Shown one piece after another: positions 1 through 64,000 of a stretch of DNA of 64,000 nucleotides. Position 1 is the stretch's first letter, and every line of letters begins with the position of its first letter. The position numbers and the translations under genes are program-made. The notes under the pieces were generated by a model. That model was not told the origin of the DNA, did no database searches, and saw only the letters and a program-made list of their open reading frames with translations. This stretch comes from Streptomyces durmitorensis (GTDB lineage Bacteria > Actinomycetota > Actinomycetes > Streptomycetales > Streptomycetaceae), in assembly GCF_023498005.1 (NCBI RefSeq), contig NZ_CP097289.1:6262001-6326000 (forward strand), given 5' to 3'.

Positions 1-657
1 TGCGAGGAGTACGGCGCGGACACCCTGCGCCTGTACGAGATGGCGATGGGCCCGCTGGACGTCTCGCGCCCGTGGGACACGCGCGCGGTCGTCGGCCAGT
101 ACCGCCTGCTGCAGCGCATGTGGCGTCTGATCGTCGACGAGTCGACGGGTGAGGTCACGGTCGCTGACGTCGCGGAGTCCGACATTGCCGAGGGCACGCT
201 GCGCGCCCTGCACAAGGCGATCGACGGCGTGCGCCAGGACCTGGACGGCATGCGGTTCAACACCGCCATCGCCAAGATCACCGAGCTGAACAACTACCTG
301 ACCAAGGAGGGCGGCACACTGCCGCGCTCGGTCGCCGAGCGCCTGGTGCTGCTGATCGCTCCGCTGGCCCCGCACGTCGGCGAGGAGCTGTGGCGCAAGC
401 TGGGCCACGGCGACTCGGTCGTCCACCAGGACTTCCCCGTGGCCGACCCGGCGTACGTGGTGGACGAGACCGTGACCTGCGTCGTGCAGATCAAGGGCAA
501 GGTCAGGGCGCGCCTGGAGGTCTCCCCGTCGATCTCGGACGAGGAGCTGGAGAAGGTGGCCCTGGGTGACGAGAGGGTGCTGGCCGCGCTGGACGGTGCC
601 GGGATCCGCAAGGTCATCGTGCGGGCGCCGAAGCTGGTGAACATCGTCCCGGCCTGA
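1..657 (+). CDS. leuS: Leucyl-tRNA synthetase, C-terminal part (5' end outside window)
   Basis: Charges tRNA-Leu with leucine in the cytoplasm. The reading frame is open from base 1, so only the last 218 residues of a protein usually near 950 residues are visible. What remains is the anticodon-binding helical domain (WxLIVDE, a stretch around LNNYLTKEG, LLIAPLAPHVGEELW) and the small C-terminal domain (VVQIKGKVRARLEV ... RKVIVRAPKLVNIVPA), which is characteristic of bacterial LeuS. The catalytic HIGH and KMSKS segments lie upstream of the window. A strong hairpin follows the stop codon. The family call is secure; completeness cannot be judged. Confidence 0.95.
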   Translation, partial: CEEYGADTLRLYEMAMGPLDVSRPWDTRAVVGQYRLLQRMWRLIVDESTGEVTVADVAESDIAEGTLRALHKAIDGVRQDLDGMRFNTAIAKITELNNYLTKEGGTLPRSVAERLVLLIAPLAPHVGEELWRKLGHGDSVVHQDFPVADPAYVVDETVTCVVQIKGKVRARLEVSPSISDEELEKVALGDERVLAALDGAGIRKVIVRAPKLVNIVPA

Positions 658-700
658 CCGCGAAAGAGTCGCGCGAGGGGGCATGAGGGTAGTCCCCTAC

Positions 701-739
701 GGGCAGGTTGGGGGTTCCGCTGGAACCCTCCGCCTGCCC
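701..739 (+). terminator. Rho-independent-like terminator after leuS
   Basis: Two-part inverted repeat: GGGCAGG (701-707) pairs with CCTGCCC (733-739), and GGGTTCC (712-718) pairs with GGAACCC (722-728) around a GCT loop. It is followed by TTT. It sits 44 bases after the leuS stop. Confidence 0.7.
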
Positions 740-798
740 TTTGCGTTTACCGTTGAAGAGTCGGTGCGGAACCCGCCGCAGGACCTGAGGGGAGCGTC

Positions 799-1572
799 AT
801 GGAAGCCGTGGGCGTGATCGTGGCGCTGCTCGTGTTGCTGTTCGTGATCTTTGGTGCGTACATGACGGTGAAGGCGATCGGTGCCGCCAAGCGCGGCGTG
901 GACCGCACGATCTCGCAGGCACGCCGGTCGGTCGAGGACACGACGCTGCGCGCGAGGAGCTTCGCGCAGGTGGGCACGGCCGCCGAACTGGCCCAGCTGC
1001 GCATCAGGTTGCGCACGTCGATGCGGGCCACCCAGGACGCCCTCCAGGCGGGCGTGGCCGAGGACGCCTCCCTGAAGGAGTCCCTGGGGCTCTTCGAGCG
1101 GCTCAGCGCACACGGCCACGAGCTGGACGACGAGCTGCGGCGCCTCGAGCGGGACCCGGACAAGGCGGCCCTCGCCCAGCGGCTCCCCGCGCTGCGGGAG
1201 CGGACGGAGCAGATCACCAAGTCGGCGGACTCGCTGCGGTGGTCCGCGCGCGACCGCGCCCACCGGTTCGCGGACGACGACCTGGACTCGCTGAGCACGC
1301 AGATCGACCTGGAGGCGGGCGCGCTGCGGCACTGGACGAAGGAGCCTGCGCCCACGCAGACACCCGCCGCGTGGCCCGAGCCCGAGCCGGCGGCGGACGC
1401 GGGCAAGGGTGCGGAACAGACGTGGACAGAGCCGTCCGAGCAGCCGGGGAGGCCGGAGCGGCCGAAGCCGTCCGCGTCGGCGGACGAGCCGGAGCGGCCC
1501 GCCATCACGCCGCCGACGCCGCGGCCCTCGTACCCCTGGGAGAAGCAGGCCAGGCCCGAGAGCACGACGTGA
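799..1572 (+). CDS. Single-pass membrane protein of unknown function
   Basis: I do not recognise a named family. The 257-residue product begins with a hydrophobic segment at about residues 3-27 (GVIVALLVLLFVIFGAYM), a likely membrane anchor. A charged, helix-prone region rich in Arg, Glu and Leu follows to about residue 185 (probable coiled coil). The tail is disordered and Pro/Glu/Arg-rich and ends near PSYPWEKQARPEST. ATG 799 is preceded by GAGGGGAG at a usable distance. It is transcribed alone between the leuS terminator and the DegV gene. A soluble helical scaffold tethered to the membrane is a guess from composition only. Confidence 0.75.
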   Translation: MEAVGVIVALLVLLFVIFGAYMTVKAIGAAKRGVDRTISQARRSVEDTTLRARSFAQVGTAAELAQLRIRLRTSMRATQDALQAGVAEDASLKESLGLFERLSAHGHELDDELRRLERDPDKAALAQRLPALRERTEQITKSADSLRWSARDRAHRFADDDLDSLSTQIDLEAGALRHWTKEPAPTQTPAAWPEPEPAADAGKGAEQTWTEPSEQPGRPERPKPSASADEPERPAITPPTPRPSYPWEKQARPESTT

Positions 1573-1671
1573 GCGGGCGGGTGACCTGGCACGGCCGGGA
1601 GCACGGCTGGCAGACTGACCCGCATGGGGTCGGGCTGCCGTCGTCGGGCCCAGGCAGGTAATCTCCACCGC

Positions 1672-2517
1672 ATGTCCCGTCATGTCGCGATCGTCACGGA
1701 TTCAACGGCCTATCTGCCGCAGCGGACGATGGAGCGGCACGGCATCACGTCGGTACCCCTGACCGTGGTCCTCGGTGACCAGGCGCTCGAAGAGGGCACG
1801 GAGATCTCCGCGCGCTCCCTGGCCCTGGCGCTGCAGAAGCGGCGCTCCGTGACCACCTCGCGGCCGAGTCCGGAACTCTTCGCGGAGACCTATCGCAAGG
1901 TCGCGGAGTCGGGCGCGACGGCCATCGTCTCGCTGCATCTGTCCGCCGAGTTCTCGGGCACGTACGACGCAGCCGTCCTCGCGGCGAAGGACGCGCCGGT
2001 GCCGGTGCGGGTGGTGGACACCGGAATGGTCGCGATGGCCCTCGGCTTCTGCGCGCTCGCGGCGGCGGAGGCCGCCGAGTCCGGCGGTTCGGTGGACGAG
2101 GCGGTGACCGCGGCGGAGAAGCGGGCCGCGAACACGTCCGCGTACTTCTACGTCGACACGCTGGACTATCTGCGCCGGGGTGGCCGCATCGGCGCCGCGC
2201 AGGCGCTGTTGGGCTCGGCGCTTGCGGTGAAGCCGCTGCTCCAGCTGGACGGCGGGCGGATCGAGATGCTGGAGAAGGTGCGGACGGCGTCCAAGGCGAT
2301 CGCGAGGCTCGAGGAGATCGTGATCGAGCGAGCCGGGAGCAACCGCGTCGACATCGCGGTGCATCACCTGGCGGCGCCGGAACGCGCATCGACCCTGGCG
2401 GACCGGCTCAGGGACAGGGTGCCGGGCCTTGCGGAGCTGCATGTCAGCGAGGTCGGTGCGGTGATCGGGGCGCATACGGGGCCGGGGTTGTTGGGGGCTG
2501 TGGTTTCGCCCTGGTGA
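1672..2517 (+). CDS. DegV family fatty-acid-binding protein
   Basis: DegV proteins bind a fatty acid; in Firmicutes they act as FakB subunits that present the fatty acid to FakA kinase. The fold is visible from VAIVTDSTAYLP at the N-terminus (the DS-T lipid carboxylate site), through SLHLSAEFSGTYDAA, to the C-terminal AVIGAHTGPG motif that closes the second domain. ATG 1672 gives 281 residues, the normal family length. An upstream in-frame ATG at 1624 would add 16 Arg-rich residues that do not belong to the fold, so I reject it. No FakA-like kinase is next to it. Confidence 0.88.
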   Translation: MSRHVAIVTDSTAYLPQRTMERHGITSVPLTVVLGDQALEEGTEISARSLALALQKRRSVTTSRPSPELFAETYRKVAESGATAIVSLHLSAEFSGTYDAAVLAAKDAPVPVRVVDTGMVAMALGFCALAAAEAAESGGSVDEAVTAAEKRAANTSAYFYVDTLDYLRRGGRIGAAQALLGSALAVKPLLQLDGGRIEMLEKVRTASKAIARLEEIVIERAGSNRVDIAVHHLAAPERASTLADRLRDRVPGLAELHVSEVGAVIGAHTGPGLLGAVVSPW

Positions 2518-2604
2518 GGGGCGAGGGGCGAGGGGCGTGGGGTGTGGGGGGCGTGGTGAAGGGTGCGCGGTGGGTCGTGCGCGGTGAGCTTTTGGGTGAC
2601 GGAG

Positions 2605-2613
2605 TTATCCACA
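2605..2613 (+). promoter_or_regulatory. Consensus DnaA-box match upstream of comEA
   Basis: TTATCCACA at 2605-2613 is an exact match to the classical DnaA box. A near copy (TAATCCACG) follows at about 2622. It lies in the 165-bp gap between degV and comEA. A single box may be chance; regulation by DnaA is only a possibility. Confidence 0.3.
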
Positions 2614-2682
2614 ACTGCTGGGTAATCCACGGGAATTGACCAAGATCAACATAGTTCGGCCGAGGTCTCTAGCGTCGTCGGC

Positions 2683-4605
2683 ATGGAACTTCGATCACTT
2701 TCACGGACCCCTGCCGCGACGAGTGGACCTGGACGAGGCCCCGGGTCCGATGGCCGTGCTTCTGGCACTCGCTCAGGCACTCCCTCCGGCTCTCGCGTTT
2801 CTGCCGGCCGCGCTGTCGGCGGCCCTGCTTCTGACGGTCGTGAGCGATACGGCCATGCCCGCAGGCGGGCGCTCCGGCGCGGACACGCTTCGGCGGAGGC
2901 GCGGGCCAGGGCGCAGGCGTTGCGGCAGCGCGCGGAGACACTGTTCGCCGAGCCTGAACGGGCGGGTGGCGAGAGCGGGTTGAGGTCGGGAGCGCCGCCG
3001 CCGGAGGGCGTGGGGCAGCCGGAGGCCGTGGGGCGTGCGCAAGCTGTGCTGGAGGCGCTGTGGCAGGAGGAACAGCAGAATGCGCAGCCACCTTGGTCGG
3101 TTTCGCGACAGTCGGAGGCCGTGGGGCAATCGGAGGCTGTGCGGCGGCGGGCCGGGCTGGGGCCGCAGCCACAGCCGCAGGCCATGCGGGGGTCTGGGCT
3201 GGGGTCTACGCCGGTGTCGCGGGCGGAGGTTGCTCCAGCGTCGGAGCCGGAGCCGGAGCCGGAGCCGCCTGCCGTTCCAGGGCTGGAGCCGAAGCCCCTT
3301 GTCGCTTCGCAGCCGCAGGCCGTGCGGCAACCGCGGGTTGTGCGGCAGTCCGGGGTGGGGTCGGGGCTGGGACCTCGGTCGGTGTCGGAGGCGAGGGCCG
3401 TTCCAGTGCCGCAGCCGCAGCCGCAGCCGCAGCCGCAGCCGCAGCCGCAGTCGCAGGCCGTGCGGCAACCGTGGGTTGTGCGGCAGTCCGGGGTGGGGTC
3501 GGGGCTGGGACCTCGGTCGGTGTCGGAGGCGAGCACCGTTCCAGTGCCGCAGCCGCAGCCGCAGGCCGGGCTGGGAACTCAGGCCGTGTTGCAGCCTCGG
3601 GCTCAGTCGCGCCCTCGGCCCCCGGCGCAGGCTTGGCCCCAAGCCGCCCAGGCCCAGCCCCAGACCCGAGCCCACGCTCAGCCTCAAGCGCGGGCGCAGG
3701 CACAGGTCCAGCCCCAGCCCCAGCCCCAGATTCGAGCCCAGCACCAGCCCCGGACGCAGACCTCAGCGCGGCCCCAGCCCCAGCCCCTGCCTCAAGCGCA
3801 GTCCCCGCAGTCGGGGGCGTCCGCAGACGGAGCGGACGGAGGTGCGTTGGGGGCGCCCCTGCGGGGGCGGGTGGGGCTTGCTGTGCGGGAGCGGTTGCCG
3901 TTGTGGCTGCAGCTGCGGTGTGGTCTTGAGTGGCGGAGCCTGGTCGCGCTCGGGGTGGTTCTCGTCCTTGCCGCGGTGTTCGCCGCCCAGCACTTCTGGG
4001 CAGGGCGGACGCAGCCGGTGCGGGCGCCGGACGTGGTCGGGGCGGCACCCGATCGGGGCGCGGAGCCGTCTCCGTCCCCCGGAGCCCCGCCTCCTCCCGA
4101 GGGTGGCGGCCGACCGGCGGTCGGCGCGGGCGGTGCGCCCGGTGCCAGTGGCGGTGGGGTCGTCGTGGACGTCAGTGGGAAGGTCCGCAGCCCCGGAATC
4201 CTGCGGCTGCCCGCGGGTTCCCGGGTCGCCGACGCGCTGAAGGCCGCGGGCGGGGTTCGCCCCGGCGCGGACACGGACGGCCTCAACCGTGCCCGCCTGC
4301 TCATCGACGGCGAACAGGTGGTGGTCGGCGCACCGGCGGCTGTATCTGCTCCATCGGCTCCGGCGACGCCTGGTGCCGGGGCGGCCGCAGGGCCGACGGG
4401 AGCGAGTCCTGCCGCCCCGGTCGGCCTCAACACGGCCACTGCCGAGCAGCTCGACGAACTGCCGGGTGTGGGCCCCGTGCTGGCCCAGCACATCATCGAC
4501 TACCGCACGGAACACGGCGGCTTCCGCTCGGTGGATGAGCTGCGCGAGGTCAATGGAATCGGCGACAGGCGCTATGCAGACCTGCAGAATCTGGTGCGGC
4601 CATGA
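2683..4605 (+). CDS. comEA: ComEA-type DNA-binding protein with expanded low-complexity N-terminus
   Basis: ComEA binds incoming double-stranded DNA at the membrane for uptake. The 640-residue product has a long Pro/Gln/Val/Arg-rich region to about residue 390. One transmembrane segment (SLVALGVVLVLAAVFAAQHFW) follows at about 412-433. Then comes an SLBB-like domain at about 495-545 (VVDVSGKVRSPGILRLP ... ADALKAAGG). The end is a paired helix-hairpin-helix domain (LNTATAEQLDELPGVGP ... VDELREVNGIGDRRYADL). Typical ComEA proteins are 200-350 residues, so the N-terminal half is an expansion. ATG 2683 has no obvious Shine-Dalgarno, so the exact start is uncertain. It overlaps comEC by ATGA. Confidence 0.85.
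   Translation: MELRSLSRTPAATSGPGRGPGSDGRASGTRSGTPSGSRVSAGRAVGGPASDGRERYGHARRRALRRGHASAEARARAQALRQRAETLFAEPERAGGESGLRSGAPPPEGVGQPEAVGRAQAVLEALWQEEQQNAQPPWSVSRQSEAVGQSEAVRRRAGLGPQPQPQAMRGSGLGSTPVSRAEVAPASEPEPEPEPPAVPGLEPKPLVASQPQAVRQPRVVRQSGVGSGLGPRSVSEARAVPVPQPQPQPQPQPQPQSQAVRQPWVVRQSGVGSGLGPRSVSEASTVPVPQPQPQAGLGTQAVLQPRAQSRPRPPAQAWPQAAQAQPQTRAHAQPQARAQAQVQPQPQPQIRAQHQPRTQTSARPQPQPLPQAQSPQSGASADGADGGALGAPLRGRVGLAVRERLPLWLQLRCGLEWRSLVALGVVLVLAAVFAAQHFWAGRTQPVRAPDVVGAAPDRGAEPSPSPGAPPPPEGGGRPAVGAGGAPGASGGGVVVDVSGKVRSPGILRLPAGSRVADALKAAGGVRPGADTDGLNRARLLIDGEQVVVGAPAAVSAPSAPATPGAGAAAGPTGASPAAPVGLNTATAEQLDELPGVGPVLAQHIIDYRTEHGGFRSVDELREVNGIGDRRYADLQNLVRP
3315..3563 (+). repeat. In-frame duplication and CAGCCG hexamer run inside comEA
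   Basis: About 110 bases at 3315-3425 recur at 3453-3563, offset 138 bases (46 codons), with few mismatches. Both copies encode VVRQSGVGSGLGPRSVSEA followed by a Pro-Gln run. Tandem CAGCCG hexamers lie between them at about 3413-3450. The duplication keeps the frame, so the protein is lengthened rather than broken. Confidence 0.85.
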
Positions 4606-7349
4606 GATCGCGGAGGCAGACGGCCGTGGTGTCCGGAGCCTCAACGGGCCCACCCGACGCCGCCGTTCGCGCCCCGTCCGGGCGTCGGCTCGGTGACGCC
4701 CATCCCTGCCAGGAAGGCCCACTGGACCTGCGCCTTGTGCCGCCCGCCCTCGCGGCCTGGGGGACGGCGGCCCTGGCGCTGGATGCCCCGCCCCGGTGGG
4801 TGATCGCAGCCGTGGTCGTCTGTGTCGTGGTGGCAGCTGTCATGTTGGTGACGTGGACGGTGCGGGCGCACCCGGTACGTACAGTGCGGGCTGACGCTGC
4901 TGGTGGAGCGCGGCAGGATGCGTCTGAGGGGGCTCAGGTGCCGGGCTGGCGGCAGCCCTGGCGCCGGGTCTCGGTGGCAGCCGTTCTCCTCTGCGCCGCG
5001 GCGGGCGCAGGCTCCGCGGCGCTGCACGGGGCCGACCTGTACCGAGGGCCGGTCCCTGCCCTGGCTCGTCACTATGCCGAAGCGGAGATCGAGTTGGAGG
5101 TCACCTCCGACCCCCGGCTCACCCGGCCCCGCGTCACGGGAGCCCATGCCGTGCCACCCTCCGTCATGCTGGAAGCGGAGATCATCCGTGTCACGCCGGC
5201 GGACGGCAAGACCTCCGTGACCCGCACCCCGGTCCTGGTCTTCGCCGGGGAGGGGGAGGAGGGGGAGAGGGCCGACGGCGGGCGCGGACGTGAGGGCGGG
5301 GCAGGCGGCGAGGATTCCGCAGGCCCCTGGTCCAGGGCGCGCTGGCTCGCGCTCCTGCCCTCGACCAGGCTTCGCGTCCGGACAGCCCTCGCGCCTCCCT
5401 TGCCGGAGAGCGACCGCGTAGCGGCGGTGCTCCGAGTGGAAGGAGGGCAGGCGCCGCGGGTGATCGAGACGCCGTCAGGGCCGCAGCGCCTGGCGGGACG
5501 GTTGCGGGGCGGGTTGCGGGAGGCCACGGACGGGTTGCCGCCCGATGCCAGGGCCCTGTTGCCCGGCCTTGTGGTCGGGGACACCTCCCGCGTGCCGCCC
5601 GAGCTGGAGGAGGCATTCAGGGCGACCGATCTGACGCACCTCCTCGCCGTCAGCGGCGCCAATCTCACCATCGTCCTCGCCCTGCTCATCGGCCCGCCCG
5701 GCCTTGCCCAGCGTGCCGAACGGCGCGGTCTCGCGCCACGGTTGGGGATTCCGCTGCGGGCGACCGCGCTGATCGGGGGTGCTCTCACCCTCGGCTTCGT
5801 CATCGTCTGCCGACCGGACCCGAGCGTGCTGCGGGCCGCGGCCTGCGGACTGATCGCGCTGCTCGCCATCGGCACCGGACGGCGCCGTTCGCTGATCCCG
5901 GCCCTGGCCGCCGCCGTACTGCTGCTCGTCCTGTACGACCCATGGCTGGCCCGCAGTCCTGGGTTTCTGCTCTCTGTGCTCGCCACCGGCGCCCTTCTGA
6001 CCCTCGCGCCCAGATGGAGCGCCGCCTTTCAAAGACGCCGGGTTCCCCCGCGCCTGGCCGAGGCGCTGGCCGCCGCGGCTGCCGCGCAGGCGGTGTGCGC
6101 GCCCGTCGTCGCCGTCATCGCGGCACGGGTGAGCCTGGTGGCGGTGCCCTGCAACCTCCTCGCGGAGGTGGCCGTCGTGCCCGCCACGGTGCTCGGCTTC
6201 GCCACGCTGGCGACGGCGCCGTTGGTGATGCCGGTCGCCAAGTGCCTTGCCTGGTGCGCGAGCTGGCCCACTTCATGGATCGCGGACATCGCCCGCACGG
6301 GTGCGGCGCTGCCCGGCAGTGGCGTCGACTGGCCCGGCGGCTGGCGTGGCGGTCTGCTGCTCGCCCTCGCCACGGTCGGCGTGGTCCTGGTCGGCCGCAA
6401 GCTCCTCAGGCACCCCTGGCTCAGCGCGGCCTGTGCCCTGCTGCTCCTCCTGGCGATCGTGCAGCCCCCGCCCCTCACCAGGGTGATCGCCGGTTGGCCG
6501 CCGGCCGGCTGGCGGTTCGCGATGTGTGATGTGGGCCAGGGGGATGCCACCGTGCTCGCCGCGGGGGACGGGGCGGGAGTGGTCGTCGACGCGGGGCCCG
6601 ACCCGGTGCTCGTGGACCGCTGTCTGCGCTCGCTCGGCGTGACCCGGGTACCGCTCGTGCTGCTGACCCACTTCCACGCCGATCATGTGGCGGGGCTGCC
6701 GGGTGTGCTGCGGGGGCGTTCGGTCGGGGCGATCCAGACGACGGGGTATCAAGATCCCCCCGCGCAGGCGCGGTTCGTACGCGAACAGGCGGCCGCCCAC
6801 CGGATTCCGGTGAGCCGAGCCGTGGCGGGGGAGCGGCGCCGTGCGGGTGGTGGCGCCCTTGACTGGCAGGTGCTGTGGCCGACGGCGGAGGGCTCGGGCC
6901 GGATGCCGGCCCCCGATGGTCCGAACGACGCCAGCGTCACCCTGCTCGCACGCGCCCGGGGAGTGACCCTGCTCCTGCTCGGCGATCTCGAACCGCCCGC
7001 CCAGCGAGCCCTGTTGCGCACACCGGCCGTGGCGGCGCTGCCACCCGTGGACGTCCTCAAGGTCGCCCATCACGGCTCGGCCTATCAGGACCCCGGGCTC
7101 CTGCGGCGGACCGCGCCGCGCCTTGCCCTCATCAGTGCGGGAAGAGACAACTCGTACGGACACCCGGCACCCCGTACGGTCGCGGCGCTGCGGGCCGGGG
7201 GAGCGGAGGTGTTCCGGACGGACACGGACGGCTCGATCGCGGTCATCGGACCGACAGGCGGACCGACAGGCGGGCCGAGCGGCGGATCGGCGGCCGGGTC
7301 GGCGGACGGGGCGGCTCCGGTCCTGGAGGTGGCCACGCGGCCGCCCTAG
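4602..7349 (+). CDS. comEC: ComEC/Rec2 family DNA-uptake channel with metallo-hydrolase domain
   Basis: ComEC forms the inner-membrane channel for single-stranded DNA in transformable bacteria. The 915-residue product shows N-terminal membrane segments, a DUF4131-like extracytoplasmic region to about 300, and the multi-spanning Competence domain (from about 305; LLPGLVVGDTSRVP ... LLAVSGANLTIVLALLIG). A C-terminal metallo-beta-lactamase domain follows (from about 640; MCDVGQGDATVL, LTHFHADHVAGLP, LKVAHHGSAYQDP). The zinc-binding HxHxDH is intact. It is coupled to comEA by an ATGA overlap, so both are made together. Streptomyces are not known to be naturally competent in the laboratory, so the role here is unproven. 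Confidence 0.92.
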   Translation: MRSRRQTAVVSGASTGPPDAAVRAPSGRRLGDAHPCQEGPLDLRLVPPALAAWGTAALALDAPPRWVIAAVVVCVVVAAVMLVTWTVRAHPVRTVRADAAGGARQDASEGAQVPGWRQPWRRVSVAAVLLCAAAGAGSAALHGADLYRGPVPALARHYAEAEIELEVTSDPRLTRPRVTGAHAVPPSVMLEAEIIRVTPADGKTSVTRTPVLVFAGEGEEGERADGGRGREGGAGGEDSAGPWSRARWLALLPSTRLRVRTALAPPLPESDRVAAVLRVEGGQAPRVIETPSGPQRLAGRLRGGLREATDGLPPDARALLPGLVVGDTSRVPPELEEAFRATDLTHLLAVSGANLTIVLALLIGPPGLAQRAERRGLAPRLGIPLRATALIGGALTLGFVIVCRPDPSVLRAAACGLIALLAIGTGRRRSLIPALAAAVLLLVLYDPWLARSPGFLLSVLATGALLTLAPRWSAAFQRRRVPPRLAEALAAAAAAQAVCAPVVAVIAARVSLVAVPCNLLAEVAVVPATVLGFATLATAPLVMPVAKCLAWCASWPTSWIADIARTGAALPGSGVDWPGGWRGGLLLALATVGVVLVGRKLLRHPWLSAACALLLLLAIVQPPPLTRVIAGWPPAGWRFAMCDVGQGDATVLAAGDGAGVVVDAGPDPVLVDRCLRSLGVTRVPLVLLTHFHADHVAGLPGVLRGRSVGAIQTTGYQDPPAQARFVREQAAAHRIPVSRAVAGERRRAGGGALDWQVLWPTAEGSGRMPAPDGPNDASVTLLARARGVTLLLLGDLEPPAQRALLRTPAVAALPPVDVLKVAHHGSAYQDPGLLRRTAPRLALISAGRDNSYGHPAPRTVAALRAGGAEVFRTDTDGSIAVIGPTGGPTGGPSGGSAAGSADGAAPVLEVATRPP

Positions 7350-7565
7350 CGAGCGGGCTCGTACAAGCCCCTCTCAGATCTCTGATCTCTCCTCCTGCTC
7401 CCCCTCCTGCTCCCCCTTCTCTTCCCTCCCTCGCCCCCGGCGGTGATTAATTGGGGCTACTCGTGACACTTCAAGTGCTAGCGCCGCATTCCAGCGAAGT
7501 GGGTTCGTGTTGCATCGAATGCCGCAACGGTGATCGAATGCCTCTTCGGGACAGGAGTTGTCAAG

Positions 7566-8552
7566 GTGCGCGGGGGTGTGTCGCAGATGTTCGGCCGTTG
7601 GCTGGGAGACCGTACGAACCGAGCCGGTCGGACGAATCGAGCCGGTGGGGCAGGAAGAGCGGGCGGGGCAGGCCGTGGCGGGCCGGCCGTCAGGGCGGGG
7701 CGGGCCGGTCGGGCCGGGGGGCCCTTGTCCGCCGTGGCGGTTCCGCCCAGTGCGGGAGTGCTCAGCTGCCGGGTGCTCGACCCGGTCAATGAGCCCGTGC
7801 GGCACGCGGAGTTCGCGGTCAGCGATGCCATGGGGCGCAAGGTCGTCGGTGGGGGCCTTGATCCGTTCGGTTCGTTCGTCGCGACGGTTCCGGCCGGGGA
7901 TTACCGCCTGGCGGTCTCGGCGGAAGGGTTCACTCCGTACCGGGCGAACGCCACGGTCGGGGAGAGCGCGCACGCCTCGCTCGGTGACGTCATGCTCCAG
8001 ATCGCCCCGCCCCCGGCGCTGCCGGAGCCGGGTGACTGGGAGATCGACCCCCTGCACTCCTCGGTCGCCTTCACCGCGCGGCACATCGGTCTTGCCCGGA
8101 TTCACGGCCGGTTCAACAGCTTCGCAGGTGCCATACGGCTGGGGGAGCGGATGGAGGACTCCGCGATGCATGTCGTCATCGACGCCGCCTCCATCGACAC
8201 CGCGGTGCAGATGCGCGACGACCACCTGAGGTCCGGCGACTTCCTCGACGTGGGGCGTTTCCCGACGATGGAGTTCTACAGCGACCGCTTCGTGCACAAG
8301 GGCGGCAGCCGCTGGGCGATCACGGGCGGTCTGACGCTGCACGGCGTGACGCGCACGGTCACGCTGGAGACGGAGTATCTCGGGGTGGGCCAGGGCCTTG
8401 AGGGCGAGACCCGCGTCGCATGCCGCGCCTCCACCGAGCTGCACCGCGACGACTTCACGATCAACTGGCAGACGATGCTGGCCCGCGGCATCGCGGCCGT
8501 CGGACCCAGCATCACGATCGACCTCGACATCCAGGTCCTGCCCAAGAGCTGA
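7566..8552 (+). CDS. YceI family protein with N-terminal carboxypeptidase-regulatory-like domain
   Basis: YceI is a lipocalin-like barrel that binds polyisoprenoid or other long hydrophobic ligands. GTG 7566 is preceded by AGGAG at 7553-7557 with 8-base spacing, giving 328 residues. An earlier in-frame GTG at 7530 lacks this. After a Gly/Arg-rich N-terminus, residues about 55-135 look like a carboxypeptidase-regulatory/CNA-B type beta domain (LSCRVLDPVNEPV ... GDYRLAVSAEGF). The YceI domain fills the rest (WEIDPLHSSVAFTARHIGLA, GRFNSFAG, GGLTLHGVTRTVTLE). There is no signal peptide, so it is probably cytoplasmic. The 215-base gap before it holds a long pyrimidine-rich tract (about 7375-7435) and nothing else I can name. 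Confidence 0.85.
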   Translation: MRGGVSQMFGRWLGDRTNRAGRTNRAGGAGRAGGAGRGGPAVRAGRAGRAGGPLSAVAVPPSAGVLSCRVLDPVNEPVRHAEFAVSDAMGRKVVGGGLDPFGSFVATVPAGDYRLAVSAEGFTPYRANATVGESAHASLGDVMLQIAPPPALPEPGDWEIDPLHSSVAFTARHIGLARIHGRFNSFAGAIRLGERMEDSAMHVVIDAASIDTAVQMRDDHLRSGDFLDVGRFPTMEFYSDRFVHKGGSRWAITGGLTLHGVTRTVTLETEYLGVGQGLEGETRVACRASTELHRDDFTINWQTMLARGIAAVGPSITIDLDIQVLPKS

Positions 8553-8585
8553 CCCACCAGACCTCACCACGCCCACCGGCCCCGC

Positions 8586-8831
8586 CTAGGGAGCCTCGAG
8601 CCAGCCCTCGTGCTCCGCTGCCAGGTCGTCCAGCGCCGTGCGGTCGAGGCGTCGATCGGGGTCCTCGACCACGACCAGCCACTGGGCGTCCTCGGCGTCG
8701 TCCTCGCCCGCCAGCGCGTCACGGACGAGTTGAGGCTGCTCGCGCACGCCGAAACGGTCGGGGAGTTCTTCGGCCACTTCCTCCGCGGCATCGCGGTCGG
8801 GCAGCACCAGGACATGTCGTACGTCGGTCAC
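8586..8831 (-). CDS. Small acidic conserved-type protein of unknown function
   Basis: 81 residues, acidic (many Asp/Glu), starting MTDVRHVLVLPDRDAAEEVA and ending EHEGWLEAP. It reads like a small alpha/beta protein: an N-terminal beta strand, two helices, then a VVVEDPDRR segment. It is convergent with the YceI gene and divergent from holA. Coding status is inferred from codon pattern, a clean ATG and a position matching my memory of a small ORF next to holA in streptomycetes. I cannot assign a function. Confidence 0.6.
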   Translation of the reverse strand: MTDVRHVLVLPDRDAAEEVAEELPDRFGVREQPQLVRDALAGEDDAEDAQWLVVVEDPDRRLDRTALDDLAAEHEGWLEAP

Positions 8832-8922
8832 CTGCCCATTCTCCGGTACGCGGCGAGCCGCTCGGGAACCGGCCCGGCCGTACGGGACGGGCTGTCAGTG
8901 CCGCGTGGGATGCTTGACCGCG

Positions 8923-9906
8923 ATGGCCAGGAAGACAGATACCGCCGACCCGCTCGCTCCTCTCACGCTCGCCGTGGGCCAGGAGGACCTCCTCCTCGAC
9001 CGCGCCGTGCAGCAGGTGGTCGCGGCCGCCCGTGCAGCCGACTCGGACACGGACGTGCGCGACCTCACGTCCGATCAGCTGCAGCCCGGCACGCTCGCCG
9101 AGCTGACAAGCCCCTCGCTCTTCGCCGAGCGCAAGGTCGTGATCGTCCGCAACGCGCAGGATCTGTCGGCCGACACGATCAAGGACGTGAAGGCGTATCT
9201 CGGGTCGCCGGCCGAGGAGATCACCCTTGTCCTGCTGCACGCGGGCGGGGCCAAGGGCAAGGGTCTGCTCGACGCCGCCCGCAAGGCGGGGGCCCGTGAG
9301 GTCGCCTGCCCGAAGATGACCAAGGCCGCGGACCGGCTGTCGTTCGTGCGGAGCGAGTTCCGCACCCTGGGCCGTTCGGCCACGCCCGAGGCGTGCCAGG
9401 CCCTGGTCGACTCGATCGGCAGCGATCTGCGGGAGCTCGCCTCGGCGGTGTCCCAGCTGGTGGCGGACGTCGAGGGCACGATCGACGAGGCGGTCGTCGG
9501 CCGCTATTACACGGGCCGTGCCGAGGCCTCCAGCTTCACCGTGGCCGACCGAGCCGTGGAGGGGCGGGCCGCCGAGGCGCTCGAAGCGTTGCGCTGGTCC
9601 CTGTCGACCGGCGTCGCCCCCGTCCTGATCACCAGCGCCCTTGCCCAGGCCGTGCGGGCCATCGGCAAGCTCTCCTCCGCGCGGGGCGGGCGGCCCGCTG
9701 ACCTCGCCCGTGAGCTGGGCATGCCGCCCTGGAAGATCGACCGGGTCCGGCAGCAGATGCGGGGGTGGTCTCCCGACGGGGTGGCGGTGGCTCTGCGGGC
9801 CTGTGCGGAGGCTGACGCGGGCGTCAAGGGCGGGGGCGATGATCCCGAGTACGCCCTGGAGAAGGCCGTGGTCGCCGTCGCCCGCGCGGCGAGGTCGCGT
9901 CGCTGA
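8923..9906 (+). CDS. holA: DNA polymerase III delta subunit
   Basis: The delta subunit is the wrench of the clamp loader that opens the beta clamp. ATG 8923 (MARKTDTADPLAPLTLAVG) gives 327 residues, normal for HolA. The in-frame ATG at 8905 adds only six residues. Recognisable blocks are VGQEDLLLDRAVQQV at the N-terminus, LAELTSPSLFAERKVVIVRN in the AAA-like domain, ITLVLLHAGGAKGKGL, and the C-terminal collar part (GMPPWKIDRVRQQMRGW ... LEKAVVAVAR). As usual for delta, the Walker motifs are not functional. It is followed by dispersed repeats and a hairpin. Confidence 0.92.
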   Translation: MARKTDTADPLAPLTLAVGQEDLLLDRAVQQVVAAARAADSDTDVRDLTSDQLQPGTLAELTSPSLFAERKVVIVRNAQDLSADTIKDVKAYLGSPAEEITLVLLHAGGAKGKGLLDAARKAGAREVACPKMTKAADRLSFVRSEFRTLGRSATPEACQALVDSIGSDLRELASAVSQLVADVEGTIDEAVVGRYYTGRAEASSFTVADRAVEGRAAEALEALRWSLSTGVAPVLITSALAQAVRAIGKLSSARGGRPADLARELGMPPWKIDRVRQQMRGWSPDGVAVALRACAEADAGVKGGGDDPEYALEKAVVAVARAARSRR

Positions 9907-9954
9907 GACTGCGCGGAGCCAACGCCTGCCGGTTCTCAATCCGCGGGTAGTCCC

Positions 9955-10027
9955 TGGCTGGTCGCGCAGTTCCCCGCGCCCCTAAAGGGGCACTCCTCCC
10001 CGGCAGCCCCGCGCCCCTAACGGGGCG
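9955..10027. repeat. Dispersed Streptomyces intergenic repeat (two partial copies)
   Basis: CGCAGTTCCCCGCGCCCC followed by TAAAGGGGC (9966-9991) and a second shortened copy CCCCGCGCCCCTAACGGGGC (10007-10026) lie in the gap after holA. A relative occurs at 27307-27348. Each copy ends in a small GCCCC-TNA-GGGGC hairpin. Similar elements are common between genes in streptomycetes. Confidence 0.7.
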
Positions 10028-10040
10028 CCCCCGGACACAG

Positions 10041-10070
10041 CAATGCCCCCGGAGTGGGCCGGGGGCATTG
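10041..10070. terminator. Strong hairpin terminator between holA and rpsT
   Basis: A perfect 12-bp inverted repeat, CAATGCCCCCGG (10041-10052) with CCGGGGGCATTG (10059-10070) and a six-base loop. The symmetric form could stop transcription from holA and from rpsT. Confidence 0.75.
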
Positions 10071-10150
10071 TCGCAGCGTGGCGTACTGCGTGGTCTGTCC
10101 GCGATTCGAGGTAGAGGGCTCGAATTACCCTCGCGGGAGGATTGATCAGC

Positions 10151-10168
10151 GCCCCGGCGAGCCGGGGC
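10151..10168 (-). terminator. Hairpin directly after rpsT
   Basis: GCCCCGGC (10151-10158) and GCCGGGGC (10161-10168) form a compact inverted repeat eight bases past the rpsT stop, the first likely end of that transcript. Confidence 0.5.
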
Positions 10169-10175
10169 AAGGGTT

Positions 10176-10442
10176 TCAGCCCTGGAGGGTCGCGACCTTC
10201 GAAGCAAGCGCCGACTTCTTGTTGGCGGCCTGGTTCTTGTGGATGACACCCTTGGAGACAGCCTTGTCGAGCTGACGCGAAGCCTCACGCGTCGCCTCGA
10301 TGGCCTTCTGGGAGTCACCAGCGGCAACGGCCTCGCGGGCCTTGCGGATCGCGGTCTTCAGGGAAGACTTGACCGCCTTGTTGCGCTGACGCGCCTTCTC
10401 GTTGGTCTTGATCCGCTTGATCTGGGACTTGATGTTCGCCAC
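10176..10442 (-). CDS. rpsT: 30S ribosomal protein S20
   Basis: S20 binds the 5' domain of 16S rRNA early in small-subunit assembly. The 88-residue, Lys/Arg-rich, all-helical sequence beginning [20 protein letters not shown] is diagnostic. The family ends near this length. It is transcribed divergently from lepA across 290 bp. Its 5' leader contains a perfect tandem 11-mer. Confidence 0.97.
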
Positions 10443-10462
10443 GAAAGAGCCTTTTCAGGTTC

Positions 10463-10484
10463 AGGTACTGCAGAGGTACTGCAG
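10463..10484. repeat. Perfect tandem 11-mer in the rpsT leader
   Basis: AGGTACTGCAG occurs twice back to back (10463-10473 and 10474-10484), about 20 bases upstream of the rpsT start on the other strand. The PstI-like CTGCAG core is itself palindromic. The remaining rpsT-lepA gap up to 10732 shows no gene. Confidence 0.6.
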
Positions 10485-10732
10485 ATGAATTTCTTTGACA
10501 CGTGCCTCAGGGCCATCAGAACCGCGAGGGACCGAGAGGGTCAGGAGACACAGCTGCCCAGATTACCAGCAGCCCTCCGACCGGCCCAATCCGGGCGGTG
10601 CTCCCCGCCCTCATGGGGCCGATCCCCGCTCGGACCGGCCCAGACCGGGTCCAGTGCCCCACCCGTGGGACCATGGAACCTACGTATAGATCCGACCCGA
10701 GGCGACAGGCGCCTCAAGAGACAGGACCCTGC

Positions 10733-12604
<1,872 letters not shown>

Positions 12605-12657
12605 CCCACGCCTCAGCCGCCGTCCCGTCCGACACGGGCGTCACACAGGCATCTCAG

Positions 12658-12689
12658 CGGGTCCGTCGCGCTCTTGCGCGGCGGACCCG
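12658..12689 (+). terminator. Terminator of lepA
   Basis: CGGGTCCGTCGCGC (12658-12671) pairs with GCGCGGCGGACCCG (12676-12689) with one wobble and a four-base loop, followed by TTCTTG. Confidence 0.75.
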
Positions 12690-12767
12690 TTCTTGTATGA
12701 AGTGACAGGCAGAAGCCCCTTACGCACCGGGCCTCGGCGCTCTACTCTGATCACTGCTCGTAGGTTA

Positions 12768-12804
12768 CTCGCAAGTTAAACAAGACCCTCGCAAGTTCAA
12801 CAAG
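12768..12804. promoter_or_regulatory. Two 17-bp direct repeats upstream of acyl-CoA synthetase
   Basis: CTCGCAAGTTAAACAAG (12768-12784) and CTCGCAAGTTCAACAAG (12788-12804) differ at one base and are offset 20 bp, two helical turns. They lie 50 bp before the GTG start. This spacing suits a dimeric or cooperative regulator. The regulator is unknown. Confidence 0.45.
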
Positions 12805-12853
12805 CCCAGCAGCCGCCAGCCAGTCGCCGCATGTCGCGGGTCCGGAGGATGTC

Positions 12854-14743
<1,890 letters not shown>

Positions 14744-14759
14744 GCCTTCGCTTCCTTGT

Positions 14760-14802
14760 GCGGGCGGGGTGTCGGACGTAACACGTCAGGCGCCCCGCCC
14801 GC
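14760..14802. terminator. Bidirectional terminator between acyl-CoA ligase and response regulator
   Basis: GCGGGCGGGG (14760-14769) pairs with CCCCGCCCGC (14793-14802), and GACGT/ACGTC pair inside it. The right arm overlaps the last codons of the convergent response-regulator gene. Confidence 0.55.
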
Positions 14803-15370
14803 GCCGCATCTCCTTCACCAGCTCCTCCATGTGCGTCACGTGGTGGCGCAGTTCGAGTACGTCGTTCAGGCTGCTGGCGGCCATGTGCGCCTCGATCGCC
14901 GAGAGGCGGGCCGCCAGTTCGTCGAACTGCTGCTGCTCGCGCGCCAGGATCTTCTCCAACTGCTGGTTCTTTCGGTGCAGTTCAAGGAAGACGGTGACCT
15001 TGGCGCGCAGCACCCACGGGTCGAACGGCTTGGTGAGATAGTCCGCGGCGCCCGTCGCATAGCCCCGGAAGGCGTAGCCCGCGTCGTTGTCGGTGCCCGT
15101 CAGGAAGATGATGGGCACGTCTTTGGTCTGGTCGAGTCGCTTGATGTTCGACGCGGTCTCGAAGCCGTCCATCCCCGGCATGCGCACGTCCAGGAGGATC
15201 ACGGCGAATCGTTGCCGCAGAAGTGCCTTCATCGCCTCCTCGCCCGAACGGGCGCGTACCAGTGGTTCGTTGAGTGACCCCAGGACGGCTTCCAGCGCCA
15301 TCAGATTGTCCTCCATGTCATCGACAAGGAGGATGCTCGCGCGGTTGTCGGTCATGACCTCGGTGCTCAT
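14786..15370 (-). CDS. Response regulator with receiver domain and coiled-coil tail, no DNA-binding domain
   Basis: A stand-alone receiver: ILLVDDMEDNL (acidic pocket), LLDVRMPGMDG (phospho-Asp), FLTGTDN and TKPFDP (conserved Thr/Lys) fill residues about 13-130. A predicted coiled coil follows (ELHRKNQQLEKILAREQQQ ... MEELVKEMRRGRG). There is no HTH or enzymatic output domain, so signalling must go through protein contacts. Its start lies just after the stop of the hybrid kinase gene, so the pair forms an operon. ATG 15370 is 10 bases after GAGG; ATG 15379 is the alternative. The architecture recalls OsaB of the S. coelicolor osmoadaptation pair OsaA/OsaB, but orthology is not shown. Confidence 0.85.
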   Translation of the reverse strand: MSTEVMTDNRASILLVDDMEDNLMALEAVLGSLNEPLVRARSGEEAMKALLRQRFAVILLDVRMPGMDGFETASNIKRLDQTKDVPIIFLTGTDNDAGYAFRGYATGAADYLTKPFDPWVLRAKVTVFLELHRKNQQLEKILAREQQQFDELAARLSAIEAHMAASSLNDVLELRHHVTHMEELVKEMRRGRGA

Positions 15371-15382
15371 GGTGACCATGCC

Positions 15383-18300
15383 TCACTCGGTCGTCGGCGG
15401 AGCGGCGGGCTCCCCGGGAGCCTCCGCCGGTTCCGCTGCAACGGGTTTCTCTGCTGTGGTGGGCGTGTCCGGCTCGGTCGCGCCGTCGCCTTCTGGGGCC
15501 AGGAGCGCGCAGGCGACCGAGAGCAGCTGGTCCACGTCCACAGGCTTGGGTACGTAGTCGCTGGCACCCTGCTCGATGGCCTTCTCGCGGTCGCCGGGCA
15601 TCGCCTTGGCCGTCAGCGCGATGATGGGAAGGCCTGTCCAGCGAGGGGTTCGGCGGATCGCGGTGATGGTTTCGTAGCCGTCCATCTCCGGCATCATGAT
15701 GTCCATCAGGATCAGGTCGGTGTCGGGGTTGCGCTCCAGGGTCTCGATTCCTTCGCGGCCGTTCTCCGCGTACAGGACGGGCATGCCGACACGGCTCAGG
15801 ACGTGAGTGAGCGCGAAGACGTTGCGGATGTCGTCGTCGACGATCAGGACGCGGCGCCCGCGCAGTATGCGGCCGGCCGGGCCCTCCCTGTACTCCTCCA
15901 GCTTGGTGGGGGTGGGCCAGCTGTCGTTCTGTTCGTGGAAGGTGTGCGGGTTCATGGCGACCCGGTCGTCGTGCGGCTCCGGGGTCGTGAGTGACCTGGT
16001 CGCCGCGTACGCGGCGGCGGCCGGGCCGTGTCCGGGGTGCACCACGGGGACGTAGAGCGTGAAGGTGGAGCCCTGGCCCGGGGTGCTCTGCGCGGTGATG
16101 CGGCCGCCGAGGAGACCGGCGATCTCGCGGCTGATGGAGAGGCCGAGGCCGGTGCCGCCGTACTTGCGGTTGGTGGTGCCGTCAGCCTGCTGGAACGCCT
16201 CGAAGATGGCGGGGAGCTGGTCGGCGGGGATGCCGATGCCCGTGTCCTTGACGGCGAAACAGAGCCGGTCGCCGCCGTCGTGCAGCCGGTCGCCGGTCTT
16301 CTTGACGCGGCTCACGCGCAGCTCGACGCCGCCGCTCGCGGTGAACTTGACCGCGTTCGACAGGAGGTTGCGCAGGATCTGCTGGAGCCGCTGCTCGTCC
16401 GAGAACATCTCGCGCGGCACGTCCTCGCCGACCGACACCTCGAAGGCGAGCCCGCGGTCGAGGGTGAGCGGGCGGAACGTCGCGTGGACGTAGTCGAGGA
16501 CCTTGATCAGGGGGAGCTTCTTGGGGCGTACGTCCATCCGGCCCGCCTCGATCTTCGACAGGTCGAGGATGTCGTTGATGAGCTGGAGGAGGTCGGAGCC
16601 CGAGCGGTGGATCGTGGTCGCGAACTGCACTTCCTGGTCGGAGAGATGGCTGTCGGGGTTGTCGGAGAGCAGCCGGGCGAGGATGAGCAGGGAGTTCAGC
16701 GGCGTGCGCAGCTCGTGCGACATGTTCGCGAGGAACTCCGACTTGTACTGCGAGGAGGTGGCGAGGAGGGCCGCCTTCTCCTCCAGTTCGGCGTTCGAGC
16801 GCTGCAACTCCGCCTGCTGGAGCTGGAGTTCGTCCGAGCGGTCCTGGAGCTGGGTGGCGAGCCGCTGGGACTCGCTGAGCAGTGATTCCGTACGGGAGTT
16901 GGCGATGATGGTGTTGATCGCGACGCCGATGGTGCTGACGAACTGGTCGAAGAACGCCAGGTGCACGTCCGAGAAGCGGGAGAACGTGGCCAGCTCGATC
17001 ACGCCGAGCAGCTTGTCCTCGAAGAGGATGGGGATGATCACCAGGCTGGCCGGTGCGGCGTCCCCGAGGCCCGAGGTGATCTTGATGTAGTCGGGCGGCA
17101 CTTCGTCGACGAGGATCCGCTTCTTCTCCAGGGCCGCCTGCCGCACCAGGCCGTGCGCGGGCATCGCGCCCGTGTCGACGACCGAGCCCTGCGCGGAGCC
17201 GTACCCGGCGATGAAGGCGAGCCCCTTGACCGGGGGCGTCTGTAGCGTCGTGGCGTCCCCGGCCTCCGGGTCGGCCAGGAAGAAGGCGCCGTACTGGGCG
17301 TTCACCAGCGGGGTCAGCTCGCGCAGGATCAGGTCGGCGACCTCCATCAGGTCACGGTGGCCCTGCATCAGACCCGCCAGACGAGCGAGGTTCGACTCCA
17401 GCCAGTCCTTCGCGCGGGTGGTCTCGCGGAGGTTGGAGACCATGACGTTGATGTTGTTCTTGAGCTCGGAGACCTCGCCGCGGGTCTCGACGGTGATGGA
17501 CCGGGTCATGTCGCCCTGCGCCACGGCCGACGCGACCTCCGCGATCGCGCGGACCTGCGTGGTGAGGTTCAGGGCGAGCTCGTTCACGTTCGTCGTCAGG
17601 CGCTTCCACGTGCCGTAGACGCCCTCGACCCTTGCCTGGCCGCCCAGTTGGCCCTCGGAGCCGACCTCGCGGGCCACGCGGGTGACCTCGGACGAGAAGG
17701 AGGACAGCGTGTCCACCATGGTGTTGATGGTGGTCTTCAGCTCCAGGATCTCGCCGCGCGCGTCCACGTCGATCTTCTTGGAGAGGTCGCCCTGGGCCAC
17801 CGCCGTCGCGACCTGCGCGATGTTGCGGACCTGGCCTGTGAGGTTGTCGGCCATGTAGTTGACGTTGTCGGTGAGGTCCTTCCAGACGCCCGACACACCG
17901 AGCACCTGGGCCCGGCCGCCGAGCCGGCCGTCCGTGCCCACCTCGCGGGCCACGCGGGTCACCTCGTCCGCGAAGGCGCGCAGCTGCTCCACCATCGTGT
18001 TGACGGTGTCCTTCAGCTCCAGGATCTCGCCGCGCGCCGTCACCGTGATCATCTTCGACAGGTCGCCGTTGGCGACGGCCGTGGTGACCTGGGCGATGTT
18101 CCGCACCTGTGAGGTGAGGTTCAGGGCCATGAAGTTGACGTTGTCGGTGAGGTCCTTCCATACGCCGGACACGCCGCGCACCTGCGCCTGACCGCCCAGG
18201 TTGCCTTCCGTGCCGACCTCGCGGGCCACGCGGGTGACCTCGTCCGCGAAGGCGGAGAGCTGGTCCACCATCGTGTTGATGGTCGACTTCAGTTCGAGGA

Positions 18301-19645
18301 TCTCGCCCTTCGCCTCGACGGTGATCTTCTTGCCGAGGTCGCCCTGGGCGACGGCCGTCGACACGAGGGCGATGTTGCGCACCTGTGAGGTGAGGTTGTC
18401 CGCCATGAAGTTGACGTTGTCGGTGAGGTCCTTCCATACGCCGGACACACCGCGCACCTGAGCCCGGCCGCCCAGATTGCCCTCCGTGCCGACCTCGCGG
18501 GCCACGCGGGTGACCTCGTCCGCGAAGGCGGAGAGCTGGTCCACCATCGTGTTCACCGTCGACTTCAGCTCCAGGATCTCGCCCCGGGCGTCGACGGTGA
18601 TCTTCTGGCTCAGATCGCCGTTGGCGACGGCCGTGGTGACCTGAGCGATGTTCCGCACCTGAGAGGTGAGGTTCGACGCCATGAAGTTGACGTTGTCCGT
18701 GAGGTCCTTCCAGACCCCCGACACGCCCCGTGCCTGCGCCCGGCCGCCCAACTGGCCCTCGGTGCCCACCTCGCGGGCCACACGCGTCACCTCGGCGGCG
18801 AACGCGGAGAGCTGTTCGACCATCGTGTTGACGGTCAGCTTCAGTTCGAGCAGCTCGCCCGTCGCCTCGACCGTGACCGTCCGTGTCAGGTCGCCCTGCG
18901 CCACCGCCGTCGTCACCAGGGCGATGTCGCGCACCTGGGCGGTGAGCCGGGCGGCCATCGTGTTCACGGCCTCCGTCACGTCACGCCAACTGCCCGAAAG
19001 CCCACGCACCTTGGCGCGACCGCCGAGCCGCCCCTCCGTGCCGACCTCACGGGCGACGCGGGTGACCTCGCCCGTGAAGAGCGAGAGCTGGTCGACCATC
19101 GTGTTCACCGCGCGGCCCAGGCGCCGCAGGTCGCCCCGCAGCTCGCGGGTGCCGTCGTGCAGGTCCACGCGCTGGGTGAGGTCGCCGCCCGCGACGGCGT
19201 TCAGGACGCGGGTGGCGTTGGCCGCGGGGGCGACCAGGGAGTCGAGCAGGGAGTTGACGTCGTGGACGCGCGTGGCCCAGCTGCCGTGCCCCGGGCTCGC
19301 CGAGAACCGTTCGTTGAGATGGCCGTGCCGGATGATCTCCCGTCGTACGCGGGCGAGTTCGCCGTCGAAGTGCAGGGAGCGGTCCAGCATTTCGTTGAAC
19401 ACCGAGTGCAGCTCGGCAGTCATGCCGTGGCCGGTCACCGGGACCTTCGTGAAGTCCCCGTCCCGCGCGGCCCGCATGGCGGACAGGAGCGGGCGCAGGT
19501 CGGAGATTGCTTCCGGAACGGTCTCCGGGGTGATCTCAGGCGTCGTGTCCGGAGCAGGTCCGGACGGCGACGCGGGTATCGGAGCTCGTTTCGGGGCCGG
19601 AATCCGACCGTGACCGAGCGCGGGCATAGCACTGTTCTCACTCAT
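15383..19645 (-). CDS. Cytosolic hybrid histidine kinase with tandem HAMP array, GAF and receiver domains
   Basis: 1420 residues from ATG 19645 ([16 protein letters not shown]). A Pro-rich N-terminus is followed by seven HAMP-type repeat units from about residue 134 to 760. Six are about 92 residues long and carry [35 protein letters not shown] and GDL signatures. Then come a GAF domain (about 760-930), a coiled coil, HisKA with phospho-His about 977 ([10 protein letters not shown]), HATPase_c ([27 protein letters not shown]) and a C-terminal receiver with phospho-Asp about 1315 ([13 protein letters not shown]). No membrane segment is present. The repeat type is the one found in fungal group III (Nik1/Os-1) osmosensing kinases and in streptomycete OsaA. 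Osmotic or other cytosolic sensing is therefore an inference. The frame stays open upstream to 21826 but runs opposite the phosphatase gene. Confidence 0.93.
17360..19246 (-). repeat. DNA repeats encoding the HAMP array
   Basis: About 276-bp units, six near full length plus a shortened last one, recur with high nucleotide similarity. The best conserved stretch encodes [17 protein letters not shown]. Such units are prone to homologous gain or loss, so copy number may vary between strains. Confidence 0.85.
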
Positions 19646-19747
19646 AACGGCCCACTTCAGTAACTCGGTGCTTATGGGCGTGGCCAGTCTGTCACTCTGT
19701 TCGTGTCGCCTGAGGCGTATTCGACCGAACTGCTCAGGAGCCGAAAC

Positions 19748-21670
19748 GTGGGGTCCATTCCGATGCAACGGGAGACCACTTTCCGTGCGTCCGCCCAGCC
19801 GGGGCACCAGCCCGGCCCGCCGGCGGTGGTGTGCACATCGCTGCCCGGGAACCCGATGGCGCCCGCTGCCGCACGAAGGTTTGTGCGCGCGGCGCTCGCC
19901 GACTGGGCCGAGCTCGAGGTGCCCGCCGCGGCGGGCATCACCGACCGTCTGGCGGACGACGCCGTGCTGCTGGTCAGCGAACTCGTCACGAACGCCGTCG
20001 TGCACGCGGGCACGACGGTGGAACTGCTGTGCAGGCTCGACGAGGCGGGCCTGGGGGAGAGCTGCGACACCCTCGTCATCGAGGTCTCCGACCACCACCC
20101 CGCCCGCGCGGTCCGCAGCGAGCCCGCGCCCCAGCCGCCCGGCACACCCGAGTACGGCAGGGGCCTGCAACTCGTCGCGACCCTCTCCGACTCCTGGGGC
20201 ATCACCTACCGCACCGGCACCAAGGCCGTCTGGGCCCGCCTCCCCGTCGGCGGCGTGCAGGCCGTCCAGGAGATCGAGTCGTACGCGAGCGAACAGGCGA
20301 TGCACCGAGGGCTGCGCGCCAGCGAGATCCTCGCGCCGCTGCCCAAGCGGATCACGCACGACACGGAGTGGGTCAACCGCGGCGCGCTCACCTTCCTCGC
20401 CGAGGCCTCCGACCTGCTCGCCGGACAGTTCGACGAGGACCTGGTGGCCGCCCTCGCCGGGCAGTTGCTCGTACCGCGGCTCGCGGACTGGTGCGCGGTG
20501 TGGCTCGACGACGAACCGGAGGTCGCGCCGCGCGGCGCCGCGAGTGGAGCCCCGGGAACCCGGCTCGCCCGTGTCTGGCACACCAGCGAGCAGCGGATAG
20601 AGGAACTGCGCCGCAGCCTGGAGAAGGACCCGCCCCTGCTGCCCGAGGCGGTCGGCTCCGGTGCCGTCCCCGTGCCGTGGCCCGGCGAGGGTCCGGCAGG
20701 CGAGGCGACGGGCACGGCCCTGGCCTACCGCCTCATGGCGGGCGGCCGCGCACTGGGCACGCTCGTCATCGGGCGGGCCGGGATGATGCGCTTCGCTGAC
20801 GAAGTCACCGGCCTCATCGAGGACTTCAGCCGCCGCGTCGCGCTCGCCATCAGCACGGCGCGGCGCTATCAGCGGCAGGCCACCATCAGCCAGGTCCTCC
20901 AGCGCGGCCTCCTGCCGAGCTCCGTCGCGGAGATCCCCGGAATGAACAGCGGTGTCGTGTACGAGCCGCGGGACAAGGGCGGCCCCGGCGGCGACTTCTA
21001 CGACGTGTTCCAGGCGGGCAAGGGCCGCTGGTGCTTCGCGCTCGGCGACGTCCAGGGCAAGGGGGTCGAGGCGGCCGTCGTGATCGGCCTCGCCCGGCCG
21101 TGGCTGCGGCTGCTCGCCCGCGAGGGGTACGAGGTCGCGGAAGTCCTCGACCGCCTCAACCAGCTCCTCCTGGACGACGCGACGGAGGCGGCGGACGCGG
21201 CAGCGGCGGTGGTCGCGGTTGCGGGCGGCCAGGGCCTGCCGCCCGACGGCGCCACCTCCCGCTTCCTCTCCCTCCTCTACGGAGAGCTGGTGCCCATGGA
21301 CGACGGCGGCGTCCGCTGCACGGTGGCGAGCGCCGGACACCCCCTGCCGCTGCTGCTCTCCCCGGACGGGACGGTCAAGGCGGCGGCCACGCCCCAGCTG
21401 CTGCTCGGGGTCGTCGACTACGCGACGTACACGAGCGAGACCTTCGAGCTTCGGACGGGTGACACCCTGCTCTGCGTCACGGACGGGGTGACGGAGCGCC
21501 GTGCCGGACGGAACATGTTCGACGACGGCGACGGTCTGGCGACGGCGCTCGCGAGCTGTGCGGGTCTTGACGCGAACCTGGTGGCGGAACGGATCAAGAG
21601 GATGGTGCACGCGTTCTCGGAGAGGCCGCCGGACGACGATCTGGCGGTGCTCGTGCTGCAGGCGCAGTAG
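19748..21670 (+). CDS. SpoIIE-type PP2C phosphatase with N-terminal anti-sigma-like ATPase domain
   Basis: This combines a switch kinase and a phosphatase in one protein. Residues about 30-170 form an RsbW/SpoIIAB-like HATPase (LVSELVTNAVVHAG as N-box, YGRGLQLVATLSDSWG). The middle (about 220-410) resembles a GAF-type sensor. The C-terminus is a PP2C/SpoIIE domain (GGPGGDFYDVF, ALGDVQGKGVEAA, DGVTERR). Metal-binding Asp residues are present. GTG 19748 has AGGAG seven bases upstream, giving 640 residues; GTG 19703 lacks one. Divergent from the HAMP-array kinase across about 100 bp, so the two may share control. In streptomycetes such proteins act on anti-sigma antagonist partners; none is encoded here. 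Confidence 0.9.
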   Translation: MGSIPMQRETTFRASAQPGHQPGPPAVVCTSLPGNPMAPAAARRFVRAALADWAELEVPAAAGITDRLADDAVLLVSELVTNAVVHAGTTVELLCRLDEAGLGESCDTLVIEVSDHHPARAVRSEPAPQPPGTPEYGRGLQLVATLSDSWGITYRTGTKAVWARLPVGGVQAVQEIESYASEQAMHRGLRASEILAPLPKRITHDTEWVNRGALTFLAEASDLLAGQFDEDLVAALAGQLLVPRLADWCAVWLDDEPEVAPRGAASGAPGTRLARVWHTSEQRIEELRRSLEKDPPLLPEAVGSGAVPVPWPGEGPAGEATGTALAYRLMAGGRALGTLVIGRAGMMRFADEVTGLIEDFSRRVALAISTARRYQRQATISQVLQRGLLPSSVAEIPGMNSGVVYEPRDKGGPGGDFYDVFQAGKGRWCFALGDVQGKGVEAAVVIGLARPWLRLLAREGYEVAEVLDRLNQLLLDDATEAADAAAAVVAVAGGQGLPPDGATSRFLSLLYGELVPMDDGGVRCTVASAGHPLPLLLSPDGTVKAAATPQLLLGVVDYATYTSETFELRTGDTLLCVTDGVTERRAGRNMFDDGDGLATALASCAGLDANLVAERIKRMVHAFSERPPDDDLAVLVLQAQ

Positions 21671-21721
21671 GGGTCTCGTGCGCGGCGTCGGGTTCCTCCG
21701 CGGTGCGGGACAATCGAAGGT

Positions 21722-22954
21722 ATGCCTTCCGCACTGCCCGATGGTGAGCCCATGCCCGAGGACGGGGCCCTGCCCGCGTCCGCCCTCGCGGGTGCGGGGA
21801 CGCGTCCGCTCGGCTTCTACCTCCACGTCCCGTACTGCGCCACGCGCTGCGGCTACTGCGACTTCAACACGTACACCGCGACCGAGCTGCGCGGCTCCGG
21901 CGGCGTTCTCGCCTCACGCGACAACTACGCGGACACCCTGATCGACGAGGTGCGGCTCGCGCGCAAGACCCTGGGCGACGACCCGCGCCCGGTCCGGACC
22001 GTCTTCGTCGGCGGCGGTACGCCGACGCTCCTCGCCGCTGCCGACCTCGTCCGCATGCTGGGGGCCGTGCGGGAGGAGTTCGGGCTCGCGGACGACGCCG
22101 AGATCACCACCGAGGCGAACCCCGACTCCGTCGATCCGGCGTACCTGAGCGAGCTGCGGGCCGGGGGCTTCAACCGCGTCTCCTTCGGGATGCAGAGCGC
22201 CAAGCAGCACGTACTGAAGGTGCTCGACCGTACGCACACACCCGGGCGGCCCGAGGCGTGCGTCGCGGAGGCGCGGGCCGCGGGCTTCGACCACGTCAAC
22301 CTGGACCTCATCTACGGCACGCCGGGCGAGAGCGACGACGACTGGCGGGCCACCCTGGACGCGGCGATCGGCGCCGGGCCCGACCACGTCAGCGCCTACG
22401 CGCTGATCGTCGAGGAGGGCACGCAGCTGGCGCGGCGGATCCGGCGCGGCGAGGTGCCGATGACGGACGACGACGTGCACGCGGACCGGTATCTGATCGC
22501 GGACGAGGTGCTCGGGGGGGCGGGATTCTCCTGGTACGAGGTGTCCAACTGGGCCACGTCCGAGGCCGGGCGGTGCCTGCACAACGAGCTGTACTGGCGG
22601 GGGGCCGACTGGTGGGGGGCCGGGCCGGGGGCCCACAGCCATGTGGGGGGCGTGCGGTGGTGGAACGTCAAGCATCCCGGGGCGTACGCGGGGGCGCTGG
22701 GTGCTGGGCGCTCGCCTGGGGCCGGGCGGGAGGTGCTGGCCGCGGAGGATCGGCGGGTGGAGCGGATCCTGCTTGAGCTGCGGCTGCTTGAGGGGTGTCC
22801 GTTGAGCTTGCTCCGGCCCGCGGGGCTCGCGGCTTCGCGCCGGGCGTTGGAGGAGGGGCTGCTTGAGGGTGGGCCCTACGAGGAGGGGCGAGCGGTGTTG
22901 ACACTGCGGGGGCGGTTGCTGGCGGATGCGGTCGTGCGGGACCTGGTGGACTGA
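21722..22954 (+). CDS. hemW: HemW-type radical SAM heme chaperone
   Basis: A radical SAM enzyme of the HemN/HemW group. The cluster motif CATRCGYC at about residue 39-46 lacks the longer N-terminal extension and extra conserved residues typical of true coproporphyrinogen oxidase HemN. This favours HemW, which inserts heme into respiratory proteins. Other family blocks are FVGGGTPTLL, GVNRVSFG-like NRVSFGMQS, LDLIYGTPGE and the C-terminal NELYWRGADWWGAGPGAHSH. The 410-residue length is typical. It is often annotated coproporphyrinogen III oxidase. Confidence 0.88.
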   Translation: MPSALPDGEPMPEDGALPASALAGAGTRPLGFYLHVPYCATRCGYCDFNTYTATELRGSGGVLASRDNYADTLIDEVRLARKTLGDDPRPVRTVFVGGGTPTLLAAADLVRMLGAVREEFGLADDAEITTEANPDSVDPAYLSELRAGGFNRVSFGMQSAKQHVLKVLDRTHTPGRPEACVAEARAAGFDHVNLDLIYGTPGESDDDWRATLDAAIGAGPDHVSAYALIVEEGTQLARRIRRGEVPMTDDDVHADRYLIADEVLGGAGFSWYEVSNWATSEAGRCLHNELYWRGADWWGAGPGAHSHVGGVRWWNVKHPGAYAGALGAGRSPGAGREVLAAEDRRVERILLELRLLEGCPLSLLRPAGLAASRRALEEGLLEGGPYEEGRAVLTLRGRLLADAVVRDLVD

Positions 22955-22976
22955 GGTTCGGGCGGGCCCTGCGGGA

Positions 22977-23187
22977 CTTTCCCCAACCCCGCCCCTTCCC
23001 GAAACTTCCGGCTTCGCCGGGCTCGGGCGCACCGTCATCACCGGCTCCGCCGAGTTCGTCCTCAATCGCCGGACGGGCTGGATATCCCCGGCAGGCCTGG
23101 GTGGGCAGCCGCGGGGCAATCGGGTGGGCGGTCTAGGACTCGGGCGCGCCGGACGGGCGACGAGCAACCGCGGGGCAATCGGGTGGG
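22977..23187. repeat. Dispersed palindromic repeat modules in the hemW-DUF3097 gap
   Basis: CTTTCCCCAACCCCGCCC (from 22977) and CGCCGAGTTCGTCCTCAATC (from about 23048) match modules at 43022-43190, 46350-46390 and 57753-57983. CCGCGGGGCAATCGGGTGGG occurs here twice (23109-23128, 23168-23187) and again at 34228-34247. The 303-bp gap 22955-23257 has no gene that I can support. Confidence 0.75.
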
Positions 23188-23257
23188 TGGGCGGGAAAGA
23201 TCCGCCGCGCAGCGGCGGTGTAGCACGGGATCAGGGCCCACGGCCAGTTACGGCGGG

Positions 23258-24082
23258 CTAGGACTCGGGTGCCGTGACGAAGTCGATCAGTTCCTCCACG
23301 CGGCCCAGCAGCGCCGGCTCAAGATCCCGGTAGCTCCGCACCGAGCCCAGGATCCGTTGCCACGCGGCGCCCGTGTTCAGGGGCCAGCCCAGCGCCTCGC
23401 AGACGCCCGTCTTCCAGTCCTGGCCCCGTGGGACGCGGGGCCACGCCTCGATGCCCACCGACGACGGCTTCACCGCCTCCCACACGTCGATGTAGGGGTG
23501 CCCCACCACCAGCGCCGACGGCGAACTCACCTGCGCCGCGATCCTCGACTCCTTGGAGCCGGGCACCAAGTGGTCCACCAGGACGCCGAGCCGCGCGTCG
23601 GGGCCGGGGGAGAAGTCAGCGACGATCGCCGGGAGGTCGTCGATGCCCTCCAGATACTCGACGACCACGCCCTCGATCCGCAGGTCGTCGCCCCACACCC
23701 GCTCGACGAGCTCCGCGTCGTGCCGCCCCTCGACGTAGATCCGCCCCGCACGGGCGACCCGGGCCCGCGCCCCCGGCACGGCCACCGAACCAGAGGCGGT
23801 TCGTGTGGGACGTACAAGAGGAGACGCTGCCGACGGGCGGACCAGTGTGACCGTCCGGCCCTCCAGGGCGAAGCCCCCGGGAGTCATCGGGAAGACGCGG
23901 TGCTTGCCGAAGCGGTCCTCCAGGGTCACCGTCGGACCCTCCGCCGTCTTCTCGCAGCGGATCACCGCCCCGCAGAAGCCGGTGCCGAGCTCCTCCACCA
24001 CGAGGTCGGCCTCCGCGGCGACCTCCGGCACGGACTTCGGCTTCTTCCACGGCGGGGTGAGGTCTGCGGAGTACTGGCGCAT
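23258..24082 (-). CDS. DUF3097 family protein with a possible TOPRIM-like region
   Basis: An actinobacterial protein family of unknown function. ATG 24082 (MRQYSADLTPPWKKPKSVPE) gives 274 residues; longer in-frame starts to 24166 add unlike sequence. An N-terminal beta-rich part (VTLEDRFGKHRVFPM) precedes a segment at about 125-225 with IYVEGRHDAELVERVWG, GVVVEYLEGIDDLP and GVLVDHLVPGSKESRIA. This resembles the Glu and Asp/PG motifs of TOPRIM nucleotidyl-transfer domains such as RNase M5. The end is a helical region with the conserved AWQRILGSVRSYRDLEP. It lies 34 bases after the metallo-hydrolase gene, so the two are probably co-transcribed. The TOPRIM reading is mine. Confidence 0.8.
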   Translation of the reverse strand: MRQYSADLTPPWKKPKSVPEVAAEADLVVEELGTGFCGAVIRCEKTAEGPTVTLEDRFGKHRVFPMTPGGFALEGRTVTLVRPSAASPLVRPTRTASGSVAVPGARARVARAGRIYVEGRHDAELVERVWGDDLRIEGVVVEYLEGIDDLPAIVADFSPGPDARLGVLVDHLVPGSKESRIAAQVSSPSALVVGHPYIDVWEAVKPSSVGIEAWPRVPRGQDWKTGVCEALGWPLNTGAAWQRILGSVRSYRDLEPALLGRVEELIDFVTAPES

Positions 24083-24116
24083 TCGCACGACGATAGGAGA
24101 AACGGCGTACGACCGG

Positions 24117-24860
24117 CTACGACACGCCGAAGCGGGCCGCCAGTGTGGCGCGTTGCGCACGGACAAATGCCGCGTCGACCACCGCTCCGTGCCCCGGCAC
24201 GTACAACGCGTCCTCCCCGCCCAGGGAGAGGAGCCGGTCGAGCGCCGCCGGCCAGCGCTTCGGGACCGCGTCCGCCCCCGCCTGCGGTTCGTCCGACTCC
24301 TCGACCAGGTCGCCGCAGAACACGATCTCCGGAGAGCCGTCCGTGCCGGGGACCAGGACCGCCAGGTCGTGGCCCGAGTGGCCGGGACCGACGTTGGCGA
24401 GCAGGACCTGCACCCCGCCGCCCAGGTCGAGCGTCCACTCCCCGCACACCAGGTGGTGCGGGCGGACGAGCAGGTCGGCGGCCTCCGCCGCGGCGTCCGC
24501 GGCGACCCCGTGCCGGACGGCCGATGCGCGCAGCTCGTCGCGGCCCTTCGTGAGGAGCGTGTCGATGCCGACCGCGCCGTACACCTCCACGCCCGCGAAC
24601 GCCGCGGCGCCCAGGACGTGGTCGAAGTGCGGGTGCGTCAGGGCGAGGTGGGTGACCCGGCGGGCACCGCCGAGGATGCCGCGCGCCTGGGTGCGCAGCT
24701 GGGCCCCCTCGCGCAGGGTCGCCCCCGCCTCGATCATCAGCGCCGAATCGCCGCCGACGACGAGGCCCGCCGTGCAGTCCCACACCGGCAGCCGCCGCCG
24801 CCCCACATGCGGCGCGAGCCGCTCCCACCCCGCCTCGTCCCAAGCCAGTGCCACGTCCAT
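24117..24860 (-). CDS. Metallo-beta-lactamase fold hydrolase
   Basis: A 247-residue MBL-fold enzyme. Metal ligands are visible in THPHFDHVLG (HxHxDH), in GPGHSGHD and in the FCGDLVE segment, with VPGHGAVVD near the end. No substrate-specific feature tells whether it is a thioesterase, lactonase or other hydrolase. It is upstream of the DUF3097 gene on the same strand and divergent from hrcA. Confidence 0.85.
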   Translation of the reverse strand: MDVALAWDEAGWERLAPHVGRRRLPVWDCTAGLVVGGDSALMIEAGATLREGAQLRTQARGILGGARRVTHLALTHPHFDHVLGAAAFAGVEVYGAVGIDTLLTKGRDELRASAVRHGVAADAAAEAADLLVRPHHLVCGEWTLDLGGGVQVLLANVGPGHSGHDLAVLVPGTDGSPEIVFCGDLVEESDEPQAGADAVPKRWPAALDRLLSLGGEDALYVPGHGAVVDAAFVRAQRATLAARFGVS

Positions 24861-24981
24861 ACGCCGACGCTAGCCCCGCACGGGCGGCTTGGCAGCCGCT
24901 GCCCCACCCCTCGGACCGACACAGGTGGTCCGGCCCTTGCCGGGGTCGTACCTCGCGGCCGTACACTGGGCCCGGTGAAGG

Positions 24982-25008
24982 CTGGCACTCGCCCCAGGTG
25001 AGTGCCAG
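24982..25008. promoter_or_regulatory. CIRCE operator for HrcA
   Basis: CTGGCACTC (24982-24990), a nine-base spacer and GAGTGCCAG (25000-25008) form a perfect inverted repeat with the CIRCE core GCACTC-N9-GAGTGC. It lies 64 bp before hrcA, so HrcA represses its own operon. Confidence 0.93.
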
Positions 25009-25072
25009 GCGAGACATCAGGGCAGGCAGGATTCAGGGCAAAAGGTGAAGCAAAAGGTGGAGGTGTGCGCGG

Positions 25073-26089
25073 ATGCTCAATGAACGCAGGCTCGAGGTGC
25101 TGCGCGCCATCGTCCACGACTATGTCGGCACCGAGGAGCCCGTCGGCTCCAAGGCGCTCACCGAGCGGCACAGCCTCGGGGTCTCACCGGCCACGGTCCG
25201 CAACGACATGGCGGCACTGGAGGAGGAAGGGTTCATCGCCCAGCCTCATACGAGTGCGGGGCGCATCCCGACGGACAAGGGGTACCGCCTCTTCGTCGAC
25301 CGGCTCGCGGGCGTCAAGCCGATGGCGGCGCCGGAGCGCAGGGCCATCCAGAACTTCCTCGACGGCGCCGTGGACCTCGACGACGTCGTGGCGCGCACGG
25401 TGCGGCTGCTCGCGCAGCTGACCCGGCAGGTCGCGGTCGTGCAGTATCCGTCCCTCACGCGGTCGACGGTGCGGCACGTGGAGCTGCTCTCCCTTGCTCC
25501 GGCCCGCCTGATGCTCGTCCTGATCACGGACACGGGCCGGGTCGAGCAGCGCATGATCGACTGCCCCGCCCCGTTCGGCGAGACCTCGCTGGCGGACCTG
25601 CGGGCGCGGCTCAACAGCCGGGTCGCGGGCCGCCGCTTCGCGGACGTGCCGCAGCTGGTGCAGGACATGACGGAGTCCTTCGACGCGGAGGACCGGGGCA
25701 CGGTGGCGACGGTGCTCTCCACCCTCCTCGAAACCCTCGTCGAGGAGACCGAAGAGCGGCTGATGATCGGCGGAACGGCCAATCTCACCCGCTTCGGACA
25801 TGACTTTCCCCTCACCATCAGGCCCGTCCTGGAGGCTCTTGAGGAGCAGGTCGTCCTGCTCAAGTTGCTTGGCGAGGCCACAGATTCGGGCATGACCGTA
25901 CGGATCGGTCACGAGAACGCCCATGAGGGACTCAGCTCCACGTCCGTGGTCTCCGTCGGCTACGGTTCGGGCAGCGAGGCAGTAGCCAAACTCGGCGTGG
26001 TCGGCCCGACCCGCATGGACTATCCGGGAACGATGGGAGCAGTACGCGCAGTGGCACGTTACGTCGGACAGATCCTGGCGGAGTCGTAA
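25073..26089 (+). CDS. hrcA: Heat-inducible transcription repressor HrcA
   Basis: Binds CIRCE and represses heat-shock genes, with GroEL assisting folding of the active form. The 338-residue protein starts [18 protein letters not shown] with a winged helix-turn-helix ([32 protein letters not shown]). It continues through the conserved [18 protein letters not shown] and ends in the GAF-like dimerisation region ([26 protein letters not shown] when read across). GTG of dnaJ starts at the next base after its TAA. Confidence 0.97.
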
Positions 26090-27226
26090 GTGGCCACGGA
26101 CTACTACGCCGTACTAGGCGTGCGCCGCGACGCTTCCCAGGACGAAATCAAGAAGGCCTTCCGAAGGCTGGCCCGTGAGCTTCACCCGGACGTGAATCCG
26201 GACCCGAAGACTCAGGAGCGCTTCAAGGAGATCAACGCCGCGTACGAGGTGTTGTCCGACCCGCAGAAGAAGCAGGTCTACGACCTCGGCGGCGACCCGC
26301 TGTCCCAGGCGGGCGGCGGCGGTGCGGGCGGTTTCGGGGCCGGTGGCTTCGGCAACTTCTCGGACATCATGGACGCGTTCTTCGGGACGGCGTCGCAGCG
26401 TGGCCCCCGGTCGCGCACGCGCCGTGGCCAGGACGCCATGATCCGGCTCGAGATCGACCTGGACGAGGCGGCCTTCGGGACCACCAAGGACATCCAGGTC
26501 GACACGGCGGTCGTCTGTACGACCTGCAGCGGTGAAGGTGCCGCCCCGGGGACATCCGCTCAAACGTGTGACATGTGCCGCGGTCGCGGCGAGGTGTCGC
26601 AGGTCACGCGGTCCTTCCTCGGCCAGGTCATGACCTCCCGGCCGTGCCCGCAGTGCCAGGGCTTCGGCACGGTCGTGCCCACCCCGTGCCCCGAGTGCGC
26701 CGGCGACGGCCGCATCCGGTCGCGGCGGACGCTCACCGTGAAGATCCCCGCCGGTGTCGACAACGGCACGCGGATCCAGCTCGCGGGCGAGGGCGAGGTC
26801 GGCCCCGGCGGCGGCCCCGCCGGCGACCTGTACGTGGAGATCCACGAGCTGCCGCACGCCGTGTTCCAGCGGCGCGGGGACGATCTGCACTGCACGGTCA
26901 CCATCCCGATGACGGCCGCGGCGCTGGGCACCAAGGTGCCCCTTGAGACGCTGGACGGCCTGGAGGAGGTCGACATCCGGCCCGGCACGCAGTCGGGACA
27001 GTCGGTGCCGCTGCACGGCAGGGGCATCACGCACCTGCGGGGCGGCGGGCGAGGCGACCTCATCGTGCACGTCGAGGTCCTCACGCCGAGCAAGCTGGAC
27101 GCGGAGCAGGAGCGGGTCCTGCGGGAGCTGGCGCAGCTGCGCGGCGAGGAGCGGCCCACGGGGCAGTTCCAGCCGGGGCAGCAGGGTCTGTTCTCGCGCC
27201 TCAAGGATGCGTTCAACGGGCGGTAG
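26090..27226 (+). CDS. dnaJ: DnaJ co-chaperone (second, HrcA-linked copy type)
   Basis: Stimulates DnaK ATPase and delivers substrates. The J domain (about 1-70) contains the HPD motif in LHPDVNPDP. A Gly/Phe-rich linker follows, then four zinc-finger repeats (CTTCSGEG, CDMCRGRG, CPQCQGFG, CPECAGDG) and the C-terminal substrate domain. All eight cysteines are present. At 378 residues it is the form usually called DnaJ2 next to hrcA in actinobacteria. Translation starts directly at the hrcA stop, so the two are coupled and share the CIRCE control. Confidence 0.96.
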   Translation: MATDYYAVLGVRRDASQDEIKKAFRRLARELHPDVNPDPKTQERFKEINAAYEVLSDPQKKQVYDLGGDPLSQAGGGGAGGFGAGGFGNFSDIMDAFFGTASQRGPRSRTRRGQDAMIRLEIDLDEAAFGTTKDIQVDTAVVCTTCSGEGAAPGTSAQTCDMCRGRGEVSQVTRSFLGQVMTSRPCPQCQGFGTVVPTPCPECAGDGRIRSRRTLTVKIPAGVDNGTRIQLAGEGEVGPGGGPAGDLYVEIHELPHAVFQRRGDDLHCTVTIPMTAAALGTKVPLETLDGLEEVDIRPGTQSGQSVPLHGRGITHLRGGGRGDLIVHVEVLTPSKLDAEQERVLRELAQLRGEERPTGQFQPGQQGLFSRLKDAFNGR

Positions 27227-27246
27227 CGCCTTGAGCAGTGGCTTGG

Positions 27247-27280
27247 TGCCCCCGGCAGCGGATACGCGCTGCCGGGGGCA
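27247..27280 (+). terminator. Terminator of the hrcA-dnaJ operon
   Basis: A perfect 14-bp inverted repeat, TGCCCCCGGCAGCG (27247-27260) with CGCTGCCGGGGGCA (27267-27280), six-base loop, followed by CTTTG. Confidence 0.8.
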
Positions 27281-27306
27281 CTTTGCCGTCTTCGTCCGCG
27301 GGCTGT

Positions 27307-27348
27307 CTCTGGTTGCTCGCGCCGTTCCCCGCGCCCCTTACGGGGCCC
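27307..27348. repeat. Dispersed intergenic repeat copy
   Basis: GTTCCCCGCGCCCCTTACGG (27324-27343) with flanking matches the elements at 9955-10027. The short GCCCC-TTAC-GGGGC hairpin is conserved. Confidence 0.6.
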
Positions 27349-27397
27349 TCGTGGGGCGCGATTCGGTCGGTCGCAAAGGTCGTGGCACGATGCGGTT

Positions 27398-28495
27398 ATG
27401 TCCTCCGCACTGACCGATCTTTGCCGCCTCCCGATCGTGCAGGCCCCCATGGCGGGCGGCGCTTCGTGCCCCCAGCTCGCCGCGGCCGTTTCTGAGGCCG
27501 GGGGGCTCGGATATCTCGCCGCCGGGTACAAAACCGCCGACGGGATGTACCAGGAGATCAAACAGTTGCGGGGGCTCACGAGCCGACCGTTCGGCGTGAA
27601 TCTCTTCATGCCGCAGCCCGAGTACGCCGATGCCGCCGCCGTCGACGTCTACCGCAACCAGCTCGCCGGTGAGGCCGCCTGGTACGAGACGCAGCTCGGC
27701 GATCCGGACAGTGGCCGCGACGACAACTACGACGCCAAGCTCGCGATCCTCGTCGAGGACCCGGTGCCGCTGGTGTCGTTCACCTTCGGGTGCCCCACCC
27801 GCGACGTCTTCGACGCCTTCGCGCGGGTCGGCACGATCACCGTCGCGACCGTCACCACGCCCGAAGAGGCGCAGACCGCCCAGTGGTCCGGCGCCGACGC
27901 CGTGTGCGTGCAGGGCATCGAGGCAGGCGGTCACCAGGGCACGCACCGCGACAACCCCGAGACGGACGGCGCCGGGCTCGGCCTGCTCTCGCTCATCGCG
28001 CAGGTGCGCGACACCGTGCAGATCCCGATCGTCGCGGCCGGCGGCCTGATGCGCGGCTCGCAGATCGCCGCGGTACTCGCCGCGGGCGCCGACGCCGCGC
28101 AGCTCGGCACGGCCTTCCTGGTCTGTCCGGAGTCCGGCGCGAACGTCCTGCACAAGCAGGCCATGACCAATCCGCTGTTCACCCGCACCGAACTGACCCG
28201 CGCCTTCTCCGGCCGCCCCGCGCGGGGCCTGGTCAACCGCTTCATGCGCGAGCACGGTCCCTACGCCCCCGCCGCCTACCCCCAGATCCACCACCTCACC
28301 AGCGGCCTGCGCAAGGCCGCTGCCAAGGCCGGTGACGCGCAGGGCATGGCGCTGTGGGCCGGGCAGGGACACCGCATGGCGCGGGAGCTCGAGGCCGGGC
28401 AGCTCGTGGAGGTCCTGGCGGCCGAACTGGCCGAGGCGAAGGCCGCGTTGGCGGCCGAAGGGCAGCAGGGGACCGAGCCCGGGAGCCAGGCGTGA
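27398..28495 (+). CDS. Nitronate monooxygenase (NMO/NPD family flavoprotein)
   Basis: An FMN TIM-barrel enzyme that detoxifies nitronates such as propionate 3-nitronate. Diagnostic segments are PIVQAPMAGGAS at the N-terminus, VSFTFGCPT, CVQGIEAGGHQGTH, PIVAAGGLMRGSQIAAVLAAGADAAQLGTAFL and an active-site region typical of class I NMO. 365 residues is the expected size. Its stop overlaps the GTG start of rsmE (GTGA), so the two are translated together. There is no obvious functional link. Confidence 0.88.
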   Translation: MSSALTDLCRLPIVQAPMAGGASCPQLAAAVSEAGGLGYLAAGYKTADGMYQEIKQLRGLTSRPFGVNLFMPQPEYADAAAVDVYRNQLAGEAAWYETQLGDPDSGRDDNYDAKLAILVEDPVPLVSFTFGCPTRDVFDAFARVGTITVATVTTPEEAQTAQWSGADAVCVQGIEAGGHQGTHRDNPETDGAGLGLLSLIAQVRDTVQIPIVAAGGLMRGSQIAAVLAAGADAAQLGTAFLVCPESGANVLHKQAMTNPLFTRTELTRAFSGRPARGLVNRFMREHGPYAPAAYPQIHHLTSGLRKAAAKAGDAQGMALWAGQGHRMARELEAGQLVEVLAAELAEAKAALAAEGQQGTEPGSQA

Positions 28496-29250
28496 CCGCG
28501 CCCGTCTTCGTCGTCGAGACCTTCGAGACCTTCGAGAAGACTGCCGCGGGCGGCGACGGACGCTACGTACTCGATGGTCCCGAAGGGCGTCACGCCGTCT
28601 CCGTGAAGCGGCTGCACGCCGGTGAGGACGTCGTCCTGACCGACGGCGCCGGGCGCTGGGCCGAGTGCGTCGTCCTGGACACCGAGGGCAAGGACCGGCT
28701 GATCCTGCGGATGGACTCCGTGGCGGAAGAGGCGGCGCAGGAGCCCCGGATCACCGTCGTGCAGGCGCTGCCCAAGGGCGACCGCGGTGAACTCGCCGTC
28801 GAGACCATGACGGAGACCGGCGTCGACGCGATCGTGCCCTGGTCCGCTTCGCGCTGCATCACGCAGTGGAAGGGCGAGCGCGGGCTCAAGGCGCTCGGCA
28901 AGTGGCGCGCCACGGCGCGCGAGGCGGGCAAGCAGTCCCGCAGGGTGCGCTTCCCCGAGGTCGCGGAGGCCGCGTCGACCAAGCAGGTGGCCGCGCTGCT
29001 CGCCGCGGCCGACTTCGCCGCGGTCCTGCACGAGGAGGGCAGCGAACCGCTGGCCACCGCGGAGCTCCCGGCCGCCGGGCACATCGTCCTGGTCGTCGGC
29101 CCCGAGGGCGGCGTGTCCCCGGACGAGCTCGCGGCGTTCGCCGACGCGGGAGCCAAGCCGTACCGCCTGGGGCGTAGCGTGTTGCGTACGTCGACCGCGG
29201 GGACGGCGGCAGCCGCACTGCTCCTGGGACGCACGGGCCGCTGGTCCTGA
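28492..29250 (+). CDS. rsmE: 16S rRNA (uracil-1498-N3)-methyltransferase
   Basis: Methylates U1498 of 16S rRNA in the decoding region of the assembled 30S subunit using SAM. GTG 28492 gives 252 residues. The N-terminal PUA-like domain is followed by a SPOUT knot: QALPKGDRGELAVETMTETGVD, RSVRQSRR-like REAGKQSRRVRFPEV, VVGPEGGVSPDEL and the terminal knot LGRSVLRTSTAGTAAAALL. The four-base overlap with the upstream gene indicates coupling. Confidence 0.93.
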   Translation: MTAPVFVVETFETFEKTAAGGDGRYVLDGPEGRHAVSVKRLHAGEDVVLTDGAGRWAECVVLDTEGKDRLILRMDSVAEEAAQEPRITVVQALPKGDRGELAVETMTETGVDAIVPWSASRCITQWKGERGLKALGKWRATAREAGKQSRRVRFPEVAEAASTKQVAALLAAADFAAVLHEEGSEPLATAELPAAGHIVLVVGPEGGVSPDELAAFADAGAKPYRLGRSVLRTSTAGTAAAALLLGRTGRWS

Positions 29251-29277
29251 ACCCCCGCGCCGAGCAAGGGGGATGCC

Positions 29278-29670
29278 GTGGAACTGGCCCAAGTACGGCT
29301 GCTCGTATCGGACTTCAGCGCCTGCTACCACTTCTACGCCGACATCCTCGGCCTCAAGCCGCAGTCGGGGGCGGTGGACGGGCCGTACGAGAAATTCAGC
29401 CCCGCGACCGGCTCCGCGGGGATCGCGCTCCAGGGCCGCTCGATGATGGCGCGGCTCCTCGGCGAGCTGGAGGAGCCGGCGACCGGGCACCGCTCGCTCG
29501 TGGTGCTGCGGGTCGACGACCTCGACGCGTACTGCGGGAAGATCGTCGAGCGCGGCGGGACCATCGCCCAGGGGCCCGCGCCGCTGACGGACCGCATGCG
29601 GGTGGCCCATCTCAAGGACCCGGAGGGGAACTTGGTGGAGTTGCAGGAGTGGCTGCTGCTGCGCGGCTAG
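29278..29670 (+). CDS. VOC (glyoxalase/bleomycin-resistance fold) family protein
   Basis: 130 residues with the paired beta-alpha-beta-beta-beta fold: MELAQVRLLVSDFSACYHFY, GLKPQSG, VVLRVDDLDAYCGKIVERGGTI, DPEGNLVELQEW. The final Glu is a usual metal ligand, but the N-terminal ligand His of glyoxalase I is replaced (RLLVSD), so enzymatic activity is doubtful. GTG 29278 follows AAGGGGG. Probably the last gene of the NMO-rsmE unit (27-base gap). Confidence 0.82.
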   Translation: MELAQVRLLVSDFSACYHFYADILGLKPQSGAVDGPYEKFSPATGSAGIALQGRSMMARLLGELEEPATGHRSLVVLRVDDLDAYCGKIVERGGTIAQGPAPLTDRMRVAHLKDPEGNLVELQEWLLLRG

Positions 29671-29766
29671 GGCCGCTGCCGCGTCGACGGCCGGGCGGAC
29701 CGGTCCGGCCGGAGTGGACGCAAAGGGGACTATCGTCAGGCGGCTCGCAGTGGCACTCTGCCGCCT

Positions 29767-30399
29767 ATGGGGGCATTGAGGCGCTTACGTGATCGTGCAG
29801 GGGACGTACGTGGCCGACGCGGACGGGTGCTGTACGCCGTCGGGTTCGCGGGGGCGGCGGTGATCGGGGTCGCCGCGTGCGATCCGGTCGACGGGGACAT
29901 GAACACCGCGGCCATCGCGATCACCACCGACGAGATGGCGACTAAGGAGCTGGAGCGGCAGCACCTCGACGTGCTGTGGATCAGCTGCACCGCCCGCTTC
30001 AAGGACAAGGTCACCCCGTCCAGCGGCGACCCGACGCCCGAAACCGTCGCCACCGTGGATTGCCAGGGGCAGGCCAGGAACGGGAAGGGGGCCGACGACA
30101 CCAGCAACATCACCGTCAAGGGGACGGTGTGGTCGGTCGTCGACGGACACTGCGTACGCGGGAACCTGACCGCCAAGGTCGACGGCAAGGAGTGGTTCCG
30201 GGTGGACGTGCTCGGTGACTGCTCCGGCGGTGACGACGGGAGCGGCAACGGCGGAGGCAACGGCGGTGACGACCACGACGGTGACAAGCCGACCCAGCCG
30301 CCGGAGCAGCCGCCCGGAGCTACGGCCACGGTGACCGTCACGGCCGATCCGCCACCGCAGGCGCCCGATCCGACGTGCTCGTGCTTCAAGGGCAAGTGA
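29767..30399 (+). CDS. Secreted lipoprotein-like protein of unknown function
   Basis: 210 residues. A basic N-terminus (LRRLRDRAGDVRGRRGR) precedes a hydrophobic stretch ending in the lipobox-like VAAC at about residue 38, which would anchor the mature protein to the outer face of the membrane. The core (about 40-150) is a compact domain with four cysteines. A Gly/Asp/Asn linker follows, then a Pro/Thr tail ending in TCSCFKGK. The core is annotated in relatives as a DUF4333-like lipoprotein, but I am not sure of the family. Confidence 0.7.
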   Translation: MGALRRLRDRAGDVRGRRGRVLYAVGFAGAAVIGVAACDPVDGDMNTAAIAITTDEMATKELERQHLDVLWISCTARFKDKVTPSSGDPTPETVATVDCQGQARNGKGADDTSNITVKGTVWSVVDGHCVRGNLTAKVDGKEWFRVDVLGDCSGGDDGSGNGGGNGGDDHDGDKPTQPPEQPPGATATVTVTADPPPQAPDPTCSCFKGK

Positions 30400-30444
30400 T
30401 CCAAAACGCTGACCGGCTCCGCCGTGGCTGCTTAGGCTGGCTCT

Positions 30445-33400
30445 GTGACACTGACTGGGCACCCTGCGTATCTTCGGTTTCCGCATCTGCGCGGCGAGTT
30501 GGTCGCCTTCACCGCTGAGGACGACGTCTGGGTCGCACCTCTCGACGGCGGCCGGGCATGGCGCGTCAGCGCCGACAACATGCCGGTGAACCATCCCCGT
30601 ATCTCTCCGGACGGGAGAGCCGTCGCCTGGACGTCCACGCGTGACGGCGCCCCCGAGGTGCATGTCGCGCCGGTCGACGGCGGTTCCTCCAAGCGCCTGA
30701 CGTACTGGGGCAGTTCACGCACCTCGGTGCGGGGCTGGACCCCGGACGGGCAGGTCCTCGCGGTCAGCACGGCAGGCCAGGCCTCGCTGCGCCGCAGCTG
30801 GGCGCGGGCCGTTCCGCTGGACGGCGGGCCCGCGGAGACCCTGCCGTACGGCATCGTGGGCGATGTCGCGCACGGCCCGCAGGACGGCCAGGTCCTGCTG
30901 CTCTCCGCGCCGATGGGGCGCGAGGCCGCCTGGTGGAAGCGGTACCGAGGCGGCACGGCGGGCAAGCTCTGGATCCGGAGCGGGGACGGCGCGGGTGGTC
31001 CGGACGAGGAGGGCGGCGAGCCCCGCTTCGTGCGGGTCCATGAAGAGCTCGACGGGAACATCGAATATCCGCTGTGGGTGGGGGAGCGCATCGCCTTCCT
31101 CTCCGACCACGAAGGCGTCGGGGCCGTCTACTCCTCGCTGCCGGATGGCTCGGATCTGCGCAGGCACACGGGAGTCGACGGCTTCTACGCCCGGCACGCC
31201 GCGACCGACGGCACGCGCGTCGTCTACGCGTCCGCGGGTGAACTCTTGTTCCTTGACGACCTGTTGGACGCCGAGCCGCGCCGCGTCGACGTCCGCCTCG
31301 GCGGTCAGCGCACCGACCTCCAGCCGTTCCCGGTGACCGCGGCGCGCTGGTTCGGTGCCGCCGCTCCCGATCACACGGGCCGTGGCAGCGCCGTCTCCGT
31401 GCGCGGCGGGGTGCACTGGGTGACCCACCGGGAGGGGCCGGCCCGCGCGCTCGCCGCCGAGCACGGGGTGCGCGCACGGCTGCCGCGGACGTTCCGCGTC
31501 GACGGCGAGGAACACGTGGTCTGGGTGACGGACGCGGAGGGCGACGACGCGCTCCAGTTCGCGCCGGCCACGGGGCTCGCGCCCGGGGCGACGCCGCGCA
31601 GGATCGCCGTCGGGCAGCTGGGGCGGGTGCTCGCCCTCGCCATCGCACCCGACGGCAGCAAGGCCGCCGTCGCCTCGCACGACGGGCGGGTGCTCCTCGT
31701 GGAGCGGGAGAGCGGGGAGGTGCGGGAGGTCGACCGCGGGGAGCACGGGGACGCCAGTGGGCTCGTCTTCTCGCCCGACTCGGCCTGGCTCGCGTGGTCG
31801 CATCCGGGGCCGAGTCCGCTGCGGCAGCTGAAGCTGGCGAACACGGCCGACCTCTCGGTGTCCGAGGCGACTCCGCTGCGGTTCCGTGACTATGCGCCCG
31901 CGTTCACCCTTGACGGCAAGCATCTGGCGTTCCTGTCCGCGCGGGCCTTCGACCCCGTCTACGACGAGCACGTCTTCGACCTGGCCTTCGTCGGCGGATC
32001 GCGGCCGCATCTGATCACGCTGGCCGCCACGACGCCCTCGCCCTTCGGGCCGCAGCGGCACGGGCGGCCCTTCGAGGCCCCCGACAAGGACGAGACCCCG
32101 GACAGCGAGGGCTCGCCCGTCACCCGCATCGACCTCGACGGGCTCGCGGACCGCATCGTGCCGTTCCCGGTCGAGGCCGCCCGCTACTCGACGCTGCGGG
32201 CCGCCAAGGACGGCGTCCTGTGGCTGCGCCACCCCGTGCGGGGTGTCCTTGGCGCGTCCCGCGCCACCCCGTCGGACCCTGACCCGCAGACCGAGCTGGA
32301 GCGGTACGACCTCGTCCAGCAGCGCATCGAGGAACTGGCCTCGGACGCCGACCACTTCGCCGTCAGCGGGGACGGCAAGCGGGTGCTGCTGTGGTCCGAC
32401 GGGAAGCTGAAGGTCGTGCCGAGCGACCGGCGGGCCTCCGGCGACGAGAAATCCGAATCGAACATCACCGTCGACCTCACGCGGGTCAGGCAGACGGTCG
32501 ATCCGGCTGCGGAGTGGCGGCAGATGTACGACGAGGCCGGACGCCTCATGCGGGACAACTTCTGGCGGCCCGACCTGGGCGGCGTCGACTGGGACGGCGT
32601 GCTCGACCGCTACCGCCCGGTCCTCGGCCGGGTGGCCACCCACGACGACCTCGTGGACCTGCTGTGGGAGGTCGCCGGGGAGCTCGGTACGTCGCACGCG
32701 TACGTCATGGGCGGCGGGGCCTGGGGGAGTTCGGCGGTGCGGCAGGGGCTGCTCGGGGCGGATGTCTCGCGGGGCGCGGACGGGGCGTGGCGGATCGACC
32801 GGATCCTCCCCTCCGAGACGTCGGACCCCGCCGCCAGGTCGCCGCTCGCCGCGCCGGGGGTGGCGGTGCGGGCCGGGGACGCGTTGCTCGCCGTCGCGGG
32901 GCGGCCGGTGGATCCGGTGGCGGGTCCGGGGCCGCTCCTCGTGGGTACGGCGGGGAAGCCGGTGGAGCTGACGGTGTCGCCCGCGGGCGGGGGCGATCCG
33001 CGGCACGCGGTGGTGATCCCCGTCGACGACGAGGAGCCGTTGCGGTACCACGCCTGGGTCGTGGACCGGCGTGCGTACGTCCACGAGCGGTCGGGCGGGC
33101 GGCTCGGATACCTCCACGTGCCGGACATGCAGGCTCCCGGCTGGGCGCAGATCCACCGGGACCTGCGGGTGGAGGTGGCGCGGGACGGTCTGGTGGTGGA
33201 TGTCCGCGAGAACAGGGGCGGACACACGTCCCAGCTGGTGGTGGAGAAGCTGGCCCGGAAGATCGTGGGCTGGGACCTGCCGCGGGGTTCGCAGCCGTAC
33301 AGCTATCCGGCGGACGCGCCGCGGGGTCCTGTGGTCGCCGTCGCCAACGAGTTCTCGGGTTCCGACGGGGACATCGTGAACGCGGCGATCAAGGCGCTCG

Positions 33401-33690
33401 GGATCGGGCCCGTGGTGGGGACGCGGACGTGGGGCGGGGTGATCGGGATCGACAGCCGGTACCGGTTGGTGGACGGGACGCTGGTGACGCAGCCGAAGTA
33501 CGCGTTCTGGCTGGAGGGGTACGGCTGGGGCGTCGAGAACTACGGGGTCGACCCGGACGTGGAGGTGGTGACGACGCCGGAGGACTACGCGGCGGGGCGG
33601 GACCCGCAGCTGGACGAGGCGATCCGCCTGGCGCTGACGTCCCTGGAGGCTACGCCGCCGAGGAGGGCGCCAGAGTTGCCGGGGCTGTGA
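30445..33690 (+). CDS. Tricorn protease homologue
   Basis: A giant cytosolic serine peptidase that degrades oligopeptides released by the proteasome. 1081 residues from GTG 30445. The N-terminus is two beta-propellers (repeated WTPDG/SPDS blades, residues about 1-680), then a helical C1 domain (about 690-760) including ELGTSHAYVMGGG, a PDZ domain (about 770-860) and a C2 S41-like domain carrying the nucleophile Ser in NEFSGSDGDIVN. Streptomycetes are classical Tricorn bearers. It stands alone, with repeat-rich DNA behind it. Confidence 0.93.
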   Translation: MTLTGHPAYLRFPHLRGELVAFTAEDDVWVAPLDGGRAWRVSADNMPVNHPRISPDGRAVAWTSTRDGAPEVHVAPVDGGSSKRLTYWGSSRTSVRGWTPDGQVLAVSTAGQASLRRSWARAVPLDGGPAETLPYGIVGDVAHGPQDGQVLLLSAPMGREAAWWKRYRGGTAGKLWIRSGDGAGGPDEEGGEPRFVRVHEELDGNIEYPLWVGERIAFLSDHEGVGAVYSSLPDGSDLRRHTGVDGFYARHAATDGTRVVYASAGELLFLDDLLDAEPRRVDVRLGGQRTDLQPFPVTAARWFGAAAPDHTGRGSAVSVRGGVHWVTHREGPARALAAEHGVRARLPRTFRVDGEEHVVWVTDAEGDDALQFAPATGLAPGATPRRIAVGQLGRVLALAIAPDGSKAAVASHDGRVLLVERESGEVREVDRGEHGDASGLVFSPDSAWLAWSHPGPSPLRQLKLANTADLSVSEATPLRFRDYAPAFTLDGKHLAFLSARAFDPVYDEHVFDLAFVGGSRPHLITLAATTPSPFGPQRHGRPFEAPDKDETPDSEGSPVTRIDLDGLADRIVPFPVEAARYSTLRAAKDGVLWLRHPVRGVLGASRATPSDPDPQTELERYDLVQQRIEELASDADHFAVSGDGKRVLLWSDGKLKVVPSDRRASGDEKSESNITVDLTRVRQTVDPAAEWRQMYDEAGRLMRDNFWRPDLGGVDWDGVLDRYRPVLGRVATHDDLVDLLWEVAGELGTSHAYVMGGGAWGSSAVRQGLLGADVSRGADGAWRIDRILPSETSDPAARSPLAAPGVAVRAGDALLAVAGRPVDPVAGPGPLLVGTAGKPVELTVSPAGGGDPRHAVVIPVDDEEPLRYHAWVVDRRAYVHERSGGRLGYLHVPDMQAPGWAQIHRDLRVEVARDGLVVDVRENRGGHTSQLVVEKLARKIVGWDLPRGSQPYSYPADAPRGPVVAVANEFSGSDGDIVNAAIKALGIGPVVGTRTWGGVIGIDSRYRLVDGTLVTQPKYAFWLEGYGWGVENYGVDPDVEVVTTPEDYAAGRDPQLDEAIRLALTSLEATPPRRAPELPGL

Positions 33691-33748
33691 GGGCGGGGTG
33701 GGTGCGGGGCGCTTGCTGCGGGGCTGGTCCGTCTGTGGGTGCGGGGCC

Positions 33749-33990
33749 CGTGCCGGTGTGTTCGTCTTCGCCGTTGGTGGGGTGGGTGGGGGAGGCCTGC
33801 GGCGCATGCTGGGGTTGGCGGATGCGGAGTTGCCGGGTGGGGGCGTCGGGGCCGTGCCGGTGTGTTCGTCTTCGCCGTTGGTGGGGTGGGTGTGGGAGGC
33901 CTGCGGCGCATGCTGGGGTTGGGTGGGGGGTGCGGATGCGGAGTTGCCGGGTGGGGGCGTCGGGGCCGTGCCGGTATGTCCGTCCTCGCT
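33749..33990. repeat. Tandem direct repeats of about 104-114 bp downstream of Tricorn
   Basis: The block beginning CGTGCCGGTGTGTTCGTC occurs at 33749 and 33853, with a diverged third start at 33967. Between starts the copies share GCCTGCGGCGCATGCTGGGG and GCGGATGCGGAGTTGCCGGG. The 730-bp gap 33691-34420 contains no gene that I can support; open frames there follow the repeats. Confidence 0.8.
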
Positions 33991-34064
33991 ATCGTCCGGT
34001 GGCCGCGGGGCTGCTGCGCTGCTGGAGCGCAGGGAACCGTGCTCCGGGCGGACATACCGGCACG
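33967..34064. repeat. 16-bp inverted repeat with inner hairpin
   Basis: CGTGCCGGTATGTCCG (33967-33982) is the exact reverse complement of CGGACATACCGGCACG (34049-34064). Inside it CTGCGCT (34014-34020) pairs with AGCGCAG (34026-34032). The left arm overlaps the third copy of the direct repeat. Confidence 0.7.
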
Positions 34065-34420
34065 TCCCCTCGCGTGCGCTGCCGACTGCAGGTACGTGGG
34101 GTGCACCGCACCCCCGCCGACCCACCCGCGGCTGAGGGTCCCCACCCCCCGCCCCAACCGCGCGCGGCTGTACGCGTTCCCCACCCACCCTGCACCCGCT
34201 GTACGGACAACCCACCCACCCCTGTCACCGCGGGGCAATCGGGTGGGTGGGTGGGAAAACTTGTTCGTTCAGGGGTGGATGCGGGGTGATCGGGTGGGTG
34301 GGTGGGAGAGGTTCGTTCGGAGCGTCGGCGCCGCCGGGGGCTGAGGGGAGGGGCCAGGCTGGGGCGCAGCCCGGATAGCATGCGGGGGCACAGGAAAACC
34401 GCGACGACCGGAGGCGCCTC

Positions 34421-34774
34421 ATGGCGGGAGAACCGCAGGCCGACTGCCTGTTCTGCAAAATCGTCGCGGGGGACGTGCCCGCGACCCTGGTCAGGGAGAC
34501 GGACACGACCGTGGCCTTCCGGGACATCAACCCGCAGGCCCCCACCCACGTCCTGGTCATCCCCAAGGCGCACTACCCGGACGCCGCCTCCCTCGCCGCC
34601 GCCGAACCGGCCATCGCCGCCGACGTCCTCCGCGAGGCCGGCGAGGTCGCCGCCGAGGAGAAGGCGGAGAGTTATCGCGTCGTCTTCAACACCGGCTCCG
34701 GCGCGGGCCAGACCGTCTTCCACGCGCACGCCCACGTCCTCGGCGGACGCGGCCTGCAGTGGCCTCCGGGATGA
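34421..34774 (+). CDS. HIT family nucleotide hydrolase (Hint-like)
   Basis: A small histidine-triad protein hydrolysing nucleoside phosphoramidates or dinucleotides. 117 residues from ATG 34421. The N-terminal CLFCKIVAGDVPA, HVLVIPKAHYPD and the catalytic triad HAHAHVLGG near the C-terminus are all intact. Six bases separate its stop from the RNase Z start, so an operon is likely. Confidence 0.93.
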   Translation: MAGEPQADCLFCKIVAGDVPATLVRETDTTVAFRDINPQAPTHVLVIPKAHYPDAASLAAAEPAIAADVLREAGEVAAEEKAESYRVVFNTGSGAGQTVFHAHAHVLGGRGLQWPPG

Positions 34775-34780
34775 CTCGCC

Positions 34781-35689
34781 TTGTCCGTACGTGAATTGGT
34801 GGTTCTCGGCACCGCCAGCCAGGTCCCCACCCGGCACCGCAACCACAACGGTTACGTCCTGCTCTGGGACGGGCAGGGCATCCTCTTCGACCCCGGCGAG
34901 GGCACGCAGCGGCAGATGCTGCGTGCCGGGGTCGCCGCGCACGACCTGCACCGCATCTGTGTCACCCACTTTCACGGTGATCACTCGCTCGGGCTCCCGG
35001 GTGTCATCCAGCGCATCAACCTGGACCGGGTCCCGCACGACGTGACCGTGCACTTCCCCCGCTCCGGGCAGCACTTCCTCGACCGGCTGCGGTATGCCAC
35101 CGCCTACAGGGAGACCGTCTCGCTCGTCGAGGAACCCGTGGTGGAGGATGGGCCGTTGGCCGTCACTCCCTCGTTCACGCTTGACGCCGCCAAGCTCTCG
35201 CACCCCGTCGAGTCCTTCGGCTATCGCGTCACCGAGCCCGACGGGCGGCGGATACTCCCGGAGCTGCTCGCCGAGCACGGCATCGCAGGGCCCGACGTGG
35301 GCCGCCTCCAGCGGGAGGGTGAACTGCGGGGCGTCACGCTCGACGACGTGAGCGTGGTGCGGCGCGGTCAGCGGTTCGCCTTCGTGATGGACACCCGGCT
35401 GTGCGACGGCGTCCACGCCCTCGCCGACGGCTGCGACATGCTCGTCATCGAGTCCACCTTTCTCGATCAGGACGAGCAATTGGCGCTGGATCACGGGCAC
35501 CTGACTGCCGGTCAGGCCGCCCGCGTTGCCGTGGACCGCGGCGTACGGCATCTCGTACTCACCCATTTCAGCCAGCGCTACCCCGACCCCGGCGCATTCG
35601 AGCAGCAGGCCCGGGACGCGGGATTCGACGGTGAACTCACCGTCGCGCAAGACCTGTTGCGTGTACCTCTGCCCAAACGAACCACCTGA
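34781..35689 (+). CDS. rnz: Ribonuclease Z (tRNA 3' processing endonuclease)
   Basis: Removes 3' trailers from pre-tRNAs. Zinc ligands lie in [13 protein letters not shown] (HxHxDH), [18 protein letters not shown] and [10 protein letters not shown] near the end. Length is 302 residues. The best start is the rare TTG 34781 ([18 protein letters not shown]); GTG 34799 would remove the first beta strand. It overlaps nothing but is tightly spaced after the HIT gene. Confidence 0.92.
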
Positions 35690-35702
35690 GTGAGCCGCCC
35701 CC

Positions 35703-36704
35703 ATGCCCCTTCCCAAAGCCGAACTCCATCTCCACATCGAGGGGACGCTCGAACCCGAGCTGGCCTTCGCCCTCGCCGCCCGCAACGGCATCACCCTCCC
35801 GTACGCGGACACCGAAGCGCTGCGCAAGGCCTATCTCTTCGACGATCTGCAGTCCTTTCTTGACCTGTACTACGGGTTGATGGCCGTTCTGCTCACCGAG
35901 GAAGACTTCGAGGAGCTTGCCGACGCCTATCTGGCGCGGGCCGCCCAGCAGGGCGTGCGGCACGCCGAGATCTTCTTCGACCCGCAGGCGCACATGGTGC
36001 GCGGCGTCGGCATCGGCACCGTGATCGAAGGGCTCGGGCGCGCGCTGGAGCGGAGCGAGGAGCGGCACGGGATCTCGACCCGGCTCATCATGTGCTTCCT
36101 GAGGGACCAGTCCGCCGAGTCGGCCCTGGAGACCTTGGAGGCCGCCAGGCCCCATCTCCACCGGATCGTGGGCGTCGGGCTCGACTCCGCCGAGGTCGGG
36201 CATCCGCCCGCCAAGTTCCGCGAGGTGTACGAGGCGGCGGCCGCGCTCGGTCTGCGCCGCGTCGCCCACGCGGGCGAGGAGGGGCCGCCCGCGTACATCA
36301 CGGAGGCCCTGGACGTCCTGGGCGTCGAGCGCATCGACCACGGGCTGCGCTGCATGGAGGACCCGGAGCTCGTGGAGCGGCTCGTGCGGGAGCGGACGCC
36401 GCTCACGCTCTGCCCGCTCTCCAACGTGCGGCTGCGCGCCATCGACGTACTCGAGGAGCACCCCCTGGCGCGGATGATGGACGCCGGGCTGCTGTGCACG
36501 GTCAACTCCGACGACCCGGCGTACTTCGGCGGATACGTCGACGACACCTTCCACGCGGTGCGGGAGGCGCTGGGTCTCGACCAGGAGCGGCTGCGCGAGC
36601 TCGCGCGGAACTCGTTCGAGGCGTCCTTCCTCGACGGGAGCCCCGAGGACGAGGCGCTTCGGGCGCGGTACATCGCCGAGGTCGCGGAATATTCGTTCGA
36701 CTGA
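35703..36704 (+). CDS. Adenosine deaminase superfamily enzyme, adenine-deaminase-like
   Basis: A TIM-barrel zinc hydrolase of purine deamination. Metal and catalytic residues are visible: AELHLHIEGTL (HxH), AHAGEEGPPAY (His and catalytic Glu), ERIDHGLR, and NSDDPAYFGGY (catalytic Asp). Phrases such as FFDPQAHMVRG, GLDSAEVGHPPAKF and NSDDPAYFGGYV match, from memory, the adenine deaminases of Pseudomonas and fungi better than classical adenosine deaminase. 6-aminodeoxyfutalosine deaminase of the futalosine menaquinone route is another relative found in actinobacteria. 333 residues. Substrate is therefore open. The glycosyltransferase leader begins 28 bases after its stop. Confidence 0.85.
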   Translation: MPLPKAELHLHIEGTLEPELAFALAARNGITLPYADTEALRKAYLFDDLQSFLDLYYGLMAVLLTEEDFEELADAYLARAAQQGVRHAEIFFDPQAHMVRGVGIGTVIEGLGRALERSEERHGISTRLIMCFLRDQSAESALETLEAARPHLHRIVGVGLDSAEVGHPPAKFREVYEAAAALGLRRVAHAGEEGPPAYITEALDVLGVERIDHGLRCMEDPELVERLVRERTPLTLCPLSNVRLRAIDVLEEHPLARMMDAGLLCTVNSDDPAYFGGYVDDTFHAVREALGLDQERLRELARNSFEASFLDGSPEDEALRARYIAEVAEYSFD

Positions 36705-36725
36705 TCGTCGGGGGCGGGCTACGGT
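36697..36725 (+). promoter_or_regulatory. Putative promoter for the upstream ORF and glycosyltransferase
   Basis: TACGGT (36720-36725) has the TANNNT form of a -10 element and would place +1 at or next to the A of the uORF ATG (36732), making that ORF leaderless. TCGACT (36697-36702) or TTCGAC (36696-36701) at 17-18 bp resembles a -35 element. An AT-rich patch (AATATT, 36689-36694) lies just upstream, the arrangement described for WblC/WhiB7-dependent promoters of antibiotic-response genes. Confidence 0.45.
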
Positions 36726-36731
36726 CCGCCC

Positions 36732-36761
36732 ATGGACTCCTTCATTCAGCTCTACGGCTGA
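36732..36761 (+). CDS. Nine-residue upstream ORF (candidate leader peptide) MDSFIQLYG
   Basis: ATG GAC TCC TTC ATT CAG CTC TAC GGC TGA. It is too short for normal gene finding. Three facts argue it is real: a -10-like hexamer at the right distance for a leaderless mRNA, its position before an antibiotic-inactivation-type gene, and the complementarity of codons 3 to 9 to the sequence just before and including the glycosyltransferase ribosome binding site. The peptide itself has no match that I know among erm leader peptides. It would be the sensor of a ribosome-stalling switch. Confidence 0.65.
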   Translation: MDSFIQLYG

Positions 36762-36853
36762 CACCGACCTGACAGGCCCGCGCGCCCCGCTGATCAGCGG
36801 CAGGCGCCGGGCCGTCGTGTCCTCGTCCGTAGAAAGCTGAATCACGCGAAGGA
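36738..36853 (+). promoter_or_regulatory. Candidate translational attenuator of the glycosyltransferase
   Basis: The uORF segment 36738-36757 is complementary to 36827-36853 in three blocks. TCCTTC (36738-36743) pairs with GAAGGA (36848-36853), the Shine-Dalgarno. ATTCAGCT (36744-36751) pairs with AGCTGAAT (36835-36842). CTACGG (36752-36757) pairs with CCGTAG (36827-36832). That gives 20 bp with bulges only on the 3' side. Between the arms, 36775-36813 folds into its own strong hairpin (GGCCCG/CGGGCC, GCGCC/GGCGC and palindrome CCGCTGATCAGCGG). A ribosome stalled in the uORF would free the Shine-Dalgarno. The inner hairpin might alternatively act as a transcription terminator. Confidence 0.7.
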
Positions 36854-36862
36854 ATCTCATCC

Positions 36863-38053
36863 ATGAATCGTCGAACGCCCCGTCGCCGTGCCCACATCGC
36901 CATGGTCGGTGTCCCGATGGTCAGCCATGTGCTGCCCAGCCTGGAGATCATCCGCGAACTGGTGGCGCGCGGGCACCGGGTGACGTACGCGAACGACCCG
37001 GCGACCCGCGAGCTGATCGAGCCCACCGGCGCCGAACTCGTCCCCTGCACCTCGCGGTTGCCCTTCAAGGACAACATCTGGCCGGAGGACCCGATCGCCG
37101 CGAGCGCTCTCTTCCTCGACGACGCGATGGCGGTGCTTCCGCAATTGCGCTCGTTCTACGGCGACGACCCCGCCGATCTGTATCTGTACGACATCGGCGC
37201 GTACGTCGCCCGTGCGCTGGCCGAGGAGCAGGGGCGTCCTTTCATGCAGCTGTCGCCCACCTTCGTGGCCTGGGAGGGCTATCAGGAGGAGGTCGGGGCG
37301 CACCTTCAGCAGCTGCCCGGGGCCGCCGAGCTTGAGGCGCGGTTCGGGGAGTGGCTCGCGGGGACCGGGGCCACGACCCTGGACGTCAGCGCCTTCTCGG
37401 GGACCCCCGACCGCGCCGTCGCGATGATCCCCCGGGCCATGCAGATCTCCGCCGACCGGGTCGATCCGAAGCGGGTCGACTTCGTGGGGCCCTGCTTCGG
37501 GGACCGGTCGGCGCAGGGGAGTTGGCAGCGGCCCGAGGGTGCCGAGAAGGTGCTGCTGGTGTCGCTGGGCTCCTCGTACACCCAGCAGCCCGCGTTCTAC
37601 CGCACCTGCGTGGCCGCGTTCGGCGGGCTCGCGGGGTGGCACGTGGTGCTGCAGATCGGCAAGCACGTGGATCCCGCGGAGCTCGGTGAGGTGCCGGGGA
37701 ACGTGGAAGTGCGCTCGTGGGTACCCCAGTTGGCGATCCTGGAGCAGGCCGACGCGTTCGTCACGCACGCGGGCATGGGCAGCAGCAGTGAAGGCCTCTT
37801 CACCGGTGTGCCGATGATCGCGGTGCCCCAGGGGGCCGAGCAGCCGATGAACGCGGACCGGCTCGTGGAGCTGGGGGTGGCCCGGCGGATCGACACCGCC
37901 GACGCGACCGCCGACACGCTGCGTTCCGCTCTCCTGGAGCTGACGTCCGATCCCGACGTCGCGGCTCGGGCCGCGCGCCTCAAGGCCGAGGCGCGCGCCG
38001 AGGGCGGCACGGCTCGGGCGGCCGATCTCATGGAGGCGGAGCTCGGGGGCTAG
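36863..38053 (+). CDS. Macrolide-type glycosyltransferase (GT1, MGT/OleD family)
   Basis: Transfers a sugar from a UDP-sugar to a hydrophobic acceptor; family members such as OleD and Mgt inactivate macrolides by glucosylation. 396 residues, GT-B fold. The N-terminal acceptor domain starts with HIAMVGVPMVSHVLPSLEII. The C-terminal donor domain has VSLGSSYTQQPAFYR and the GT1 signature WVPQLAILEQADAFVTHAG ... PQGAEQPMNADRL (His-Ala-Gly and Gln contacts to the UDP-sugar). ATG 36863 has GAAGGA at 36848-36853, which is sequestered by the leader described above. No antibiotic biosynthesis genes are nearby, so self-protection is less likely than general resistance. Confidence 0.9.
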   Translation: MNRRTPRRRAHIAMVGVPMVSHVLPSLEIIRELVARGHRVTYANDPATRELIEPTGAELVPCTSRLPFKDNIWPEDPIAASALFLDDAMAVLPQLRSFYGDDPADLYLYDIGAYVARALAEEQGRPFMQLSPTFVAWEGYQEEVGAHLQQLPGAAELEARFGEWLAGTGATTLDVSAFSGTPDRAVAMIPRAMQISADRVDPKRVDFVGPCFGDRSAQGSWQRPEGAEKVLLVSLGSSYTQQPAFYRTCVAAFGGLAGWHVVLQIGKHVDPAELGEVPGNVEVRSWVPQLAILEQADAFVTHAGMGSSSEGLFTGVPMIAVPQGAEQPMNADRLVELGVARRIDTADATADTLRSALLELTSDPDVAARAARLKAEARAEGGTARAADLMEAELGG

Positions 38054-38069
38054 CAGCCTCTTCGGCCAA

Positions 38070-38103
38070 ACGCCGGACGGGCTGAAACCAGCCCGTCCGG
38101 CGT
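38070..38103. terminator. Terminator after the glycosyltransferase
   Basis: ACGCCGGACGGGCTG (38070-38084) and CAGCCCGTCCGGCGT (38089-38103) form a perfect 15-bp stem with an AAAC loop. The arm is the core of the dispersed palindromic repeat family seen elsewhere in the window. Confidence 0.8.
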
Positions 38104-38123
38104 CCGTCCGTTACGGTCCCTGC

Positions 38124-39227
38124 ATGGTCGTACCCCTCAAACCCAGCATCGACCCGCTCAAGGGAGCCCGCAGAGCAGGCGATCCGCCCTGCGACGTCTT
38201 CCTCACCGGCACGGTCTTCCTCGACATCATCTTCACCGGACTCGACTCGGCGCCCGTACGCGGCACGGAGTCCTGGGCGCGCGGGATGGGGTCGAGCCCC
38301 GGTGGCGTCGCCAACATGGCGACCGCGCTCGCCCGGCTCGGCCTGCGCACCTCGCTCGCGGCGGCGTTCGGGGACGACCACTACGGGGAGTACTGCTGGG
38401 ACGCGCTCGAACAGGGCGAGAACATCGACCTCGCGACGTCGCGCACGGTGCCCGGCTGGCACTCCCCGGTGACCGTCTCCATGGCGTACGAGGGCGAGCG
38501 GACCATGGTCAGCCACGGGCACGAGCCGCCGCCCGACGCCGCGTCCCCGGACGGCGGCGCCCCGACGTGCCCGCCCCGCGCGCGGGCCGCCGTCGCCTCC
38601 CTGACGCCCGGCACCCGCGCGCCGTGGATCGCCGAGGCCGCGCGCACGGGCACCCGGATCTTCGCCGACGTGGGCTGGGACGACACCGGGCGGTGGGATC
38701 TGGCGGGCCTCGCCGACCTGGAGCACTGCGAGGCGTTCCTGCCGAACGCGGAGGAGGCCATGCGGTACACGCGGACCGAGTGCCCCCGGGCCGCCGCGCG
38801 GGCGCTGACCGAGCACGTTCCGCTCGCCGTGGTGACGCTGGGTGCGGAAGGGGCGTACGCGGTGGACGGGAGGACCGGCGAGACCGCCGAGGTTCCGGCC
38901 ATCGCGGTCGAGGCGCTCGATCCCACGGGGGCCGGTGATGTGTTCGTGGCGGGCTTCGTGACCGGAACCCTGGCCGGCTGGCCCCTGGCGGACCGGCTCG
39001 CCTTCGCGGGGCTCACGGCGGCGCTCTCGGTGCAGGAGTTCGGCGGGTCCCTGTCGGCGCCGGGCTGGGCGGAGGTCGCCACGTGGTGGCGGACCGTGCG
39101 GGAGGTCGACGACCAGGATCCCGTCGCGCTGCGGCGCTACGGGTTCCTGGAGGGCCTGCTTCCGGAGGCCACGCGTCCGTGGCCGCTGCGGCGTGCGGTG
39201 CCCACGATCGGGTTCAGGTCGGCGTAG
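38124..39227 (+). CDS. PfkB family carbohydrate kinase
   Basis: A ribokinase-type sugar or nucleoside kinase. 367 residues. PfkB signature 1 is represented by SSPGGVANMATALARLG near residues 55-72, and signature 2 by DPTGAGDVFVAGFVTG with the catalytic Asp. The C-terminal tail after about residue 320 (WWRTVREVDDQDPVALRRYG) is longer than in ribokinase. Substrate cannot be read from the sequence. Single gene between a strong terminator and phoH. Confidence 0.87.
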   Translation: MVVPLKPSIDPLKGARRAGDPPCDVFLTGTVFLDIIFTGLDSAPVRGTESWARGMGSSPGGVANMATALARLGLRTSLAAAFGDDHYGEYCWDALEQGENIDLATSRTVPGWHSPVTVSMAYEGERTMVSHGHEPPPDAASPDGGAPTCPPRARAAVASLTPGTRAPWIAEAARTGTRIFADVGWDDTGRWDLAGLADLEHCEAFLPNAEEAMRYTRTECPRAAARALTEHVPLAVVTLGAEGAYAVDGRTGETAEVPAIAVEALDPTGAGDVFVAGFVTGTLAGWPLADRLAFAGLTAALSVQEFGGSLSAPGWAEVATWWRTVREVDDQDPVALRRYGFLEGLLPEATRPWPLRRAVPTIGFRSA

Positions 39228-39378
39228 CCAGGCGCCGGAGTTCGCACAGCCGTACGTGACCGGAGTGGAAAAGCCCTACGGCAGTGTCGGTGGTGCGTCG
39301 TACTCTTGGCAGTGCAAGGCTGTCGAGCGGCCACCAAGCCCCGCATGAGGAGGATGAGCAGGCCTTCAGCGCCGGCCC

Positions 39379-40413
39379 ATGACTCAGACACCCACAGCTC
39401 ATACCCCTGCCCAGGGTCAGGCCCGAGCCCACTTCACCGTTCCGGCGAACCATCCGATGGTGACGGTGCTCGGCTCCGGAGACGCCCTGTTGCGCGTGAT
39501 CGAGAAGGCCTTCCCGGCGGCCGACATCCATGTCCGGGGCAATGAGATCAGCGCTGTCGGTGACGCCCATGAAGTCACCCTCATCCAGCGCCTGTTCGAC
39601 CAGATGATGCTGGTGCTCCGCACCGGTCAGCCGATGACGGAGGACGCCGTGGAACGCTCGATCGCCATGCTCAGGGCGGACGAGGCAGGAGAGGGCGACG
39701 GACCGGAGACCCCGGCCGAGGTCCTCACGCAGAACATCCTCTCGTCCCGGGGCCGCACGATCCGCCCCAAGACGCTCAACCAGAAGCGTTACGTCGACGC
39801 CATCGACAAGAACACCATCGTCTTCGGCATCGGCCCGGCGGGCACCGGCAAGACGTACCTCGCCATGGCCAAGGCCGTGCAGGCGCTCCAGGCCAAGCAG
39901 GTCAACCGCATCATCCTGACCCGCCCCGCCGTCGAGGCCGGCGAGCGGCTCGGCTTCCTGCCGGGCACGCTCTACGAAAAGATCGACCCGTACCTGCGGC
40001 CGTTGTACGACGCGCTGCACGACATGCTCGACCCGGACTCGATCCCGCGTCTGATGGCCGCGGGGACCATCGAGGTCGCCCCGCTCGCGTACATGCGAGG
40101 CCGCACGCTGAACGACGCGTTCATCATCCTGGACGAGGCGCAGAACACCAGCGTCGAGCAGATGAAGATGTTCCTCACCCGCCTCGGCTTCGAGTCGAAG
40201 ATCGTGATCACGGGCGACGTCACGCAGGTCGACCTGCCGAACGGCACCAAGTCGGGTCTGCGCCAGGTCCAGGACATCCTGGAGGGCATCGACGACGTGC
40301 ACTTCTCGCGGCTCACGTCCAGCGATGTCGTACGGCACAAGCTGGTCGGCCGTATCGTCGACGCGTACGAGAAGTACGACGACAGTCAGCAGAACAAGAA
40401 AAACGGGAAGTAG
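39379..40413 (+). CDS. phoH: PhoH family ATPase
   Basis: A P-loop ATPase related to the RNA-helicase-like PhoH proteins; in many bacteria it is encoded directly before ybeY, suggesting work in RNA metabolism. 344 residues: an N-terminal KH-like domain (about 20-110), Walker A in [11 protein letters not shown], Walker B in [11 protein letters not shown] and [13 protein letters not shown] 39379 lacks a close Shine-Dalgarno. It is followed by ybeY 13 bases after its stop. Confidence 0.92.
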
Positions 40414-40426
40414 CGGAAGCCGCACC

Positions 40427-40924
40427 ATGTCGATCGACGTCAACAACGAATCCGGAACCGAGGTCGACGAGCAGGCGATCCTCGACATCGCCCGCTACGC
40501 CCTCGCGCGGATGCGCATCCACCCGCTCTCCGAGCTCTCGGTGATCGTGCTGGACGCCGACGCCATGGAGCAGCTGCACATCCAGTGGATGGACCTGCCG
40601 GGACCGACGGACGTCATGTCCTTCCCGATGGACGAGCTGCGCCCGCCCGCCAAGGACGAGGAGGAGACCCCGCAGGGTCTCCTCGGCGACATCGTGCTCT
40701 GCCCCGAGGTCGCGCTCAAGCAGGGCAAGGAAGCGGAGACGGAGCACTCCATGGACGAGGAGCTCCAGCTGCTCACCGTCCATGGAGTCCTTCACCTGCT
40801 CGGGTACGACCACGAGGAGCCGGACGAGAAGGCCGAGATGTTCGGCCTCCAGGCGGCCATCGTCGACGGCTGGCGCGCCGAGAACGGCCTGACCGGGCCG
40901 TCTCCGGCGCCCACCGTCTCGTAG
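40427..40924 (+). CDS. ybeY: Endoribonuclease YbeY (rRNA maturation factor)
   Basis: A zinc RNase needed for 16S rRNA 3' end maturation and ribosome quality control. ATG 40427 ([10 protein letters not shown]) gives 165 residues; the frame is open further upstream inside phoH. The metal site [11 protein letters not shown] (HxxxHxxxxxH) and the DVMSFPMDE segment are intact. Middle gene of a phoH-ybeY-CNNM operon that ends near era, the usual arrangement of ribosome maturation genes. Confidence 0.95.
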
Positions 40925-40928
40925 CGCC

Positions 40929-42230
40929 ATGAGCTTCCAGCTGATCGCGGGTGCCGTCGCCCTGGTCGTCGTCGCCTGGCTCGCGGCCTGCGCCGAGGCG
41001 GGCATCGCCCGCACCTCCAGCTTCCGTGCGGAGGAGGCGGTCCGCTCCGGGCGGCGCGGCAGCGCGAAGCTCGCGCAGGTCGCCGCCGACCCCACCCGCT
41101 ATCTCAACGTGGCGCTGCTCGTGCGCGTCGCGTGCGAGATGGCCGCGGCGTCCCTGGTGACGTACGCCTGCCTGAACGAATTCGCCGAGACCTGGGAGGC
41201 GCTCGCCGTCGCCATCGCGGTGATGGTCCTCGTGTCGTACGTGGCCGTGGGCGTCTCGCCCCGCACCATCGGCCGCCAGCACCCGCTCAACACGGCGACG
41301 GCCGCGGCGTACGTCCTGCTGCCGCTGGCCCGCATCATGGGCCCGATCCCGCCGCTCCTGATCCTCATCGGCAACGCGCTCACGCCCGGCAAGGGCTTCA
41401 GGCGCGGCCCGTTCGCCTCCGAGGCCGAGCTGCGGGCGATGGTCGACCTCGCCGAGAAGGAATCCCTCATCGAGGACGACGAGCGCCGCATGGTGCACTC
41501 CGTCTTCGAGCTCGGCGACACCCTCGTACGCGAAGTCATGGTGCCCCGGACGGACTTGGTCGCCATCGAGCGTTTCAAGACCATCCGGCAGGCGCTCACC
41601 CTCGCGCTGCGGTCCGGCTTCTCGCGCATCCCGGTGACGGGCGAGAGCGAGGACGACGTCGTCGGCATGGTCTATCTCAAGGACCTCGCCCGCAAGACGC
41701 ACATCAACCGCGACAGCGAGTCGGACCTGGTGTCGACGGCCATGCGCCCGGCGACGTTCGTGCCCGACACGAAGAACGCGGGCGACCTGCTGCGCGAGAT
41801 GCAGCAGGAGCGCAACCACGTCGCCGTCGTCATCGACGAGTACGGCGGTACGGCCGGGATCGTCACCATCGAGGACATCCTGGAAGAGATCGTCGGCGAG
41901 ATCACCGACGAGTACGACCGAGAACTGCCGCCCGTCGAGGAGCTCGCGGACGGCTGCTACCGCGTCACCGCGCGCCTGGACATCGGAGACCTCGGCGAGC
42001 TCTTCGGGCTCGACGAGTTCGACGACGAGGACGTCGAGACGGTCGGCGGCCTGCTGGCCAAGGCGCTCGGCCGGGTGCCGATCGCCGGGGCTTCGGCCCT
42101 CGTGCCGCTGCCGGACGGGCGCGAGCTGCGGCTGACCGCGGAGTCCGCCGCAGGGCGGCGGAACAAGATCGTGACGGTGCTCGTGGAGCCGGTCGTGTCC
42201 AAGGACGAGGGGGAGGGGACTTCGGGGTGA
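40929..42230 (+). CDS. CNNM/CorC-type membrane protein with CBS domains
   Basis: Hemolysin-family protein, now seen as a magnesium/cobalt efflux or regulatory factor. 433 residues: the DUF21 membrane domain with about four helices (residues 1-150), a CBS pair (about 185-310; [48 protein letters not shown]) and a C-terminal transporter-associated CorC_HlyC domain ([24 protein letters not shown]). Starts four bases after ybeY and overlaps the next gene by GTGA. Confidence 0.92.
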
Positions 42231-42583
42231 CCCCGCAGGAACTGCGTACGTTCTGCCTGTCGTTCAACGACGCGGCGGAGGAGTTTCCGTTCGGGCCCGA
42301 GTTCTCGGTGTTCAAGGTCGCGGGGAAGATGTTCGCGCTGAGCTCGATGGACGCGGCGCCGCTGTCCGTGAACCTGAAGTGCGATCCGGACATGGCGGTC
42401 CAGCTGCGGGCCGCGCACCCGGAGATCGTGCCGGGGTGGCACATGAACAAGCGGCACTGGAACACCGTGACGGTGGACGCGAAGCTCCCGGACACGATGG
42501 TCCGGGAGCTGATCGAGGACTCGTACGACCTGGTGGTGGCCGGTCTCCCGAAGGCTGTGCGGCTTCGGCTCGACCGGCCCTGA
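42227..42583 (+). CDS. MmcQ/YjbR family protein
   Basis: A small CyaY-like fold protein of unknown cellular role, sometimes called DNA-binding. GTG 42227 overlaps the preceding stop (GTGA) and gives 118 residues. Recognisable elements are FCLSFNDAAEEFPFGPEFSV, FKVAGKMFALSS, NLKCDPD and GWHMNKRHWNTV, the last being the most conserved segment of the family. Confidence 0.88.
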   Translation: MTPQELRTFCLSFNDAAEEFPFGPEFSVFKVAGKMFALSSMDAAPLSVNLKCDPDMAVQLRAAHPEIVPGWHMNKRHWNTVTVDAKLPDTMVRELIEDSYDLVVAGLPKAVRLRLDRP

Positions 42584-42658
42584 GCCGTCGGCCGGTCCGC
42601 TGGCGGGGTCGATGTACCCGGTGGCCGTGCGGCGGTTTCGGCTCCGTATGCTCGGTTT

Positions 42659-43021
42659 ATGACCGAGAGTGCTGCGCTTGGCGCGCTTGATGCTGAGGAC
42701 CGGAAGATCGTGACGCTGGCTCGTTCGGCGCGGGCGCGGAACGGGGTGGCCGAGGGGGCCGCTGTGCGGGACGAGACGGGGCGGACCTATGTCGCCGGGA
42801 CCGTTTCCCTCGACTCCCTGAAGCTTTCCGCCCTGCGTACCGCCGTGGCGATGGCCGTCGCGTCCGGGGCGGAGTCGCTTGAAGCGGCTGCGGTTGTCTC
42901 CTCCGCGGAGGCGCTTCCCGCGGAGGACCTTTCCGCTGTGGCGGACCTTGGCGGGGCCGGGACGCCGGTTTTCCTTGCGGGGACCGATGGGGAGATTCGG
43001 GCGCAGGTTCAAGCGAACTGA
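42659..43021 (+). CDS. Cytidine-deaminase-fold protein lacking the zinc site
   Basis: 120 residues that align by pattern to tetrameric cytidine deaminases: GAAVRDETGRTYVAGTVSL corresponds to the GAAL..DG..Y.G.NVE region, and SALRTAVAMAVASGA to the CAERTAI helix. However, the catalytic Cys-Ala-Glu is Ser-Ala-Leu here, and no PCGxCRQ segment follows (LPAEDLSAVADLGGAGTPV instead). All zinc ligands and the catalytic Glu are therefore gone. Streptomycete homologues next to era are often labelled cytidine deaminase, as far as I recall. A binding or structural role is more likely. Confidence 0.75.
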   Translation: MTESAALGALDAEDRKIVTLARSARARNGVAEGAAVRDETGRTYVAGTVSLDSLKLSALRTAVAMAVASGAESLEAAAVVSSAEALPAEDLSAVADLGGAGTPVFLAGTDGEIRAQVQAN

Positions 43022-43023
43022 CC

Positions 43024-43177
43024 TTTCCCCAACCCCGCCCCTTCCCGAAAACCCGCTCGGCGCGGGGGCCTGGCTGGGGCTCCGCCCCAGACCCCGTACA
43101 AGATGTCCTCAATCGCCGGACGGGCTGGAAATCCAGCCCGTCCGGCGATTGAGGACGAACTCGGCGAAGCCGGTGAT
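43024..43177. repeat. Dispersed palindromic repeat between CDA-like gene and glnK
   Basis: TTTCCCCAACCCCGCCCC near 43025, then GTCCTCAATCGCCGGACGGG pairing with CCCGTCCGGCGATTGAGGAC around a short loop (about 43108-43155), then GAACTCGGCGAAGCCGGTGA. The same modules occur at 22977, 46350 and 57753. The central palindrome probably serves as a bidirectional terminator for the converging genes. Confidence 0.8.
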
Positions 43178-43204
43178 TGACGGCAACCAAGGCCCCCGCG
43201 CCAG

Positions 43205-44862
<1,658 letters not shown>

Positions 44863-44912
44863 GGGGAATCTCTCCTCCGGGTGGGGGCAGAGGGAGAGCG
44901 TCACCGCCCCGG

Positions 44913-44950
44913 GTTTCGGAACGGACACCCGAGCGTTTCCGCCGTGTTTC
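44913..44950 (-). promoter_or_regulatory. GlnR-like operator upstream of amt-glnK
   Basis: Reading the minus strand from 44950 down: GAAAC-n6-GAAAC-n6-GTGTC-n6-GAAAC with exact 11-bp phasing. This follows the actinobacterial GlnR box gTnAC-n6-GaAAC repeated twice, with both GaAAC half-sites exact and the gTnAC half-sites degenerate. Position suits activation of amt under nitrogen limitation. Confidence 0.6.
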
Positions 44951-45040
44951 GTGTTGCCGATGAGTTTCCGGGGGCTCACCGGCGGGGAATCGGCGCCTCG
45001 GCGTGCTGCGGCCCTCCGTCGATCAGGGAGAATGGGCGCC

Positions 45041-45991
45041 ATGAGCGTTCGTACCGAGTCATCCGAGCCGTCCGAGGCACCCCACCGCGCCGGCTTCGCC
45101 TGCTTCGTGGGCCGCCCCAACGCGGGCAAGTCCACCCTCACGAATGCTCTGGTCGGCCAGAAGGTGGCGATCACGGCCAACCAGCCGCAGACCACGCGGC
45201 ACACGGTGCGCGGCATCGTGCACCGGCCGGACGCCCAGCTGATCCTGGTGGACACCCCCGGGCTCCACAAGCCGCGCACGCTGCTCGGCGAGCGGCTCAA
45301 CGACGTCGTCCGTACGACGTGGGCCGAGGTCGACGTCATCGGGTTCTGCCTGCCCGCGAACGAGAAGCTCGGCCCCGGTGACCGGTTCATCGCCAAGGAA
45401 CTGGCCACGATCAAGAAGACGCCGAAGATCGCGGTCGTCACGAAGACCGACCTCGTCGACAGCAAGACGCTCGCCGAGCAGCTCATCGCCATCGACCAGC
45501 TCGGCAAGGAGCTCGGCTTCGAGTGGGCGCAGATCGTGCCGGTGTCGGCGGTCGGCGACAAGCAGGTCCAGCTGCTCGCCGACCTGATCGTCCCGATGCT
45601 CCCGAAGAGCCCGCCGCTCTACCCCGAGGGCGACCTCACGGACGAGCCCGAGCAGGTCATGGTCGCCGAGCTGATCCGCGAGGCGGCCCTGGAGGGCGTA
45701 CGGGACGAGCTGCCGCACTCGATCGCCGTCGTGGTGGAGGAGATGCTGCCGCGCGAGGACCGGCCCGCGGACAAGCCGATGCTCGACATCCACGCGAACG
45801 TCTACATCGAGCGCCCCAGCCAGAAGGGCATCATCATCGGCCCGAAGGGCAAGCGGCTCAAGGAGGTCGGGATCAAGTCCCGCCAGCAGATCGAGGCGCT
45901 CCTGGGGACGCCGGTCTTCCTGGACCTGCACGTGAAGGTAGCCAAGGACTGGCAGCGCGACCCGAAGCAGTTGCGCAAGCTGGGTTTCTGA
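45041..45991 (+). CDS. era: GTPase Era
   Basis: An essential GTPase that binds the 3' end of 16S rRNA during 30S maturation. ATG 45041 gives 316 residues; the in-frame ATG 45032 sits too close to AGGGAG. G1 GRPNAGKST, G2 TTRHTVRG, G3 DTPGLH, G4 TKTDLV and the KH domain with the loop GPKGKRLKEVG are present. The normal C-terminus is DLHVKVAKDWQRDPKQLRKL. That same tail is encoded twice more downstream. Confidence 0.95.
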   Translation: MSVRTESSEPSEAPHRAGFACFVGRPNAGKSTLTNALVGQKVAITANQPQTTRHTVRGIVHRPDAQLILVDTPGLHKPRTLLGERLNDVVRTTWAEVDVIGFCLPANEKLGPGDRFIAKELATIKKTPKIAVVTKTDLVDSKTLAEQLIAIDQLGKELGFEWAQIVPVSAVGDKQVQLLADLIVPMLPKSPPLYPEGDLTDEPEQVMVAELIREAALEGVRDELPHSIAVVVEEMLPREDRPADKPMLDIHANVYIERPSQKGIIIGPKGKRLKEVGIKSRQQIEALLGTPVFLDLHVKVAKDWQRDPKQLRKLGF

Positions 45992-46087
45992 GGGCTGGGC
46001 CCGTTGTGGGTGCTGGGGTTGGCGTGGTTGTCGGCGTGCGAGCAGTGTGTATGGCGGCCGCGCGGCGGTAGCCGCAGATTGATACAG

Positions 46088-46160
46088 CCTGGACCTGCAC
46101 GTGAAGGTTGCCAAGGATTGGCAGCGCGACCCGAAGCAGTTGCGCAAGCTGGGTTTCTGA
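46088..46160 (+). pseudogene. Second copy of the era 3' end
   Basis: Encodes LDLHVKVAKDWQRDPKQL to the era stop with no start codon. Differences from era are GTA to GTT (Val) and GAC to GAT (Asp), both silent. A remnant of duplication or of recombination at the gene end. Confidence 0.85.
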
Positions 46161-46257
46161 GGGGCTGGGCCCGTTGTGGGTGCTGGGGTTGGCGTGGTTG
46201 TCGGCGTGCGAGCAGTGTGTACGTCGGCCGCGCGGCGGTAGCCGCACATTGATACAG

Positions 46258-46330
46258 CCTGGACCTGCACGTGAAGGTCGCCAAGGACTGGCAGCGCGAT
46301 CCCAAGCAGTTGCGCAAGCTGGGCTTTTGA
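46258..46330 (+). pseudogene. Third copy of the era 3' end
   Basis: Same peptide tail as era. Silent changes include GTA to GTC, GAC to GAT, CCG to CCC, GGT to GGC and TTC to TTT, so this copy is the most diverged at synonymous sites while the protein is unchanged. It may be the ancestral chromosomal end of era. The following 46331-46437 holds a fragment of the dispersed repeat and the palindrome GGGGGTACCCCC (46407-46418). Confidence 0.85.
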
Positions 46331-46437
46331 GCGGGGTGTACGGGGCTCGGTAAATCACCGGCTCCGCCGAGTTCGTCCTCAATCTCCCCCAAGCTCTTAA
46401 GGAGCAGGGGGTACCCCCACGACGGGCTCAATCTGTC

Positions 46438-47676
46438 TCACTCGACGCCCCTGATCCGCGTCACCAGCACCGCCCCCGCAAGACCGATCACCGCCGCCAC
46501 CAGATACAGCACCCGATAGCCCCCCAGATACGTCACGATCGGGGCAGCGATGGCGGGGGCCGCCACCTGGGGCAGGGAGTTGGCGATGTTGATGACGCCC
46601 AGGTCCTTGCCGCGGTCCATCGCCTTCGGCAGTACGTCCGTCATCAGGGCGAAGTCCACCGACGTGAAGACCCCGAAGCCGACGCCGAGCAACGCCGCCG
46701 CGACGATCGCACCCGGCCAGGTCTGCCACAGGGCGAGCAGGCCCGTGGCCACCGCCATCAGCGTCCCCGCCCAGATCACGAACGGCTTGCGGCGCCCGAC
46801 CCGGTCCGACCAGGCGCCGCCCACCACGACCGTGGCGAGCATCGTCACGCCGTTCACGGCCGTCAGGATCAGGACGCCCCCTTCGGGGTCGGAGCGGTGC
46901 AGGCGGTCCCGCAGGAAGTACAGAAGGTAGAGCAGCACCACCGAGTTGCTGACGTTGATCAGGAAGCGGGTCAGCCACGCCCAGGCCAGGTCCGGGTAGC
47001 GGCGCGGGCTCAGCCAGAAGGAGCCCGCGAACGACCGCCACACGAACGGCGGCCGGTCGGCGGCGTCGAGGCGCAGGTCCCGATGGCGTACGACATAGGG
47101 CAGCACGCCCGCCACCGTGAACACCGCACACGCCGCGTACCCCGCGACCGTCCCGCCCGTCACCGTCGCGAGGCCCGTCCCGACGACCACGCCGAGCAGC
47201 TGCGCCGCCCCGAGCCAGCCGCCCACCGAGCCGCGCTGGAGCCGCGGCACCCGGTCGGGGACGGCCGCCGTGACCGCGGCGAACGCCGCGTTCAGGGTGA
47301 GCTGGACCAGGCACCAGCCCGCCGCCATCCACCACACGGAGCCCGCCGCCGAGAGCAGCATGAGCGAGGCGGCGCCGCCCGCCGTGCCCGCCACGATCCA
47401 CGGGGTGCGCCTGCCCCAGCGGGCCGTCGTGCGGTCCGAGAGCGCTCCGAAGAGCGGGTTCGCGGCCAGCGACACGACCGCGCCGACCCCCGTGACCCAC
47501 GCGAGGACCGTCTCCTTCGACGTACCGGCCGGGGCCAGGTCCTCGGCCTGCACGGCGAGCAGGATCTGCAGCGGGCCGTACCAGCCCACCCAGATCGCGC
47601 CGTTGGCGACCGAGAGGGAGGTCGTCCAGCCCCGGCCGACCCGCTCGACCGGCTCCCGCAGGGCGGTGGCGGTCAT
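46438..47676 (-). CDS. MFS transporter, probably for beta-glucosides
   Basis: 412 residues with about twelve membrane helices. The loop 2-3 signature is NPLFGALSDRTTARWGRRTP and a second appears as GGAWSDRVGRRKPFVIWAG, typical of sugar:cation symporter-like MFS proteins. ATG 47676 overlaps the stop of the glucosidase gene (ATGA), so uptake and hydrolysis are co-expressed; a glucoside or glucose-containing disaccharide is the inferred substrate. Confidence 0.85.
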   Translation of the reverse strand: MTATALREPVERVGRGWTTSLSVANGAIWVGWYGPLQILLAVQAEDLAPAGTSKETVLAWVTGVGAVVSLAANPLFGALSDRTTARWGRRTPWIVAGTAGGAASLMLLSAAGSVWWMAAGWCLVQLTLNAAFAAVTAAVPDRVPRLQRGSVGGWLGAAQLLGVVVGTGLATVTGGTVAGYAACAVFTVAGVLPYVVRHRDLRLDAADRPPFVWRSFAGSFWLSPRRYPDLAWAWLTRFLINVSNSVVLLYLLYFLRDRLHRSDPEGGVLILTAVNGVTMLATVVVGGAWSDRVGRRKPFVIWAGTLMAVATGLLALWQTWPGAIVAAALLGVGFGVFTSVDFALMTDVLPKAMDRGKDLGVINIANSLPQVAAPAIAAPIVTYLGGYRVLYLVAAVIGLAGAVLVTRIRGVE

Positions 47677-49049
47677 GCGCGCTGCGCCCGCAGGGCCGCA
47701 CGCAGCCACGCGTACGACGCCTTCGGGGTGCGCTCCAGCGTGGCCGTGTCCTCGAAGTCGACGTGCACGAGACCGAAGCGCTGCCGGTAGCCCTCCGCCC
47801 ACTCGAAGTTGTCCATCAGGGACCAGACGAAGTAGCCGCGCACGTCCACGCCCTCCTCCAACGCCCGGTGCAGCGCCCGGAGATGGCCGTCGAGGTAGTC
47901 GATCCGCCGCTGGTCGTCGATTCCCTCGTACGAGCAGCCGTTCTCAGTGATCACCAGCGGCGGAAGCCGGTCGCCGTACCGGTCGCGGAAGCCGGTCAGG
48001 AGCTCGGTGAGCGACTCCGGGACCACCGGCCAGCCGAAGTCCGTCACCGGACGGCCCTCGATCTCCCTTGGCGTGAAGGGGAGTTCGGGCGGCAGCGTGA
48101 GCCCGGAGAATTCCGTCGGTGCCGCCGTCGCCGCCGGGAGCGGCGCGCCCACTTTCGTCGGCTGGTAGAAGTTGATCCCGTACCAGTCGACCGGCTCCGC
48201 GATGACCTTCAGGTCCGCATCGATGTCGTCGGCCGGCATCAACTCCGCGATGCCTTCGGGGTATCGGCCCAGGATCAGCGGGTCCGCGAACAGGCGGTTG
48301 AGGAGTACGTCGTAGAAGTCCGCCGCCTCCGTGTCCTCGGGCGAGGCGGACGCCGGCCAGGTGGGGCCGTGCGAGTTGGCGATGCCGATGTCCGTGGCAC
48401 CGGCCGCGCGCAGCGCCCGTACGGCGAGACCGTGCGCGAGGAGCTGGTGGTGCGCCACCGGCAGCGCGTCGAACATGAGCTGCTCGCCGGGGGCGTGCTG
48501 GCCGAGCGCGTGGCCGAGGAGGGTGTGCTCTGCGGGTTCGTTGAGGGTGATCCACTTCTTGGCGCGGTCGCCGATGCGCCCCGCCACCACGGCCGCGTAC
48601 TCGGCGAACCGCTCGGCCGTGTCACGACGCAGCCAGCCGCCCTCGTCGGCGAGTGCGAGCGGGGTGTCCCAGTGGAAGAGCGTGGGGACGGGGCTGACCC
48701 CTGCCGCGCACAGCTCGTCGACCAGGCGGTCGTAGAAGTCCAGGCCCGCGGCGCTCACCTCGCCCGCCCCGCCCGGCAGCACGCGCGGCCACGACACCGA
48801 GAAGCGGTACGCCCCCACCCCCAACTCCCGGATGAGCGCGACGTCTTCGCGGTAGCGGTGGTAGTGGTCGCAGGCCACGGCGGCCGTGGTGCCGTCCTTC
48901 ACCCGGCCCGGCACCGCGGTGAACGCGTCCCAGACCGAGGGGCCGCGCTCGTCGACGGCGCCCTCGATCTGGTGAGCCGATGTGGACACCCCCCACAGGA
49001 AGTCGCGGGGGAACTGAGGTAGTGGTTCGCGCGCATCGCTCGCTGCCAT
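47673..49049 (-). CDS. GH1 beta-glucosidase
   Basis: Hydrolyses beta-glucosides such as cellobiose in the cytoplasm. 458 residues, no signal peptide. The N-terminal signature FLWGVSTSAHQIEGA, acid/base Glu in TLNEPAEHT, nucleophile Glu in LVITENGCS and WSLMDNFEWAEGY are intact. Followed by its transporter. The 112-bp stretch upstream has short degenerate repeats of CGAGCCCTTCTC but no clear operator. Confidence 0.93.
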   Translation of the reverse strand: MAASDAREPLPQFPRDFLWGVSTSAHQIEGAVDERGPSVWDAFTAVPGRVKDGTTAAVACDHYHRYREDVALIRELGVGAYRFSVSWPRVLPGGAGEVSAAGLDFYDRLVDELCAAGVSPVPTLFHWDTPLALADEGGWLRRDTAERFAEYAAVVAGRIGDRAKKWITLNEPAEHTLLGHALGQHAPGEQLMFDALPVAHHQLLAHGLAVRALRAAGATDIGIANSHGPTWPASASPEDTEAADFYDVLLNRLFADPLILGRYPEGIAELMPADDIDADLKVIAEPVDWYGINFYQPTKVGAPLPAATAAPTEFSGLTLPPELPFTPREIEGRPVTDFGWPVVPESLTELLTGFRDRYGDRLPPLVITENGCSYEGIDDQRRIDYLDGHLRALHRALEEGVDVRGYFVWSLMDNFEWAEGYRQRFGLVHVDFEDTATLERTPKASYAWLRAALRAQRA

Positions 49050-49161
49050 GGGCGCGATCTTCCGTACGCCCGAGTACCGAAGTCAATGGGCGTGCCTCAG
49101 AAAAGGTGAACACCGCTCAAGTTTTACGAGCCCTTCTCACGAGCCCTTCTCGCGGCCCTTC

Positions 49162-49428
49162 TTACGCGCCCTCCTTGAGCACACGCGTGATGAGCTTCCG
49201 CTGCGGATCGGTCAGGCGTGGATCCGAGCAGTACACCGTGTGCCCGTCGACGGTGAGCTGGTAGTTGAAGCCGTCCGGCACCCCTATGGGCGGTGTGCCC
49301 CGGCCCTCGGCCATGGCCTCATCGGCCAGGGCCTGCCACTCGTGGGCATCGGGCAGACCCGAGGTGTCGACCTCGGCGTGCCGCTCGATGCCCGCGAATC
49401 CTCCCGTGCGCTTCACCTGGATACGCAT
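49162..49428 (-). CDS. Emfourin-type protealysin inhibitor
   Basis: 88 residues: MRIQVKRTGGFAGIERHAEV, then a short helix, VPDGFNYQLTVDG and a C-terminal helical LITRVLKEG. The N-terminal RTGGFAG motif is the mark of the emfourin (M4 inhibitor) family, small slow-tight inhibitors encoded beside protealysin-like peptidases. It lies 44 bases downstream of the M4 peptidase gene on the same strand, the usual toxin-antidote-like arrangement. Confidence 0.85.
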   Translation of the reverse strand: MRIQVKRTGGFAGIERHAEVDTSGLPDAHEWQALADEAMAEGRGTPPIGVPDGFNYQLTVDGHTVYCSDPRLTDPQRKLITRVLKEGA

Positions 49429-49472
49429 GGGTCCTGTCTACTCCACTGGGTGGGCGGTCGGTAGCGCATCCG

Positions 49473-50570
49473 TCAGTCGGTGGCCGGGACCTTGACCGTG
49501 GACCAGGCGTCGATGACGGCCTTGAGCTCGTCGCCGTCGCCGTACTTCTCGCGCGCGGCGGCGACCGTCAGCCTTGCGAAGTCCTGGAAGGACGCGTCCT
49601 GCGCGAGCTCGCCGCCGGTCAGGACGGCGTACCAGATCTGTCCCGCCCGCTCCCAGGAGTGCCCGCCGAGCGCGTCGGAGACCAAGTAGAAGGCGCGGTT
49701 GGGGATGCCGGAGTTGATGTGGACGCCGCCGTTGTCGCGGCCCGTGCGGACGTAGTGGTCCATGTCGGCGGGCTGCGGGTCCTTGCCGAGCACGTCGTCG
49801 TCGTACGCCGAGCCGGGCTCCTTCATGGAGCGCAGTGCCTTGCCGGTGACGCGCGGGGCGAGCAGGCCCGCGCCGATCAGCCAGTCGGCGTCGGCGGAGG
49901 TCTGGCCGAGTGTGTACTGCTTGATCATCGAGCCGAAGACGTCCGCCATCGACTCGTTCAGGGCGCCCGGCTGGCCGAAGTACGTGAGGTTCGCCGTGTA
50001 CTGCACGACACCGTGGGTGAGCTCGTGGCCGATGACGTCCACGGGGATGGTGAAGTCGAGGAAGATCTCGCCGTCACCGTCGCCGAACACCATCTGCTCG
50101 CCGTTCCAGAAGGCGTTTCCGTAGTCCTCGCCGTAGTGGACGGTCGCGTTCAGCGGCAGGCCGCTGCCGTCGATGGAGTTGCGCGCGTACGTCTTGTGGA
50201 ACAGCTCGAAGGTCGCGCCGAGTCCCGCGTACGCGCGGTTGACGGTCGCGTCCTTGCCGGGCTTCTCGCCCTCGCCGCGGACCTTGCGGCCCGGCAGCTC
50301 GGTCTTGCGCTTGGCGTCGTAGATCGTGCGGTGGGGCTTGCCGTCCGCCGCTTCCTTGGGGGGCGTGACGGAGGGGGCGCCGATGACCGTGGTCAGGCGG
50401 CGGTGGGTGCGCTCGATGGAGTCCCGTTCCAGGGTGCGGCGGGCGGGACCCGCGAGCGCGGCGTCGTCACTCTGGGCCAGAGTGTCGAGCAGGTGGGGCG
50501 GAATGATGGTGCAGAAGACAGGCTCGAAGCCTGGATTGGTGGCCATGGCGGCAATGTGGCACTGGGTCAT
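49473..50570 (-). CDS. Protealysin-like M4 metallopeptidase
   Basis: A thermolysin-family zinc peptidase. The active site VIGHELTHGVVQY (HExxH), third ligand Glu in LNESMADVFG and the catalytic His in HINSGIPNRAFY are present. There is no signal peptide. Instead the short propeptide carries IIPPHLLDTLA, the PPL-type motif of protealysins, so it is probably kept in the cytoplasm. ATG 50570 (MTQCHIAAMATNPG) gives 365 residues; GTG 50621 and ATG 50591 are possible. Paired with the emfourin gene. Confidence 0.9.
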   Translation of the reverse strand: MTQCHIAAMATNPGFEPVFCTIIPPHLLDTLAQSDDAALAGPARRTLERDSIERTHRRLTTVIGAPSVTPPKEAADGKPHRTIYDAKRKTELPGRKVRGEGEKPGKDATVNRAYAGLGATFELFHKTYARNSIDGSGLPLNATVHYGEDYGNAFWNGEQMVFGDGDGEIFLDFTIPVDVIGHELTHGVVQYTANLTYFGQPGALNESMADVFGSMIKQYTLGQTSADADWLIGAGLLAPRVTGKALRSMKEPGSAYDDDVLGKDPQPADMDHYVRTGRDNGGVHINSGIPNRAFYLVSDALGGHSWERAGQIWYAVLTGGELAQDASFQDFARLTVAAAREKYGDGDELKAVIDAWSTVKVPATD

Positions 50571-50639
50571 GCCGCTGTCACTACCTGCAACCATGATTAG
50601 TGAAATAGAGGTATTGATCACCTCTTACCCGTAACCTGA

Positions 50640-52571
<1,932 letters not shown>

Positions 52572-52604
52572 CCAGCGCCGCACGCCTCCTCAACGCACCG
52601 CGCA

Positions 52605-52640
52605 AGCGCCGGACGGGCTCGAATGGGCCCGTTCGGCGCT
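52605..52640 (+). terminator. Terminator of leuA
   Basis: AGCGCCGGACGGGC (52605-52618) pairs with GCCCGTTCGGCGCT (52627-52640) with one wobble, followed by TTTTG. Confidence 0.8.
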
Positions 52641-52767
52641 TTTGCGTGGGGCCGTGTCCAGGTCGTCTACCGGCCATCTCTCGTGCAGGGTGCTGACGCC
52701 ACATCAACAATGTGGCTAACATCACGCCCAACGCGGCAATGTTGCCGGGGCGTTACGGAGGTGCGTG

Positions 52768-53502
52768 GTGCTGCCAGATCGGGGACGAAACGGCCGGGAC
52801 TCCCGCATCTTCGCCACGCCCGTTTCACGCGGGCGGGTCCTGCGCAGGCGCGTGATCGGCGTGCATACGGCCTGGACCACCGTCGGTGACGGCGAGTTCT
52901 TCTGTCCGGGCTGCGGCGGTGACCGCAACTACCAGCGCCGCACCGGCCGTCGCCGCTTCGTCCTGCTCGGCGTCCCGGTCCTGCCGCGCGGCACCGCGGG
53001 CCCCGTCGTCGAGTGCGCCGCCTGCGGCGACCACTTCGGCACGGACGTCCTCGACCACCCCACCACCACACGCCTGTCGGCCATGGTCCGCGACGCCGTG
53101 CACACCGTCGTCCTCGCGATCCTCGCCGCGGGCGGCACCTCGTCGCGCACGACGCTCGACGCGGCCGTCGGCGCACTGCGCGGCGCGGGGTACGACGACT
53201 GCTGCGAGGAACAGCTCGTCGCGCTCGTCGAGGCGCTCGCCGCCGACACCGGCCGCGCGACCGTGCCCGACTGCGGGCCCGGACTGGCCATAGAACTCCA
53301 CGAGGCGCTCGGCCCGTTGGCCCCGCACCTCGCCCCCGCCGGGCGTGAGGCGCTCCTTATTCAGGGCGCGCGCATCGCACTCGCCGACGGCCCGTACACC
53401 CCCGCCGAGCGCGAGGTGCTCGCCACGGCGGGCGGCGCGCTGACCATCGGCGCGGACGAGGTGACACGGCTGATGGTGGCGGCGCGGACGACGCACTTCT
53501 GA
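52768..53502 (+). CDS. Zinc-ribbon plus TerB-domain protein
   Basis: 244 residues. The N-terminal half has a four-cysteine zinc ribbon (FFCPGCGGDRNY ... VVECAACGDHFG). The C-terminal half is an all-helical TerB-like domain (REALLIQGARIALADGPYTPAEREVL), the fold shared with tellurite-resistance proteins. No other ter genes are near. GTG 52768 has GGAGG at a better distance than GTG 52765. Function unknown. A small inverted set around GCAATGTTGC precedes it. Confidence 0.8.
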   Translation: MLPDRGRNGRDSRIFATPVSRGRVLRRRVIGVHTAWTTVGDGEFFCPGCGGDRNYQRRTGRRRFVLLGVPVLPRGTAGPVVECAACGDHFGTDVLDHPTTTRLSAMVRDAVHTVVLAILAAGGTSSRTTLDAAVGALRGAGYDDCCEEQLVALVEALAADTGRATVPDCGPGLAIELHEALGPLAPHLAPAGREALLIQGARIALADGPYTPAEREVLATAGGALTIGADEVTRLMVAARTTHF

Positions 53503-53533
53503 GCTCCGCCGGTTTCCTGGCGGGCCGGGCCCG

Positions 53534-53549
53534 TACTCCCGCGGGAGTA
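53534..53549. promoter_or_regulatory. 16-bp perfect palindrome upstream of MMPL exporter
   Basis: TACTCCCGCGGGAGTA (53534-53549) reads identically on both strands, a good shape for a dimeric regulator. It lies about 120 bp before the exporter that precedes a two-component pair. Confidence 0.55.
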
Positions 53550-53628
53550 GTGCCGCCCCTCCGCCTCCCTGCGCCGTACGCCCCAACTCGCCCTCGCGCC
53601 CGACGGATCGCGCGGCACCCTCCGGAAG

Positions 53629-53651
53629 GGTTGGCACTGAACCTGCCAACC
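53629..53651. promoter_or_regulatory. Inverted repeat next to the MMPL ribosome binding site
   Basis: GGTTGGCA (53629-53636) and TGCCAACC (53644-53651) with a seven-base spacer end just before GGAAGGAGG. A possible operator or an RNA hairpin controlling start access. Confidence 0.45.
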
Positions 53652-53670
53652 TGCCGGAAGGAGGCCCGTC

Positions 53671-55758
53671 ATGCGGGCCGAACAGACCACCGCACGACGG
53701 CGACGAGCCGTGCCCTGGGTGTTCCTCGGGCTGTGGATAGCCGTCATGGCGCTCGCCGGGCCCTTCGCGTCGAAACTGGCCGACGCCCAGCAGGACCAAG
53801 TCGTCGACTACCTCCCCGCCAGCGCCGACTCCACCGAAGTGGCCAAGATCCAGGCGCAGTTGCCCGGCGGCGAGGCCACCGAGCTGGTGCTCGTCTACCA
53901 CCGTGACGGAGGCCTGACCGCCGCCGACCGCGAGGCGGCCGCCGCCCAGGTCGCCGAGATCGGCCAGGCCCACGAGCTGACGGCCGCCCCGCACGCCGTA
54001 CCGTCCAAGGACGGCACCACGCTCATGTACCCCGTGGCGAGCACCGAGCCGGGCCAGGACGAGAAGCTCAGGGACGCGCTCGTCGACGACGTACGCGAAG
54101 TCGCCCACAGCGAAGGCGGGTTGAACGTCGACGTGGGCGGCTCGGGGGCGCTCGACACCGACGCGGGCAAGGTCTACGACTCCCTCGGCGGACCCCTGCT
54201 CTACACCACCGCCGGAGTGGTCGCGCTGCTCCTGATCCTCATCTACCGCAGCCCGTTCCTGTGGCTCGTGCCGCTCGCCGTCGCGGGCATCGCGGACTAC
54301 CTGGCGATGGGCGTCGCCTACGGACTGCACGAAGGCTTCGGGACGTCCGTCACCGGCCAGAGCAGCGGCGTGATGACGATCCTCGTGTTCGGCGCGGGAA
54401 CGGACTACGCGCTGCTCATCGTCTCCCGCTACCGCGAGGAACTGCGCAGGATCGAGCGCCCCTACGACGCGATGGTCGCCGCCCTGAAGGGATGCGGCCC
54501 TGCCGTGCTCGCCTCGTCGGGGACGGTCGCGGCCGGGCTCTTCTGCCTGCTCGCCGCCGACCTCAACAGCAGCCGGGGCATGGGCCCGCTGGGCGCGGTC
54601 GGCGTGCTGTGCGCGCTCCTCGCGATGCTGACGCTGCTGCCCGCGCTCCTCGTCCTGCTCGGACGGCGCGTGTTCTGGCCGCTCGTACCGGCCTTCGGCA
54701 GCGAGCCCAAGCAGCGGCGCAGCCTCTTCTCCATGATGGGCAGCTCCGCGGGGCGCAGGCCCCTCACCGTACTCGCGGGCGGCGCCGTGCTGCTCGGCGC
54801 GCTCGCCCTGGGGGCGCTGAACCTGCCGGGCGCGCTGAAGCAGGAGGACTCCTTCACCAAGACGCCCGACTCCGTCACCGCGATGGAGACCCTCGCCAAG
54901 GCCTACCCCGAGCGCGGCACCCAGCCCATCACCGTGATGACGCCCGAGGACCGCGCCACCGCGGCCCTCGCCGACATCAAGGGCACGAAGGGCGTGGACA
55001 GCGCGGAGAAGGGACGTACGGCCAAGGGCTGGACGGAGATCTCCGTCATCGCGACGGCCGCGCCCGAGTCGGCGGGCGAGACGGAGACGATCAAGGCGCT
55101 GCGGGCCGACCTCGACGGCTCGTACGTAGGCGGCTCCAGCGCCCAGCAGCTCGACCTGAAGGACACGAACGACCGTGACCGCCTGATCATCGTGCCGCTG
55201 GTCCTCGCGGCGGTGCTGCTGATCCTGGTGGCCCTGCTGCGCTCCCTCGTCGCGCCGTTGCTGCTCCTTGTCGCCGTGGTCGCGGTGTGGGGGGCCTCGC
55301 TCGGCATCGCGGGCCTGGTCTTCGAGCCGCTGTTCGGCTTCGAGGGCACGGACCCGGGGCTGGGGCTGCTCTCCTTCGTGTTCCTCGTCGCGCTGGGCGT
55401 CGACTACGGCATCTTCCTGATGCACCGCATGCGGGAGGAGTCCCTCGCCGGTGCCGAGCCGGGGGCCGCCGCGCTGACCGCGCTGCGGACGACGGGCGGC
55501 GTCATCGCGTCGGCGGGCCTCGTGCTCGCGGCGACGTTCGCCGTGCTCACCAACATGCCGCTGGTGCAGCTGGTCGAGCTGGGCTTCGTGATCGCGGTCG
55601 GGGTGCTGCTCGACACGTTCCTGGTGCGGACGTATCTGGTGACGAGTGCGAGCGTGGCGCTCGGCCGGAAGGTGTGGTGGCCGGGGAGCCTGTCGCGTCC
55701 CGTGCAGTCCGCGGGCCCGGCCCTCGACCCCGAGCCCCAACGGGTCCCCGCCCCTTGA
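53671..55758 (+). CDS. MMPL/RND family transporter
   Basis: Proton-driven exporter of lipids or hydrophobic compounds. 695 residues with two sets of six membrane helices after a periplasmic loop each. Family marks are FGAGTDYALLIVSRYREEL in the first half and ALGVDYGIFLMHRMREES in the second, whose Asp-Tyr pairs relay protons. ATG 53671 follows GGAAGGAGG. It is followed after 65 bases by a sensor kinase and regulator likely to control it. Confidence 0.9.
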   Translation: MRAEQTTARRRRAVPWVFLGLWIAVMALAGPFASKLADAQQDQVVDYLPASADSTEVAKIQAQLPGGEATELVLVYHRDGGLTAADREAAAAQVAEIGQAHELTAAPHAVPSKDGTTLMYPVASTEPGQDEKLRDALVDDVREVAHSEGGLNVDVGGSGALDTDAGKVYDSLGGPLLYTTAGVVALLLILIYRSPFLWLVPLAVAGIADYLAMGVAYGLHEGFGTSVTGQSSGVMTILVFGAGTDYALLIVSRYREELRRIERPYDAMVAALKGCGPAVLASSGTVAAGLFCLLAADLNSSRGMGPLGAVGVLCALLAMLTLLPALLVLLGRRVFWPLVPAFGSEPKQRRSLFSMMGSSAGRRPLTVLAGGAVLLGALALGALNLPGALKQEDSFTKTPDSVTAMETLAKAYPERGTQPITVMTPEDRATAALADIKGTKGVDSAEKGRTAKGWTEISVIATAAPESAGETETIKALRADLDGSYVGGSSAQQLDLKDTNDRDRLIIVPLVLAAVLLILVALLRSLVAPLLLLVAVVAVWGASLGIAGLVFEPLFGFEGTDPGLGLLSFVFLVALGVDYGIFLMHRMREESLAGAEPGAAALTALRTTGGVIASAGLVLAATFAVLTNMPLVQLVELGFVIAVGVLLDTFLVRTYLVTSASVALGRKVWWPGSLSRPVQSAGPALDPEPQRVPAP

Positions 55759-55823
55759 CCGTTGACCGCATCGGGGCGCCCCTTCCCTGCCGGAGGGGCG
55801 CCCTCGTACGGGAGGATGCAGCT

Positions 55824-57062
55824 GTGGGGGACATACCGCAGTTCCAGGGGAGGGCGCCGGCGCCGCGTGGCGTGCTCGCCTTCACGGGGGCCGTGCCCGG
55901 CACTCGGCGTGCGCTGCGCACCGACGCGCTGTTCGCGGCGGCGCTCGCGGTGCTGTCCGCCGCTCTCGCCGTGTTCGTCGAGGACGGGGTGCGGCCCGAT
56001 CTCCTCGGGTGGACCCTGCTCCTGTGCGCGCACGTGCCGCTGGCGTGGCGACGCGGCCGTCCGCTGCTTGCCCTGCTCGGGGTGATCGCCTTCATAGCTC
56101 CGTACCACGCCGTCGACTACACACACATGGCCGCCGTCCCGGTCGGCATGGTCGCGCTCTACACGGTGGCCGCCTCCGGGCGCCCGCGCCGCGCCCTGAT
56201 CACCGGCCTCCTCGTCGTGGGCATCACGCTGACCGTCAACGCGAGCGTGGAACCGCACCAGGTGGGCGAGGTGCTCAGGATCTCGGGCTGGATCGTGTCG
56301 GTACTGCTGCTCGGCGTGTACGTGCGCATCCACCGCCAGTACGTCACCTCCGTACTGGAGCGTGCCGAGCGGGCGGAGCGTACGCGCGAGGAGGAGGCGC
56401 GGCGGCGGGTCGCCGAGGAGAGGCTGCGGGTCGCCCGCGACCTGCACGACCTGCTCGCGCACAGCATCACTCTGGTCGGCGTCCAGACGTCCGTGGCGGC
56501 GCATGTCCTCGCCGCCGACCCGGAGCGGCTGGACCGGGCGGCGGTGGCGAAGGCGCTCGACGACATCGCGGACACCTGCCGTTCGGCACGGGGTGAACTC
56601 CGGGCCACGCTGGAGGTGTTGAGGGCTGGGTCCTCCGAGGAGTCGCGGGGCCCGCTGCCGGGTCTTGACGGCCTCGCGGATCTGGCGCAGGCGGCGCGGA
56701 CGTCTGGGGCCGAGGTCGATCTTGCGGTGGCGGAGGCCGATGCGCCGCCCGCCGTGGGCGCGGCGGCCTACCGGATCGTGCAGGAGGCGCTGACGAACGC
56801 GGTGCGGCACGGCGGTCCGGGGCTCACCATCCGGGTGGAGATCCGCACGGCGGACGCGGCGCTGCGGGTGACGGTCACGGACGACGGGGACGGCCGGGTC
56901 GCCGACGACCCCTCGCACACTCCTGGCTTCGGCCTGGTGGGGATGCGGGAGCGGGCCCGGAGCGTGGGCGGCACGTTGGAGGCGGGGCCTCGCGAGGGCG
57001 GGGGATTCGGGGTGTCGGCCGTGCTGCCGCTGGTTCCTGTCGGCCTGGGAGGGCTTGGATGA
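55824..57062 (+). CDS. NarL-family sensor histidine kinase
   Basis: GTG 55824, preceded by GGAGG at eight bases, gives 412 residues. Four or five membrane helices at about 35-170 (LFAAALAVLSAALAVFVE, LLGVIAFIAPYH, MVALYTVAASG, ALITGLLVVGITL) are followed by HisKA_3 (RLRVARDLHDLLAHSITLVG, phospho-His in LHD) and a HATPase_c domain (IVQEALTNAVRHGG, GFGLVGMRERA). Overlaps the regulator gene by ATGA. Confidence 0.92.
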   Translation: MGDIPQFQGRAPAPRGVLAFTGAVPGTRRALRTDALFAAALAVLSAALAVFVEDGVRPDLLGWTLLLCAHVPLAWRRGRPLLALLGVIAFIAPYHAVDYTHMAAVPVGMVALYTVAASGRPRRALITGLLVVGITLTVNASVEPHQVGEVLRISGWIVSVLLLGVYVRIHRQYVTSVLERAERAERTREEEARRRVAEERLRVARDLHDLLAHSITLVGVQTSVAAHVLAADPERLDRAAVAKALDDIADTCRSARGELRATLEVLRAGSSEESRGPLPGLDGLADLAQAARTSGAEVDLAVAEADAPPAVGAAAYRIVQEALTNAVRHGGPGLTIRVEIRTADAALRVTVTDDGDGRVADDPSHTPGFGLVGMRERARSVGGTLEAGPREGGGFGVSAVLPLVPVGLGGLG

Positions 57063-57736
57063 CGATTCGTGTGCTGCTCGCCGACGATCAGACGCTGGTA
57101 CGGGCGGCGTTCGCGATGCTGGTCGAGTCCGCGCCGGACATGGAGGTGGTGGGGCAGGCCGGGACGGGGCGTGCGGCGGTCGACCTGGCCAGGTCGGAGC
57201 GGGCTGACCTGATCGTGATGGACATCCGGATGCCGGATCTGGACGGGATCGAGGCGACGCGGCTGCTCGCGGAGGACGAGGATCTGGCCGGGGTGAAGGT
57301 GTTGATGCTGACGACGTACGACACGGATGAGCATGTCGTGGAGGCGTTGCGGGCCGGGGCGTCCGGGTTCTTGGTCAAGGACACGAAGCCGGGGGAGTTG
57401 CTGGAGGCGATCCGTACGGTGGCGGCGGGGGAGTCCCTGCTTTCGCCGGGCCCGACTTCGCGGTTGATTGCCAGGGTTCTGCGGGCGCCGGCCGAGGTCG
57501 CCTTGCCGGAGGCGCTGGCAGGGCAGTTGAGCGAGCGGGAGTGTCAGGTGCTCGCGTTGGTGGCGCGGGGGCTGAACAACTCGGAGATCGCGGAGGCGTT
57601 GGGGCTGAGTCCGCTGACCGCGAAGACTCATGTCAGCCGGATCATGGGGAAGTTGGGGGTTCGGGACCGGGCGCAGCTGGTGATTGTGGCGTATGAGTCG
57701 GGGTTGGTTCGGCCGGGGGTGGAGGGGTCGGCGTAG
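57059..57736 (+). CDS. NarL/LuxR-type response regulator
   Basis: 225 residues: receiver domain with LLADDQTLVRAAF, phospho-Asp in IVMDIRMPDLDG and Lys in GFLVKDTKP, then a LuxR helix-turn-helix (LSERECQVLALVARGLNNSEIAEALGLS ... KTHVSRIMGKL when read in pieces). Cognate partner of the upstream kinase through ATGA coupling. The MMPL gene and the palindromes before it are candidate targets. Confidence 0.94.
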   Translation: MTIRVLLADDQTLVRAAFAMLVESAPDMEVVGQAGTGRAAVDLARSERADLIVMDIRMPDLDGIEATRLLAEDEDLAGVKVLMLTTYDTDEHVVEALRAGASGFLVKDTKPGELLEAIRTVAAGESLLSPGPTSRLIARVLRAPAEVALPEALAGQLSERECQVLALVARGLNNSEIAEALGLSPLTAKTHVSRIMGKLGVRDRAQLVIVAYESGLVRPGVEGSA

Positions 57737-57752
57737 GGCGTACCCTGCGGGG

Positions 57753-57983
57753 CTTTCCCCAATCCCACCCCTTCCCGGCTGCATCTATTGGCGGCTTCGC
57801 CGCGCAGGGGGCTCCGCCCCCAGACCCCCGGTCCTCAAACGCCGGACGGCTGAAAGATTTCCCCGGACCGGCGGAGAATCTCAGCCCGTCCGGCGTTTGA
57901 GGACGAACTCGGCGAAGCCGGTGATGACGGCACGCAAGGCCCCCGCGCCAGAGCGGGTTTTCGGGAAGGGGCGGGGTTGGGGA
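57753..57983. repeat. Large composite palindromic repeat
   Basis: CCCCAATCCCACCCCTTCCC (57757-57776) is mirrored by GGGAAGGGGCGGGGTTGGGG (57963-57982). A central palindrome, GTCCTCAAACGCCGGACGG (57831-57849) with CCGTCCGGCGTTTGAGGAC (57886-57904), lies inside. It fills the 259-bp gap between converging genes and is the fullest copy of the family in this window. Confidence 0.85.
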
Positions 57984-57995
57984 CTAGAAAGACCG

Positions 57996-58931
57996 TTACA
58001 ACAACCCAGCCCCCGCCAAAAACTTCCCCACCCGCTCAACCTCTCCGGAAGACAACGGAACCTGCGGCTCCGCAGTAACCGGACAGGAAATCACCCCCCG
58101 CAGATACAGCGCCGCCTTAAAGGCGCCCAGCGCCGAAGAGCTGCCCCCCATCCGCCCCGCATCCCCCACCCGCACCATCCCGAAGAGCCCGCACAACCGC
58201 TCCTGCTCCACCCGCGCCCGCACCCAGTCCCCCTCCCGGCAGTAGCGGTAGAGCCGCGCATACCCCTCCGGGTCCACGTTCCCGAGCCCCGGCACCACCC
58301 CGTCCGCCCCCATCGCAAGCGCCGCGTCCACCGTCGTCTCCGAGCCCGTCAGGACACTGAAGCCGGACACATCCGCCCGGCCCCGCGCCCCGAGCACCAC
58401 CTCCCGGAAGTTCCCCTCCTCCCCGCTGGAGTCCTTCAACCCGGCAAGCACCCCCTCCGACGCCAGTTCCAGGACCAGCTCCGCGTCCAGCTTGGAGTGG
58501 ACGGCCACCGGGAGGTCGTACGCGAAGACCGGCACCGGCGACCTGCCCGCCACCAGGCGGAAGTGGCGTGCCACCTCCGCCGGATGCGTGCGCGTGTAGA
58601 AGGGGGCCGTCACGACCACCCCGTCCGCCCCCGCCTCCGTCACCGAACGGACGTGGTCCAGGACCCTTGGCGTCGCCATGTCGATCGCCCCTGCGAGGAC
58701 CGGGAGTTGGCCCCCGACATGCCCCGCCACCGTCTCGATCACGACCCTCCGCTGCGCATCCGTCAGATACGCCGCCTCCGACGACGAGCCGAGGACGAAG
58801 AGGCCGTCCACGCCCCCCTCGACCAGATGGTCGATCAGTCTCGTCAGCGACGACGTGTCCACCTCGTGGTCCGGTGTCAGAGGCGTGCAGACGGGCGGAA
58901 CGACACCGGTCAGCGGGGTGGGCATGGTCAT
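57996..58931 (-). CDS. DapA/NanA-family aldolase (dihydrodipicolinate synthase-like)
   Basis: A class I TIM-barrel aldolase or lyase. 311 residues from ATG 58931, which overlaps the OppF stop (ATGA) and has AGGGAG. GVVPPVCTPLTPDHEVD at the start, GSSSEAAYLT in place of the usual GTTGE phosphate loop, catalytic Tyr region PVFAYDLP and Schiff-base Lys in LAGLKDSSGE. As the last gene of a peptide/opine-type ABC operon it more likely degrades an imported keto acid or sugar acid than makes lysine. Confidence 0.85.
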   Translation of the reverse strand: MTMPTPLTGVVPPVCTPLTPDHEVDTSSLTRLIDHLVEGGVDGLFVLGSSSEAAYLTDAQRRVVIETVAGHVGGQLPVLAGAIDMATPRVLDHVRSVTEAGADGVVVTAPFYTRTHPAEVARHFRLVAGRSPVPVFAYDLPVAVHSKLDAELVLELASEGVLAGLKDSSGEEGNFREVVLGARGRADVSGFSVLTGSETTVDAALAMGADGVVPGLGNVDPEGYARLYRYCREGDWVRARVEQERLCGLFGMVRVGDAGRMGGSSSALGAFKAALYLRGVISCPVTAEPQVPLSSGEVERVGKFLAGAGLL

Positions 58932-59964
58932 GGAGTCTCCCTGGGGCTCGCGTCCGTGGCGGCGGACTGGATCACTAGCTCGTGCGTGGACTGGCCGTCC
59001 CGTACGGGGTGGTGGCAGCGGTAGCGGTGCCCGGACCCCTCCGTCGACGCGAAGTCCGGCATGGTGGAGGCGCAGGCGTCGTCCGCCTTCCAGCACCGCG
59101 TGCGGAACGGGCATCCGCTCGGCGGGCGCGTGGCCGACGGCACCGGGCCGACGAGCGGGATCGGGTCGATGGGGTCCAGAAGGCCGGGCGTCGCCGAGAA
59201 CAGGGCCCGTGTGTACGGGTGGCGGGCTCGGTCCAGGATCTCCTGTGCCGGCGACTCCTCCACGATTCTGCCCAGATACATCGTGATGACCCGGTCGCTC
59301 ATCCGCCGCACCGTCTGGATGTCGTGCGAGACGAAGACCAGGGCGAGGCCGAGGCGTTCCTTCAGGTCCAGGAGGAGGTTGAGGATCTGGGCGCGCACGG
59401 AGACGTCCAGGGCGCTCGTCGGCTCGTCCGCCACCACGAGCTCCGGTTCCAGCGCCAGCGCACGGGCGATCGCCACGCGCTGCCGCTGCCCGCCGGAGAG
59501 CTGTCCGGGAAGACCGTCCGCCAGGACCGTGGGGAGGCCGGCCAGGGACATCAACTTACGTACGCGGGCGTCGCGTTGGGTGGTCGTCCCCATCCTGTGT
59601 ACGTCCAGTGGGTCCCTGAGGATCTGCCGCACCGTCAGCCTGCGGTTCAGGGCGGTCGACGGGTCCTGGAAGATCATGGCGGTGTTCCTGCCGATCGCGG
59701 CCCGTCGCTCGGCGGGTTTCATCGTCCACAGGTCCCGGCCGCGGAACGACACCGTGCCCGCCGTGGGCGGCTGCACCCCCACGAGGACCTTCGCGAGCGT
59801 CGACTTGCCGCACCCCGACTCGCCCACGACGCCCACCGTCTCGCCGGGCGCGATGGTCAGGTCGGCGCCGGTCAGGGCGTACACGCGATCACGCGAGAAC
59901 AGTCCGCCCGAGCGAGCGCGGTGCACGACGTGCGCGTCGGAGAGGGTGATCAGGTCTTCGGCGG

Positions 59965-59968
<4 letters not shown>
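58928..59968 (-). CDS. Oligopeptide/dipeptide ABC transporter ATPase (OppF type)
   Basis: 346 residues from GTG 59968, overlapping the preceding gene by GTGA. Walker A GESGCGKSTLA, signature LSGGQRQRVAIARAL, Walker B LVVADEPTSALD and switch His (VFVSHD) intact. The C-terminal oligopeptide/dipeptide domain has the four-Cys-type insertion (CPFRTRCWKADDAC ... HRYRCHHP). Second ATPase of the operon. Confidence 0.92.
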
Positions 59969-61955
<1,987 letters not shown>

Positions 61956-61956
<1 letters not shown>

Positions 61957-62915
61957 CAGGCGGTCCCCCTCAGGCGCGGATTGACCAGCAGATGGAGGAT
62001 GTCGAGGACCAGGTTCACGACCACGAACCCGACGGCCGTCGTGATGACGACCCCCTGCACGACGGCCGGGTCGCCGTTCTTCACGGCGTCGATCATCAGC
62101 TTGCCCATGCCGGGCAGCGAGAAGATCGTCTCGATGACGACCGCGCCGCCCAGCAGATAGCCGACGCGCAGGCCGAGCACGGTCAGCGGGTTGATGAGGG
62201 CGTTGCGCAGGACGTTGCGGCCGACGACCACGACCGGTGGCAGGCCGCTGCCGATCGCCGTCCGTACGTAGTCCTTGTCGAGCTCCTCGACCACCGCCGT
62301 GCGGATGATGCGGGTGAGCCCGGCGGCCACCGGCAGGGAGAGCGCGAGGGCGGGGAGCGTCATCGACTTGAGCCAGCCGGTGAAGGAGTCGGCGGGGTTG
62401 ACGTATCCGCCGGTCGGGAACCAGCCCGCCTCCACCGCCAGGTACTGGATCATGAGCAGTGCCAGCCAGAAGCCGGGCGCCGCCACACCGGTCAGCGAGA
62501 TGACGCGGATGAGCTGGTCGGGGAGCCGGTCGCGGTAGATCGCGGCGGTCACACCGAGCAGAACTGAGATGACGACCGCGATGCCGAGCCCCATGAAGGT
62601 CAGCTGCATGGTCAGGGGAAGCGCGGTGGTGACCTGGTCCACCACCGGTGAGCGGGTGAGCACGCTGATGCCCATGTCGCCCTGGACCAGATCGCCTACG
62701 AAGGCGAAGTAGCGCACCGGCAGCGGATCGAGCAGGCCGTTGTCCTCGCGGAACTGCTGGAGCTGCTCCTCGGTCGGATTGGCGCCCTGGTAGAAGGCCG
62801 ACGCCGGATCGATGTCCGAGAACCGCATCACGAGGAAGACGAACAGGACGATGCCGAGCAGCAGCGGGATGAGCAGGGCGAGGCGGCGGGCCAGAATTCT
62901 GACGATCGCGGTCAC
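61956..62915 (-). CDS. ABC transporter permease (OppB/DppB type)
   Basis: 319 residues, about six membrane helices. The N-terminal RILARRLALLIPLLLGIVLFVF anchor, GDMGISVLTRSPV, and EAA-type loop DYVRTAIGSGLPPVVVVGRNVLRNALINP are typical of the B permease of peptide importers. GTG 62915 start, 34 bases after the binding-protein stop. Confidence 0.92.
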
Positions 62916-62949
62916 GTCTGTGTGACTCCCAACGACAGTGCTGAAAGGG

Positions 62950-64000
62950 CTACTTGGCCCACTTGGCCTGGAGGAGGTTGATGCCCGGATAGGGCTGGGC
63001 CTTGATGCCGGTGAGCTTCTTCGGGTCCCAGGCGGTCATCAGCTCGTTGTGGACGACCGGGTAGATCACCGCCTCTTCGGCGACGATGTCGATGTAGTCC
63101 TGGACCATGGCTTTCTTCTTGGTGGCGTCGGGCTCGCGCGTCGCCTGGTCCATGTCCTTGAAGAGCTTCTTGGCGGTGGAGTTGTCCGCCCAGCGGGCGT
63201 AGCCCATCCACAGGTTCTCGGGGCCGTAGTTGTAGTGCATGATCAGGTCGGGGTCGATGCCGAACTGGTTGGGGTTCGACGCTGCCGCGACGATCTGGTA
63301 GTCCTTCTTCTGGTCCATCTTGGTGAAGACGGCCGTGGTCTCCTGCGGGTCGAGCGTCGTCTTGACGCCGATCGCGTCCCACGAGGCCTTGATGGTCGGC
63401 AGACAGTCGACGATCCAACTCACGTTCACCGCCATGAGGTTGATCGACAGATCCTTGACCCCGGCCTCCTTCAGGAGCGCCTTCGCTTTCTTCGGGTCGT
63501 ACGCGTAGACCGTCTTCGCGGGCCGGTAGGCGGGGTTGGACTCGTTGAGGAACGAGGTCGACGCCTTGCCGTGGCCCTTGAGCGCGACCTCGATCATCTT
63601 CTCGGTGTCGATGGCGTAGTGCAGGGCCTGGCGCACGCGCACGTCGTCGAAGGGCTTGTGCGCGGTGTTGAACATCAGGAACAGGTTGTTCATCCCCGCC
63701 CCGCCCTCGACGGTGAGCCCGCCCTTCTTGAGCTGCTCGATGTTGGCGTACGGGATGTTGTCCGCGATCTCCGAGTCGGCGCTGCCGCCGGAGATCTTCG
63801 CGACGCGGGGCGCCGCGTCCACGATGGTCAGCCAGTTCATCTTCTTGAAGGCGGCCTTGCGGGGGCCGTTGTAGTCGTCGAAGGCCTCGAAGGTGGTGTT
63901 GGACTTCGGGGCGTGCGACGCCTGCTTGTACGGTCCCGAGCCCACTGCCTTGCCCTTGGTCGCGTCGTCCCAGGCGCCGGGCTTGGAGAAGACGTGCTTC
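62950..64000 (-). CDS. Extracellular solute-binding protein, family 5 (C-terminal part)
   Basis: SBP_bac_5 (OppA/DppA-type) receptor for the ABC importer. The frame is open to the right edge of the window, so the signal peptide and N-terminal lobe are missing; about 350 residues are visible. Family marks include VGSGPYKQ, FNTAHKPFDDVRVRQALHYAID and DPKKAKALLKEAG. First known gene of the operon whose order is binding protein, B permease, C-D fusion, F ATPase, aldolase. Confidence 0.9.
   Translation of the reverse strand, partial: KHVFSKPGAWDDATKGKAVGSGPYKQASHAPKSNTTFEAFDDYNGPRKAAFKKMNWLTIVDAAPRVAKISGGSADSEIADNIPYANIEQLKKGGLTVEGGAGMNNLFLMFNTAHKPFDDVRVRQALHYAIDTEKMIEVALKGHGKASTSFLNESNPAYRPAKTVYAYDPKKAKALLKEAGVKDLSINLMAVNVSWIVDCLPTIKASWDAIGVKTTLDPQETTAVFTKMDQKKDYQIVAAASNPNQFGIDPDLIMHYNYGPENLWMGYARWADNSTAKKLFKDMDQATREPDATKKKAMVQDYIDIVAEEAVIYPVVHNELMTAWDPKKLTGIKAQPYPGINLLQAKWAK

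Follow-up and report, generated by a model that had tools for sequence, protein, structure and literature searches.

At erm genes, a ribosome stalled in the leader opens a sequestered ribosome binding site. Two genes of S. lividans for inducible lincomycin and macrolide resistance were reportedly described by Jenkins and Cundliffe in 1991. Erythromycin acts on the leader MsrDL (MYLIFM) by arresting the ribosome at termination, once six residues have been joined (PMC10314930). On the upstream ORFs (uORFs) of the Streptomyces genes are5sc and tiaA, erythromycin caused no stalling (PMC12421871). The initial annotation of the locus studied here knew of no leader peptide described for an MGT-family glycosyltransferase gene, and none was found, for MGT or for DUF6243, among the literature matches listed, most subscription papers being outside that scope.

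The window analysed is a stretch of 64,000 nucleotides of the Streptomyces durmitorensis genome (NZ_CP097289.1, positions 6,262,001 to 6,326,000), and the parts of the leader and of the gene described below lie on its plus strand. An MGT-family (macrolide-inactivating type) glycosyltransferase of 396 aa is encoded at 36863-38053, between adenosine deaminase and sugar-kinase-like genes. This label, already given by the initial annotation, is borne out by the family model TIGR01426 (393 bits, passing the cut-off of 260), whereas the score for NF033129 (macrolide-inactivating Mgt), 496 bits, is below that model's own cut-off of 700. Among solved structures, Kcn28 and oleandomycin glycosyltransferase match best. 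Upstream of the gene, the uORF MDSFIQLYG with its TGA stop (ATGGACTCCTTCATTCAGCTCTACGGCTGA) occupies 36732-36761. Its codons 3-9 form a 5' arm (36738-36757) made of three contiguous blocks, TCCTTC, ATTCAGCT and CTACGG, whose 20 bases are predicted to pair with GAAGGA, AGCTGAAT and CCGTAG in a 3' arm at 36827-36853. The 3' arm reads CCGTAG-AA-AGCTGAAT-CACGC-GAAGGA (CCGTAG at 36827-36832, AGCTGAAT at 36835-36842, GAAGGA at 36848-36853), and the bulges, of 2 and 5 nt, are on the 3' side only. GAAGGA is the probable ribosome binding site of the glycosyltransferase gene; it is paired to uORF codons 3-4, the putative anti-Shine-Dalgarno being 36738-36743. A separate GC-rich hairpin is predicted between the arms, at about 36766-36819. 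The uORF and the pairing with its one-sided bulges agree to the base with what the initial annotation had proposed, and the independent hairpin and the covered ribosome binding site that it had described both reappear in the predicted fold. Elsewhere in the window, a translated GC-rich stretch at 33700-34200 has recurring residues (for example RMRSCRVGASGPCR); Tandem Repeats Finder reported no array in 33500-34500.

The predicted fold of the 181-nt leader reaches -90.7 kcal/mol; its dinucleotide shuffles give -67.1 +/- 4.5 (z -5.2), and none of 200 folds as well. The duplex between the uORF and the 3' region reaches -29.9, compared with -14.4 +/- 3.1 for dinucleotide shuffles, of which 0 of 5000 equal it. 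Every one of the 20 bases has a modelled pairing probability of 0.94-1.00, and for GAAGGA the probability of being unpaired is 0.008. When the uORF is masked in the model this value rises to 0.18, and the cost of opening GAAGGA falls from 9.7 to 7.3 kcal/mol. Because the modelled pairing is strong, yet the gain in accessibility on masking is modest, prediction gives good support to the closed state, in which the ribosome site would be hidden, and partial support to the open state after occupancy of the uORF. Rfam covariance models gave 0 matches with E <= 1 in 36000-38000.

The same fold bears on the possibility of transcription attenuation, in which the folded leader would terminate transcription and a stalled ribosome would prevent the terminator from forming, as in msrD, lmrC and are5sc. 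The gene msrD is under such control (PMC10314930), which is also frequent for ABC-F resistance genes, those of Streptomyces included (PMC12421871), and the strong GC-rich central hairpin of the leader could be read in the same way. However, no terminator-like site was found by a U-run-based scan of 36600-36960, there is no U-run where the long stem ends, at the ribosome binding site, and the central hairpin would stay intact under stalling. We therefore regard transcription attenuation as unlikely.

Both the uORF and its pairing, whose absence from orthologous loci the initial annotation had named as counter-evidence, are conserved ahead of MGT genes in eight genera, Streptomyces being one of them. 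A search of 392 genomes of the same genus, its own included, gave MGT matches with E <= 1e-60 in 326, and 90 MGT loci were examined, 30 of them returned by the same-genus search and 60 fetched further. Within 400 nt upstream of the MGT gene, 59 of the 90 loci have a short ORF ending in [ILFVM]YG-TGA, and a 60th leader, MAYREIY-TGA at locus L049, was found on inspection. A filter-free scan of the same regions, which accepted 5-12 codons starting 6 or 7 nt past TANNNT with any stop and any C-terminus, returned 60 ORFs. Without exception their peptides close with [ILF]Y or [ILF]YG, and their stop is TGA.

No leader was found at the other 30 of the 90 MGT loci. Thirteen of them form a lower-identity clade (L078-L090; 0/13 with a leader in the 400 nt upstream), 11 are located behind a Vat-like acetyltransferase gene and, among those listed, three (L026, L039, L073) follow an ABC-F gene and a fourth, L033, follows genes of both kinds; the remaining two are L070, classed as other, and L074, masked by N. 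A leader ahead of the Vat-like gene was considered for the 11 loci, where search and alignment reported no leaderless uORF with 25 codons or fewer. By eye, 10 of the 13 clade members (L078-L083, L085-L087, L090) retain before the start codon a CCGTAGACCTCTATCCAAGGAAG- or CCGTAGACCTCTATCCAAGGAAGTCC-like stretch resembling the 3' arm. The uORF-less copies directly behind Vat-like and/or ABC-F genes (L021, L022, L023, L026, L027, L029, L032, L033, L034, L039, L043, L052, L057, L069 and L073) are arranged as in multi-resistance operons, and most of them retain a GAAACGAGTGATC-like ribosome site without the 5' arm.

An independent 20-nt pattern, CAGMTCTACGGCTGACNCGG, which holds no promoter, start codon or MGT sequence, was run on a genome collection of 84,980 species. 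It gave 60 matches, 58 with an in-frame start codon and a -10 box, and in 54 of the 60 an MGT gene also lies directly downstream. Pattern-matched leaders occur in Streptomyces, Kitasatospora, Frankia, Parafrankia, Pseudofrankia, Micromonospora, Sphaerimonospora and Actinopolymorpha. Three matches (L189, L192, L193) run into the edge of the sequence fetched for them, and one (L183) is unrelated coding sequence. Two loci have the appearance of leader relics: MRFLQIYG before an MGT remnant (L184), and MDSIAQLYG without a -10 box, with no MGT found downstream (L165).

The model R1, which spans the region from the -10 box to 8 nt past the stop, was trained on the 59 first-set leaders. Within the genus it gave 58 strong matches (E <= 2.5e-7), every one within 400 nt of an MGT gene; these apparently are the training members, so that the informative part is the lack of strong matches elsewhere. 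In 394 class-level genomes R1 found nine new QIYG leaders, all before an MGT gene (tblastn) and seven of them in one other family. The training leaders of R1, and of the model R2 used below, come partly from the searched genomes; matches in those genomes are thus obtained by construction, and the information lies in the absence of strong matches elsewhere and in the new genomes. The 121 leader records comprise the 59 of the first set, L049, 52 of the 54 pattern leaders and the 9 class-level ones (one species may recur), and 90 remained after near-identical leaders (ratio > 0.93) had been dropped. Alignment A2 contains 85 of these 90 (without L072, L121, L125, L150 and L167) and served for viewing only.

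In all 59 first-set leaders a TANNNT hexamer ends 6 nt (21 leaders) or 7 nt (38 leaders) before the uORF start. WblC-activated promoters of S. coelicolor carry GAAAWY 3 bp ahead of the -35, a 16-19 bp spacer and TANNNT, and most WblC-target transcripts begin 7 or 8 bp past the -10 (PMC7157823). A start at this distance would coincide with the first codon of the uORF, which is therefore probably leaderless, being read from the first base of the transcript or within about a base of it. In the window, the -10 box TACGGT (36720-36725) lies 6 nt ahead of the start codon, a spacing from which transcription is predicted to start at about 36732. The -35-like hexamer TTCGAC (36696-36701) is located 18 nt ahead of the -10, and a weak WblC/WhiB7-type box, GAATAT (36687-36692; 5 of 6 positions of the consensus), 3 nt ahead of the -35, both inside the 3' end of the adenosine deaminase gene. 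A generic sigma-70 scan of 36600-36960 with an E. coli-type consensus found no promoter-like site and missed this -35. A combined score of at least 6.5 for WblC box and -35 is reached by 34 of the 59 first-set leaders, against 0.24% of 11,800 mononucleotide shuffles; the promoter of the window (GAATAT-TCG-TTCGAC-18 nt-TACGGT) scores 6.0, below this cut-off. We infer WblC control of the leader from these boxes.

The C-terminus of the peptide is nearly fixed. Among the 90 non-redundant leaders it is QIYG in 69 and QLYG in 17, with QFYG, PIYG, EIYG and REIY found once each. The stop is TGA in 90/90, a count that is partly by construction, because TGA and YG are demanded or favoured by the ORF filter, the 20-nt pattern and the models; the filter-free scan serves as the check. 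Start codons are ATG in 84 leaders and GTG in 6. The tyrosine is residue 7 in 50 leaders, 8 in 36, 6 in 2 and 9 in 2, and thus at 7 or 8 in 86/90. Residues upstream of the conserved end are variable, with F, L, S, H, N and Y frequent. Third codon positions were left free in the search of the first set, where the codons are TAC for tyrosine (59/59), GGC for glycine (59/59) and CTC for leucine (14/14). A nascent chain of such length can reach a macrolide in the tunnel, as in erm leaders. None of the macrolide arrest motifs known to us (+X+, IFVI) occurs in the uORF peptide.

Ten of the 11 core positions between the 3' arm, CCGTAGAnCTGAA in the relatives, and the coding arm are paired in 70 to 89 of the 90 leaders, counts that are biased upward because the 3' arm was located by its best match to the consensus CCGTAGAnCTGAA, the lowest-scoring placements (6-8 of 12) being possibly wrong. 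The eleventh position, the first base of the Ile/Leu codon, is paired in 24/90. The initial annotation had expected conservation of the peptide together with compensatory changes in the stems. The peptide is indeed conserved, whereas no compensatory covariation was seen in the core stem among the 90 leaders, because the coding arm is invariant; almost every change falls on the 3' side. Own pairs of uORF and 3' region bind better than swapped ones, both over the whole arm (-20.8 versus -19.2 kcal/mol) and between the N-terminal codons and the ribosome-site region (-6.4 versus -5.4), with 0 of 2000 permutations in each case when relatedness is ignored. When leaders are compared one by one with shuffled 3' regions, 25 of 59 are significant at p <= 0.01, the other 34 falling short of it. 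Masking the uORF increases the modelled accessibility of the ribosome site in 53/59 leaders, from a mean of 0.34 to 0.47; the gain exceeds 0.2 in 13/59 only and is nil in 6/59.

A sister leader was found before an unrelated gene. The second-tier matches of R1 (E 8e-6 and worse) were considered as chance matches to coding sequence, a view rejected for most of those fetched: of 40 loci taken from the matches listed, best first and then some weaker groups, 26 have QIYE or PIYE leaders, and 14 have no leaderless uORF and resemble coding matches. The uORFs (for example MSSFFQIYE, MYSFFQIYE, MFFQIYE and MYSFLPIYE, with a TGA stop) precede a small protein beginning MAKSRNNLLGVGGQRKKLSRADQ, which is Pfam DUF6243. 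At L205 a leader of this type stands before DUF6243 sequence in which no intact gene frame was found. L133 has one more QIYE-type leader; at L132, which belongs to another family, the uORF MYFRQIYE precedes an MGT gene. When the best of four spacings is taken, the WblC box of the 28 QIYE-type uORFs agrees at 6/6 positions in 19, at 5/6 in 8 and at 4/6 in 1, the scoring of the -35 being slightly looser here than for the first-set MGT leaders. Twenty-six of the 28 were modelled, without L132 (MGT downstream) and L223 (no start found). In these 26 the DUF6243 ribosome-site window is predicted to pair with the uORF and the next 12 nt with a mean probability of 0.68, and its unpaired fraction rises from 0.19 to 0.36 when the uORF is masked; in three of them (L207, L214, L215) the ribosome site hardly pairs with the uORF.

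The genome of S. durmitorensis itself has two DUF6243 copies. One is preceded by a variant leader, MFFQTLIYE-TGA, at about G000:C1:9580067, which is the second-best match of R2 behind the MGT leader; for the other copy, the R2 search reported no leader. In 101 genomes the best 42 matches of R2 (E <= 7e-8) comprise 27 before DUF6243 and 15 before MGT, with no third gene family among them, and down to rank 65 (E up to 7e-5) the counts are 37 DUF6243, 15 MGT and 13 neither. Of the R2 matches to model positions 18/19-81, the one inspected (L238) looked like uvrA-type coding sequence. Two unrelated genes share the promoter layout and the IY[G/E]-stop while their anti-Shine-Dalgarno codons differ, which argues that the end of the peptide is selected, and not the stem alone.

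This sharing also weighs on a purely transcriptional reading, in which the uORF would be a constitutive damper (leaderless ribosome loading plus a structured leader) under WblC, with induction acting on transcription only. WblC-type boxes are common ahead of the leaders, and WblC is an activator of many genes directed against antibiotics that target translation (PMC7157823), but neither the near-fixed Q[I/L]YG-TGA nor the near-reuse of QIYE-TGA before an unrelated gene would be explained, and we find a constitutive damper quite improbable. That RNA pairing alone matters, the short ORF being a by-product of a conserved stem, is very improbable: the frozen third codon positions (TAC, GGC, CTC) are what pairing would require, but the 3' arm varies against a constant coding arm (A-C mismatches at the Tyr codon in 16/90 leaders), the pattern matches almost always come with a start codon in frame at the correct distance from the -10, and QIY is retained before DUF6243 despite a different pairing (GTTCTTCC opposite GGGAGAAC in the folds of L198 and L206).

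Ribosome-mediated translation attenuation of the erm kind, acting via a leaderless arrest peptide, is in our judgement the probable explanation and the best of those considered. A WblC-type promoter would start the message at the uORF start codon or within about one base of it. With no drug present, ribosomes would complete the 7-10 codon uORF and depart, and the uORF codons would then pair ahead of mgt and mask its ribosome binding site. An antibiotic binding in the tunnel or at the PTC, most likely one of the macrolides, on which the enzyme is expected to act, would halt the ribosome near the conserved Ile/Leu-Tyr-Gly-stop. The halted ribosome would occupy the entire 5' arm, leaving the 3' arm free, and mgt would be translated. 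The sister QIYE-stop leaders may act in the same way on the small-protein gene DUF6243. Four features go beyond the initial annotation: a start that is probably leaderless, a promoter of WblC type in many relatives, the conserved peptide end Q[I/L]YG-stop, and the sister leader ahead of DUF6243. A broader proposition is that actinobacteria use IY[G/E]-stop as a dedicated, leaderless arrest peptide for sensing macrolides, whose codons double as anti-Shine-Dalgarno and which runs a response of both MGT and DUF6243; we give it about an even chance of being right.

If correct, this mechanism would be a dedicated switch for the macrolide glycosyltransferases of Streptomyces and its relatives, and the few drug-sensing peptides known so far would gain a new arrest sequence. 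It would also place a drug-sensing arrest peptide on a leaderless message, with ribosomes starting at the 5' end. For DUF6243, a gene family of unknown function, the likeness in peptide ends offers a functional lead, and DUF6243 would become a new antibiotic-response factor if the IY[G/E]-stop reading is true. Arrest is readily testable, because the peptide has 7-10 codons and its end is nearly fixed.

Other leaderless-type uORFs were sighted in the same genome, outside the window. MSTPRIS-stop (L242, G000:C1:4984228), with a full WblC-type box GAAATC, lies 59 nt ahead of a gene for an ATP-binding-cassette protein that by eye is like an antibiotic-resistance ABC-F. Two more, MKRAAMTTTPESVPAR at L241 (G000:C1:2614928), with a run of Thr followed by what appears by eye to be a GC-rich inverted repeat, and MNVTGPHTTATARATSSPVAAA at L243 (G000:C1:9293726), have WblC-type boxes and precede genes that by eye resemble extra threonyl- and alanyl-tRNA synthetases. 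These two uORFs look like codon-supply attenuators.

Among known systems, the leaderless cysteine uORF attenuators of mycobacteria are alike in being leaderless small ORFs thought to control downstream actinobacterial genes (PMC9031893, PMC4633059). As described there, they respond to cysteine supply through Cys codons, whereas the MGT and DUF6243 leaders have no such codon run, and the gene downstream is here an antibiotic-inactivation gene or DUF6243. The uORFs of are5sc and tiaA in Streptomyces (and also those of lmrC and wblC) share the control of antibiotic-response genes by a uORF; are5sc (MLV) and tiaA (MVGDDDISG) differ from the MGT leader in having other peptides, ribosome binding sites and predicted terminators (PMC12421871). 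MsrDL is likewise a very short hydrophobic leader, with an arrest that is known there and would be expected here. It has its own ribosome binding site and a UAA stop and controls a terminator, unlike the MGT leader, and we claim no sequence relation between the two. With attenuation of the erm type (ErmCL, ErmBL, ErmDL) this leader shares a short upstream peptide and, by prediction, a hidden ribosome binding site of a macrolide-resistance-type gene, which a stalled ribosome would open here as it does there. It differs from erm leaders in that the uORF codons themselves would be the anti-Shine-Dalgarno strand, that the uORF is predicted to be leaderless, that the peptide ends in IY[G/E]-stop, and that the controlled gene is a glycosyltransferase or DUF6243 and not a methyltransferase.
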